Assembly: GCF_026210795.1 (NCBI RefSeq)
Contig: NC_089459.1
Span: 1,984,001 to 2,048,000 of the forward strand
Reading direction: 5' to 3'
Origin: Rhizophagus irregularis
Taxonomy: Eukaryota; Glomeromycota; Glomeromycetes; Glomerales; Glomeraceae
DNA length: 64,000 nucleotides
The first letter of the stretch is position 1. The number at the start of each line of letters is the position of its first letter. A program made the translations under genes and the position numbers. Shown in pieces: positions 1-64,000 of this stretch. The notes below the pieces were generated by a model. The model did no database searches. It was not told the DNA's origin and saw only the letters and a program-made list of their open reading frames with translations.

Positions 1-673
1 ATGCAAGGAACTTAACATGCAGATCTTTGATGATCTCTTTTATTTACATCATGAAATTTTGTAATGTTTGTGTAAACACTTAATTTTATTATGGATTGTC
101 ATTACTACTTTAATGTTAAGCAAAATATTCCCTTAAATTAACGTGAAAAAATTTATTTCATTAATTAATAACTAATATTTCAATTTAGTCTTTGTAATAT
201 ATGATTTATACACTTATGGAATTGATCGGATTATCAGTATACATTGTTTATATCCATATCAGTTAAAAAGCAAAATGATTGTTAAGTTCAACATATTCAT
301 TACGTTCACAATATAATTATTTTTATGACTATTATTTTTTAAATATTCATGCCAAAGTATTGACTATATGAATCATACTTACTAGAAGAATATGAAAGCC
401 ATGTGATACTATATTGTATTACAAAAAAAATTGTCTAATTCAATTTTATTTATTGTCACGACTTTGACAAAATAATATATTTGAACTTAAAATCAAAAAA
501 TTAACTTAAATGAATAATGAGAAACTAATAATGAAATATATACATATTCACATGAAAAAAAATTTAGGTAATTCAAACATTCTATAATATAATTTTTTAT
601 ATTTTTTTTAAAAAAAATTGAACAAGTTCATTTCTAAAGATGTACATTCATTTATAAAACATTAAAATATTCA
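1..673. other. Intergenic AT-rich DNA
   Basis: No gene is recognisable in this stretch on either strand. It is AT-rich and lies 3' of the leftward RAD21 gene, so it should contain that gene's 3' untranslated region. Confidence 0.5.
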
Positions 674-3600
674 TCATGCCGGTACGTCCTCCAGTAAATC
701 AAATAATTTGTTCTAAAATAAACAAATAAATAATTAATTTAAATAATTAAATAATTTAACGTATCTAAATGATAAATTCAAGTCAACCCTACCTTGCATA
801 GGATTTCAATATCTCCGTATGGTTGTTTTTGTTGTACATGTATTACATCTTTGGTATTTAAAACTAATAATTCAAAAAATAATTTCACTGCGTCTTGTCG
901 TTTAGCCTATTAACATAAAAACTAATTAAGTTGTTTGTTTTTTATTATAAATGAAATTGTGTTAAAATAAAAGAATAATAATCGTACCGTTTCCACAACA
1001 CTTTCATAACTCACTACAGTTTGTCTTGGTTTTGTGGAGCTTTCTGCAACTTGTTCACTTATTTCTTCACGACATTTATCTCTCAAAAGTTTCATTGCTT
1101 TGATTGTATTTTTACTATACGCGTTACCGGTATTTTGTTGATCCTGTGTTTCATCTTGATCAAAAATGGTTACGCCCGGAATATTTGGCAAGTCTATTTA
1201 AAAAGTTAAAATTAATATAAATGGAAAAGTTATAAATAAACAATACAAGGTATGGAATTCCTGCTAACCTCCATCTTCCATCGGACTTGGCGGAAGCTCA
1301 GGTACATTATCATTTCCGAACTATAATAATATTAAATAAATTAACAAAAAAAAACATAATAGAACATACGGTTACGCTAAAAACTGTCTAATCCTATTAC
1401 ATTATCAATTTGATCATCGAATTCGTCATGTTCTGAGGGTGGAGCTGATGTTATGGCTTTATCTTGCGTGGATTCTTTTTCTTTTTCTTTATTCGCTTGT
1501 GTTTGTTCTGTGATATCAACATCCTGTGTTGTATCTAAAATTAGGGAAAAAAAGCACCAAATTTAAATTATTGATCTTTCGTAAATCTTAACAATACGAT
1601 GCAAATAAAACACAAAACCTTGGTTATAATCAGGAGAATTTGGGATTTCTGTTATTTCCGGGAGCTATCAAATTAAATTAAAATCATATACTTTTATTTA
1701 TTATAAAATAGGACATGAATATACTTACCACAAATTCATCATTATTTTTGTTGTCGAATGTATCAGTATCTAATTCTGTTGTACCCGACGGGCCTGGTAG
1801 TGCCTCGTTGTCGTCTTCTTGCACTTTAGATGGTGAAGATACTCTTTGACGCTTTCGAGCAAAAAGGTAACGTAATTCGGGCAAAATATTATGTGGAGCG
1901 GTTAGATCGAGAAAATACCAAGCTCCCATTTGGCGGATTTCCGCTAACCGTAATAATTTTCTTGAAACAGGAAGATATGATGGCTATAAGGCAAACAATG
2001 CTTTAGTTAATAATTCATGTCATCTAACTTATATTAAAGAGAAATTATTAACCTCAATGCAAATATCTGATGTGTCGTCTATTTGACTTTTAATATGCCT
2101 GTTAGGTAGCTCTGTTATTTCATCAACGATCAACCTTCGCTTCCTACGAACTGGCCCATGTTGTCGAACTTCCTCTTGTTCTTGAAATTCTTGCGTATCA
2201 TGTGGTTCTTGAAGCTCTTGAAACTCCTGAGATTCTTGAGGCTCTTGAGGTTCTTGTTCCTGAGGACCTTGAGGCTCTTGAAGTTGATCGTCTATAAATA
2301 ATTAGTTAATATTGTGAATCAATAAGTAGATTAAATACAAAAAAAACGATATTTTTCTTAGTTCTACCTTGTCTCTCTACGCTTCTTTGGGATGTTGGTG
2401 AAAAAATTGGACCTTCTGGGTTAATGTTGCTAATAAATGATAATCGTTGTTACAAATCTATTATTAACCGCATAAAAAAAAGGTCAAAATATCTAATAAT
2501 AATAAATTTACTTGGTTTCGTCCAAATCGAAATTAATTGGAATGTCTATGTCCATTCCATCAGGATTTTCTATATTCATAGTATCATCCTTATTTGTATC
2601 CAGGTTTGATAATATATTAGTGTCCTTAGTTATATCGGTGTTAGGGTTTAAGACATCAGTATTCTCATCAAGATTTATGTTATCGTTCAAGTCAAAGTCC
2701 AATTGTAATTCGGGACCATCATCCATCATCATTAATGGGTCATCTTCCATGCTTTTACCAATAACATCTTCCGCGGTTAACGGAATTTCGTTTTGAGCAT
2801 CTCTCGCAATTTCGATTTCCGAAGAAGTTTCATCCTCATGACTATGAGACCCTATGTCATCTTTGCCAATTGCTTTTTGATCAGGATCATCATCTAAATT
2901 TAAATCAAAATCTCGATCATCATCAGCATCCCCCAGCAAATCATCACCGATGTTCAAATCTAATGATAAATCAAAATTATCTCTTATAGTAATATCTTGA
3001 GGTCGAGAGATATTTGAACTTGAAGCGACCGGAGCGACATCACTCCATTGCCTACGGTGTAAATAAATTAATAAATTTGAGTCAAAAAATTATAAATTAA
3101 ATAAATTAAAATAGTCAAAATTCTTATTTACTTGAGATGCAAACCGGGATCTGGTAAAAGAATGTCGAATTCTGTTATATTATCCGGTAACGTAATTGAT
3201 TCGAAATTGGCAATTCTTTGATCTTCGGGAATGTCAACTTCACCGGGTCTAAATGCCTTTAAAAAAATAAATATAAATATTACAATAAATAGCGTGGATC
3301 AATATGAATAAAAATTCAGCACATTATTTACCAATTTAATTTTTAATAGAGCCTCATTACAGTCTTCTAATAGATATTTCGCTTTACGTGAATATATGCG
3401 TACGACTCCGAGCAACAATTGTCCAGATAATCGTAGAGCCATTGGGGGCTGGTCACCTCCAAGGATTGCGCCTAATTCGAACGGAAGGTTTTATATCAGT
3501 AAGTTAACGTAATAACACAAAGCTAAAACTAAGTTTAGAAATCTTTAAAAACGATTATTATAATACATACCTACAGAAGTCTGTATATTCGTTTGCAAAA

Positions 3601-3761
3601 ATTGTGTTTTACTAAGTTTTCTTTCCCAATGCGCGGCGAGCCATACTTTCGCGAGAGGGCCCTTTTTTGAATTTAATAATTGTGAATAAATGTCGCATCG
3701 TCTATTAAAAAACGTTCAAACATATTACCTTCTTTGACAATATGGCCTCCGAGTAAAACAT
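674..3761 (-). CDS. RAD21: Cohesin kleisin subunit Rad21/Scc1
   Basis: This is the kleisin that bridges the SMC1/SMC3 heads in the cohesin ring and holds sister chromatids together until separase cuts it. The first exon encodes [11 protein letters not shown] and continues across an intron as [18 protein letters not shown], the textbook Rad21/Rec8 N-terminus. A later exon gives [19 protein letters not shown], the SMC3-binding helix region. The C-terminus reads [19 protein letters not shown] then [10 protein letters not shown], the winged-helix that binds SMC1, and ends [12 protein letters not shown] after a last intron. The middle is acidic (about 2,510-3,050) with a Gln/Glu-rich run near 2,180-2,290, as expected for the disordered linker. 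About ten introns are present. The start is fixed by the invariant MFYSE. Rad21 is favoured over meiotic Rec8 by the close N- and C-terminal matches, but this was judged by eye. Confidence 0.93.
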
Positions 3762-4449
3762 TTTTGAGAGCTTAGTTTCCGCAGCGAATAAAGATACTAA
3801 AATTAATCAAAGTAGAGTCGGTGGGAAAATCGCGAAACGTAATATAAATTTGAACAGAAATCGGTTCCACGCTTTCTTAGTACACATTAGGAAAATTGCG
3901 ATATATATATATTAGAAAATTTTTGCACCCCGTGATACATTTTTGTGATACAATAACTCGTACGTCAAGTTGTCAGAGGATGAGGAATTTGCTCATTACC
4001 CACGTGATTTTGCTGTCGGTATCAATATCACACCCCTAGTCAATATTTACTACAACTACGCGTTGATGAGTTGGGAATGTAATGTGTGACAGTTTACGGC
4101 TTTACGCCGATTATACTACGTAATTAATGTGCCGTCGATCATTTCCAAAAAAAGTATCTTAAAGTATAATCTAATCGGCAAATGACGTGTAACTATAAGT
4201 TCACGTGATTAAATTGGATTCGTAGTTAAAAGTAATTTTTTTTTTGGTAGTTTTATTATTAGACTTTGTGGTTCGTTAAATACGATGTTAGATCTAAAAG
4301 ATGGATTTCGGAGTTTTCAATAGTTCCAATTGAGGAAGAATGTATTGGAAAAGAAAAAAGAACACGCTGTTTCATCCCAAACCATAGCGTTTTAGTTGAA
4401 CGCATGAGAGTTGGTTTATTGCATTAATTGAAGTTGTTTCGTTAATTGT

Positions 4450-4975
4450 ATTAATTGCCAATCCGTCTAAAATCGGCACTGCGTTACTAATAAAATTCGG
4501 GGATATTAACGATAATAAAAAAACCCGTTTTTTACATCTTACGCGCGGGATAAACTTTCACCCATTTCACCCATTTCACAAATAAAAGTGCCCTTCAATT
4601 TTTTACTAGTTCTATAAAGAAAATATTTTAAAAAAAGTCTTTAAAAAAAGCTTAGAAAGCCAAAAAATGTATGTTTGTAATGTAAATAACATAATATAGT
4701 AAAATAAAATATTGAAATTTCTTACATTTTAAGGTGTAAATCTGACGCGCGTACATAGTAAACTCATTATTTTGCATATGAACGTATAATTTTTTTTTGC
4801 AAATTCTTTTTTTTCAAGTATTTTTTCAGTATATCATATGACCTTTATTTATAGTTAATATATCGTCTATGAAAATATCTTTTTCTGAAGATTGTGTTCT
4901 AGCACAAAATCGGCAAATTTAACCCCGAATTTTATTAGTAACGCAGTGCCGTTTTTAGACGAATCGGCAATTAAT
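4450..4975. repeat. MITE-like element with 53-bp inverted repeats
   Basis: The arm at 4,450-4,502 and the reverse complement of 4,923-4,975 match at about 50 of 53 positions. They enclose about 420 bp with no open frame. Non-autonomous DNA transposons (MITEs) look like this. I cannot define the outer edge with certainty and did not find a clear target-site duplication, so the element may extend somewhat further outward. Confidence 0.55.
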
Positions 4976-5243
4976 GTAATCGATTCATGTTAAAGTTTCT
5001 TTAGTACGCGGTTTCTGCGTGTTTTACGGGTAACCAGATAAAGCGATCCGTACTTTTTTTAAGTCGAATCAACTTTACTTCGCGGAAAGAATTCATGCCA
5101 TATTAAAAGGAAAAACGGAAAAAATTTATTTTTGTGTTTTTAAAGTAAAGCCTATTTACCAATTTGGAATGTCGTCGGGCTGGATGTATGGTCGCTACGC
5201 GCCTATGCCTCGGCTGGAAGGCCTACCTCCTCTAAAGCATGGT

Positions 5244-5249
5244 CACGTG
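5244..5249. promoter_or_regulatory. CACGTG E-box upstream of RSM22
   Basis: A palindromic CACGTG lies 76 bp upstream of the RSM22 start. Two more copies occur at 4,001-4,006 and 4,202-4,207, on the RAD21 side. CACGTG is the core site of bHLH factors such as Cbf1 and USF. A role here is inference from position and recurrence only. Confidence 0.3.
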
Positions 5250-5324
5250 AGGGTGAAAAGTGATGGATTGTCAAATTTGTGATTATCGCACTTTTTTTCC
5301 TGTTATTATCCTAAATTATTTTAA

Positions 5325-7809
5325 ATGAGTTCGATTTTTCGATTTTTTGGACAAAGATTGCCTCGTTTCAAATATAACGCATTTATCAGACATCATTATG
5401 ATAATTCCTCTATTACAAATTTCCCTACAAAAAGCCCGATAAAAGAAGAGTATTTTGATAATTTGACCAAGTACGTGATAATTTTTATTTTCTTGTCCTT
5501 GCCAGTTATTTATTTTTTTTTTAATGTTTGTGTCTAAAAATCTTTTAGAGATAAAGCTTTCAGGCAAGTTTTGGACGATATAAATAAAGTTTTGTCTTCT
5601 GCTTCCATAAACGATTCTTTACGCAAAATAGAAGAGTACGAAGAAGATAATCCATATGTGCGCAAATCACCTGCAGCAATCTTTGGTACTAAAAGAATCG
5701 GCTGGGTAATATTACCTGATTGGTTAAATGAAGCAGTCCTAGAAATTGTCAAAGGTAAGCAAAAGGTAAATTTTAAACGAAAAATGTTCGATATGTGTAA
5801 TTAATTTTTTTTTATAGAACATGATAAAGAAATGATTAAACATGATGCAAACCGAATCTATCAATCTTTGCGGTCCACCACTGGCTATGATCCTAAGTTT
5901 GATGTAGATTTTAAGGGTAAACATTAATCGATTTTTATATTAATGAAGTATTAATAAAGCGATGTAATTTATTAATTCCTTTATTCTTTCAAGATCCTAT
6001 CATGGGTCCATGCAAAAGCGCACGAAATGCATTCAAACGCTTTGTTCTGGAAAATGAGGTCAAACCTCACGTTCTTGAATATGGTACTCGTGAAGCAATG
6101 GCTTATATTGCTGGGTATTTACCAATTTCCTATGGTCCAATTTTCAACGTTCTCACTGAATTAAAGAGTAGAATTCCGGATTTCTCGCCACAGAGTGTTA
6201 TGGACTTTGGAACTGGACCTGGAACTGCAATATGGTAAGTTAAGTGTAGAGGATTACGAAAATATTATATTGTATATTAATTGATTTTGTGTATAATTTT
6301 TTTTTAGGGTATCACATAACATTTGGGATAAACATGTTCCAAATTTTTTAGGGATTGATATATCTGAATCAATGTTGAGGACAGCAGAGAAACTGTTGTC
6401 ATGTATGTATTAATATCATAAATTTATTTGACAATTGAATTAATAACATAATTATTTATAATATTTTTAAGTTCAACCTAAAGAGGATCGAATAAAAAAT
6501 ATCGAATTTAAGCGTTACCTATCCTATGAACCACACGTAAAATACGATTTATTTTTTTTTAACTAATTGTATTAATTTCACTTTAAAGGTTAAACTTTTT
6601 AATTTTCTTACTTTAGCAATTGAAACATGATCTCGTGATTAGTGCATTTACTTTGAATGAGTTGCCGAATGATAATATCAGAGAAACCGTTTTGGAATCA
6701 CTATGGAATAGGACGAACGATTTATTGGTTAATAATATGAACTTCTTTTCTCTTATGTTATTCCGATCTAACCTTAAACTTTTTTTAGGTTTTGATTGAA
6801 AATGGTACTCCAGCGGGTTTTAAAATAATAGCGGAAGCACGCAAAAGAATTTTAAATATAAATAAACAAAATAATGAAGTAGAGTCAACTATTGACAATT
6901 TGGAAGATGAAACTAAAAGTATAACAAAACATGGAGCTCATGTAGTTGCACCGGTTAGTTAGTTATATGAAAGCTATTATTAATGTTATTAATTGACATT
7001 GTAATAATGGACATTATGATTAGTGTCCACATGATGGTATTTGTCCATTGGTAAAATCAAGAAATTGGTGTCATTTTTCACAACGTATAAACAGGCCGTT
7101 ATATCTCGTATGTATTATAGAAATTAAGAGATTATATGTGTAAATATGTTGTTATGCATAGCATAATATTAAAAAATTTTATCATTTTAGATGCAAACAA
7201 AAAATGTGAAAAACCACAACTTTGAAGATTCGAAATATTGCTATGTCATCCTTAGAAAGGGACAAAGGCCAAAGCTGTTAACAGAATTCACTTCAACAAA
7301 CGCAGATAAACCGTCTGACAACAAGCGCGGTGAGATACTTGTACTTTGTTATAAATGACTTGTTTTTCAAGAATTAATTTAATCCTTTTCAATTCCAAAC
7401 TTTTTAATAGATTTGACAGTCGAGGCCTATCACTGGTCACGTTTAGTTATGCCACCTATGAAACGTAGCGCACATGTTGTTTTGGATTACTGTTCAAAGA
7501 CAGGCAAATGAAATAGCTATGAATAATATGTTTTACGTTTATTAAATTAAGTAAAATGACTCTTTTTCTATAGGTTATATTGAAAGAGGTATTATCCCAA
7601 AGTCTCAAGGAAAAGTTCCATATCGGGATGCGCGTAAATCCATATGGGGTGATTTGTTCCCACACGAACCAAAGAAACCTGCTGTACGTAGGCACGCCCC
7701 ACAGTATATCGAACAAGTAGATGTAAAGAGTAAAGAAAAAGATAAAGTGAGAATTCCAAGTGGACAACGAAGTAGTAAAAAGATAAATAATAAGAAGAGA
7801 GAAGCATGA
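5325..7809 (+). CDS. RSM22: Mitochondrial small-subunit assembly methyltransferase-like protein Rsm22 (METTL17 family)
   Basis: Rsm22/METTL17 is a SAM-dependent methyltransferase-fold factor needed to assemble the mitochondrial small ribosomal subunit. Exons read in one frame from MSSIFRFFGQRLPRFKYNAF (a basic mitochondrial leader) to a lysine-rich end GQRSSKKINNKKREA. Diagnostic parts are ARNAFKRFVLENEVK, the SAM-binding motif MDFGTGPGTAIW, LVISAFTLNELPND, and the cysteine cluster CPHDGICPL followed by WCHFSQRINRP, which in this family binds an iron-sulfur cluster. AYHWSRLVMPPMKRSAHVVL is the conserved C-terminal block. Around ten small introns are present. It converges on the UMP-CMP kinase gene, 223 bp away. 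Codon and domain order fit an intact gene. Confidence 0.93.
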
Positions 7810-8032
7810 AGGTAATGTAGGATTATCAATAGCTCAAGATTCTCATTCCTTAAACGATAGACTTTTCCATATAATAAAATTCTTTATTATCTATCATTAT
7901 AAAAAAAATTATTAACAGATAATTATATAACTAAGGTATCATAAATTTTATTATGTAATTTATAAATTATACAAATAATTTAAATATAAATAAATATACA
8001 GGTTCATTAGAATAATTATGATAAACAATTCA

Positions 8033-8942
<910 letters not shown>

Positions 8943-8952
8943 ATTTTAGCTC

Positions 8953-9213
8953 TTATTTTTCTGATAAATAAAGAATAAATCAATAAATAATAAATTTGGT
9001 GCATAATTTAATAAAAATCTTACCTCTATGTTTAACTAATGAAACGTATGCTGAAACTCCAATACTTAACACTGCTAAAATAGCAATTGGGTGAGGTCCT
9101 TTCGTATTTGGGTTTTGAGAAGACTTTATTGCCTCTTTTTTAATTTTACGGTTATTTTTAGAACTAACAGAAAAGTTCCGCAATATTTTAAAAGAAGCAA
9201 GAGTTTTTTGCAT
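8953..9213 (-). CDS. Small mitochondrial single-pass membrane protein, unrecognised
   Basis: About 65 residues. An Arg/Lys/Ser-rich N-terminus (MQKTLASFKILRNFSVSSKN), typical of a mitochondrial targeting peptide, is followed by a basic stretch and a single hydrophobic segment (HPIAILAVLSIGVSAYVSLV) ending in KHREK. One intron splits the last codons: the donor follows CATAGAG and the acceptor is at about 8,961, after which a stop comes almost at once. It is divergent from QCR10 across a gap of about 200 bp, which suggests co-regulation with respiratory genes. I cannot name the family; small respiratory-chain assembly factors look like this. The C-terminal exon is inferred from splice signals. 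Confidence 0.7.
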
Positions 9214-9414
9214 AATATGCTTTAAAAAAAATTTTTTTCACCCTGAGAAAACTAAACCTTATTTCAGTACCACATCAGATAAAACAAGATTACTTTAAAT
9301 ACATATCTGTGTAACGATAAATCATCAAGTAATTTATATATAGGTGTTCACTGTATTCCTATTCTAAAAAAAAAAAAATTTTGACCAAAAAAAAAAATAT
9401 ATATACAATAAAGT

Positions 9415-9698
9415 ATGTCGGCTCTTCAAATCAAAGTACAACCTCACATCAAGAGATTAACTCTAGAAAGAGCAAGATTATGGTACATACTTCAAATTAT
9501 TATTATTCATTCATCCGTTCATTTATTAATATCATTAAATTAAAATTAAAATAAAGGGCACCATCTGTCATAGGATTTGCTGGAACTCTTGGTACAGCAG
9601 CTTTACTCTTCACTGAAACAGTCCCAAGAGTTCGTCGAGACATTTTAAGCAATATTCCTATTCTTGGCAATTATTGGCCTCAAGCAGAAAAAAAATGA
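9415..9698 (+). CDS. QCR10: Ubiquinol-cytochrome c reductase subunit 10
   Basis: This is a supernumerary single-pass subunit of respiratory complex III in the inner mitochondrial membrane. Two exons (9,415-9,482 and 9,557-9,698) give 69 residues. After a short basic start (MSALQIKVQPHIKRLTLERA), RLWAPSVIGFAGTLGTAALL is the membrane segment, and FTETVPRVRRDILSNIPILG then NYW matches the conserved end of yeast Qcr10 (TE..P......Y..IP.LG). The intron splits the Trp codon. It shares a roughly 200-bp divergent promoter with the small mitochondrial protein on the other strand. Confidence 0.85.
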
Positions 9699-10168
9699 GT
9701 CTAGATTATTTAGATTCAAGCAATTGTCTTTTTTTTTTTAAAAAAAAATTTCTTAGTAAATAAAATTACAACTATTTAGTAGTTAATTTACAATATACTA
9801 AATTGATTCTCGGAAAATAATTATTTAAATTTAATAAAGAACGAAAGTTGACTTGATAGTTTTTATTTTTAATAGGAAATATGCTAAATTATACTGACTT
9901 AGTAATATAATATAATTAACTTTTTTGAGTATCTTATTTGGAACCTAAATAAAAATACTTTACTGTCCTGAACTAAAATGAGTGTTAGTTCTCTCTCTTT
10001 TTTCATTTTATATGATCGTGTCTTTATTAATACATTATTAAACATTATGTGCATAATAATTTATTTAGAACAATTTATTATTTTAAATAGAATAATTTAG
10101 TTACCAGTAATGCTATATAATAAATATTATGTTTTCTTGAAACTTTAATTTGTAATCAATTATCAATA

Positions 10169-12661
10169 TTAAACATTAGCTTCCAAAACTGGGAGTGGCT
10201 TGTCGTAAGCAGGCGGTTTGTTGCATTTATGTTTTTTCCTAGATTTCTCATAACCAATTTCTGAAGGAATATTCCGCGGCGTCAATGTTTGTTGATTTTG
10301 ATTTTGCTCATTTGTATTTGTGGATTGAATTGAGTTAGACGTTAATTGTTGCTGGTCTACTCCTTGCGCTTCTTGTTCAGGCTGAAATTCTATTAAATTG
10401 AACTGGTGTAATAAATCTTGGCTAGATTGAATTTCTGATGTCGAAACAAACGATGAAGATTGCGATGGTGAAAGTTGAATAGGTTGTAGACCCTGAATTT
10501 GTTTCTTAAAAGTTGGATGTCAGATTTAAGTTTTGCTATCTCATAAGTTTCAGTTTGGAAATCAAACAAAATGATTTTTGAATAAAATTATTATTTACCT
10601 GGTTGATATTTTTTTCCTGTGGTTGCATAAATATTTGTGGATACGAATTAAACAACATTTCTTGTAAAGTTTGCGTTGATAAAGAATTCTTTGCAAAGTC
10701 GGTATGTTCCTGTATCTGAGATGAGCACAATTGAGAAGCTAGAATTTGTTGCTGATTTGAATCAAATTTCATCTTCGAATATTCTTGTGAAATTAATGAT
10801 TGATTATTAGTTCGAAAATTTTGAGGAACAAATTGAATGTGTGATTGTGATCGAGAATAACAGAATTTTTCCTGCATTTGAAATTGTTTATTTAAAGGAT
10901 ATAAGTTCATTTGAGATTGTAATATCGGTTGTGGTTGAGTTTGTAATAGAAAAGAAGGATTTAGCTCATTTGAATTGCATTGAGAAAAAGGTCCAACGTT
11001 CGATGGAAAAGGCTGACAAGGTTCCTCCTGCATATTTATTGTTTCTTGTGATGATGAAAACTGTTGTGATTGAAATTGAACCTGCGACTGGTTCTGTAAT
11101 AAACTATGAGACTGATTGTGTTTTTGTATTGACCCAATTTCTGATTGGCTCTGTAGAACTGTCAGCAATTCGGTCTGACTTTGCGAAGCCAATTCAGACG
11201 GTTGTGGCGTTATCAAATCATTTTGGCTTTTATTCGGATGATCTCGCACTTCTAGTAACTGCTGTTGAGATCTTAGATGTATGTTTTTCTTGGAAGGTCG
11301 TCCTTTTTGTGCAGGAATATTTTTAACTGTTATACTGCCAGCAGGATAATTACATACAATATCGGCGGTTGATGAGGATGGAAGTGTTATTGTTGTCATA
11401 TTATCTTGAGATGAACTCATCACAGAAGTAGAATCTATATTTGCAGATTCGCAAATATCATCAAATGCTTGCTGTAAAACTGCTTTAACTTTATTTGTAT
11501 ATTCATAGCTTGAGCATGCTAATGAAGCTACACGTGCTGCCAGAACTATGGTTTCAATCACTCTTTTTTCAGTCTCTCGAATCTTGATTTTCTTCCTATT
11601 TGTATGAAAATGTAGTTCGAATTGGCAAATATAATACATTTTATAATAAAATTTTTCATTTTTAATTATAATACATTCAATTAGAATACTAGATATTATA
11701 TAATCCAATTTAAAGCATATTACAAACCTACCTCTCTTCTGCTAAACGATTATAAAATCTCCTTTCATCCCAAGATAAATTTGGGAATTCTTGTTGCATC
11801 AATTGTCTTATATCTCCTGTTAAAAATCCAGAATTGGCATATTCTGCTATCCTTTGAAGGACGTTAGGAGGCCAAGGAGCCGGAATATTTTCAGGAATTA
11901 AATCATGATTATGCTGTGCATGCTGCGGATTATTTGATTTCCTGAATTCCCATTGGTTGTTGTCATCTTTAAATAAGACAATTCTCCATTTACAGTCACA
12001 TTTGATTGAGGAACGTTTTCGTTTAGTTTGTTTACTGGAATCAGCGACCCCTTCGCGTGAACAATAGATATAGATATTCTAAAATTGCAAGATAACAGAA
12101 TTAAGAACTGAGTTTATTAATATAAATAGATCAAAGTTATCAATTTTATAAAGTCCTTTTAACTGATCTATCGATTAAAATTCAAATTAAAGCAAGTGTA
12201 TTAATGATGACAGGATTAGCTACGAATTGGTTGTGTAATTGATTCAGTGTGCAATTTATATAATTTTATGCTTCTACTGTAGTATATCTCAGCCGCAGCA
12301 AATTCTATTATCGCAAATGTTGAAATATCAAACCAAGAAAGCGTAAAGGTACTGACCTTATTTGAACTGGTTTCCTGTTTCATTGTGAAACCATATTCTT
12401 TTGCTAACTGTCGACAATACGATAAGGCCTCTTTAGCACTCTGAAATTTCAAAGGTATAATTCGTGCATAAAAATTATCCATCTGTACACAAATAAGTCG
12501 GTTTCTTGTTTTAGTTATTTATCATGAATTTTTAATTCGATAAAATCAACTATCAATGAAAAAATTACCATAGTTGAAGGTGACATTTGTGTATTTATTT
12601 CATAAAAATGTAATGCATATAGGCTTGCAATCGCGTCACTTTGACTAGGAACGTAAGACAT
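10169..12661 (-). CDS. FAR1-type zinc-finger transcriptional regulator with Gln/Ser-rich tail
   Basis: Exons from 12,661 leftward encode MSYVPSQSDAIASLYALHFY, then SAKEALSYCRQLAKEYGFTM, then a cysteine/histidine block (YCSREG, KCDCKWR, HAQHNHDL). This is the FAR1/WRKY-GCM1-like DNA-binding fold used by FAR1/FHY3 proteins and Mutator transposases. The following helix (MQQEFPNLSWDERRFYNRLA) is also typical of FAR1 proteins. There is no transposase DDE domain. Instead there is a coiled region (ETEKRVIETIVLAARVASLA), an AT-hook-like GRPSKKN, and a long Gln/Ser-rich tail resembling an activation domain, ending DKPLPVLEANV. It is therefore likely a domesticated FAR1-type transcription factor. Its targets are unknown. 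The last intron acceptor near 10,517 is my choice among several and rests on keeping frame. Confidence 0.8.
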
Positions 12662-13658
12662 TATGATACTATAAATATACAACTTAAAAAAAGGTTAAAG
12701 GAAAGTTTAAAAAGACAGCAACGATGATAAGAAATAAGATAAATAAGGTAATATTAATGTTATTTATACTGTAATCTTATACTATATGATTACACATGCA
12801 AGTCGTCAACTAGCAAATTCGGAGATATAGATAAAAATGGATTTTACTATAATAAATATATATACTGCTGTCAAACACAAATAAATTGGAATTTGACACT
12901 GACATTTATTGACATTTATTAAGGGGCATCATGTCAGATTTGTTATTGCATATATTGCATAGCACTACCCAAACTGTATTTTCATATAAACAAATAATAA
13001 CAAGGATCGAAAGTGTTTTTCCAAAAGAAGCCAACCGCAGTTTATTACATCAGATCATCAGACCTTTATTTGTAATATAATACAATAACATATTTTAATG
13101 ATCTATCTAAGGAAGGTTAAAGTTCAGAGATACTGTATATCAATTGTACCAAGTAAAATTTTATGACTAATCTTTAATACAACATTGAATCAATTCAAAC
13201 TATTAGAGAATCAAAGTTCTTCATTTCTGATGGGTTATTACAATTTATTATAGACCCTTTTAAATGGTTTTTTGATCTATCTGCCTTTCAAAGCATCCAA
13301 GAAAAACTCTTTCTGTTTCTTAATAAAAACGCATATTACCTTAGGTCCTTAGGTAATAATAAAGATTGTAAAATGAGGCTTATCTTTTTAGCGGATAAGT
13401 TCTATTTCTGCGATTGTGGAAATCACATCTTCCGAATATGGATAGATAAAATCTTTTGCTCTTTGATACATTAAACAAATTATATAATGCAAGTTCTTCC
13501 TAAAAAGGAAAATATTACATCAAAATTCACGTCATCCTCATTTTTGTGACCCCATGTACATGAGGAATAAATCATGTTTGACCGTATATTTTAAATATTT
13601 GTATTTTTATTTATCAACAAGATTATTTTAACTCTAAAGATTTTCCGACACCGTATAT
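12662..13658. other. Intergenic DNA between two leftward genes
   Basis: I see no coding exon or RNA gene here. It should hold the promoter of the FAR1-type gene and the 3' region of the bL17m gene. Confidence 0.5.
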
Positions 13659-14566
13659 TTAATATGATTCGTACGAAAGATGACCTTCTTTTCTTCTAAT
13701 CTTGCTCTCAGTTTGCAACTCTTTCTTTCTTTCATTTAATCTCTTTAACCTATCGACTTCAGTTGAAACTTTTTTGTCCAGGTCATCCTTAGACATTTCC
13801 TGTGATTTCATCATTTTTTCTACATTTTTATCAAATTTTTTTTGTCCTTTAATATGATTCAATGATTTTTTAAAATCTCGTTTCTCCATTTTTGGAGCTT
13901 GTCCATCTTCAATTATTGTAGGGGATACTCTAAGAGATGGCTCAAGCTCTATTCTTGCTAATCGTTTTATGAGCATAGAATATTTTAGATCTTCTGGTGT
14001 ATCCACATATTCTAAAACTGCCATTGGTGCATTATCACCATCACGATATCCTAGTTTATGGATGCGTGTGTAACCTCCTTCACGAGTTCGATAACGATCT
14101 GCCATCTCATTAAAGAGTTTGGGAATTGTCAAACGATGTTCCTATATATATAAAAAAAGGTTCAAACAAACTATGACTTATAAAGCTGCAATGCTCAAAA
14201 AACAAAATGATAAATAAATAAATTTATTCGAAGAGTTCTTAAACAAAGTTTAATACTTACCCGAAGAAACCTCATTGCTTGAGTTTTGGCATGTTCGTCC
14301 CCCCTCTTTCCCCATGTTACCATCTGTAGTTGTTATATCCATAAAAATATAATGAATGCAGAATTCTTGTAAGGATAAAAATAGTGTTAATATTGTTCAC
14401 TTTTTAAATTATTCACCTTCTCAGCTAGTCTACTTGCCGCTTTAGCTTTCGGTAAAGTGGTTCTTATTCTATTGTGTACAATTAAAGAGGAAACCATGTT
14501 TCGTAACATTGCCATTCGGTGACTAAAGTTACGGCCTATCTTTTTGTGATGTTTTCCGTGTTTCAT
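13659..14566 (-). CDS. MRPL8: Mitochondrial large-subunit ribosomal protein bL17m
   Basis: This is the mitochondrial homologue of bacterial L17, located near the exit tunnel of the large subunit. Three exons start [20 protein letters not shown] followed by [20 protein letters not shown], the hallmark L17 N-terminus, then [18 protein letters not shown], then [20 protein letters not shown] and [14 protein letters not shown] basic C-terminal extension (about 100 residues, Lys/Glu-rich) goes beyond bacterial L17, as is common for fungal mitochondrial versions. I place the start at the conserved MKHGKHHKK although the frame is open further upstream. It is divergent from the Ap4A phosphorylase gene across about 350 bp. 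Confidence 0.92.
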
Positions 14567-14792
14567 TTTTGATGTTTGACGTATTATTATTAATTTAGTT
14601 ATTAATAAGTCATTAAATAATGAGGGCAAGACGAAATTCAAATTAAAGTACGAAAAAATACATCTTTTATATGGTGATCTAATGATATGCAATGAAAAAA
14701 AATTGTGATCTGGTGTGACATTTGATAATTTTTCGAAAAAAAATCTTTAGTAATAAATTTATTAAAATATCAGTGTAGCATTCATATACTGA

Positions 14793-14837
14793 GAAAGGAA
14801 CGAAAGGAACGAAAGGAACGAAAGGAACGAAAGGAAC
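14793..14837. repeat. Five copies of a 9-bp direct repeat
   Basis: GAAAGGAAC is repeated five times without interruption in the divergent promoter between bL17m and the Ap4A phosphorylase gene, about 80 bp upstream of the latter's ATG. It could be a slippage-born microsatellite or a cluster of factor-binding sites. The sequence alone does not decide. Confidence 0.9.
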
Positions 14838-14915
14838 TACGATATGCAAGTATTAGAGAGTACTAGCTTGTAAATTTGACTCATCAGGGTTTCTTTACGA
14901 ACAGAAATTATTGAA

Positions 14916-16163
14916 ATGCAAACCAATTTTGAGAACAAAGTTACCGAAACCTACGAACGAGCGTTTAGACGCGGAGAGCTATATTTTGTAGAAAGCACTA
15001 TTGCTAATATAACAGAGAATGATATTGAGGTATTTCTAATAAGCTTATAGTGAAATTATAAATTAATTTCTAGTTACTCAAAGGTTACAGTTTGAAATAC
15101 GTTTTGCTCCTAGTTTAGCAAAAAAACCTACAGCTGAGCAAACGGAAGAAAGCCCATTAAAACATAAGGCTGATCCATTCGCACCATATAATCAAGAACT
15201 CTTTGTACAGGAATTTGAGAACCACGTTATTTTATTGAATAAATTTTGCGTAGTTCCTAATCATGTCTTGGTTGTTACCAAAGGTATTTACAAATTTCTA
15301 GATTTTCAGATTCTCATGAAATAATTATTATTATATTATAATCATGAATGGGAATTTTGACTAGAATATGAAGAACAATCGAATCTTCTTAATCAAGAAG
15401 ATCTTGCTACTATGTGGTATTGCATGATGCAAACCAAGAGTCAAAGTACGATTGCTTTCTATAATTGTGGTAGCCTTTCTGGTTCAAGGTATTGATATAG
15501 AAGAAAGAAGTCTTCAATTTTTTGTTTATTAAGTGCTCAAAATTAACGAATTTTTACAAATCATGATATAAGTCAGCCACATAAACATATGCAAGTTATT
15601 CCCTTACCGAGTAATGTCCGTTTTAGTCCTCCAATTAACGCTATTATTTACAAATATCAGAATAAAGTGCCAGGTAAAAATATTATTCAAAATTTAATAA
15701 TATTAAGGTTATGATTTATTAACTAAATTTGTATTTTAATTACGTAGGTGAAATTTTTAATTTTTCAGAATTGCCTTACGTTCATTATGTGACTCTACTA
15801 GATCCTCAACAATTGAGCGGACATCATGGCCATAATTATAAAGAGACTGTTAGTCAATATTTGACTGAAAATTATCTTTCATTGGTAAACACTATGGCCG
15901 AGGGATTTCGCGCTTCATCATTGACTGATCCTTTTTCATACAATTTTTTGATGACTCACACTTGGATGATGATAGTGCCAAGACGTGGCGAGAAATATGG
16001 GCAAATTTCTGTTAATTCCCTTGGATTTGCGGGGATGCTTTTGGTAAAGAGTGAGGAAGAATTAGAATTTGTTAAAAATGTTGGGTTACTACGTGTTTTA
16101 GAAGGCGTAGCTGTCTCAAAGGATAAAGACCAATTAATCGATAATATCCATATTTCAGTATGA
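14916..16163 (+). CDS. APA2: Diadenosine tetraphosphate (Ap4A) phosphorylase, ATP adenylyltransferase
   Basis: Apa1/Apa2 enzymes split Ap4A with phosphate to ATP and ADP through a nucleotidylated histidine. Exons encode MQTNFENKVTETYERAFRRG, then KADPFAPYNQELFVQEF, HVILLNKFCVVPNHVLVVTK, and the catalytic SQPHKHMQVIPLP (HxHxQ, the branch of the HIT superfamily used by Apa2). The last exon carries the C-terminal domain (SYNFLMTHTWMMIVPRRGEK, then NSLGFAGMLLVKSEEELEF). The length of roughly 320 residues is normal. Five introns are present; one falls just before the catalytic motif. Yeast has two near-identical paralogues; here I see one. Confidence 0.92.
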
Positions 16164-16985
16164 TTAGAGACTGCATAATGTGCATTTTATTATTATTGTA
16201 AGTTGTCTCTTCGCCAATTATTGGTTTGGCTGATATCTAACCCAAATTGTATTTATTATAATTATTAAAAAATTACATTATCGCCATATTAATAAAACAA
16301 ACGTAATAATTAAAATATGTTTTTGCTACTTAGCCAGTCTGAGATGCATATCTTAGCAGATATTTGATTTTCTTTCTGGTAAAAAAATTTTTTACCAGGA
16401 AACAATAATCATTATAAGGATTCAACCATTAAAAAGACTGCATAAGAAATTAAATTACTATCCGCATCGTACTTATCTTTTATTAGGCTTATTGATTTTA
16501 TAACGCTATAAAAGGGTTTATACGAATATCAGAGAACCTGGATACCTTTTTGGGTAAATTTAATGTAAACGAGTTTGTAGAAATGTCTTACAAACGTTAT
16601 TTTAAAGTATTTTACTTGTTAGCCATATTTGTATATTATTTGTTATTCTACCAGAAATAAGGTTACAGATCACCAAAGAACAAACTTTTTGTGACACCAG
16701 TGGATCGGGTTTTTTGTATTCCTAATTAAATTTGTATTGATGCAAGGAATAGGCGAACCGTCTTCAGCCCGGGTTTTGCTCTTGTTGTAGAACAAATTTG
16801 GCGTGCGAAAAAAAAACAACGTTATCCCCATCAGTAAAAAAAAAATGATAAAATTTCAATATATAAAGCGTCGCGAAATTCCTCGTTTTTTGAAGCAAAA
16901 AATACAATTTTTTTTACATTTAATTAAGAAAAAACGAAAAAACTAAAAAATTTTTTTTACATTTTAATTAAGAAAAAAACTAAAA
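16164..16985. other. Intergenic DNA upstream of the transglutaminase-like gene
   Basis: No gene is seen. A 23-bp perfect palindrome sits at 16,376-16,398, and poly-A/T runs precede the next start at 16,986. Confidence 0.5.
16376..16398. repeat. 23-bp perfect palindrome
   Basis: CTGGTAAAAAA, a central A, then TTTTTTACCAG form a perfect inverted repeat about 210 bp after the Ap4A phosphorylase stop codon. It could fold as a hairpin in a 3' end, or be chance in A/T-run-rich DNA. Confidence 0.6.
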
Positions 16986-19106
16986 ATGAAAAGTCTCTTC
17001 AATAAAGCCATGAAACGCTTTAGCGGTGACGGTGACACAATAGCATCGTCTTATACTTCCACTACCACTACTACAACACGTTATGAAAATGGTACGGAAT
17101 TATTTAATTAATTAATTTATCAATTTTTTTTTTTAAAAAAAAATAAATTATCTCATAATTCTTATTAACTTTATTAATTGGTAATAGGTGTACCTGTTGA
17201 AGTAATTACTAAAACTACTACAAACGATGAACCCGCTGAAGTAATTACCAAACCTCTTACAAACGACGAACCCGTTGAAGTACTCGAATATGAAGTGCAC
17301 GAGCATGAAGAAACAACGCCCGTAGAATGCGATGTTGAAAAACCAGTAGAAAAACCAATAGCAAAATTAATAACAAAACCAGTCGAAAAACTCGCAAAGA
17401 AACCCAATAAAAAAACCGAAGAACGTGATCCCGATGAACCGGAAATGGGTCATGAAAGTATTGTAGGTTACCAGGGCGAAAGAAGTGATCCTGCTAGGTT
17501 TGTATTTGTTTATTTGTTGTTATTTAATTTGTAATTTTTTTATATATTAAATATTCTTTACTGTTTTGATAGTCGATGTTGTCCTATTGTAGTTGCTGAT
17601 GAATTCGAAAAGCATCTTGATCTAACTGGTAAGTTTCCTATGAAATCACGTGTAATTTCGATTCAAAAATTTAAATTATTTTTTTTTTTTATCAGATCAC
17701 GATTTTTCTAAAGTCGATAAGTACGCCAGAGAAACTCCAGCGAAGGAAGCTGAAAATACTGACCGATTATCTAAATACCTTACTAAACCTTGGAATGAAG
17801 AATTAGATAAATTACGTTGCATTTTTACTTGGATTACTGAAAACATACGTTACGATACCGATGCATTTTTTGGAGGCAACATTAAACATTGTGGTCCAGA
17901 AGATGTTTTGAAAACTCGTAAAGCAGTATGTGATGGATATGCTGGATTATTTGATAAATTGACCAGTGATGCTGGTTTAAAAGTTTGGAGAATAAGTGGA
18001 AAATCTAAAGGTAAATAAATCTTTAAAATATACGTTTAAACATATCGTATTATTTATAACACGTGACTATTTAATTATTTTCAAAGGTGCTGGCTTTAAA
18101 CCTGGTTGTAACATTGATAGTCGACAATTTGATCATGCTTGGAATGGTGTACTTTACAAAGGAGAATTTCTCTTGGTTGATAGCACATGGGGAGCTGGAT
18201 ATCTTAATGGAATGGACTTTGAAAGACGTTTTGAACCATTTTATTTTCTTTGTTCTCCAACTCAATTCATTTATAGTCATTATCCAGAAAAACCAGATCA
18301 TCAATATGTTGAACCAAAACTTACTAAAGAAGAATTTCTTGATATGCCATATGTTAAACCACAATTTTTTACTTCTGGATTAAACTTTGTTAAACATATC
18401 GGTACCGGAATTGAAATATCAGATGATAAAGTTGAATTTGAAATTGAAAGAGTTCATCCGGATGAGAGCAAACCTTTACATGCTACTCTTGAATGGGAAG
18501 GTCATAACGAAGATATACCAGTAATGATTCAAAGGCTTATTACACCTGGACCAAGAGGTGGCAGAAAATTCAAATTATCATGTACTTGTCCAAGCAAGGG
18601 TGAGGGAGAATTTAACATTTTTGTTATGTTGGAGGGTAATAGTGTAAGTATTATTTTAAAATCTTTTAATCTAACAATAATAAAATAATAATAATAATAA
18701 TATTTATTTTTTATTTTTTTTTTTTTAGGGACCAATGGTATCTAGTTTTAAACTTAAAAATACAGGATCTGGAAAAAATTATGCACCATTTGTAGATACT
18801 TATAGTGTACCATTTAGTTTTACAATCCATAATCCTATTCATGCAAAATTAAATTATAATGATAATGTTAAATTTGAGGTTACAATATTTGATTTGCCCG
18901 AATCAGAATTACCTTCATTGGCATTATTCTTACCAGAAAAGTCTGCAAGAGATCTTCAAAAAGTTTCAATTCAAAAAGTTACAAATGAAAAAGATAGTTA
19001 TACTTATGCAATTGAAACTTGTATTGATCAAAAGGGCAAATGGGGTTTAACTTATCACACTAGCCCGACCCAATTTAGTTTTATTGCTCAATATACTGTT
19101 GAGTAA
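16986..19106 (+). CDS. Transglutaminase-like (kyphoscoliosis-peptidase type) protein
   Basis: Six exons (16,986-17,091; 17,188-17,497; 17,573-17,628; 17,696-18,010; 18,087-18,643; 18,729-19,106) join in frame to 573 residues. The N-terminal third is low-complexity: a Thr-rich start, then repeats of the type EVITKPLTNDEPVE and Lys/Pro/Glu runs. The core is a transglutaminase-like domain: KLRCIFTWITENIRYDTDAF, the catalytic Cys in RKAVCDGYAGLFDKL, His in RQFDHAWNGVLYKG, and Asp in LLVDSTWGAGYL, giving a complete Cys-His-Asp triad. The C-terminal part is beta-rich, as in animal KY peptidase. Related fungal proteins such as Cyk3 act in cytokinesis, but Cyk3 has an SH3 domain that is absent here. 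Enzymatic activity is possible but unproven; I give no symbol. Confidence 0.87.
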
Positions 19107-19441
19107 ATTAATTTATTCACTTATGATAAATTATTTGGATGAAAATATATAATTATTTATTGATTTATTTATTAATTTTTATATTAGTGTAAAAAAGAAA
19201 TATTATGTATCATTATAAATTAAATAAATTAATAGTATTTTTTGGTTTAAAATATATTGATAAAATAATAACATAAATTAAATCCTTCTATATAACGCCA
19301 TTACACTATTAGGATATATATTTATTAGTTTAAAAGCATGTAATAACAATTAAACAAACATATTCATATTTAGTGTGTAACATTCTAACATTAATTTTTT
19401 TACTGCTTTTTTAAATAATACTAAATTAAATAATCAATAGT

Positions 19442-21181
19442 CTATTTAATAGTAGCATTAATAACAGTTGGTACAGTACATATACCCTTTTCAGTTCTAA
19501 GTAAGTGTACACTTTTATCCTCATTATTAACCCATGATGCTTCTTTCTTATTAGTAGTTATTAATCCAGGTTGTAAAGTTTCCCATATCTTCTTCTTTGG
19601 ATTTAATACGGGTTCAGGAGTCCCTTCTATAATAGAAATGTTAATTAATAAGCGATAAAATAATTAAATAAAAAGTCATAAATATTACCCACCTTCATAT
19701 CCCTCAAAATATGCTCTGTCACCTGGTTTAGATCCTGGCGGAGGATCAACAAGTTCTACTTTACCTTCGGCTGACGTTGCTGCAAGGACCATAGCATATG
19801 ACTTAATTCCACGCATTCTAAATTTTTTAAAGAAAATTAAGAGGAAGTTAATAATAAAGAAAAATAAGTATTTTATAAAAATATTTTAACAATAAATTAC
19901 TCACGACGCTGGTTTCAAATTACAAACTAATACAACGTCTCGATTCTTACAAAAAAAAATTACTCAATAATTCGCTCAAAAAATTAAAACGTTCAGAAAA
20001 GTAAATAAACTAACCTGCATTTGATCCAACGGAATATGATTAACTAGACCACTAACCACAGTCCTCGGTTCAGCTTCACCAACATCGATTTGTTCAACAT
20101 ATAATGAATCTGCATCAGGATGCTTATCAACTTTGACAATATGTCCAACGCGAAGATCCAGTAGAGAAGGTGAAATAATTGATGATGTTGCTGTTGATGT
20201 CTCCTTCTCTTTCTTATCAGCTTTTTTAGCAGCTTTCTTGTCTGCCTTTTTACCTTCAGTTACTTCATTCCCTTTTGATTGATCCTTTGTTGTCTTATCT
20301 ACCTTGGATTTTTTAGGTTCAACTTTCTTTTCAACCTATATCAAGAAGATAATATTAATAAATTGTTATTTACATTTAAATTAAAATTTCATAAATTAAA
20401 AATATTATACTTTTGGTGCTTCCAAATCAATCTTCACAGTATTCAAACCACTTTTAGGGCCTGATTTGGAAGCTGCAGTGTTTTGAATAAAATCAAACCA
20501 ACGCGTTAAATTTGGTAATTCAAATCGTTCATTTGAAGATAATTTTTCCTATAAAATAGAAATGTTTAATATTTTATAAATTAACGTTATTGTTGTTTAA
20601 AATACTTACTACAGAATTATAAATTCTAGCAAATGCAACTAAATCTGCCACAGTTAAATAATTTTCAACAATATAAGTGCGAGTGGTTAGATGTTCATTT
20701 AATTCCTAAAAATACAATAAAGTAATAAATTAATCAGATTAAATCAAAATAAATAAAGAACATTCAAAATTACCTTTGCCACTTTAGATGGATTTTTATC
20801 GGCTTCTTCAGTTAATTTCAACCACTTTTGAACCTATTTATTATCATATATAAATCACTTCGATTCACTTTATAAACTGTCATATAAATATCTTACCTCA
20901 GCCGCGTTAGTTTCATTTTTTGCTGCTAAACCAGTAATAAAAGTTTCGGTCAAACCATTAACTACGGAAGTAGTTCCTGTAAGTATTTTACCGTCTTCGA
21001 GAGTTAAGGTTGAATTCTGAATTAAAAAATATTTGTTAATAATTTTAAAAAGGATTTGGTGAATACGAGAAAACAATACCTCAGCGCTAGACTCTTGAAG
21101 TGATACATTAATTGAGTCTAAATAATTATAAACTAATTTAGTGGTTATGTCGTTTGGTGAAAGAGCTAAAGTCGCTACCAT
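19442..21181 (-). CDS. ARC1: tRNA-aminoacylation cofactor Arc1 / AIMP1-like
   Basis: Arc1 binds tRNA and tethers methionyl- and glutamyl-tRNA synthetases in the cytosol. The N-terminal half is GST-C-like ([20 protein letters not shown], then [16 protein letters not shown]). A Lys-rich linker follows ([17 protein letters not shown]). The C-terminus is the EMAP-II/Arc1p tRNA-binding OB fold: [60 protein letters not shown] and [18 protein letters not shown]. It ends [15 protein letters not shown]. The architecture is the same as yeast Arc1. Several short introns are present. It shares a 168-bp divergent promoter with mitochondrial uL13. Confidence 0.93.
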
Positions 21182-21349
21182 TTTTAATTCTGTTGGGCAA
21201 AAAGATAAGAATCAAGATTACAATATACAAAAAGTTATCTGATAATCTCATAATCAATAGCCAATAGGACGATTGTATATTTTGTATATCCTCATATGGT
21301 AAAATTTTGATCAGGTATAAATTATAAAAATTTCATTTCTTTAAAACGA

Positions 21350-22159
21350 ATGTCTCAAGCCATTGGAAATGTACCACATTTTTATTAATTATATATATTG
21401 TTCAAATATATAATATCTTAGTTTAATTAACCTGGATATAACTCGTTTTTACAGACAGCATTAGCTTATGCTAGAGTATGGCATTTAGTTGATGCAAGAC
21501 AAAGAATATTAGGTCGTATGGCCACGCGTATTGCAACCACTTTAATGGGAAAACATAAACCCATTTACGATCCTGCATGTAATTATTATAATTCTTTATA
21601 TTATAAGACGTGATAAATTTTTTTTTTTTAATTAAAATTTTGTTTTTTAAATAGCTGATTGTGGAGACTATGTTGTTGTTATTAATGCAAAAGAAGTAAT
21701 AGTAACTGGCAAAAAAGCTGAACAAAAACTATATAGACATCATACCGGATATCCTGGAGGTTTAAAAGAAATTGTATATAAAGATTTACAAGAAAAGAAA
21801 CCTGATGAGGTATACTCTACACTTTTAATCTATTAAAAGTAAATTTCCTATTTCTTTACTTAGTTTAAAAATATTATTTTATCTAGATTATCAGAAAAGC
21901 AGTTTCAGGAATGTTACCAAAAAATAAATTAAGAGAAAATCGATTAAGTAGATTATATGTTTTTCCTGATGAAGAAAATCCTTATGAACAAAATATTACT
22001 AAAATTTATGATAAAACACTTGTTGATCAATTTGGATTGCCCAAACTAACAAAAAGTGAGAAGAGAAAGAAATTTAAAGATATAAAAGCCATCACTTCTG
22101 AAGTAGTTTTTAAAAATAAAAAAGAAAATAAAGAAAATATAGAAAACATGAACAAATAA
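21350..22159 (+). CDS. MRPL23: Mitochondrial large-subunit ribosomal protein uL13m
   Basis: A mini-exon (21,350-21,370, MSQAIGN) is followed by [74 protein letters not shown] and [20 protein letters not shown]. These are the conserved blocks of ribosomal protein L13. The N-terminus lacks an obvious extra presequence but the L13 body is of the bacterial/mitochondrial type, and a Lys/Glu-rich tail extends it. Three introns are present. The start is set by the mini-exon next to ARC1. This choice is reasonable but not proven, as very short first exons are easily misplaced. Confidence 0.92.
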
Positions 22160-22429
22160 AAGAATATTATTTTAATTATTTTAATGATATATCCCTCAAT
22201 CTATACATTTTCCTGGTTGACTAGATAATACTTTTCAAAGTAAATTTATCCAAAATAACTTAGTTACATCTACAAGTATCATCATATCCTCTCATAATCA
22301 TAATAGACAATTTCTAATATTATTTTATAATGTATCGATTCATAGATATTTAACAGAATATTCAAGGTATTTTATATCTTGTGTAGAATTTCAAATCCTT
22401 AATACTTAAATCACAAGCCAGTAAATTTT

Positions 22430-22890
22430 TTCACTTTATCCAATATTATTAATTAATTTGATTTCTTCGCTAGCAATTGGTTGATTCAATTGTATTATCT
22501 AAGGGATATCTATAATCAAATTTTTGTGCATCTCTTAATCCATCAATAATATAAGCTTCAACCATATATCCATTATACTCAAAAGAATCTACAAAAGAAT
22601 CGTTTGTTCAATCAATTGTTTAAATTGTTGAAATTTAATTTAAATTTCCTCAAAAAAATATCTTGCATCACTATTTCTATAAGGTGAGTCTAAAAAGACG
22701 ATTTTTAATTAAATTAAATTCATCATCAAAGAACTTCGATATTTGAGTAGAATGTGACTTAAATGCTGAACTTCTTTCCTCCATATTAGCATCATGATGA
22801 TGTGACACTCTATATTTGATCCAAATCTATAGTTTAGTAATAATCTTTAATTATTTATGTATACCTGGAATTTCATCAACAAAGCTAAAT
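22430..22890 (-). pseudogene. Decayed, inverted copy of the membrane/helical-domain family
   Basis: On the minus strand, DANMEERSSAFKSHSTQIS, FKQLIEQT, GYMVEAYIIDGLRDAQKF and EEIKLINNI line up in order with the helical domain of the plus-strand array that follows (compare ANMIQGSPAFKSHGSQIA, FRKLVQQT, GYIFDGLREAENF, KKELWTVNNI in the first member). Upstream of this, FVDEIPG followed by a GT matches the linker exon end of the family. Stops and frame changes interrupt it and part of the central region is missing. It is the only family copy in opposite orientation, so it marks an old inversion or inverted duplication at the array's left edge. Confidence 0.8.
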
Positions 22891-23639
22891 TATTTGATTA
22901 TATTTTAAATATCTATCCGTAATATTCATAATTCAAAAAAGAAGTAAACGGTTTATTAGAATTAAGCAAAATTAAATAGAATAAATACAAAGACTTACAT
23001 ACAAAAAAGAATAAGTAAGACAAGACTTAAAGAAAATATCGTTAATCAGTTTAATTCGTCGGGAAATCTCGTAATTTTTTATTTATCATAGTATAATTGG
23101 AGCGATTATTTTTCATTTGATCATTTTCGAATTCATGAGTTTTTCGTTCTTTTTAATTGATAAATTTAGACCATATATAGTTATTATCCAAAGACTTCAA
23201 AGTCGTGAACAGAAAAAATATAAATAAACAATTCGAGATTATCTATCCGATTATCATAATTTTTATATAATCTTAAATATGATTTTGGCTAATTTGTATA
23301 TGGTCATTCTTATAATAAGTAACAGAAGCGATTATGAATCTTACGTATATTTGTTTATAAAGTAGCAACGCCAATTATTGTTAAGCAGTTCGTTATGCCA
23401 GTAGTTTTCTTATATAATTATATAATTAAGATGCGTTAAACTGCATACGATTCGTTTGAGAATACTCGTGAGAATCAAAATTTTGATGAGAAATTATATA
23501 TGCTTCCCGTATGATCCGTATTTAGCATGAATTTGGCAGTTTTAAAAAGAATCAATCATCCTGAAAAAAAATTGTTTCTACGATCGAATCAGTTTTAAAT
23601 TTTTTTTTGCTCATCAACCGTTCATAATAAAAAAAAATC
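22891..23639. other. Gap between the decayed inverted copy and the array
   Basis: AT-rich, with no convincing exon. It should contain the promoter of the first array member. Confidence 0.45.
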
Positions 23640-23799
23640 ATGGCTGAATTTGACGGAGAGGTTTGTATAGACTTTTGTTAGTAAAGTTGTAAATATATCA
23701 ACGCGCAGAGATAATAATAAGTAACTTTTTAAACATTAATGTACTTTTCAACAGATTGATCAAAATCATCCAACATCTTTAAATGATAGTTCCTGTTAA
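23640..23799 (+). promoter_or_regulatory. Candidate spliced upstream ORF overlapping the next start codon
   Basis: An ATG at 23,640 opens MAEFDGE, followed by a plausible GT..AG intron ending at 23,754. The next exon continues IDQNHPTSLNDSSC and stops at 23,797-23,799, 17 bp past the ATG (23,783) of the first array gene and in a different frame. It may be an inhibitory upstream ORF, or the relic of a longer N-terminal tail such as other family members have. Confidence 0.4.
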
Positions 23800-24838
23800 A
23801 ATTGATATTTTTTATCGGCTTAAACGTCATCTTTCTCAACAACCCGTTGAACGTGTTGTAATTGGGATAATGTGTACGTTTGTTTTGATTGCAGCAATTT
23901 TCTATGCGGTAAGTTTATAAGTATGTTTTTACGTTTAATTAATTTAAAAATCTAATGAATCTTTTTATAAAAATAGATTCCTAGTAAACCTTCCTCTTTT
24001 TTCCAAAATTTTGCTGATACGACAAATGATATTTTTAAAAAAATTGATAATGTTGATCTTCCAGGTAAAAAAAAAATTATTCAAATAAAAAGATTTTTTT
24101 CGTGAATATATAGTTATACATAATTTCGCTTAATGTGATATAGCCGCAAGTTCAATAATGAAACATACTGTTGCATGTCGTAGAGCAGCAAACATGATTC
24201 AAGGAAGTCCAGCATTTAAGTCTCATGGTTCTCAAATTGCAAAAGGATTACGTAAATTTGGAGAAAAAATAATGGAAGCGGGTCATTTATTACAAAAAAT
24301 GTATAGTAAAGGTTCATCAGTATATAAATCTTTTGATATGGAAATCGAAGCGATGATGAATCGATTAAATTCAAATTACATACGACGAGGTGAAGCAAGT
24401 TATTTTAAAGAAAGAATAAATGTATTAATAACAAAAATTAAAGAATTTAGAAAATTAGTTCAACAAACTCATACCTCTATACATAACGCAGAAAATATTA
24501 GACACGATACTGAGGGTTATATTTTTGATGGATTGAGAGAAGCTGAAAATTTTATTGCTAATAACAATCATTGTCGTTCGGTTGATATTTCTAAAGCCAA
24601 AAAAGAACTTTGGACTGTTAATAATATTTTAAATCACTTACACAAAACTGCTGTTCATTTAGATATGATGGATTATGAAGATAAATTAATGGATATTTCT
24701 GCCGAACTTGATAAAGTTGGTGGAACTTATGATTTCTTTGAAGTTACGAAATCAGATCTCAGATATTTAAAATATGCTGTTGAAAATTCAAAATCCAGTC
24801 TATATAAATTTCATAAGAAAGCTTTAGTTTCTAATTAA
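23783..24838 (+). CDS. Array member 1: single-pass membrane protein with helical domain, unrecognised family
   Basis: Three exons (23,783-23,908; 23,977-24,064; 24,144-24,838) give 302 residues. Exon 1 has a short basic tail (FYRLKRHLSQQPVER) then a membrane segment (VVIGIMCTFVLIAAIFYA). Exon 2 is the linker, ending NDIFKKIDNVDLP. Exon 3 is a strongly helical domain: CRRAANMIQGSPAFKSHGSQ, MYSKGSSVYKSFDMEIEAMM, YFKERINVLITKIKEFRKLV, RHDTEGYIFDGLREAENFI, and near the end KSDLRYLKYAVENSKSSLYK. Intron phases (0, then 1) are shared through the family. The likely topology is a type II signal anchor with the helical domain on the non-cytosolic side. I do not recognise the family. No enzyme motif is visible; the domain may be a coiled-coil bundle. 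Confidence 0.82.
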
Positions 24839-25306
24839 CAAATTTAAATTTCTTAAATATGTTGTATATTTTTTTCTGATCATATGTTAATGAAATTATT
24901 TATAGATCAATGATGATTATGATTATTGTTACTGGTTTTTTACCATGGAATTTCATAATGTTGTAAACTTTATAATTTAATGCGGTCACAAATTTTCGAA
25001 ATTCTACGTAATATTCGGAACAAAATAAGTTAGTTCATTAATTTCTGATTTAACAACATATATAATGAATATTTTAAAGTTTATATAGAATTGATGGTCC
25101 GTGAGAGTAATTGTCCGGAAAAACTTGGGTCTTTTTTTCTTTTTGATTCCATATTTGGTTAGATTGTGAGTTGTGACATAACAACTAGTCAATCTGAAAA
25201 AAGTTTAAAATGAACTCTGCGGATTTTGCGATTCTAAAATAAAATTTTTGAATTTTGAATTTCTTTTTTACGTTTTATTTTTTTTTTTCAAAAATAATAA
25301 TTATAA
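24839..25306. other. Spacer between array members 1 and 2
   Basis: AT-rich spacer with no additional exon seen. Poly-T/A runs precede the start at 25,307, as they do before several other members. Confidence 0.5.
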
Positions 25307-28300
25307 ATGACTGAATCTCAACAAGATTTTGATGAAAATGTTAACGAAAAGAAGGTTTTAAAAAAGCTTTTAGTTCCAAAATAATTGACAAATCAAGAAA
25401 ATATTAAATTTAATTTCTTTCTTATTTAGAATCAAGAAATAAAAACTGAATCCACTATACCAGTTAGTGATAAAGAACACGATAATGTTTCTACACCTAA
25501 TAAATTAGATATTAATTTGGTAAATATAGATTTTAAAAGAATAAGTTTTGATATTAAAATTACAATTTTTTTTTTTCTTACGAATATTTAATTTATACAG
25601 GAAAACGAGGAAATAACAAGTAACGTGGATAATCAAACAAAACCTCCCAATGCTTTGAATGAATTAATTGACAACGAACAAAATTCTTCAAACTTTTCGG
25701 CTATTTCTAATGACGATAAACAAACCAGTTCTCCAAACATTTCGATCATTTCGAATGAAGATAGACAATTCAACCCTTCAACAACATTAAATAACAGTTC
25801 TCCAGAAATCTTGACCAGTTCAAATGAACCAAATAACGATAAGCAAAACAGCTCTTCAAACACTTTGAATGATTCATCTGACGATAAACAAAATTCTTCA
25901 GTCATTTCGAATGATGATAATGATAAACAAAGCAATGATGACAAACAAAGCAGTTCACCAAATATTTTTAATGATGATAAACGAACCATTTCTTCAAATA
26001 TTTCGAATGACGATAATGATAAACAAAGCAGTTCTCCAAATATCTTCAATGAAGATAAAAAAAGCAGTTCACCAAATATTTCGAATGACGATAATGATAA
26101 ACAAAGCAGTTCTCCAAATATTTTCATTGAAGACAAACAAAGCAGTTCTTCAAATATTTTCAATGAAGATAAACAAAGCAGCTCACCAAATATTTTTAAT
26201 GATGACAAACAAACCAGTTCTACAAATATTTCAAATGATGTAAAACAAATCTCTCAACCCATTTCACCCATTTCGAACGACGACAAAAAAACCAATTCTC
26301 CAACCATTTCACCCATTTCGATTGACGATAAAAAAACCAACTCTCAAACTATTTCACCCATTTCGAATGACGATAAAAATAATTCTCCAACCGCTTCATC
26401 CATTTCAAATGACAATGAAAAAATCAATTCTCCAACCGCTTCACCCATTTCGAATAAATTATATGATAATAAGCAAAATCAAACCACTTCGAATGAATAT
26501 TTAAATGATAGCTTGGTAAGTATTTAAAGTATAGTGTGGCATTAAATATCACTTTGAAATCACACAAGAACAAAACTTACAATTCTAAATATTAATGTTT
26601 TAGGAAGAATCCATTCAGCCCTCAGACACTAATAAAGATTCTTCTAACAGCGAAGATGATATTAGTTCGGTAAATATTTTTAATATCTGTCATAACATTT
26701 ATTAATTCCAATATTAAAATTTTTGACGACTATTAGAATGCAATCATGAGTGAATCAGAAATCCAAGATGAGGTTTGTTAAAACATCACTTCAAAATTAA
26801 AGATTTACGATTCTAATTATTTATTTATATTATGTATGACATGACTATTGATTCTTTTGACTGTTGAAAATTTGGAAAAACAAAACTCTTAGGAATATGA
26901 AATGGTTAAGGTTTGTTAAAGAGTAGCAATATCAAGAATTAAATTTACAATTCTAATTATTATGCTGAACCCAACAGCCCGCTGATTCTATTGAAGATCT
27001 TTCTAAGCATGAAACCAACGATGTTAACGATGTTGAATATAGTTTTATAAAAGAACATGATGTATGTTGCAACAATTAATCAATTCTTATTACTAAAACA
27101 AAGATATTTGAATGAATCTGAATCTCAATTAGAGAATAACAAATATAACTTCGAAATTCAGCTTAAGAACAGTTCTATTTTTTAATTTCTTAGAATTTCT
27201 CAGAGTCTATTATAGAAGATCCATCTAAACATAAGCCTAACGATGATGATATTAATATGGTAAAAAATTTAGTGCATGCTATATCATTTATTAATTCCTT
27301 TGATTTACAATAACGTTAAAAATTTGGTTCAAAAACAGAATAATGAAAATAAATCTTCAGTTAAGAAGGTTTGTTGATGAGTATTAAAGAATTACTTCGA
27401 TGTTGAACAAGAATTAAACTTAATAATCTAAATTTTTTCTAGTTTAATAATAATGAAATTGTTGAAAGCCCTTCCGATGATGAATATTATGATGATGATG
27501 ATGATGATTCGGTAAATATTTAGTATATTGCGCAATTTTATTAATTCTTTTTATTTATAATAAGATAAAATTTTTAACCAATAGCATAATGAATCCGAAT
27601 ATACCGAGAGGAAGGTTTGTTAATAAATGTTTAAATGTCGTTTCGGAATTGAACAACGACAGAACTTATAGTTCGAATATCGCAAACTTTTAGGAAGATC
27701 ATAAAACGATAGAAGAAGAAATTCAGCTCCCCATCACCGATGTTAATGAATCTAAATCATTTAATGTGTCTGATTATAATCTGGTACGTACGCAAATATT
27801 TGTTAAGTTCATTTGATTTTAACAACATTAAAAAATTAATTTTGAATCCAAAATAAAAATTTTTTGTATATTGAACCTAAAAAGGTTTGTTAACTATAAA
27901 AATTTGCAAAATTTTGCTCATAATAATGAATTCGATATCAATAACTTTATTTTTTATTAAAATTTTTTTAGAATGAAGTTCAATTTGTCGATCAACAAAT
28001 TCGCGAAAGACGACGACCCAACCAACATCAACAAGAATTATCATCACCTTCCGAAAATAATATCTCATTAAAAAATTCCAACGTTAGAACCGACACTCCA
28101 TCCATTTCTTTTCTTGAAATTTTTAAATATATTTTTTATTTATTTGTGGTTTTCGCTTTACTTTACTTTGTTTACGACGTTAACGTGAGTTACAAGTTAT
28201 TAAACCTTTTGTTTATATATGGTATCTTGAACAGTGTCTTACAATAATAATTCTTTTTTTTTTATAAATAGAGACTTAGTAATAAGCCCTCTTCTCTTCG

Positions 28301-29121
28301 AAATATTGCTGATATAACCAATAATATTTTTGAGGAAATTAATAGTGTTGAACTTCCAGGTAATTTTAAAAAAATTAATTTCTCGTTTAATATTTATTTC
28401 ATAATTATTAATCTATCTTAATGGTATAGACATAAATACAATATCGGACTATACAGTAGAATGCCGTAAAGCAGCAATTATGGCTGAAAGAAGTGCATCG
28501 TTTAAGTCTTATGGTAGCCAAATAGCAAAAGGATTATTCCAGATAGGGGATTCAATATATAAATCACGTCAATTATTACAATATATGTATAGTAAAGGTT
28601 CAACATTACGATCATCATTTGAATCAGAAATTGATGCGATATTGCAAAGACTGAATTCAAATCATATACGACAAGATGATGCAAAATATATTCGCGATAG
28701 ATTAGATAAACTAACGAAAAAAATTAAAGACGTTAGGTTATTGGTTGAAAAAAGTCATAATTCTATACTTGATGTAAGGAAAATTAGAAACAAGATGGAT
28801 GATGATATAACAAATGGATTAAAAGATGCTGAAAAATATAATAAGAATGAAAAATATTCATCTGATATCAGTAAAGTTAAGAAAGAACTTGAGAATGTTG
28901 ATAATACTTTATCTAAATTATATATTAATGTTGGTCATTTAGAAAAGTTGAGAGAAATTTTAAATGATCATGAAGGTAAATTAATGGGTGTTTCAGATGA
29001 ACTAGATGAACTTGAAGGCAAAACTAGAATTCTTAAACCTGATATCAAACATTTAATACTTGCTGTTGAGAATACAAAAGTTCGCAATCATATCTTTAAT
29101 AGGCTTGCTAATACTGATTAA
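25307..29121 (+). CDS. Array member 2: membrane/helical-domain protein with long micro-exon-encoded acidic tail
   Basis: Fifteen exons join in one frame to 844 residues: 25,307-25,354; 25,430-25,519; 25,601-26,515; 26,604-26,669; 26,737-26,772; 26,893-26,910; 26,978-27,061; 27,194-27,259; 27,339-27,368; 27,443-27,511; 27,585-27,614; 27,694-27,783; 27,972-28,184; 28,272-28,359; 28,430-29,121. Exons 1-12 are all multiples of three with phase-0 introns, as short as 18 bp (EYEMVK). They encode an acidic, Ser/Asn/Asp-rich disordered tail. Exon 13 carries a basic stretch then the membrane segment (YIFYLFVVFALLYFVYDV). Exon 14 is the linker (NNIFEEINSVELP). Exon 15 is the family helical domain (FKSYGSQIAKGLFQIGDSIY, MYSKGSTLRSSFESEIDAIL). 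The tail probably faces the cytosol. The exon model is mine from splice signals and frame; the smallest exons are the least certain. Confidence 0.75.
25640..26460 (+). repeat. Degenerate tandem repeat encoding Ser/Asn/Asp-rich units
   Basis: Exon 3 of array member 2 is built of imperfect units of about 12-20 codons on the pattern SSSPNIFNDDKQ or NSPTISPISNDDK. The repeats also keep other frames open on both strands, which I regard as shadows. The unit encodes a disordered acidic spacer. Confidence 0.8.
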
Positions 29122-31119
29122 GTATTCATTTATACTGATATTGTGATATTAAATATATATATTTCTTAAATAAATATGCTTATTTTGAATAACAAAATTA
29201 CTCGAATTTTTTTAATAATGTATTTGTGTACTATAGAATTAAGAATACTATTCTGAATTGGTATTGTTCGAAAGAATTCTTCCCATAAGAGATGTTTGTA
29301 TATTACTATAAAATTAAGCTCTAGTTTTAATACAATTGTATATGTGATTCAGTGATGCATGGCATTTGTAATTAGAATTTAACATAAACAAAGTACATAA
29401 TTGATGAGGAAAAAAACGATAGTCTTTTTAATAAGTAAATTCAAAGGCTAAAGCATGGAATTAAAATGTCGTTATTGAATGTTGCACCTTTTTCTAATCG
29501 ACAGAAAGATCTTTGATTTACATCGGCCCTTTGCAGATTGCCTATTTAGTGTGCATTAATTGAGAAACCCTTAACTAGTTAGAGGTTATTCAATCTGCTA
29601 ATCATAACAAAATTTTCTTTTTTATGCACGCACGCTAGCGCACAGAAAAATCCTTTTAATGTACGTCTTTGTATTTTTACATTTCAATCAGAGTATGCAA
29701 TGATACTTTATAATTGTAAAATAAATCTTACTATAATAAACCGGTAAAAGTAAACCGCCTTGGGTTATCAAGTACAACACAGAATGATAGAATAATAGTA
29801 GCCAAAACTTTAGAAAAATAATTCAACATTTCTTAGTTTATAATCTGAGAGACTACATAAATTAATTAAATATTTTTTATTGTTAACAATCTCGATATTT
29901 TTAAAAGAATAAATAATATTTCAATCAATGAAATAACCTGCCGAAATAAATGGAATAATGAGCATGTAACAATCACTTTGAAAACAAGCATTTAGAAAAG
30001 ATAATCATCGAAGAATTTTGGAAATCTAATTGACCCATTCTGATTCTTATCTGAATATAATAAAGTAACAATCATCTTAGCAATTTAAATTCAAAGTTCA
30101 CAATTAATAATAATTCTGAAAGAGTTTCTTACCTTTATTTTCACACCAATGATGTTAGAATCATAATAATACAAATATAGTAAAAATAAAAATTGAATAT
30201 ATGCGAAAGTTTTAAAGTTATTTACATCGCTACAAAATTTATTTCTTGTTTTTTTCTAAATTTATCTCTAATACGTTTCTATCCCTCTCTCTACTGTATC
30301 ATCCATCTCATTATCAATATCATCTTCAACTAATGAATTATCATCATCACAAATATCATGTGTAAGTTGAGATATTATAAGTCATAAAAATTGAGTGTTC
30401 ATGATATAGAAAAACTAACATCGTATATACGAAGTAAGTATATGATATTTTACAATTGATAAATTCTCCAGATGGTTCTATTATAAAAACAGTTGCTCTC
30501 TTTTAGAAATCACTAGAAAATGGCCTCATCAATTGCTCCTATCATATGGAAATCCAAATGAATGGCTATTAAAATTTAAAAGAATGATTAGCATTTTTAA
30601 TTATTAACAATAAAATAAGCAAGCGAATGCCTGGCCTTCTGGAAAGATCTTCAGACTTGACATATTCAACGCGTGAAAGTGTGTATGCACAAAATTAAAA
30701 GAAGAAATTGTATGCTGCCAAAATTAAATTTTGAAATTTTCAATTTAATTATCGATTTTTCGAAGTTAATTACAAATAATTAATTAACCAGTCAGGAAAC
30801 GTTACCTTTAGCTTCGTAAGTTAATATCAAGTTATTTCCAAATGCGCTCATTAATAGCACTTAAAATCTGTACTTTCCTAATATTACGTCAGTATGTTAA
30901 TATAAATATCCTAGTTCTTTAAATTTCCCACAGACGCGTAAGTGAGTTTTAGATTATCACACAAAATTTGATTTGAGATATCACAATCCGGAAAAAAACT
31001 CGTATAACAAATGTCATTGATTTCTGGATTTAGTTAGACTTGTGAATGTTTATAACATTTGCAGATGAAAGTTATTATTCCTTCATTCTCCCAAAAATTT
31101 TTTTTTAAAAAAAATTAAA
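29122..31119. other. 2-kb spacer inside the array
   Basis: I see no intact gene. Near 30,290-30,370 the minus strand encodes a short acidic stretch (DDDNSLVEDDIDNEMDDTVE) that may be a relic of an unrelated gene or transposon. It is too short to classify. The rest is AT-rich. Confidence 0.4.
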
Positions 31120-32479
31120 ATGATTAATAGAAAGGTTAGTTTATTAAAAAATATCTGATAAAAAATTATTATTATCGTCATTTATTATTTTAACATTATT
31201 ATAAAAATATTATTTAGCTTACCGAATACGCTGAGGACGAAGGTCGTAGAAAACCTACTTATCGTTATATTCATGCAACTAAAGAGGAACAAGAAATTCG
31301 TGAAAGAAAAAATATACCTCGTCAAGAGTCAACGGATCAAACTTCTTCATCTTCAAACAATAATGATTCCAATATTATAAATAATTTAATATATTATTTA
31401 AATTTAATAAGAGATAAATGTCCTCAATTATCTCGCAAAACTAAAATTGGGGTAACCTTCACCGTTTTAACGATGTTATTATACTACTTTGTAAGTTTAT
31501 TATAAATTTTGAGTTTTTCTTTTATATTATGGGTATATTTTTTTAAGGTACATATAATATGTATATAATTGAAATAGTTAATTCCTGAACAACCGCCTTC
31601 TGCTTTTATTCGAGATTTTGTTGATACGACAACAACTACTTTTGAGGAGATTAATAGCGTCGATCTTCCAGGTATTTTTACATACCTTAAATCTGGCAAC
31701 CATTTTGTATTTTTTCAAGGTGAAAACATATTGATTGCATTCATTGATTCACATATACTCATTTTACAGCTTCAAGTATGTTAACACAACATACAGTAAC
31801 AAGTCGAAATGCTGCAAATATGGTTCAAAATTCTCCAGCTTTTAAAGATCATGGAAATCAAATTGCGACAGGTCTTCGTAATTTTGGAGAAAAAATAAAT
31901 TTAGCAGGAAGACATTTACAAAACATGTATAATAAAGGTTCAACAGTATACAAAACATTTGATACAGATATTGAAGCGATGATAAATCGATTAAAACAAA
32001 CCCCAAAGAAAGGTGACGCCAAATATTTTAGAAATAAATTAAGTAAGTTAATAAACAAAATTAAAGATTTTAGACAACATGTTGAAATGACTCAGAGTTC
32101 GATAGTAAATGCGGAAGAAACTAGACATGATACCGAAGGATATATTATTGATGGATTAAGGGAAGCAGAAAAATATATTAGCAATAACAATGAAGATTCA
32201 CAGAAAACTGCTGAACTTAGTAGAGCTAAAAAAGAACTTCAATTTATTACAGATCTTTTAGGTCATTTGGATAGTACTGCAGTTCATCTAGATAAAATAA
32301 GAAAAATCTTAAGTAGTTATGAAGATAAATTGTTAAATGTTGAAGCTGAACTTGGTACTTTTGGTAAAGATGAAGAAGAAGGTATATTTGAAGTTAACAA
32401 AGAAGATATTAAGCATTTAAAGATTGCCGTCGAAACTTTAAAAGCTAGTCATTTAAAATTTAATCATCTTTCTAATTAA
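31120..32479 (+). CDS. Array member 3: membrane/helical-domain protein with about 80-residue tail
   Basis: Four exons (31,120-31,134; 31,218-31,490; 31,578-31,671; 31,770-32,479) join to 363 residues. The first exon encodes only MINRK. Exon 2 gives a charged tail (YAEDEGRRKPTYRYIHATKE, then a Ser/Asn run) and a membrane segment (TKIGVTFTVLTMLLYYF). Exon 3 is the linker (AFIRDFVDTTTTTFEEINSV, DLP). Exon 4 is the helical domain (RNAANMVQNSPAFKDHGNQI, MYNKGSTVYKTFDTDIEAMI, RHDTEGYIIDGLREAEKYI), ending HLKIAVETLKASHLKFNHLS. Closest in layout to member 1. Function unknown. Confidence 0.82.
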
Positions 32480-32826
32480 TCATTTGTAATTGAATTTATC
32501 TTTCTTTTTTTTCTTCTTTTTGGTTTTTTTTTATTTTGGTGAATGGGGGTTGAGGAAATATCGAGGTTGAGAGGGTTATGTTTATATTTCTTTTAACTGT
32601 AAAGTTTTTTTTTGAATAAATCGTCTTTTTTCATATAAACACTTACCGTGTTATATGACACGAATACATTCGATTTGCGCCACAGTGTGAAAATTCATTA
32701 ATTGTTCTTTTTGGTTAGTACGGATTTACTTAAAGATAAATTAACTAAATACGTGTAACACTAAACAATTATTTATATATAATACAATCACGTAAATGAA
32801 CTGTAAACATATGTATTTTTTTTAAG
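32480..32826. other. Spacer between array members 3 and 4
   Basis: Non-coding, with poly-T tracts shortly after the stop of member 3. No further exon is seen. Confidence 0.5.
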
Positions 32827-33889
32827 ATGCAACTAAACGAAATAATCGAAATAATTTGTCAAATTAAAAATAATTTACCTCGAAAATTTCAGAATCGTGG
32901 TATTAAATTATGGATCGCAATATCAATATTTATTTTAATTTTCTCGATGACTTTAATGAATTGGACCGTAAGTAAAAAAAAAAATAGTATGTTTTAATGA
33001 CATTAATTAAATAATTATTATAATTCTATTTCTATTTCTTTTTCAAAAAAAAAAAAAATAGATTTCTCCTAATAATAATGTAAAATCAAAACCAAAAACT
33101 GCACCTATTAAAAAACTTTCGGATACAACAATTGATATGTTTGATGATGTTAAAAAGTTAACAGCAAATACAACAGTAGGAGGATCAAATGGATTAGATT
33201 GTCGTAAAATAGCAAGTATGATTCAAAGGAGTCCAGCATTTGAATTTCATGGATGTCAAATAGCAACAGGATTACGTAAATTTAAAGAAGAAATATTAGT
33301 AGCAAATCTTTTAATACAAAAAATGTATAGTAAAGGATCAAGAGTATATGAAACATTTGATGAAAAAATTGAAGAAATGATAAAACGGTTTAAATATCAA
33401 AAAAAGGGTAAAACGGAATATTTTAAAGAAAAAATTAATTTTATAATAATAAAAATTAAAGAATTTAAACAATCAATAGAAGAAGCTCAAAATTTTATAC
33501 AAGAAGTGGAAAAAACTAGAGATATTACTGCAGGTTATATTCATGATGGAATGAGAGAAGCAGAAAATTTTATTACTACTGAATTAGATTATTTAGGACA
33601 TACAATTGATAAAGATTTTGCTATTAAAGAAATTATTATTATTAATAATTTTTTAGATCGTTTAAATAATATTGCGGATAAATTAGATAAAATGAGGAAA
33701 CTTTTAATGGCTTACGAAGATAATTTATCAGATATGTCTAAGGAACTTGATAATAATAATAGAGAAGATGATGATGAAGATGGTATATTTGAAGTTAAGA
33801 ATGAAGATCTTGTCCATTTACAAAATGCTATTGTTAGGGTGAAGGACAGTCATCGTAAATTTATCCAAAAATCTCTAATTACTTGTTAA
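32827..33889 (+). CDS. Array member 4: membrane/helical-domain protein lacking the second intron
   Basis: Two exons (32,827-32,967 and 33,062-33,889) give 322 residues. Exon 1: MQLNEIIEIICQIKNNLPRK, a basic turn, then a membrane segment (LWIAISIFILIFSMTLMNW). In exon 2 the linker (LSDTTIDMFDDVKKL) runs directly into the helical domain (CRKIASMIQRSPAFEFHGCQ, MYSKGSRVYETFDEKIEEMI, FKEKINFIIIKIKEFKQSIE, DGMREAENFI), so the phase-1 intron present in its paralogues is gone and a short Thr/Gly-rich bridge replaces it. This suggests precise intron loss or retention of intron sequence as coding. The acidic Asn/Asp run near the C-terminus (NNNREDDDEDG) is also longer than in relatives. Confidence 0.82.
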
Positions 33890-34079
33890 TAGCTTAATAA
33901 AGCTTATAATAGCTTAAATAGTTTAAATAGCTTTGCTGTATAGTGACGTAATTAAACTGCGGTTAAAAGCTATACTGCAGACTTCTGATTCATAAATCAA
34001 TTTTTCTTTTTTTACTTTGTACCTAAAAATTTCTTTTTTTTTTAAAAAAAAATAAAATAAATTTTTTACAATATTAAAT

Positions 34080-35071
34080 ATGAAAGGATTAACGTTAACA
34101 AGTGCATTTGTTTTATTTTTCTCAATAATAATTTGGTTTGTAAGTAATAGAATATAAAATATTTACAAAAGTTTTTTTTTAAGTCCTTTAATAAAAAAGT
34201 CCTTTAAAAAAAATTAGGTATTTCTACGTGCAAGACCACCAACTTTTTTTTTAATGCAATTTTCTCATGTAACGAACGATATTTTCGAAGAAATTAACAA
34301 TATTGAACTTCCAAGTAAAAAAAAAAATAAAATTCATTCATTCAATTAAATTCATTTTCGTGTTATAATATTAATCAAATTATCATTATAGCTAAATATA
34401 CGGCCATGATAGAACATACAGTAACATGTCGTATAATGGCAAATAAGATTCAGAGAAATCCAATATTTAAATCTCATGGAGCTCAAATGGAAAAAAGATT
34501 ACGTGAATTTGGAGAACGTATCAGGGAATCAGGTCATTTAATACAAAAAATGTATAGTAAAGGTTCAACAGTATATAAATCATTTGATATTGAAATCAAA
34601 GCGATGATTTATCGATTAAATCCAAATAATATACGAAAAGGTGATGCTAGATATTTTAAAGAAAGATTAAATGTGTTAATAAAAAAAATCAAAGAATTTA
34701 GAATATTAGTTCGACAAACTTATAATTCTATACAAAGAGCAGAAAATGATGGAAATGATACAGTAAATTATATTTCTGATGAGTTAAAAAAAGTCATTAC
34801 TTTTAATATAGATGATGATGAAGATATTGTAGGAATTAAAAAAGAACTTGGCGGTATTAATAATATTTTAAATCATTTACGTGAAAATTATAGTAATTTA
34901 GATAAGATGGAAAAAATTTTAAAGGATTATGAAAATAAATTAACAGATATTTATGATGAACTTGATGATAGATATGATGGTATAGTTGAATTTACTAAAG
35001 AAGGTCTTGAATCTTTAAAATTTATTGATAATAATTTAAAGGATAGATTTGTAGACGTTGTACATGTATAA
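34080..35071 (+). CDS. Array member 5: membrane/helical-domain protein with disturbed linker exon
   Basis: Exon 1 (34,080-34,139) starts MKGLTLTSAFVLFFSIIIWF, a membrane segment with almost no tail. The last exon (34,392-35,071) holds the helical domain (MANKIQRNPIFKSHGAQMEK, MYSKGSTVYKSFDIEIKAMI, YFKERLNVLIKKIKEFRILV). The middle exon, starting at 34,218, shows the family linker (NDIFEEINNIELP) in a frame that does not join exon 1: there is one T too many relative to paralogues in the T-run near 34,260. If splicing instead uses a GTAACG donor at 34,270, exon 2 becomes 34,218-34,269 and the whole reads in frame to 263 residues without the linker motif. So this is either a gene with a changed splice pattern, a recent pseudogene, or a one-base sequence error. 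Confidence 0.65.
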
Positions 35072-35135
35072 TGTAGTGACGTCATTAAATTACTGATATA
35101 TGTATATAATAAAGCTATAATTAGTTAAATAAAAA

Positions 35136-35402
35136 GTTGTGCGACAGTTCGTCCTTTTCTCTTTTTGTTTTTAAATCGTGGATTTTTTGATTATTTAATG
35201 AGATTTTTATGTTGATTTTTTAAAGTTGTGCAACAGTTCACAGTTCCTCTTCTTTTTCTCTTTATCTTTAAATCGGACAGATTTTTTGATGAAATTTCTT
35301 TTGATTTTTTAAAATTGTACAACAGTTCACGGTTCCTCTTCTTTTTCTCTTTTTAGTTTTAAATAAAGCAGATTTTTGAGGAAATAATATTTTAAACTTT
35401 TT
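35136..35402. repeat. Three 89-bp direct repeats upstream of array member 6
   Basis: Units begin at 35,136, 35,225 and 35,314, each with a TTGTGCAACAGTTCA-like head and a TTCTTTTTCTCTTT-like pyrimidine tail. The exact 89-bp spacing and end just before the ATG at 35,421 place them in the promoter or 5' leader. The pyrimidine tails also resemble splice acceptors. Confidence 0.8.
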
Positions 35403-35420
35403 TTCATTTTTACAATCGAT

Positions 35421-36438
35421 ATGAAAGGAGTAATAACCAGCGTAATAGTTTTGATTGTCTCTGTAATATTTTATTTTGTAAGTTTATAAAGAATTTATTT
35501 TTCTAAAAAAAATACATGAATAACATATATATTTTTTCTTTTAGGTATATGTAAAAAATAATGTATCTTTATTTCAAAAATTTTCTACTACAACAAATGA
35601 TGCTTTTGAAGAAATTAATAAATTATCACTTCCAGGTAAGCTTTCATGTGAAAATATATATATATATATATATATATTTATTTATTTATTTATTATAATT
35701 AATTTTATTTTTGTTTTAGCCGCAAATACAATTATGGAACATTCTATTGCATTTCGTAAAGTAGCGAATATGATTCAAAGAAGTCCAGCATTTGAACTTC
35801 ATGGATGTCAAATATCAATAGAATTACGTAAAATTGAAAATACAATAACCATAGCTGGTAATTCATTCATAGAATTTTATAGCGAAGGATCTAAAATATA
35901 TGAAACACTTGATGAAGAGATTGGAAATATTTTAAATCGGGTAGATTCGAAAATTTTGATTTATTTACAAAATGAGAATAATTCAAAATATTTTGATGAA
36001 AGATTAAATATAATGATAAAAAAGATCAAAGAATTTAAAAAATTAGTGGATAATGGACGAAATTCTATATTTGATATAGTAGATAATATAAATAATAATG
36101 AAAGTAATTTTGAAGATGGAATAAAAGGAGCCGAAGAATTTATTAAAAATGGAGAATGTGATTCAAAATATTTAGTTGATATAATTAAAGCCAAAAGGGA
36201 ACTTGAGATCGTTAATCACATATTAAATCATTTTAATAATACTAATGGTAATTTAGATAAAATGAGTCAAATTTTAAATAGTTATCAAGGTGATTTGTTG
36301 AATGTTTCCGATGAAATTAAAAACGTTAGTAAATTTGAAGTTACTAGAGAAGATCTTAAACATTTAAGATTAGCTTTGGATATTTTGAAAGAGAGTCATT
36401 ACAAATTTATCCGAAAATCACTTAATTGTACTCTATGA
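35421..36438 (+). CDS. Array member 6: membrane/helical-domain protein
   Basis: Three exons (35,421-35,477; 35,545-35,635; 35,720-36,438) give 288 residues. MKGVITSVIVLIVSVIFYF is a signal-anchor-like start almost identical in layout to member 5, so these two are probably the most recent pair. The linker exon ends TTNDAFEEINKLSLP. The helical domain starts RKVANMIQRSPAFELHGCQI and ends EDLKHLRLALDILKESHYKF followed by IRKSLNCTL. The MYSKGS motif has changed to FYSEGSKIYETLDEEI, and the GYI.DGLREAE motif to FEDGIKGAEEFI, making it the most diverged intact member. Intron 2 contains a TA dinucleotide run. Function unknown. Confidence 0.82.
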
Positions 36439-37078
36439 ATTGTACTTTTCATAAATTTGATTGAATAATTTTTTTGTTTATTTGTTTCTTGTAAAGTAAA
36501 TATATCACATGATTTATCTCATATTGATTGATCCCCATTATTTCTTTTTTTACTATAGCCTCCCCATATAAGGCTTAAAAAAGTAAATAAATAAAAAATA
36601 ATAACTATTTTAAAAAATTGTACGAATTATAATTAACTAATTATCAATGTGGCACCTAACTATTGTCAATAAATATATTGTCCTTAGAAAAGAAACAATG
36701 ATTTTCGTATTAAAAAAATAGATTGTCATAGAATTGTTCGTCATTTGTAATCGGTTCTTCCATTTCTAGTATTGTATTATTTTTATATACACATACATTT
36801 CCCCTTTTCCCTTTTTTAATAAAGCAATAATGAATTAACAACGATTTAATGCATTTTTCGATCATTTTGATTGGTTCATCAAACCTTTATAACTTTTACG
36901 TTATTTTTTCATATAAAAAATCATCAAAATCACCAAATTTACATTATATTTCCTTTGATTCCTTTTCCTGATAATTTTATTTTTATTTTTTTTTGGCCTG
37001 GAGCTATTATATAATCTGCATTATTTTGTGGTTATACTTACATTATTACATTATTTTCGCTAATAGTTTTAAAACATC
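36439..37078. other. Intergenic DNA right of the array
   Basis: No family relic or other exon is seen. It marks the right edge of the paralogue array. Confidence 0.5.
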
Positions 37079-38036
37079 ATGCCATCCTCCAACAAATCAC
37101 CTTCTTTATTATCACTGAATTTCTTTACAATTCCTAACGCTTCTTTACTTACAAATTCTTTCTTATTTTCATCAACATTACTATTAACTAGTTTTATTTT
37201 TTTTACAAAAAATAAAAATAAACAACAAAAAGCTTGGTTTTTAACATTTTTAACATCAATAGTAATGACATTAGGTTCAATACCATTCTTATATCAATTG
37301 ATTTTTAATGCTAATTGGAATGTTAATAATCTTCCAAGTGAATCAAATTTATCTATAATATTGGTTGGATTTTTTATGACTTATTGTATAATTGATTTAT
37401 TATTGAGTAAATTCTTTTATGAAAATGAAATTAGTAATATAACCAATATGAAAGGTTATTTACATCATTTGGTTTATCTTGTATTATCGAGTTTTGTTAT
37501 TTATAATCAAAGAACAGAAATATTTTGTTTAATGTCTATTTTTGAGGTAAATTTATGCTGCATCTTTTAGTAATTTTCAATTTTTTTAAATTTTTTATGA
37601 AATTAATGAAATTAATTACCATTTTTTTTTATAGGCTTCAACACTTGTTCTAGCAACTGGAAAAATCAATAACAAATCTCCTAAACAAGATCTTTTATAT
37701 GCAACAACATTCGTTTCAACAAGATTATTATTTCATGCTATAATGATATACCTTTATTTTAATTATCATCAATCAAAATCAATTTGGTTGATATTATCCT
37801 TTCTTTATCCCTTTCATTGTTATTGGTTTTATGGTTTTATTAGACAAAAAGTCTATGCAAGAAATCGACAAAGAAAATTATCTCAATATAATAAAATGTT
37901 TTATAGTAAAAAAGAATTAGAAGAAGCTTTAAACAGTATTCAACCTAAACCTATACATTATTTCTTAGAAAAAGAAGATAATGATTCGGAAGTTGAAGAA
38001 AGAAGATCAAATACATTATTCACTTTAATATATTAA
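37079..38036 (+). CDS. TLC-domain multi-pass membrane protein
   Basis: Two exons (37,079-37,546 and 37,635-38,036) give 289 residues with about six or seven hydrophobic segments: SLLTNSFLFSSTLLLTSFIF, WFLTFLTSIVMTLGSIPFLY, LSIILVGFFMTYCIIDLLLS, and others. The middle region (MKGYLHHLVYLVLSSFVIYN, then FEASTLVLATGKINN, then FVSTRLLFHAIMIYLYFNY) follows the TRAM-LAG1-CLN8 pattern: a His-His at the head of a helix, a Glu-Ser/Ala-Thr helix, and F..TR..FH. It ends in a charged cytosolic tail. TLC proteins include ceramide synthases and TLCD lipid-handling proteins; the homeobox and Lag1 motif of ceramide synthase are absent, so a TLCD/TMEM136-like lipid role is more likely. Subfamily is uncertain. 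Confidence 0.7.
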
Positions 38037-38487
38037 GTGACGAATACTCAATGATTGATTAGTAAATTAACAATGTAGATTTTGGGAATAATGGGGAAAT
38101 TTATGTATATATTTATATTATTATTATTATTTATTGTATTCATTAACTTGGACTTTTGTACAAACATTTTTTAAATTAAAATATATTTATATATTTATTT
38201 ATTTTAAAATATATTCTAATATGCTACATACATAAATAATTTTTATTTGTCATTTAAAACGCGTAAATTAACATGATAAAAATAAAAATATGATAAAATA
38301 TGATAAAATTAATTATAAAACAAGTGACATGCAATCTAATGCAAACTACTGTCGACCTGATACTAAGACAACAGAAATTGATCGGCAATTCGCGTTACAT
38401 ATATAATTGAATCAAGTCCTATTATTATTTATGATTATTGTATGACATTTCCTGTCAACTGTTTTGTTTCTTACCGATAGTTAAAAA
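38037..38487. other. Intergenic DNA upstream of MED9
   Basis: AT-rich, with no exon seen. The last 100 bp or so have a mutated counterpart at about 39,890-39,980, so the duplication described for MED9 includes part of its promoter. Confidence 0.5.
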
Positions 38488-39459
38488 ATGCAAAGCTACT
38501 CTTCATTTGATTCCACGGTTTTAGTAACACCGGGAAGTAGTTTTATGTTATCACAATCTCAACCACAAACACCAGTAACAGCAACAGGAAGTTCCTCTGA
38601 AATAGATCGTTTTCCAAGAGAAGAATTTTCATTCCTACCACATATTTTACAAATTCTTGATAAAGTAGAAACAGGTAAAAATGAACAAGAAATAAAAGCA
38701 ATGGTACAGTAAATTTTATGTTATTTACCGAATTATTTTATCAGAAATCAGAATTAACATTTTTCTTTTTTTGTTTTTAGATGAGAAAATTAAAAGATAA
38801 AGTTAATCGATGTCAAAAAATATTAGATGATTTACCTGGAGCTGATTTATCAAGAGAACGACAAGAAAGATTAAAAAATGAAGACAAAGAAATATTAGAA
38901 AATAAAAAGTTTGTAGTTTTAAAATTAATGGTTTTAAATGACGTGAAAGAAGTTTATTTAAATTTTTTTTATTAATGTTCAATTTAGGAAAAGGCGTCAA
39001 AGATATTTAGGATTACAAATTTTTCAAACTGCAGCTGCAATATGTTATAATAATCAAAATATTCAAAATATTCAAAGTAATCCACCTAATCCAGATAATC
39101 CAATTAATCCACTCGATCAATCTAATCCGATTAATCCACTTGACTCACTTAATTCACTTGATTCACTTGGTTCAATTGATCCAATTGACTCACTTAATTC
39201 ACTTGATTCACTTAATTCAATTTCAATTCTTCCACTTGATTCACTTAATACACTTGATCCATTAAATCTAATTGATCCACCTAATTCATCAAATCAAATT
39301 AGTCTACTTGATTCACTTGATACATTTGATGCAATTAATTCACTTGAACTTGAATCAATTAATCAAATTAATCCTGATACTACTACTACTACTACTACTA
39401 CTACTGTAAATACTGTTCCAACAGAAGATAATAATCAGATGGACACTACTGAAGGTTAA
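38488..39459 (+). CDS. MED9: Mediator complex subunit 9
   Basis: Med9 sits in the Mediator middle module, which relays activators to RNA polymerase II. Three exons (38,488-38,703; 38,781-38,908; 38,988-39,459) give 271 residues. The conserved domain is FSFLPHILQILDKVETGKNE, then IKAMMRKLKDKVNRCQKILD and DLPGADLSRERQERL, the L..R..I..LPG..L..E.Q pattern of Med9/Cse2. The C-terminal half is an unusual low-complexity extension: imperfect repeats of NPLDSLNSLDSL type followed by a Thr run and DNNQMDTTEG. Med9 is usually shorter and lacks this. The gene is followed by a heavily mutated second copy (39,890-40,860). Confidence 0.8.
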
Positions 39460-39889
39460 AATAAAGGTTGTACTTTTTAAGATGATGTTTTTCTTAATGA
39501 AAATTAATAATAGATTTATAATTATTAAATAATTAATTTAATTTAACTAATGCATTAGTTATAAAGTCTTTTTCTTTATTGAATTAGATATACTAATTTT
39601 ATAATAAGTAGATCCTTAACAATGCTATTATCATAAATATTTTATTAATAAATATAAAAAAAAATAATAATATATTTTTTTTTTACATTTTTTAATTAAT
39701 ATAAAATCATTGAATTATATTTTTTTTATTATAGTTTAAAAATAGTTAACAATTAATTAATGGTTTTATCTAATTTATTATAAAGTTTTTAAAAGTTAAA
39801 TTTCTAAAATTTTTTTTTTTAATAATGGAATTTGCATTTTATAAAATTTTGGTTATAAATTTTTTTTAATATATAATTAACTATTAAAA

Positions 39890-40860
39890 ATTGAATTATT
39901 ATACAAAATTAGAAAATTTTATTAATAATTATCTTGTATTATACTTTTTTGTTAATGTTTTTTCTTATTAATAGTTAAAAAATATAAAGTTATCTTTTAT
40001 TTAAATTATAATTTTAGCTATAAATATAAATAATAATAATAAAAACTAAAAAGTACTTTTAAAATAGATTATTTTTTAAAAGAAGAATTTTTATTTTTAT
40101 TATATATTTTACAAATTTTTAATAAAGTAAAAATAGATAAAAATAAACAAAAAACAAAAACAATAATATAGTAAAATTTATATTATTAATTTACTTAAAG
40201 TTGATTTATTAAGAAATTAATAAAAAAGATTAATAAAAATAAAATAAAATTATATTAAAAAAATAAAAAGGTTGTAATTTTAAAATTAATAATTTTTAAA
40301 TAATATAAAAAAAAGCTAATTTAATTTTTTTATTAACAGTTAATATTTAGTTTAAAAACAAAATATCAAAAAATACAAATTTTTTAAATTGCAATTGCAA
40401 TATATATTATAATAATCAAAATAATTAAAGTAACTTACAAATTATTCAAATAAATTATTTAAATTATTAAATTACTTTATTTTTTTCTCAATTACTATAA
40501 TAAATGAAATATATAAAAAAAATCTATATATATTATTTACTAATCATTTATCTTATTAATTACAACTAATTTGTTAATAAAAATTTACATTATTTACCAT
40601 TTAGTTAAAATAATGACTTTTTATAAATTGATTAGTTTATTCAGTTTAGTTTATTGAATTTAATTAATTTAATTAATTTAATTAATTTATTTGATTTATT
40701 TAATTCAATGAATTCAATTAATTTATTTAATTTATTTAATTCGATTTTTTTAATTAATTTATTTAATTTATTTAATTCAATTCTTTTAATTAATTTATTT
40801 AATTTACTTGATTTATTATTAAATTTAAATATAAATTTAGTTTAACTAATTAAATTAATT
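39890..40860 (+). pseudogene. Hypermutated second copy of MED9 (C-to-T / G-to-A, RIP-like)
   Basis: This segment aligns along its length with 38,400-39,330, including promoter, start region, intron borders and the LDSLNS repeat, the last surviving as a run of Ile-Asn-Leu/Phe codons. In the block 40,049-40,182 against 38,587-38,720 (134 bp, no gaps) I count about 28 C-to-T or G-to-A changes and only about 3 others. Start codon and splice sites are lost, so it cannot encode Med9. Two deletions are visible (part of the Gln/Thr-rich N-terminal region, and intron 1 with the start of exon 2). The strand-symmetric transition bias is the signature of repeat-induced point mutation or of deamination of methylated cytosines; ordinary drift alone would give more transversions. 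Confidence 0.85.
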
Positions 40861-42580
40861 TTAATAAAAAATAAAAAAAAAGTAAAATTTTCCATTGTAA
40901 ATATAATATATTCCATTTTTCCTTTTTAATAATTTATATATTAATTATAAAATAAATTATGTTAGATTTTTTTAAAAAAAGTACTGTATATTGATAAATA
41001 AATTATTTTTTTAAAAAAAAATAGTTTTTATTTTATAAATACTATTATAAATTACTTTAATTTTTATATATTAGTTAATAAAATAATTTTATTATAAATA
41101 ATATTAAAATTTTAAGATTAGTAGTCATTATTTATTTATATATTTTAAGATAAAATAATAATTCCAAATTTTTAAAAATTTTTAATTCTAATTTTTTTTA
41201 TTAATATTAATATATAAAATCTTTTCTATAAATTTTTACAAATTAAATTGCCAAATATATTATATTACCTAAAGTAAAAAATAATTATGAGTTAGTTGAA
41301 AAAATCAGAATTCTTAAGGATTATATATTTATAGATAGAAAAAATCTTCAAGAAAAGATCTTAATTTCTAAAACATTACTAATAAGAATAATACTTCTAA
41401 TTTCTTTGGAAATTAATTATAAATGAATTTTTTATAATTTATAAAACTATCTTTATTTGATTATAGATTATTACTTTAAATAATTATATGAATTGGTTAA
41501 ATTATAATTAATTTTAAATGATCTTAAAAGTGAGTAAAATATTATTCTATTAGTTACATCTAACTAATCTAACTAGCTGGATAAATTACACTATAATATA
41601 ATATTATTTTTATTATACAAAAATAATTTGTTAATAAATAATTATAATACAACTTCTTAAAAAAAATTTGTGTTTATGTCATTATCCTTCATTTATAGGT
41701 CTTAAAAGGCATAATTGCCTACTAATTTTCAGTTCTCATTTCTTTTATTATGATTTACAATAATGAATCAACTTTGAATTATTTTATTTTTATTTTTATT
41801 AATAAAGTAAAAATAGTATTAGCAATGATTATATAGAAACTTGATACAAGAACCAAATCGCCTAAAGACCACTTCACTTAGATGGAGATGGAAAAATTAC
41901 CCCAAAGTTTGATTTATTTCAAAATACATGATCACACATGATCACATGATGCTATTGTTTATTTAAATGATCGACTTGAAGTACTACTATGACATAATTT
42001 TATCATCGGCGAAGTTGCTCCGCACGGGGCACATATAGCGAACAAAGATTCGGTATAATTATGTAGTATATATTAAGAGAATGCCGTCCGACTTTATGAC
42101 CTCCCTTGGACTTTTATCTAATCATTTTTATTATGCCCGAATTTGGTAACCATATGTTTTACAGTCCGACAATTGCCGAAATGATGTTCATTTAATTTCA
42201 ATAATTATTTGAAATCAAGTGATATAAATGTTTACATTCATTTATTCATTGGGTATTACTAAATGTTTATCAAATAATTAAAAATTTCTTTATAAATTAA
42301 TTAACAAGTCTCTCAAGTAATAGCAAATTGAAAAATTGAAATTTACGTAAATCCAAAATCCTACGAAATTATCCTAAACTATACATCTGTAAAAATTAAA
42401 ATTAACTAATTAGTCTTAATTTGAACTTAGCATTTATTCATCATATCAGTCAAATTCTTCACCTCCGAATTTGTCAATAATTTTCGAAAGCTTAAATACT
42501 AGTCAGCTATTTGTTTTGAGATCATATAATCACATAACATTCAATAAGTCCATCAGTAGCTCACCAACCCTTCCTAACAA
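40861..42580. other. Extremely AT-rich non-coding island
   Basis: From about 39,480 to about 41,700 the DNA is almost devoid of G and C, well beyond the rest of the window. I see no exon. Short echoes of the mutated MED9 copy (AATAAAGTAAAAATAG near 41,803) hint that more mutated duplicates may lie here, but this is weak. Normal composition returns near 41,850. Confidence 0.6.
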
Positions 42581-43205
42581 ATGAGTTACAATACCTCTTC
42601 TCGTCCTCCACCATATCATGCTACAATATGTGCCCGGGTTGGATGTCAGAATTCCTGTCTTGTGAATACCAATAATAAAACTTATCTCTTCTGTAGTGTC
42701 AACTGTGCTAAACTTTATCAAAGAGACATGACTCTAACAAGGTGCAATACTTGTCAGAATCAATTCTACGGCACGATGTGCCCTTATTGTTCGCATTCTT
42801 CTTGCATACGAGGTTCTCGACAGCCACGACGAAATATTAGGCTTGAAAGTGCACATTATTCAATTTCTGTCCAGGAAAATACTGTAAGTATTAATATGTT
42901 AGATATATTTTTGATATGTCTTCCATGAAAATTATATTCTAAATAATTTATTATTTGGTGTAAACAGCCATTGTTGCAATCTCAATCGTAAGTATTTTGT
43001 ATTACTGTAGTTCGTTCGTGTATTTGAAACTAATAGATTTGATTATTTTTTACTCAATAGTTACGATAACAATGATGATGAGTGCGGAGAATTTATCGGT
43101 GGATGTTGCGGATGTTGTTGCATAATCATTATTTTAATTATTGTGTTTCTCTCCGGGGTTTGGTCAGCAAATCATATACATATTCATGATTTGTTATTCC
43201 CTTAA
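42581..43205 (+). CDS. PPPY / FCS-type cysteine-rich protein with C-terminal membrane tail (copy A)
   Basis: Three exons (42,581-42,883; 42,968-42,987; 43,061-43,205) give 155 residues. N-terminus: MSYNTSSRPPPYHATICARV with a PPxY motif (a ligand for WW domains, as in Rsp5/Nedd4 ligases). A zinc-binding region follows: GCQNSC, YLFCSVNCAKLYQRDM, RCNTC and MCPYC. The FCSxxCAxxYQ element resembles FCS/TRASH zinc knuckles. The tail is ECGEFIGGCCGCCC followed by a hydrophobic run (IIIILIIVFLSGVWS): a tail anchor with palmitoylation-like cysteines. A likely role is as an adaptor bringing a WW-domain ubiquitin ligase to a membrane; this is inference. Two further copies lie at 55,358 and 58,105. Confidence 0.75.
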
Positions 43206-44472
43206 ATAATTTGCCATTTAAAAGTATTCCGATTTCAGATATATAAATATATATTATAAACCATATTGTCGATATTTCATAATATTTAAATGTCTTAATT
43301 TCATCTTTTTCAGCTTTTTTTCCAACCTAGCTAATGAATGAATACGACAGTATATTAAAATTGTATATAATTAGAAAACTACATTTATTCCCGTAAAGTC
43401 GCGTTAATTATTACCGAAATTATTAAATTATTTTTTAAAGTCTATGTTCTTTAAATATCTATCTAAATAATTGATTCTTTCCTTAAACTGTCAAGTTGTA
43501 TCATTTATTCAGTTTATTAATTATATAAAATAGAAAATTAATAATACAAAACCTCATCTCCATTTAATTCTGTGCCATATGCTCGGGCCGCATTATAATT
43601 CCTGTCTTTATCCCATCGGTATTATGTATGCCCCGATGTTAATTACTCCACACTGTAAATAAAATTCATCAGTGTATACGTCATACACAATGATATCTAG
43701 GAAAAACTCCATACACACCTCGTGAATATTTTAGTTATTCACCGATATCCGTATGTATGTTAATAGAGTCATCTTGTAGGTATTATTTTAGAGCTATTTT
43801 GGTTGATTAGTACTGTATATTGATTCCAATATCAATTCTGAGTCTAGAAAATTCTGTAAGTAATGGATTTGGCTTATCATAATAAATTTAAATTATCATT
43901 TATTTTATAGAACAATTGCTATACTGCTATAAATACTCCTCGCAACAGTATATTCATTCGTTCTTTATTAAAAGAAATTTATAATTCAAGTTTATATCAA
44001 GTTTTAAGCTTAAGTTTTCGTGACATAATCAAAAATATTTAAAGCAAATTTCTATCATACATATGATAGCTTCCATTGCAGTTGTATTGAAATAACCTCA
44101 GAAATATTACTGAGGCTCGCAAATATAATCTTTTGTTATGTATTGTCTCGATGATTTATTTCTTATCGCGACAAAGTTTGTATTTTTATAATTTACTAGT
44201 AATCCTATAATGTAAATACTAAATTTTGGAACTGGTAATAACAGTTAAATATCTTTTTATGGAACAAATATTTATGGTTTCAGTTATTTCATAATCATTC
44301 CTTATCTGTATTTATGATACTAATTAAAAAACTATCTAATGGATACCACCTGGGCCATACTTATGATGGCTAATAACGCCTGTATGATGTGTGTAAAGTG
44401 GTTGAAAATCTACATTTTTTACTAATTGATAATTATCAACGTCTGTATCATAAACATGAAGTTCATCTTGAT
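43206..44472. other. Intergenic DNA between convergent genes
   Basis: No intact gene. A short stretch near 43,580-43,650 faintly resembles the first exon of the cysteine-rich family. The frame at 44,336-44,472 continues the diiron protein's C-terminus in a shifted frame. Confidence 0.4.
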
Positions 44473-47018
44473 CTAATGGGCACCCAACTGGATCCATCGA
44501 TATGCAATATCCTTCCAAGACCAAGGCTCACCAATACTTGGTAAAATTTCTCCATTTTTCATAGGTCCACGACTAATTGCAATATCAGCAAATGCGGAGC
44601 CCATTTTATTAGCAGGTGCCATCATTCTAGTAATAAAGGGACTATTTTCAGGTTGATTTGGTATAACCATTCGGTGTTCATTCTTGTCACAAATTAATGC
44701 TTTCATTATCCAAATTGGATCATCTTGATCGAACCACCTAAAAATTATTGTTATAACGTCGGTAAGATACTCCTTCCGCTTCTTAGAATGTATAAGATTA
44801 ATGTTATTCTAAACATACCAATGAATGTCTTTTGTTATAATACTATCAGGATCTTCAGGATTAGGTCCAGTTAATATGTGGCTGTTTTGAAAGAATTATT
44901 AGTACTAATTATAAAATACTGTTTATAATTATTCACATAAATGTTAGGTATCCTACCTATGTCCCAGAGTGGCATATTGATTATTTTTCAATGTTGTAAT
45001 AAGACGTCTCATTTCGGTAACGATATTAAGAGACAATATTGGATCTGACGGTTTATTATTAGGATCAAGAGAACGGATCCATTCATTCCACAAATTAAGC
45101 TCTTCTTCAGTAAATACCTTGTACATGGGCCCATCCCAGGTTGTTAAACGAGACAATATTGGAGAATTTTTTGGATCTCCTTTCACAACATATGAACTCT
45201 CGACTAAAGCATCCAAAAAGCCTTCTGGGTTATTGAACAATTCATTTATAAATTTATCTCCAAATTTTCGATCATTATGATTACGACTCGCATAAGGAGC
45301 TTTGTGAGCAATCATTTTAATCATTCTTTGACGTAGATCTGGTTTGCCTAATTGTGATTTACCGATGTTAACAATATTATGAGATAATGCATGGTCATAA
45401 ATCATTGTGTGCGATGGAAATTCATATCTACCGATTCTTTTTTGATAAAGCATTTCTTCGAAATCCCTCGCAAGTGTTCCAGCACTCCATAACTATGTGC
45501 AATATTGTTTAACAAAAAAAAGAGATTTCAAGCGTATAAAGCGTATAATGAAGATTAACGCTCACTGAAGCAAATCCAATCCAAATACGTCTCCAATGCT
45601 CTTGGACGGCATCATCCCCACCATTTTGTCTCACATGATCTAGATAGAGTTCGATGGAACGTTTTGCATTGGCACCTTAAGTAAATAATAAGTATACAAT
45701 GTTAGTAAAATTTTCGTATTAAAAGTATTTATAACTTTTATGACAAACCTTACCATGACCTGAAGAAGCATTATCAATTGCAACATGCATTTCGTAAAAA
45801 TGAGGGTTCAACCCGTAATATTTGAATAATTTGATATTTGGTGCTACTTCTAATACAGTCCATTCGATTAAAAGGGTAAAACCAAGGATTTCAGGAAAGA
45901 ACAGATCGGAGAATTGAGAGATACATAAAGACAAAGCTGGTACTATCGATTCAAATAAAGCGAAGGATTATTGTATACTCTAAAAATATACATAACAAAA
46001 AAAGTTTTAAATTACTTACTTGAGAAAGCCGAGTCAAGAAATCTTGGATCTTCTGCATAGGCTCTCTGATATACTTCAGGTAGATGTATACCACAACTTG
46101 CGAGCAGAGTAGTATATAATGTTGAATGATTATGCTCGGCTTTACCATTACCAAGCTCATCTTGCAAGATTTCAGAAAGAAGCGATGTGATCTCATCGGT
46201 TGGACCTTACAATAAAGATTAAATAATTACCAAAATATAGTGAAACTAATGATAAAACAGCGCAATTTACCTAATTTAACTGCATAACGTAACCAAGCAC
46301 CATCTGTCTGATTGAAAGGTGCCCATTGGCGGATACTTTCTATTACATCCTTACGAGAATTATAGATAGGATCGTTTGCTGGTTCATACTTATCCACTTC
46401 TTCTTTTACGTAAACGTAAATATGTTGCAAACGTTTGTTAAATGCATCTTGAGTAAATTCAAAGTGTTTAAGCAATTTCCCATAACGTCCTAATTCAGAT
46501 GGAGGGTTCTCGATTAAAGATTTCGCCTGTAAGTAGAGAATAAATTTTCATCGTTTCTATGATAAGAAAATTTTTTACTCTCAAAAATAAAATTATAGTA
46601 TCGCATAACTGACTTTGTCAAGATAGTCGTATGCCATTTTTTTAGCTGTCGGCAAAAATTCGGGGAATGATTCATTGTTTAACAACTATAATGTAAGAAA
46701 ATCTCTTGTAAAATTTCTATGCTTTAAAATTCACAGTAATTTAGAAATTACCTTATAGAAAGCTTCTCGTTCAGGTGGAAGTCCTTTTTTCTTGCCGGTT
46801 TCCATCCATTTTTTGAATTTGTCGATTTTTTCTTGATTCCATTTACCACCAGCACCTGATGGTGGCATTTGACCGGAGGTTAGCCTTTTGTAAATTTCAT
46901 CTGCTTTATCACAAACGGCTTCATAGTCATAAAGGTCGAAGCTAAAATACATGCAGTTACGATCTTTCTCTCTAAACAAAGGTTTAATATCTTGATAAAA
47001 AGTTATTTCTTTATCCAT
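44473..47018 (-). CDS. Heme-oxygenase-like diiron (iron-containing redox enzyme family) protein
   Basis: About ten introns. N-terminus: MDKEITFYQDIKPLFREKDR, then a small domain ending RLTSGQMPPSGAGGKWNQEK, which looks like a cytochrome-c-type fold without a CxxCH heme site. The central domain carries LQDELGNGKAEHNHSTLY and FYEMHVAIDNASSGHG, i.e. the E..H and E..H...D...H ligands of heme-oxygenase-like diiron oxidases. The C-terminal part (HILTGPNPEDPDSIITKDIH, APANKMGSAFADIAISRGPM) is not assigned. It stops at WIQLGAH, but a +1 frame reads CPLDQDELHVYDTDV onward for about 45 more codons to 44,336, suggesting a frameshift in the last exon (real or a base-calling error). Substrate unknown; members of this superfamily oxidise amino acids and fatty acids or scaffold other reactions. 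Confidence 0.78.
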
Positions 47019-48899
47019 TTTGATTTGTTTTACTTAAAAAGCTGTGCTTTTACAGGATATATGCTATATGGACTTTATATTCATTCCCATGAAATACCTT
47101 TTAACTGAGTATGTGGGTGCGTTTATATTTTCGTTACACGTTTTGATGAAATTCATTCACATGAAGGGCGAAAAAAAGGATAATATTAATTGATCATTGG
47201 TAGAACTTTGTTCTTCCTAAAGAAGTTAATAAATGGAAATTTCAAGAGATACCGCAATTAATATAAACAAACTTTAATTAGAAAATTCTTATGATTATTT
47301 ATTTATGCGCCTTTTCATAAGATTTTAATTTAATAACGAATTAATCGGTTAAATGATATATTTAACCGATTTTATGTAACAACGCTTGCCAATTTATGGT
47401 TAAAATATTATTACTTCATTTTAACAATACGAAATTTCAATCTTAGCTCGGCGTTCTACCATATAATCTATTCAATAATTAATTATTTTCATTGATAAGT
47501 GTGTCAAAAAAAGTCTGGATGTCACTTTATTAGTTGTCATTCACACACAAAGTTATACGGGTAATTTATGAAAAATGTAACAATCAATAAACACGATTTT
47601 GAACCTCTAGTACTTTGTTCAACTATTTATGGATATGGAACCGAGTTGTTTAAGTAAAAGAATCTTTGTAAGTTAGCAGACATAATAGAAAGAAATTCTA
47701 TTGTAATCGTATATTTTTTTAATAATTAAGATCCTTCTTATTTTTATGAATTTAGTTTCCACTATCGAATTCCTAAAAATAATAATTAATAAAAAAAAAT
47801 TTCATTCTTTTTATTAATAATATTAAATTCTCGTTCAAAATTTTTTTGGTCTAATGTAAACTTTAAATAAATAATAAATTTACATACTGTACTGTATATA
47901 TTTGCTTCCCTAAAAAGAAATATTTCTTAATTCCATTTTGATCTACGCAATAAAGTAGCTATTTAAAATCCTTGATTCTTCTCTATATCGATACGATGAA
48001 ATAATTTATTATAAACGGAAAAAGCCTTAATGTTTAGTGAAACATGGCATTGCAAATAGATTAATTAATTTATCGTAAATTTCTTTACTACATTTTGATG
48101 AAAGTTTTATGGAATATCTTTGTCCGTTCAGCTGGATTAAATCTCAATCTCAGGGTAAATGTTTTTCTATTTACCTTCATAATTTGTCCTTGCACATACA
48201 AATATTCCCATTGTATCATTCATAACAAATTTGATTATATTTTCTTCATGAATATTCCTACTTTTAAAAATACTGGTTGTATAATTTTGTATATATAAAT
48301 ATTAGTTATAACATTAGTTTTAAAGAATTTCAATAGTACAATTATAAGCTAAAATCAAAAAATAGCCTGTTAGTATTTCAACCTGCCTGCCATATATACC
48401 AATAAATTCTCAGGGAAAATCGATAAGTAAAGAAAAAGAATCTTCAAAGTTCACTATGATCAAATAAATAACGGACATTATCATTATAGGACAAACGTGG
48501 TTTATCAAAACAAATAGGCCTATTATATTTACAAGAGGATTTAGCGTAAACTTTCTTTTTAATCGTCTCTGCTTTGGCCATATGTGTGGATAATTTATCT
48601 GTTAAAGCAAGATAATAAGAGCTACATCCTTCACAGCAAGCCGATACTTAATATTCGTCCCATATATTTGAAAGGAGGCATAAGTGTAATGTCAGACATA
48701 CATTAGGAACAGTGATATTGTTAAAGGATAAGGATGCATATTGAATATACATAGGACGAGGCGCATACAGCCTGTTTATGTAATAAATTATGTACATTAG
48801 ATAGATTATAATTATATTATTGTTTTTTTACTGCCTCATAAAATTTCTGTGATCATACCCACTAGGTGTATAATAAAATTCTCTAAGGATAATATCCTG
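47019..48899. other. Gene-poor region
   Basis: I found no convincing coding exon, RNA gene or repeat structure. Short open frames here (for example 48,095-48,298) have no family features. Confidence 0.45.
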
Positions 48900-50560
48900 T
48901 TCTATTTTAGGAACATGAGAATTTGAATCCATTTGTTATAATCAACAAACTTAAATTTAACCTAGAATAAAATGAGAAATATCTTCAATACTTTTGGTAG
49001 GTTGGTATAGATAGACTTGCAGAAGGAAAATCTCCTGTTTAAAAAATAAGAGTCAATGGGCGTAGAGACAGCATACCTTGAATTATTAGGCAATAAATTG
49101 CGGAAAAATTAGTACCAATAAAGAAAAATCTGAAACTTGTAAATGATCTAGAATGCTGCGAGCGGTATCTCATATCTTGAAAAAAATCTTGTTTCACGTG
49201 CAGGATGAGATAGAAAGATTAAAGGCAAAATGCTAGTCAGCCCACCTTGTATGAGTTAGAAAATGTTGCTAAGGGAAGAAGCATTGGTTGCTAAGGATAA
49301 TCGGATCATTCATTTAGAAGACATGGATGTCAAAAATCGCATTCTAGAACGATATGATGGTATTACACCGCAAACTATAGCTAATAGCTTAACAGAGGAT
49401 CAGTTCTAGTAGTTGCGCAATTATAGATAATTTATTTAATGCAGCAACCCAAGATTAAAAAAATGAAATTATTCGGCATGCCAATATATTGCAAACCATT
49501 GGCCAAGATCAAAGATGATGCACATTGACATGAGCAAACCCTTAGGAAAGAGCTAAATACTTCACTTGCGGATGTACTGAGAGCAAGACGAATGTTAGAA
49601 GATGCATAAATGATGAAAGTGACGAAAGAAATGCTCGCAAATATTGGCATGATACTACTCAACAAAATCAGGGACGAATTAATGGTTTATTAATACAAAA
49701 TTTGCATTTCAATTAATTAATCAAAGAAAAAATCATCAAATTACAGAATATAGAAGAAATAATCGCAGATGGACAGTGAGATATAATAATGATACAGAAA
49801 GATGGAGAAGAATGAGTAATGGTTGTATTCGTCAGGCGCAACACTTGAAGGGACAATTCCGAGCTTCACAAATCCATATTAATAATTTACAACAAATTTT
49901 TGTCTTACAAAATCCAAATATGGCTACAATACAAGATATCACAATAACATTAGCCCCACATCTTGCTGCTATGTAGGGACAGAATCGCCTGATGAATATT
50001 ATAACAAGCTTAGAGATATAAATGAATTGGCACGACCATTGGCAGCTGCGGAAATTTCCATCCGGTTCCTGCGAATAGTCCATTTAATGGAAATGCTATT
50101 CTGGTTATCCGGATGATCACCCAAGAAAATCAAACAGAATTTGGAAAATGAGTATCAAAGATATATCGTGATAGAAAGGGACTTCGCACGAAGATTTCTA
50201 GAACAATGAATTATCCAAATTTTCAGAGTTACCAGGTGTAGTGCTAATTATCTCAGGGCTCCCTCCTGATAGTAGTTTTGGATGTCTCATGAGTCTCATC
50301 CCCATCAATTTTGATAAATATAACAAATTTTCGTGCACCGTATGCCAAATTACTAATATTATATTTGCTACACAATAACACGGAAAATTACATATATACG
50401 ACCGAATGAGATGACCCAGTATTCTCTGATTAACTTTTCTGATAAAATGGATAAAAGGATAGTCTGATAAATTTGAGCAGGACAGAAAACTTGCGTTTGC
50501 AGATTGGATTGCTGACGGTTGCCCATTCGAAGAGGACGAAGAAGTTTAGGTAATTGGAAA
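48900..50560 (+). mobile_element. Old, broken gag-like retroelement fossil
   Basis: The plus strand carries scattered pieces of a coiled-coil-rich, Gln/Asn-rich coding sequence. One surviving piece includes QHLKGQFRASQIHINNLQQI (about 49,850). Composition and layout recall the gag-like ORFs that occur in many copies in mycorrhizal fungal genomes. It is broken in many places and clearly old. I see no polymerase, integrase or terminal repeats, so the family assignment is tentative; a decayed host multigene family member is the alternative. Confidence 0.4.
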
Positions 50561-52939
50561 TAAATTCATTATACTATCCATCCACTCTATTTTTTATAGT
50601 ATATGTGTATCAATCATTTTCTCATCTTCAGATAATCCATAAAGAATTCACCTGGCAATTTTAGAACTTGAATACTGATGTTTTATTATATATTGTATTG
50701 TAAAGTTTTATTATGATTATTTTCACCGTTCAATTCCATACTTCCTAATTTTATAATAAGAATGACATTCCATCTGACCATCTTGGTTTTATCAATTGAG
50801 TTTGAAGTATTTAATTTGTATAATTCACGAGAATAATGATTTAATAATGGGTGGTAATTACTTAGTACGTGTTGCGATTAGAGAAAGGTCAGGGAAGAGC
50901 AATATTGGTCCTATGCAGTTCATAATAAATCACAATAGTCACAAAATTTTGTGATAAATAATTTTGCAAATTTTGATTCTTTTATAAAATATCCACACAA
51001 TTTCCATATGATTTCCATATAATTCTGGGCTGCGGCATTTACTATTTAGTAACGGGAGAAGTTACTGTAAAATTTATAGTTTATTCTGATAAAGTTATAT
51101 GAAATCATCGCATAATATCACAAAATTTTATGAAAGTGTTACAAAAATCTCAAAATTCACGGAAAATAAGTTCATTTACATAAAAAATCATTCGCCTGAT
51201 GGACCAGAGATAAGTTGGACGAACGTGATATTATGTATGATAAAAAAAATTTACATAGTAAACAAAAACATCAATGTGAAAACTTTATTATAAATTGATA
51301 ATCCTTCAAATATCAATCATATCTCTCTTTCCTTTTATTTTTCGTATTAGTTTTGTGGTATATTGGAAAGTTTACTAACTCTTAATCACACAGGTTATTT
51401 TTACATGATGAATAATAGCTCACTCAATGATTCACAAGTATGATATTGTGATATTGTAGTTCATGAAAAAGGAGATCTGCAGCTATAATCACGGTCATTA
51501 ACGATGCGATTTTTGTAAGGTGGTTAATGTCTTTGAAAACATTGGATATACTGTATTGCGTTTGTAAAAAAGTTGATGGTACATTTACCATAGCGTTCTA
51601 TAGTTTCTATAGCATTGAGTTTTTGTATAGTAAAAGTTATGTAAATAAATTCTCATATTATGCAAGTATTGAATCTGGAAGAAAGTTAATACTGTTAAAA
51701 ATATCCCGTGAAAGAGAAATTGTATCACATACAATGCAATTATATTGCAGAAATAAAGTAATATATTATTTTCGTTAATGGATTCAAAAAAAATTCTCTG
51801 ATAGTTTCTACTTCAAAAGGATCTTTGAATCTGAAAGGTTCATCATGTAAGAAAATTCCTCAGTTCGTGCATCAAACAATCATTGAAGGTTATGCAATTT
51901 TTGGTTCAGTTTTAAGATTTTAGTTTTCTGCCAATTCCTTGAATTTGCTCTAGTGTATCAACCTTTCCAAAGAGTCCTTCTAAATATAGGCTTAATTCAT
52001 CTTGTATAATTGTTACTCTCTGAAGACTCAAACTAATTATTGACGTTATTAATTCAGCTGGATTGGCCAATTATGGCGAGAGGCAGTACGTAGTGCAATA
52101 AGAATATCATAATTGCCACGAAGAAATAGACAAAGAAGATATTTGGATTAAACCAGATGGTTGTTTGACTGTTGGGTCACAATACAAAGAATAGAAGGTA
52201 CATTAGGGTATAATAGGTTTTTGAGTTGCATTATAAAATTCTAATCACACTGCTAGGTTGAAAAACAGGAAAGAGTCTCTTTAACCTATCACCTATCATC
52301 AACTACTGGAGCATACACAATAATCAATTACCTCATTGAAATATGCTTCCATAGTTCCATTTCAACTCAGAATATACCTTTGAAGCATTATTGATTCGCA
52401 AATTAAAAATTGTAGACCGTAAGCATGATACTTAATCGATCTTCAATTTTTTTGCAAATAACATTTGAGCATCACCTGTTAAATTATAAGGTGCTGGAGT
52501 GACTTTTTTGGCAAGAGAATACTTTTAAAAATGACAGGAATAAACCGTCAAATAATTTTTTTTTAATTATATCTTGTTTAAAGCATTTTTTTCGTAAAAC
52601 ATTTTGGGAAATTTTCTTAATTGTTGATTTTACATTGCGCATAATTAATTAAACAATTCATTAGACTCAATAAGGACTTGATGCATATTGATGTTCTTCC
52701 CGATAATACATTCACCTATATGCCCTACTAGATATTAAGAAAAATTTTCTAAATAATATTCTGTTATTACCCTTTTCTTAAAATTTCATCATTATTCACT
52801 AACAATTTCGTCTAGTGTATTTCCATTTCACACTCCAATTTAAAAGAACTAATATAGTATATCTTTTAAATGATTTCAATCCTCCAAATCATAAACTCAC
52901 CCAAAAACCAAAGATCATCCAAAGATCTTTTCATTTACC
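50561..52939. other. Gene-poor region with no assignable gene
   Basis: Small open frames occur (for example 51,527-51,778) but none shows a recognisable motif, good splice structure or repeat relationship. Near 51,950-52,040 the minus strand has a helical-looking stretch (LQRVTIIQDELSLYLEGLFG) that may be a relic of something larger. Confidence 0.35.
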
Positions 52940-53869
52940 TTAAATATCAGATATGTCACAATCAATTATTACTGTCCAAACTTTATATTCATCTCTAAGT
53001 CCTTTAAATCCTCCTACTTTTCTAAAACAAATACACGTTAAAAGGGAGAAATGGAACAATGGAGAGGTTGCTAAAAAGGAGTTTATGGGTCTACTTAGCC
53101 CTAAATTACTAACATGCATTCTGACTTTGATCGATGTCCTAACAGTACCAAGAAAATTACCCAATAAATTATTACAGGGGACTTTAAGTTGCAAGCTTGT
53201 AATGTTCCGATATTTCTGCATTGGATCAGATGGAACATGTTCATATCAATTTTGAGTCCCTCCAAATAGTGTGTATACTTGCAAATGATCCAAATCCCAT
53301 GCTGCTAGATCACTACTATGATAGATATTTTGCGTATATGTCTATAGGCTCAAATTAACATATTTGTTAATTTAAATACTAGTAAAATAAAATCCGATTT
53401 ATGGTGTCCAATTATGATTGTGATAATTGCCAAGATTTTCTCGTCCAAATGGATTATTTATATGGCCATTATGACAAAAATTGTTATAATACTTTCCGTA
53501 TTGATACAAAATTTAATTCTTTGAAGATATAACGCACGAGCAGCAAGTGTGCTTCGATATACCAAAGGAGTGATAACAAGTCGGTCCACAAATTTTTGAT
53601 ACGGGTTGCTCTCGACTTTTACTTCAACCCTCTTTTTGTTTTAATGATGATATATTGTTATTGTGAAAAAATCTTGCTTAATATCTTTTCTTTTTGCTGT
53701 TAGAAAGTTGTAATTGCTGTCTTGACTACCTATTTCAGTTTCATCATTTTGTACAATGAAATTTTTTAGAAAGACGAGAAAACTTTTGGGCAGTATGTAC
53801 TTCAATTCTAGCTCTGAAATAAGAGATATATCATTATATAATCTTCTTGATATAATTCCACTCGACATC
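52940..53869. other. Short open frames, probably decayed sequence
   Basis: The minus strand holds two stretches with protein-like composition: 52,940-53,221 (RNITSLQLKVPCNNLLGNFL) and 53,641-53,868 (MSSGIISRRLYNDISLISEL). I recognise neither, and the DNA between them is interrupted. They could be remains of one gene or of an unrelated repeat. I would not call a gene here. Confidence 0.3.
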
Positions 53870-54260
53870 TCCTTTTCTCAACATAGACTTTAATTTTTTG
53901 ACCTTCGTAAACGCTGGCAAAACAAAATACCATACTAAAGACTAGGTGATGTATCGAAAAATGAAGGATAATTAAATAAGTCGAAAATTTTATGAAATAA
54001 CGCGTTTTAAGCCACGTATAAAATATTTTTCCAAATTTTCCGCCATATTTAAGGTCATTTATGTAGCTAGCTAACTGTTGTTCCTGAAGTATGTCTCAAC
54101 CACAGAAGCTAGTGCCCATAAAATGCTCACCACCCCTTAACAGTCTTTGCAAAGAAGTTGAATACCATTGTGTAGAAATTACATGAACATCGTGTTACAT
54201 TATAACTCCAGTTTAGGAATCCAGTCAGGTGCTTTGCAAAATAGACGTGTCAACTGATGT
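53870..54260. repeat. Left flank of segmental duplication, unit 1
   Basis: Matches 56,985-57,275 in order: AAAAATGAAGGATA, then GATGAAATAACGCGTT-like sequence, then a well-conserved block GTAACTCCAGTTTAGGAATC continuing CAGTCAGGTGCTT. Each copy lies upstream of a cysteine-rich gene (55,358 and 58,105), so it belongs to a tandemly duplicated segment. Confidence 0.75.
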
Positions 54261-54487
54261 GTTTAGTCAAGGAATTAGAAAAATCTCTTTTTTTAAATAT
54301 ATTGCTATCCTATTTGACCTGATCTAATTTAATCTATCATAATTTTATTTATTTAATAATCCTCTAATAAATTGAGACCGATTATAATTTTAATTTAAAA
54401 AAAAAGTTCATTTGACAACAAAATTAAATCCTTTCAGCATTTCATATCATGTCGCGGGAATTGTATAACAAATTAATATTTTTTTCA

Positions 54488-54597
54488 TTTGGCGAAATGG
54501 ACGATTCGGTGAAATGGATTCGACAAAATGCACTTTCGGCGAAACGTCCCTTCGGTGAAATATCCCTTCGGTGAAATGGCTTCGGCGAAATGTACCG
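54488..54597. repeat. TTCGGCGAAATG-type minisatellite
   Basis: About seven imperfect units of 14-17 bp share the core TTCGG(C/T)GAAATG. Each core contains TTCG..CGAA and so has local dyad symmetry. It is GC-rich relative to the surroundings and occurs only in duplication unit 1, which suggests insertion after the duplication or loss from unit 2. Confidence 0.8.
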
Positions 54598-55042
54598 TAA
54601 CCCATATTTAGAAATAAATGACCAAGACAAAGAAATAGCAGGATTTTTAAACACAAATGAAGTTTTTGGAGGCTTTATTAGAGGAATTATATTGGTTTGT
54701 TTGGGAATACAAAAAAACCAGATAATCGAAGAAAGGGACAAAAAGAAAGCGTTATTGGAATTAAAATATACAGAACAAGAACAAATAATATGACAAGAAG
54801 CTATCACACAGTAACAAAACGAATTGGTAAGATACAAGACTGAAATGGAGTTTAAAGATAAAGAGTACTATAGCAAAATAAACCCAAAAAAATACTCGGA
54901 AAAAAAATATTGTGAATATATATGCGATTCACATGCCACACAGCCCATATTTAGGTTTTATTTTAGCATAGATATTTTGTATATTCTGAAATCAATAGGG
55001 TTTGGTCAAAAAAAAAACATAATATTTGGGATGGAAAATTAA
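54598..55042 (+). pseudogene. Unrecognised coding relic in two pieces
   Basis: Adjacent open pieces (54,590-54,793 and 54,824-55,042) encode a helical, charged sequence (FGGFIRGIILVCLGIQKNQI, KKKALLELKYTEQEQII, and SEKKYCEYICDSHATQPIFR). They are separated by stop codons without good splice signals. No family is recognised. The segment has no counterpart in duplication unit 2, so it may be an insert. Confidence 0.35.
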
Positions 55043-55357
55043 CGTAAATGGTTATTAGTTACCCGTTTGAGGTTTGGATAACGCTGATCTAATTAATTAG
55101 TCCGAAGCAAAAATGCGTTGTTCCGTGACAATAAAACTTGTGTAACATCTAAACGGCACCTCAGTTATAGATTGAAACATTTCGCGTCAATAATTCGTCA
55201 GGTTTCTTTTAATTTCAAAAAGTTGGTTTTTTAAATTAAAATTTTTTTTTTCCCTTAAGGCCTAATCTTTCCAAATTGTTAGCCAGTTATAATTTGAGTA
55301 TAATTAGCAAGATTTAATCCAACCCAACAACACAGTTAAATTTCTACAAAAAAAAAT

Positions 55358-55895
55358 ATGTGTTGTAATGACCCGCCACCATATAATGCCGCGACATGTG
55401 CACGGACTGGTTGTCAGAATCCCTGTCTTTACGATAACAGAGCAACTTACCTTTTCTGTAGCGTTGCTTGTGCTACGCTTTATCAAAGGGACATGGCGCT
55501 AACAAGGTGCAGAAATCCCGCTTGCCTAAGACAATTCTGCAATGACTTGGCTAATACGTGTCCCTATTGCGCTAATCCTGTATCTATTCCGGTACCGGAA
55601 GATTCTGTAAGTTAAATGATACATTTACTTATTTCGCAATTTTGGCTTACCTTAACAAATTATTAATACGCTATAAATATTTACCCTGTTTTTAGCCTTT
55701 GTTGCCACCTCAATCGTAAGTATTTTTTAAATGAAAAGTATTAAAATCTTTTTATTTGAAATCAGTTTTTTTTTTGATAATTACTTTTCTTTTATTATTA
55801 TTAGTAATAATGAAAGTAGTCCCCGTAAATGTATTTTAATACTATTAATTATTTTATTGTTCATATGTTATTCCACCTATAAATTCTATTTTTAA
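55358..55895 (+). CDS. PPPY / FCS-type cysteine-rich protein with membrane tail (copy B)
   Basis: Three exons (55,358-55,606; 55,696-55,715; 55,805-55,895) give 119 residues. MCCNDPPPYNAATCARTGCQ keeps the PPPY motif; then LFCSVACATLYQRDMALTRC, PACLRQFCNDLANTCPYC and IPVPEDS. A 20-bp middle exon encodes PLLPPQ. The tail KCILILLIILLFICYSTYKF is a membrane anchor with fewer cysteines than copy A. Exon sizes and phases match copies A and C, including the 20-bp exon. Compared with copy C, the segment between MSYND and PPPY is missing, leaving MCCNDPPPY. It lies convergent with a decayed WLM protease copy. Confidence 0.75.
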
Positions 55896-56224
55896 TGACG
55901 AAGTTATCATTAATTTTTCTTTTAATCATATTTGAAAAATATAATCACAAGATTGTATTTAGAACTAGATATAATTAATTAATTCATTTAATTCCTTTTG
56001 CCAAACTTCTGACTTAATAACTAGATTTGAAAAAAAGGTCACGTCTATAATAAATTTACATAGTAATATAATTATATATAATCTTCAATTCCACTAAATG
56101 TTGCGGGCTTCTTCTCTGTAACCAGTGACAAAAACGCGTTTAAAAATTATATTTGGTAAATTATGTTGTACAGTACAATTTGGTATAATATAATATATTT
56201 TATTATATAATAAAAGTGAATGAT

Positions 56225-56945
56225 GATTTGTCAGTTAATCATATCCCAAACACATTTATAATATCAGGTGCATTTTTAAAAGTGCGTCTAGGATAACTCC
56301 AATGAAACGGACCAGAAAAGTCATCATTAATTATCACAGGTTGAGACAAGTAAGATGACGCGTCAAAATTGTGTAGCCTTTCGGCAAAGCTGCAGAGTCA
56401 TTGGGCGATTAATTAAATGTGCATTGCGAACAAGTCCGCCGAGAATCTTTATACCCGATAATTTTTCGGCTGGATTCCAATTAGAGACGGGTTGATGTTG
56501 TCGTGCTAACTTATTATCTTATTTGGAGGGTCGCGTGATTGTTAAACCAACAGGTTGTATCTTTAATCCAGAACTATTCGTTTAATTCCACACCAAATAT
56601 TATCTCTTCTATGAAGCTAATTCCTTTAAAGATAATCCATGTCTTCTCCACTTTTACTACCCAATTTTTTAAGCTACTTCTAATGTTTTTGTTCAGCTAA
56701 GGCTAGTGAAACATTATGTGATATTCCTTCACAGACGCGCGTCTTCATTACTAATGAATCCATCGTATACTATATATGTAACGTAATCATACCGTGCAAC
56801 ATTGCTCCAATTAAATCAACAAAATCACTTTCATCATAATCTTATGCACTGCGATTTACATTAACACCTAAAGGATGATAAAAAAAAGAAACTGAGTTCA
56901 ATAAAATATTAAAAAATTTTAAATTTTAAACACACTAACCAAGCA
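56225..56945 (-). pseudogene. Decayed copy of the WLM (WSS1-like) metalloprotease
   Basis: Aligns with 59,227-60,560 on the same strand. It retains a RanBP2-type finger region (near 56,380-56,450), the Ala/Arg-rich helix region and part of the catalytic exon (LGVNVN, MLHG). It carries one finger unit instead of three, several stops and small indels, lacks the first exons, and the split catalytic Glu codon seen in the intact gene is changed. It sits just downstream of copy B, the same arrangement as the intact gene has with copy C, so it arose by segmental duplication and then decayed. Confidence 0.85.
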
Positions 56946-56984
56946 AACCTCTATCGGTCCTTTTTTGAGATAATTCCACTTATA

Positions 56985-57275
56985 ACCTTTTCCCAACATA
57001 AACTTTTACATTTATATTTTTTCGTAAATGTATCATATTAAATAACCAAGTACTGTGACAAAAAATGAAGGATACTTAAATAAATCAGGAAAATTGATGA
57101 AATAACGCGTTAAAATTTGAAAAATTTCAAGTCGCGCATCACCAAGTTTTTTTGCAAGGAAGTTGAAGTTCGACCGTTTTTATATGAATAACAATTGTGT
57201 TACATTGTAACTCCAGTTTAGGAATCCAGTCAGGTGCTTCGCAAAAATGGTGTTTAGCCGTGTTAGCCGTGTCAA
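56985..57275. repeat. Left flank of segmental duplication, unit 2
   Basis: Counterpart of 53,870-54,260. The best-conserved block is at about 57,198-57,245. It abuts the truncated end of the decayed WLM copy, so the duplication junction lies near 56,945-56,985. Confidence 0.75.
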
Positions 57276-58104
57276 CTGATTGTAATGTATGAACATCGGA
57301 TATACAAAAATAATCAATGAGAGTCAAAAAAGGTGGGGGGGTTAAACAAACTTCTTTTAATGGTCCTAGAATTAGGTAAAATTTAGTAACTTATTTGATC
57401 TCTAATCTAATCTAAATCAAAATATTCGTAATAATATTTACGAATATTTATTACACGTAAAAATAATATTTTATCTTTCATTATTAGTAATTAGCTTTCT
57501 TATCAAATTGTAAACTTTTAATTATACAAGTATTACCGGTTACAAAAAAGTTCATTTTAATTTAAAACAACAAAAATTAAATCAATAATATGTTGTATAA
57601 CAAATTACCTAAAATATTTTTTTTTTATATTTTAGGTTTTATTTATTATATAGTTCGTTTTGAAATTGTTCTTTGAAGATGGATGAAATATTAACATAGT
57701 TAGTTAAATTTTTTTAGTTATTTATTCTTTGAAATTCTAAAATTTCATCATTCATGAAATTTTCCCTTTTTTAATCTTATAATATTAAAATTTAATATCA
57801 TCAAATTAACAGTTTGAAATTTGGAACGTTTAGCCTATTTATTGTGCTAACTACTTTTTGCCTACCATTTGATTTAATCTAATCTAAATCTAAAATGTCG
57901 TAATTCTATTTATAAATAGAAGCAGTATGGAAGTATTACACGTCAATAATCCGTCAGGTTTCTTTTAGTTCCAAAAATTCGGTGTTCTTTTATTTTATTT
58001 GATTTTTTTTTCTCTTAAGGCTTAGACTACCAAATTGTTAGCCAACTATAAAATTAAAATATAATTATCATTAAATAAAAAAGACGAGTTTTAAATAAAT
58101 AAAA

Positions 58105-58701
58105 ATGAGTTATAATGATGCTTCTATTTACCCACCACCATATAATGCCGCGGCATGTGCACGACCTGGTTGTCAAAATCCCTGTTTTTATGATGACAGA
58201 GCAAATTACGTTTTCTGTAGTATTGCTTGTGCTACACTTTACCAAAGGGACATGGCATTAACAAGGTGCAGAAATCCCGCTTGCTTAAGACAATACTGTA
58301 ATGACTTGGTTAATACGTGTCCTTATTGCACTACAAGTATATCAATTCCTGTATCAATTCCGGTACAGGAAGATTCTGTAAGTTAATTAATGATATAATT
58401 TATATTATTTCGCAATTTTAAGGCTTATCATAATAAATTATTAATATGGTACTTTTTTTTTTAGCCTTTATTGACACCTCACTCGTAAGTACTTTTTTTA
58501 AATTAAAAGTATTAAAATCTTATTTGAAAATTAGTAATCATTACTTACTTTTCTTTTTCTTTTATTATTATTAGTAACAATGAAGGTGATCCTTGTAAAT
58601 GTTTTTTAATGATAATTATGTTATTGTTCATATATTTCATCTATAGATTCATTTTAGTTGATGAAGATAGTGACCAGAATATTATCGTTGATACCATTTA
58701 A
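58105..58701 (+). CDS. PPPY / FCS-type cysteine-rich protein with membrane tail (copy C)
   Basis: Three exons (58,105-58,377; 58,465-58,484; 58,575-58,701) give 139 residues. MSYNDASIYPPPYNAAACAR, GCQNPCFYDDRANYVFCSIA, CATLYQRDMALTRC and NDLVNTCPYC follow copy B closely. The tail KCFLMIIMLLFIYFIYRFIL is followed by about 17 polar residues (VDEDSDQNIIVDTI), so unlike B the membrane segment does not lie at the very end. Conservation of reading frame, splice sites and cysteines between B and C, while the neighbouring protease copy decayed, suggests selection on this gene. Confidence 0.78.
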
Positions 58702-59226
58702 TTAAAAATAACAAGAAATACAAGATTTTATTTTCACAACTTTTTTTTAAAAAATATATTTACAATATTATAGTTTAGATCTAGATATAATTAATTCATT
58801 TAATTCCTTTTCACTAAATTTCAGACTTAATAACTAGATTTGACTATTAACCGATATAGATCACGAACAATTCGTATTATTATTGCTGTTTATTTTATGT
58901 GATTAAATAATAATAAAAAAAAAGGTCACGTCTACGACCAGTTCGGGGAAAATTTTCATAGTAATATATTTAATATATATGTAATCTGGAATAATACATT
59001 CTTATAATATAAGACTAATAACTTACCATGAAAGTTAATAAAAAAAAAATGTTAAAAAATATAAATAAACTAAACCTTCAATTTCAGTACGAATCCAGTT
59101 ATGGGATACAGACCTATTTTCATTATATGTAACTAGTGACAAAAAACGCGTTTCCTATTATACTATTTATACTATATAGCATATAGTACCCTATAACATA
59201 ATATACTAATAAAAGTAAGTGATGCA

Positions 59227-60988
59227 TCAATTTTTCAAATAATCACATCCCAAACATATTATAATATCAGGAGTATTTCTAAAAGTGCATTTAGGACAAT
59301 CCCAATGAAATGGGTCAGAAATTAAATCGTCAACATCAGGTTCAGGCAAGTAAGATGACGTGTCATTATCGGGTGGTCTTTCAGTAAGACAGACATCACA
59401 TTGCGAAGCCATTGGACGATTTATAAATGTGCATTGTGAACAAGTCCACTGAGAGCCTTTCATACCTGGTAATTTTTCGGTTGGTATTCCGATTGGAGAT
59501 GATTTTGATGTTGTTGCTTTAACATTTGGTCGCGTGGTTGTTGAACCAACAGTTGGTTTCTTTATCACGGGTTCAGGCAAGTAAGATGACGTGCCATTAT
59601 CGAGTGGTCTTTCAGTAAGACAGACATCACATTGCGAAGCCATTGGACGATTTATAAATGTGCATTGTGAACAAGTCCACTGAGAGCCTTTCATACCTGG
59701 TAATTTTTCGGTTGGTATTCCGATTGGGGATGATTTTGATGTTGTTTCTTTAACATTTGGTCGCGTGGTTGTTGAACCAACAGTTGGTTTCTTTATCACG
59801 GGTTCAGGCAAGTAAGATGACGTGCCATTATCGAGTGGTCTTTCAGCAAGACAGACATCACATTGCGAAGCCATTGGACGATTTATAAATGTGCATTGTG
59901 AACAAGTCCACTGAGAGCCTATTGGAGATGATTTTGATGTTGTTGCTTTAACATCTGGTCGCGTTGTTGTTGAACCAACAGTTGGTTTCTTTATCCCAGA
60001 ACGATTTTGTTCACTTCCACACCAAAAATTATCTCTTGTTCTTCTTTCAGCTGCCATAGCAGCTAATTCCCTTGTAGGTAATCCATATCCTCCACTACTA
60101 CCACCCAATCTTCTTCCACCATTTGTCATTATTCGTTCAGTCTTTCGTCTTTTTTCAGCTGCTTCTAATGCTTTTTGTCTAGCCAAGGCTGGTGAAACAT
60201 TATGTGATATTCCTTCACCAACACGTTTTCCATCGCTAAAGAACCCTCCACCAGTAAATCCTTGAGTTAATAAAACGTCATATTCATCATTTAATTCATC
60301 AAGAAGGTTATAAAATGATGAATCATGTGGACCGAATTTAATATGTGTTAATCTAAAAAAAAAAGGTGAATTTTTTTAATAAAATGGGACAAATAACGTA
60401 AACACTATTTGTACTATAAATATGTACTCGTGCAACATTGTTTCGATTAAATGATCAAAATCATAAAATCGGCTTTGGTTATAATGCGGACGTAATCTTA
60501 TACATATTTTTTGACCATGATTTACGTTAATACCTAAAGTACGAGTAAAAGAAAAGAAACGAGTTTTAATGAAAATTATAATAATAAGAAATTTTCAAAA
60601 AAAAAATACTAACCGAGTAAATTTGCTTGATCGGGTAAAAATTCTTCCAAAGAACCTACGCGCCAATTTCGATTGTTCATTATAGGTATTACCTAATAAG
60701 GTAAAATAGCAAAAATAACTTCATATTCATAAGTCGAATTAAAGAAAAAAAAAACGCCAATTAAGAAGAAATAATTGTAGACTTTGTTTTTTTCTTCTTT
60801 TTTTTTTAATAAAAACCAATTTTTTTTTTTTAAATAATAATAAAAACCAATTTTTTTTTTTAAAAAAAATAAATTTTATTGCAAGTTACATGAGAAGCTA
60901 GTTTTTTCAATAAATTTAAGGCTTCTTCATGGTTTGAAAATTGAGTAAGTGAACGAAAATTTCTAATTCGATCTTCTCCTATACTCAT
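59227..60988 (-). CDS. WSS1: WLM-domain metalloprotease with RanBP2 zinc fingers (Wss1-like)
   Basis: Wss1/SPRTN-type proteases degrade proteins crosslinked to DNA. Exons from 60,988 encode MSIGEDRIRNFRSLTQFSNH, then VIPIMNNRNWRVGSLEEFLP, then LGINVNHGQKICIRLRPHYN, and the zinc site MLHELTHIKFGPHDSSFYNL (HExxH...GxH). The intron falls inside the codon for the catalytic Glu. The next part, LNDEYDVLLTQGFTGGGFF, is also typical WLM. The C-terminal half carries three near-identical RanBP2 fingers (WTCSQCTFINRPMASQCDVC) and one diverged finger (WDCPKCTFRNTPDIIICLGC). RanBP2 fingers often bind ubiquitin or RNA; they replace the SUMO- and Cdc48-binding tail of yeast Wss1. Its start is 193 bp from that of MDM12, on the opposite strand. 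Confidence 0.92.
59340..59998 (-). repeat. Tandem 231-bp repeats encoding zinc-finger units
   Basis: Near-identical units start at 59,340, 59,571 and 59,802 (period 231 bp, 77 codons); the third is shorter because a segment around IPTEKLPGMK is missing. Each encodes one RanBP2 finger plus a Ser/Thr/Pro linker. Low divergence shows recent amplification. Confidence 0.9.
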
Positions 60989-61181
60989 ATTTTTGAGAGG
61001 ATAAGTATTTCGGAGTGAAAACAAAGAAATAAAGTACGATTACATAAACTGAAAACAATGGTTTTTATATGTACCGATCTAACATGTGATCGGTGACTCG
61101 AAAATCATAATATAAATATCAGATCATTCCAAACTTTCATTATCATTCTTCTTTTTTTTTTCCCTCTTATCTATTATATTA

Positions 61182-62864
61182 ATGTCTTTTGATATATTTT
61201 GGGATAAACTTGATAAACAAGTAGCACAAAAAGTTCAAGATATAATAAACGAACAATTTCGAACTTCAAATAATAAACCTTCTTTTATAGGTGATATAGA
61301 AATATCAGAATTTGATTTTGGTACGGTACCGCCGTCAATTGAAATTATTGATGTTACAGATCCTTTTCCAGAATTTTATTTGCCTGATAATACAGTTGTA
61401 GATGTTGATGCTAAATCTGACTTGTCAGAATCAGGTGGAAATGTGAATGGAGTTGGAAGTGGTGTAAGAAATGGAAATGGTGGTATAGGAGGTGGAATTG
61501 GAGTTGAAAGAGTAAGAACGAGAGAAAGTGTAGTTAATAGTGAACAACGAACGTTTCACCATAATAATTCATCGTCATCTTTTACTCGATCAAATCCGCT
61601 TAACAATAATAATAACAATAATAATAGGTCATCCCCATTTACACCACCGATAACACCTATTAATAGGTCATCATCATTTACAACTACACCAATAACACCT
61701 ATTAATAGATCATCACCGTTTACAACTGCACCTATAACGCCTGTTAATAGGTCATCACCGTTTACAACTACACCTATACCGCCTATTAATAGGTCATCAT
61801 CATTTACAACTACACCTATACCGCCTATTAATAGGTCATCATCATTTACAACTACACCTATAACACCTATTACGCCCATCATTTCACCATCAATTGTTAC
61901 AGATTCATCAGTAGATTATTTAAATTATCAAAGGCAACAACAAAGATTACGAGAACAAGCAAGAAATGATGAGATTCCATTACATTTAAGAGAAGATTAT
62001 AAAGATTACAATATTCAAATAGATGATCAAACACAATATGAACCTTCAAATTCGGAAGGAGAAGAAGTACCATTAAAACAAGATACTGATGCACAAATTC
62101 ATATAGAAGTATCATATAAAGGAAATATGAAAATGGTTATTTGTACAGAATTATATATGAATTATCCTAGTTTAATGTTTATGAGTTTACCCGTTAGGTT
62201 GACTATAACTGGATTTGAATTTTCTGGTGATTATTATTTTTTAAATTGTTTGTAATTTTGTAATTTTTTTAAAGGAAGAATGATGATGGACATTGGTTTT
62301 TTCATTTTCCTTGTGAATTATAATTGGGATCTTTGGAATTATCCATTGAAATTATCTCTGTGAATTATCCATTGAAATTATTTCTGTGAAATTAACCTTG
62401 GAAATTATTTATTCTTGGAAATTATTCTTGGAAATCATTGAAATTATTGATAATTATTAGCTACAGCAGTTGTCGCGTATCTACGAAATCGAGTTAATTT
62501 TTGTTTTTTGGAACCAAAGAATCCCGAAGAAAGGTATCTATAAAGTGTGTATGTGTTTTTAAATTTAAAATGTATTAAAAAAAAAAAAAATATTTTTTAA
62601 AAGTCATTTAAAAGAAGTTTATATCGAATCTGAAATAGGGGATAAAGAAAAACAAGGTTTATACAATAATAATGATCAATGAATTGTTTAGTTAACACAT
62701 ATATTATATATATTATATTAACTATATTAACTTTTTTTTTTATTAATACTTTTCTTTTAGTTTTGAAGAATGTTGGAAAATTAGAAAAATTTATTATTGA
62801 TCAATTAAGAAAAATAATTGATGAAGATTTTGTATTTCCAAGTTATCATTCCATTGAACTATGA
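61182..62864 (+). CDS. MDM12: ERMES complex subunit Mdm12
   Basis: Mdm12 is a cytosolic SMP-domain lipid-transfer subunit of the ER-mitochondria encounter structure. Four exons (61,182-62,226; 62,461-62,533; 62,604-62,656; 62,761-62,864) join to 424 residues. N-terminus: MSFDIFWDKLDKQVAQKVQD, then FIGDIEISEFDFGTVPPSIE and VTDPFPEFYLPD, all diagnostic. C-terminal SMP part: IHIEVSYKGNMKMVICTELY, SLPVRLTITGFEFS, AVVAYLRNRVNFCFLEPKNP, IESEIGDKEKQVLKNVGKLE and IDEDFVFPSYHSIEL. The middle is a long low-complexity loop (Gly/Asn run, then repeats of NRSSPFTTTPITPI), longer than usual. The small exons 2 and 3 are assigned by frame and homology. Confidence 0.93.
61624..61872 (+). repeat. 42-bp tandem repeats inside MDM12
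   Basis: Six units, mostly 42 bp, encode NRSS(P/S)FTT(T/A)PI(T/P)P(I/V). The insert lies between the N- and C-terminal parts of the SMP domain, where a disordered loop is tolerated in this family. Confidence 0.88.
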
Positions 62865-63011
62865 TGATGATGTAAATTATGTATTATCAAAAAATTATTA
62901 AAGTAAGTTATTGTATTATAATTAATAATTAAATTAAATTAAATTAAATTAGATTAAATAAATTAAATTGATTAATACTAATTACTTATTTTCCGATCTC
63001 TTTTTTTTCAA

Positions 63012-63597
63012 TTAAGGATTTATCTTGTGCAATACACCTATTTACAAAAAAAAGAAAAAATAATTAATTAAATATGATATATATTTAAGATGTATTAAAA
63101 AATTTGAAAGATACATTACTATCCAATATAAATGCAGTTAATCCCCAAATTTCAAATCCATTTGGTGCTTCAAATATCTAAAAAATAAATAAATAAATAA
63201 ATAAAAAATATAGAATATTTTCAAACTTTTTCTTTTAAACAAAATATCTTCCATTCCCTTTTTTTAAATAATAAAATAAATACGTACGGGATATTTAAGT
63301 TTTGAATTACTAAACCTTCCCCATTTACTTTTATCATGATTTAATAATTCCTTTAAAGTAACGCTAAATACACCATATACTTCATCATGATTAAAATTAA
63401 TTTTATTGATATCAATTGGATATTTAATAAATCCAACAAACGGATATATTTTCATTGTTCTGTCTTTATTTGGCATTGTTGAATCTCGTCCCAGTATATC
63501 AATTTGAGAAGGGGGGATACCTATCTCTTCATAAGTTTCCCTTAATGCTGTTGATTCCAATGAAGGATCTGTTAAATCTCTTTTTCCTCCGGGAAAA
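63012..63597 (-). CDS. Nudix hydrolase, CoA-diphosphatase type (partial, 5' end not resolved)
   Basis: The exon starting at 63,597 opens with FPGGKRDLTDPSLESTALRE followed by TYEEIGIPPSQIDILGR. This is a Nudix box of the CoA pyrophosphatase (Pcd1/NUDT7) kind, where PGGK.D..D and ALRE..EE are fixed. Then KIYPFVGFIKYPIDINKI, EVYGVFSVTLKELLN and IFEAPNGFEIWGLTAFILDS. I end it with VLHKINP after a GTAATG intron; a read-through alternative would stop at 63,085. Pcd1 enzymes cleave CoA and oxidised CoA in peroxisomes. The upstream exon(s) lie beyond an AG acceptor at 63,598, past a tandem repeat and perhaps past the window edge. Confidence 0.8.
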
Positions 63598-63603
63598 CTA
63601 TAT

Positions 63604-63943
63604 AACAGGATTTGAATAGATTAATAAGATTGGGAAGAATAATAAGATTGGGAAACAAGCATTTAAATTTGAATAGTGAGATTAAGATGGGGAAACAAGT
63701 ATTTGAATTTGAATAATGAGATTAATAAGATTTGGAAGAATAATAAGATTGGGAAAAAGCATTTGAATTTGAATAGTGAGATTAAGATGGGGGAAACAAG
63801 TATTTGAATTTGAATAATGAGATTAATAAGATTGGGAAGAATAATAAGATTGGGAAAAAGCATTTGAATTTGAATAGTGAGATTAAGATGGGGAAACAAG
63901 TATTTGAATTTGAATAATGAGATTAATAAGATTGGGAAAAGCA
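63604..63943. repeat. Tandem repeat at the right edge
   Basis: About three imperfect copies of a unit of roughly 115 bp, itself made of shorter parts such as GATTGGGAAGAATAATAA, AAGCATTTGAATTTGAATAG and GAGATTAAGATGGGG. It probably lies within an intron or the 5' region of the Nudix gene. Open frames across it are by-products of the repeat. Confidence 0.85.
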
Positions 63944-64000
63944 TTAATGACGACCATAAGAAGAGATCGGATGAATTAATAAAATGATTTTCGATTTGAT

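What the first reader, a model, noticed from the sequence alone, without database searches (positions are those of the whole stretch)
25307..27783. Micro-exon tail made of duplicated phase-0 exon pairs
In array member 2 the tail is encoded by twelve exons, all multiples of three with phase-0 introns. They alternate: longer acidic exons followed by GTAAATATT-type donors, and short exons (18-36 bp) followed by GTTTGTTA-type donors. The introns after each class also resemble one another, so exon pairs were duplicated with their introns. Any exon can be skipped without breaking the frame, giving potential for very many protein isoforms. The layout is like the micro-exon genes of schistosomes, which encode variable host-interacting proteins; the comparison is by analogy only.
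Basis: partly seen in the sequence, partly recalled or inferred. Interest (0 to 1): 0.85.

Follow-up and report, generated by a model that had tools for sequence, protein, structure and literature searches.

The report
Micro-exon array in fungal membrane-protein gene
One gene of what is probably the plant-root fungus Rhizophagus irregularis carries a run of small, frame-neutral exons that look like repeated copies of an exon pair together with its introns; whether the fungus really mixes these exons into many protein forms is untested.

Summary
All twelve exons (25307-27783) are multiples of three in phase 0 and join one open frame. With splice matrices from 20 introns outside the tail (hand-picked, no RNA), the best phase-0 chain is exactly the nine small exons 26604-27783, score 99.9; 0 of 100 shuffles (best 20.3) and 0 of 192 tiles (best 76.2) reach that. 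Introns were copied too: 9 of 66 tail intron pairs have z>=3, against 0 of 234 comparisons with controls. The unit is about 250 bp: long acidic exon, intron A, short exon, intron B. The array is worn (a probable lost long exon, two probable dead short exons), so alternation is not strict. The gene belongs to a small family of single-pass membrane proteins; no like array was seen in relatives and no second copy of the unit was found in the genome. Four acceptors are weaker than all controls: skipping is plausible but unproven. No signal peptide is evident; which side of the membrane the tail faces is unsettled. The host-facing schistosome analogy remains only an analogy; truffle NACHT-ANK genes are a fungal precedent.

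The parts
25307..29121 (+). Gene m2: 15 predicted coding exons, 844 aa: acidic low-complexity N-terminal tail, one membrane segment, helical C-terminal domain
25307..25354 (+). Exon 1 (48 nt), start codon; weak donor GTTTTAAA (score 1.0)
25430..25519 (+). Exon 2 (90 nt)
25601..26515 (+). Exon 3 (915 nt), internal tandem repeats of 36/78 bp and 45/87 bp
26516..26603 (+). Intron 3: resembles class B introns (z 9.6), not class A (z 0.4)
26604..26669 (+). Exon 4, long acidic (66 nt)
26670..26736 (+). Intron 4, class A (67 nt); weak acceptor (-1.5)
26737..26772 (+). Exon 5, short (36 nt), donor GTTTGTTA
26773..26892 (+). Intron 5 (120 nt): B-like start and A-like end, probable trace of a lost long exon
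26893..26910 (+). Exon 6, short (18 nt), donor GTTTGTTA
26911..26977 (+). Intron 6, class B (67 nt); weakest acceptor of the tail (-5.0)
26978..27061 (+). Exon 7, long acidic (84 nt)
27062..27193 (+). Intron 7 (132 nt): A-like start (z 3.5) and a probable dead short exon near 27105-27134 with no GT donor; its end is not significantly B-like
27194..27259 (+). Exon 8, long acidic (66 nt)
27260..27338 (+). Intron 8, class A (79 nt); weak acceptor (-2.7)
27339..27368 (+). Exon 9, short (30 nt), donor GTTTGTTG; least certain exon
27369..27442 (+). Intron 9, class B (74 nt)
27443..27511 (+). Exon 10, long acidic (69 nt)
27512..27584 (+). Intron 10, class A (73 nt); strongest pair with intron 8 (z 7.5)
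27585..27614 (+). Exon 11, short (30 nt), donor GTTTGTTA
27615..27693 (+). Intron 11, class B (79 nt); weak acceptor (-2.6)
27694..27783 (+). Exon 12, long acidic (90 nt)
27784..27971 (+). Intron 12 (188 nt): A-like start (z 4.2, also B at z 2.6) and a probable relic short exon with its donor at 27885 but no acceptor close upstream; its end is not significantly B-like
27972..28184 (+). Exon 13: juxtamembrane segment + transmembrane helix; no in-frame ATG before the membrane segment
28272..28359 (+). Exon 14
28430..29121 (+). Exon 15: C-terminal all-helical domain shared by the family

Best explanation
The tail is an old, partly worn tandem array of a roughly 250-bp unit (long acidic exon, intron A, short exon, intron B) inside one member of a small membrane-protein family. 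Because both exons of the unit are symmetric and phase 0, copying or losing an exon, or a whole unit, does not break the frame; the array could therefore grow by local duplication and shrink by exon loss, lengthening a 514-residue acidic, low-complexity tail of a single-pass membrane protein. Shown here from DNA: exon structure beyond chance, phase, duplicated introns, traces of worn units. Inferred: that the exons are spliced as predicted, that the tail is disordered and lies in the cytosol as a flexible acidic arm, and that weak acceptors make inclusion of some exons variable.
For: Exon chain recovered with outside splice matrices, 0 of 100 shuffles and 0 of 192 tiles as high; same tail exons by an all-phase search, score 262.5 with the real insert against a maximum of 174.7 in 100 shuffles of it. 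Exon reading frame has the best coding score in 13 of 13 exons scored. Intron pairs: 9 of 66 with z>=3, against 0 of 156 and 0 of 78 in controls. Repeats spaced 250, 252, 262, 246 and 270, among other spacings; offsets peak at 250. Intron 5 mixed, introns 7 and 12 A-like at the start; probable relic short exons. Hand models of window relatives m1, m3-m6 have no array, and no run of symmetric exons was seen upstream of them or in six copies elsewhere that were fetched. No second copy of the tail or of the paired donor found in a comparable setting. Exon 13 has no in-frame ATG, so it needs an upstream coding exon. Tail net charge -69 over 514 residues.
Against: No transcript data. The 20 training introns were picked by eye (12 from family genes, two of them this gene's own later introns; 8 from neighbouring genes). 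Acceptors of introns 4, 6, 8 and 11 score below all 20 leave-one-out controls, so some junctions may be wrong or little used. Exon recovery depends on training: 5 of 9 with only the 8 introns of unrelated genes, 7 of 9 without the one GTTTGT control intron. The all-phase search over-predicts: it strings 10 to 17 mostly asymmetric small exons upstream of three relatives. Third-position excess between duplicated exons is not convincing (2, 5, 7 differences at positions 1, 2, 3 over 24 codons); introns are more alike between units than exons are. In one search a control intron (intron 13) reached z 2.4 against class B, so z of about 3 for intron 5 is modest; relic p-values of about 0.01 are uncorrected for 12 comparisons. 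Charge flanks support a cytosolic tail in m1 and m3, barely in m4, and not in m2, m5, m6 or the C9 copy.
Confidence: 0.68

Rival explanations
1. Combinatorial splicing: exons 2-12 are individually included or skipped, giving a large repertoire of tail isoforms that vary during symbiosis or life stages, as in schistosome micro-exon genes or truffle NACHT-ANK genes.
For: All twelve exons symmetric in phase 0; four weak acceptors; fungal precedent in the mycorrhizal truffle (PMC4986451 and PMC10197012, passages).
Against: No RNA evidence. Array is old (adjacent units 74-79% identical over ungapped columns of gappy alignments) and holds probable dead exons, so it is not obviously maintained for diversity.
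Confidence: 0.25
2. Neutral expansion: the array is spliced constitutively into one invariant acidic tail; symmetry reflects the only kind of exon duplication that survives, and there is no regulated diversity.
For: Phase symmetry is expected for any surviving exon duplication; acidic composition is kept in most array exons while sequence is not.
Against: Four acceptors that score below zero, where 33% of all AG sites in the window score zero or more, are unexpected if every junction must be used in every transcript.
Confidence: 0.45
3. Part of the array is not coding: some exons (first of all 27339-27368, 26978-27061 or 26737-26772) are relics that the spliceosome ignores, so the real tail is shorter.
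For: Weak acceptors; these exons are changed or dropped in some robustness runs; probable relics lie nearby in introns 7 and 12.
Against: All nine small exons are open in the reading frame with donors scoring 5.4 to 8.8; 11 of 20 random training subsets recover all nine, the worst six.
Confidence: 0.25
4. Two separate genes: an acidic-repeat gene (exons 1-12) and a membrane-protein gene starting near exon 13.
For: Hand models of relatives m1, m4, m5, m6 begin 3 to 25 residues before the membrane segment.
Against: Exon 13 has no in-frame ATG before the membrane segment and begins at an acceptor-like site; exon 12 ends in a donor, not a stop.
Confidence: 0.05

Closest known systems
Schistosoma mansoni micro-exon genes, in particular SmVAL6 (domain exons plus small-exon tail) and MEG-4/10.3 (tandem repeats)
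   Same: Many small symmetric exons in a row, skippable without loss of frame; a conserved domain joined to a small-exon tail (PMC4015677, passages).
   Different: No signal peptide evident here; only 4 array exons of 36 nt or less, under 5% of the coding sequence; no sequence comparison with them was made; splice variants not shown.
Tuber melanosporum NACHT-ANK family with codon-sized alternatively spliced micro-exons
   Same: A mycorrhizal fungus with frame-neutral micro-exons (PMC4986451, PMC10197012, passages).
   Different: 3-bp exons in a receptor family, with reported alternative splicing; here 18-90-nt exons in a membrane protein with no NACHT or ankyrin match in Pfam at E<=1.
Aphid bicycle and megacycle genes
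   Same: Many small same-phase internal exons; megacycle genes arose by internal tandem duplication with shared intron positions (PMC9168663, passages).
   Different: Bicycle exons are almost all phase 2 and the genes are insect salivary effectors; here phase 0 and no signal peptide evident.
R. irregularis SP7-like effectors
   Same: Same probable organism; hydrophilic imperfect repeats (PMC11333574, passages).
   Different: SP7-like proteins have a signal peptide and act on plant splicing factors; here no signal peptide evident and a membrane segment.

Membership tests
Schistosome-type micro-exon gene | Symmetric exons (excision keeps the frame) | tested here: met
   12 of 12 tail exons
Schistosome-type micro-exon gene | Micro-exons form a large share (up to 75%) of the coding sequence | tested here: not met
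   114 of 2535 bases in array exons of 36 nt or less; 489 in the nine-exon array
[quoted passage not shown] three have membrane anchors) | tested here: not met
   hydropathy only, no signal-peptide predictor: best 15-residue mean in the first 60 residues -0.58; strongest hydrophobic window is residues 564-582
Schistosome-type micro-exon gene | Isoforms by exon skipping | not testable with these tools
   no RNA data held
SP7-like effector | Signal peptide followed by hydrophilic imperfect repeats | tested here: not met
   hydropathy; definition from PMC11333574 passages
Tuber NACHT-ANK micro-exon family | NACHT and ankyrin domains | tested here: not met
   Pfam scan of the 844-aa protein at E<=1: two sub-threshold matches, neither of these
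Aphid bicycle gene | Internal exons in phase 2 | tested here: not met
   tail exons all phase 0

The most novel reading that the evidence does not exclude
An arbuscular mycorrhizal fungus carries a true combinatorial micro-exon machine: tandemly duplicated exon pairs with weak acceptors give a membrane protein whose disordered arm differs in length and charge from transcript to transcript, and the unit number varies between isolates.
Probability: 0.2. Interest if true: 0.75.

Novelty: new variant of a known kind. Interest (0 to 1): 0.5.

Why it matters
Genes with many small skippable exons are known from flatworm and aphid host-interaction genes, with one truffle family as the fungal precedent found in my searches. 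An array in the model root symbiont with living, mixed and probably dead units side by side would let the birth and death of micro-exons be read directly, and the published long-read RNA of this fungus could show at once whether it makes protein diversity.

Tried and rejected
Paralogous tails elsewhere: a DNA search of the tail (2 candidates scored) found only itself and a 33-base GAT-rich match (L010 read). The family search found 13 matches, 7 of them on C31. Gene searches upstream of window relatives m1, m3-m6 and of the copies on C31, C9, C11 (one of two again), C3, C24 and C12 show no run of symmetric phase-0 exons, but this search over-predicts and is no proof of absence: it gave 10, 15 and 17 mostly asymmetric exons at m1, the C31 copy and a C11 copy, and it does not reproduce my hand models of m1, m3 and m4, whose membrane segments it drops. 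The N-terminus of m1 is uncertain. Donor-pair pattern: 6 matches, 2 here and 4 in unrelated satellite-like repeats on C1 and C23; 3 for the reversed control pattern. A search with the exon-13 segment found itself and four weak matches with a stop (E 0.08). Fold comparison of the C-terminal domain (AlphaFold mean pLDDT 82, 8 sequences): no match at E<=0.001; weak resemblance to long helical bundles, ClyA-like ones among them, TM mostly under 0.5, not used. Pfam and PDB sequence searches gave sub-threshold or weak coiled-coil-type matches. rRNA searches meant to identify the organism found nothing; the organism rests on genome size and contig number (146.75 Mb, 32 contigs; 146.77 Mb, 32 scaffolds, PMC10234402 passages). 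Third-position test of coding constraint: inconclusive. The all-phase search ends exon 13 at 28082, which would drop the membrane segment; I kept 28184 because relatives keep theirs. A spliced model of a minus-strand neighbour failed and was not used; six of 19 first control-intron borders were wrong and were dropped or re-read before use. A survey of random genome stretches was planned and dropped, so how common such arrays are here is known only for 192 tiles.

Papers: PMC11333574, PMC10234402, PMC9168663, PMC4015677, PMC11121469, PMC10197012, PMC1184071 and PMC4986451 were seen as passages only; all others as search listings. DeMarco 2010 (schistosome MEGs) was not held. Iotti 2012 (truffle) was seen only as cited. 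Literature searches; no title or abstract start that they listed names a micro-exon array in an arbuscular mycorrhizal fungus; most subscription papers are not in that library. PMC11121469 states that functional microexons were not described before in filamentous fungi, which sits badly with the truffle report and with microexons noted in Phanerochaete P450 genes. Positive-inside and long-N-tail reasoning is recalled knowledge.

Full report
Where it lies. The window is contig 31, 1984001-2048000, of a 146.75-Mb genome in 32 contigs. Size and contig number match the published Rhizophagus irregularis DAOM197198 assembly of 146.77 Mb and 32 scaffolds (PMC10234402, passages). The identification is an inference; rRNA searches found nothing.

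Observation. All twelve tail exons are multiples of three in phase 0. I scored splice sites with matrices from 20 introns outside the tail (picked by eye, without RNA: 12 from family genes, two of them this gene's own later introns, 8 from neighbouring genes) and codons with odds from the C-terminal exons of six family members. The best phase-0 chain in 26500-27999 is exactly the nine small exons 26604-27783, score 99.9. Of 100 dinucleotide shuffles none reaches it (best 20.3), and of 192 tiles of 1500 bases from both strands of the window and nine other stretches none does (best 76.2, three exons; the longest chain among the top eight tiles had seven exons at 29.7; two of the top three tiles are parts of the tail itself). 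With a higher intron cost (8) the chain keeps seven of the nine exons, score 72.5, above all 192 tiles (best 68.2).

An all-phase search found the same twelve tail exons; shuffling the insert dropped its score from 262.5 to a mean of 117.9, maximum 174.7 of 100. It must be read with care: upstream of relatives it strings together 10, 15 and 17 small exons, of which 2, 4 and 5 are multiples of three of 100 nt or less. So many small exons alone mean little; that all twelve here are symmetric does. Robustness is good but not perfect: 11 of 20 random training subsets of 14 introns recover nine of nine, the worst six; using only eight introns of unrelated genes recovers five of nine.

Duplication. 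With splice-site letters trimmed, 9 of 66 tail intron pairs have z of 3 or more; none of 156 tail-control or 78 control-control pairs do (best 2.96). Ungapped repeats recur at 250, 252, 262, 246 and 270 bases, besides spacings such as 222, 368, 475, 590 and 842. Counting 30-base windows with at least 23 identities gives 39, most at offset 250, against a shuffle mean of 0.1 and maximum of 3 in 50; four of 43 window tiles have more, one being the repeat-rich exon 3. Units starting at 27194 and 27443 align with their exon borders in register and are identical at 167 of 225 ungapped columns. So the unit is long exon, intron A, short exon, intron B.

Wear. Intron 5, between two short exons, is B-like at its start (z 2.9) and A-like at its end (z 3.2), as if a long exon was lost; a control intron reached z 2.4 in the same test, so this is modest on its own, though introns 5 and 6 also pair at z 6.6. 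Introns 7 and 12 start A-like (z 3.5 and 4.2; intron 12 also B-like at 2.6). Intron 7 holds a short-exon-like stretch with no GT donor, and intron 12 a short-exon donor in register with no acceptor close upstream (p about 0.01 each for the best of three comparisons, uncorrected). Their ends are not significantly B-like. Intron 3 is B-like although it follows a long exon.

Family. The gene is member 2 of a cluster of six in the window; the genome search gave seven matches on C31, one on C9, two on C11 (one with a stop) and weaker ones on C3, C24 and C12. Members share a membrane segment and a C-terminal domain of long helices (mean pLDDT 82) with no clear relative in Pfam or the PDB. In the models scored, the part before the membrane segment has 3 to 128 residues in m1, m3-m6 and the C9 copy, and 563 in m2. 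The paired-donor pattern occurs elsewhere only in satellite-like repeats on C1 and C23.

How it likely works. Symmetry makes copying and losing exons harmless to the frame (direct from the sequence). The encoded tail is acidic (net -69 of 514) and poor in hydrophobic residues, so probably disordered (inference; disorder was not computed). No hydrophobic stretch stands near its start, so translocation of such a long tail is unlikely on general grounds and a cytosolic tail is my best guess; but the charge flanks favour it only in m1 and m3, barely in m4, and not in m2 (-1 before, +2 after), m5, m6 or the C9 copy. Four acceptors score below every leave-one-out control, so skipping is plausible for exons 5, 7, 9 and 12, but it is not shown. 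Introns are more alike between units than exons (mean z 4.9 and 3.5 against 1.9 and 1.9): the exons changed at least as fast as the introns, and I cannot tell relaxed from diversifying change.

Known kinds. Works like: schistosome micro-exon genes, SmVAL6 above all, and truffle NACHT-ANK genes with codon-sized micro-exons. Member of: none of these by the features tested. I call it a new variant of a known kind, of moderate interest until RNA is looked at.

Noticed in passing
window 25933-26455: Exon 3 holds tandem repeats of 36/78 bp and 45/87 bp (75-84% matches), so the tail grew both by repeats inside one exon and by exon pairs.
   Followed up: partly
L033-L036 (C1:7508786, C23:3698484): Satellite-like repeat (124-bp spacing on C23) that happens to carry AAGGTTTGTT; unrelated to the array.
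   Followed up: no
C2, C3, C8, C12, C15 (capped list): A 35-base motif recurs about 108 bases apart, with copies in opposite orientation some 3 to 10 kb further on: probably ends of a repeated mobile element.
   Followed up: no
C11:778043-778693 and C24:2735770-2736000: Family matches interrupted by stop codons, possible pseudogenes.
   Followed up: no
window 28082: A second in-frame donor in exon 13 would remove the membrane segment; possible soluble form or a modelling artefact.
   Followed up: no
L029 (C12 copy): Distant relative whose modelled N-terminus has a strongly arginine-rich stretch just before its membrane segment, which would fit a cytosolic N-terminus.
   Followed up: no
window 59339-59920: Tandem repeat of 231 bp, 2.5 copies, 98% matches.
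   Followed up: no
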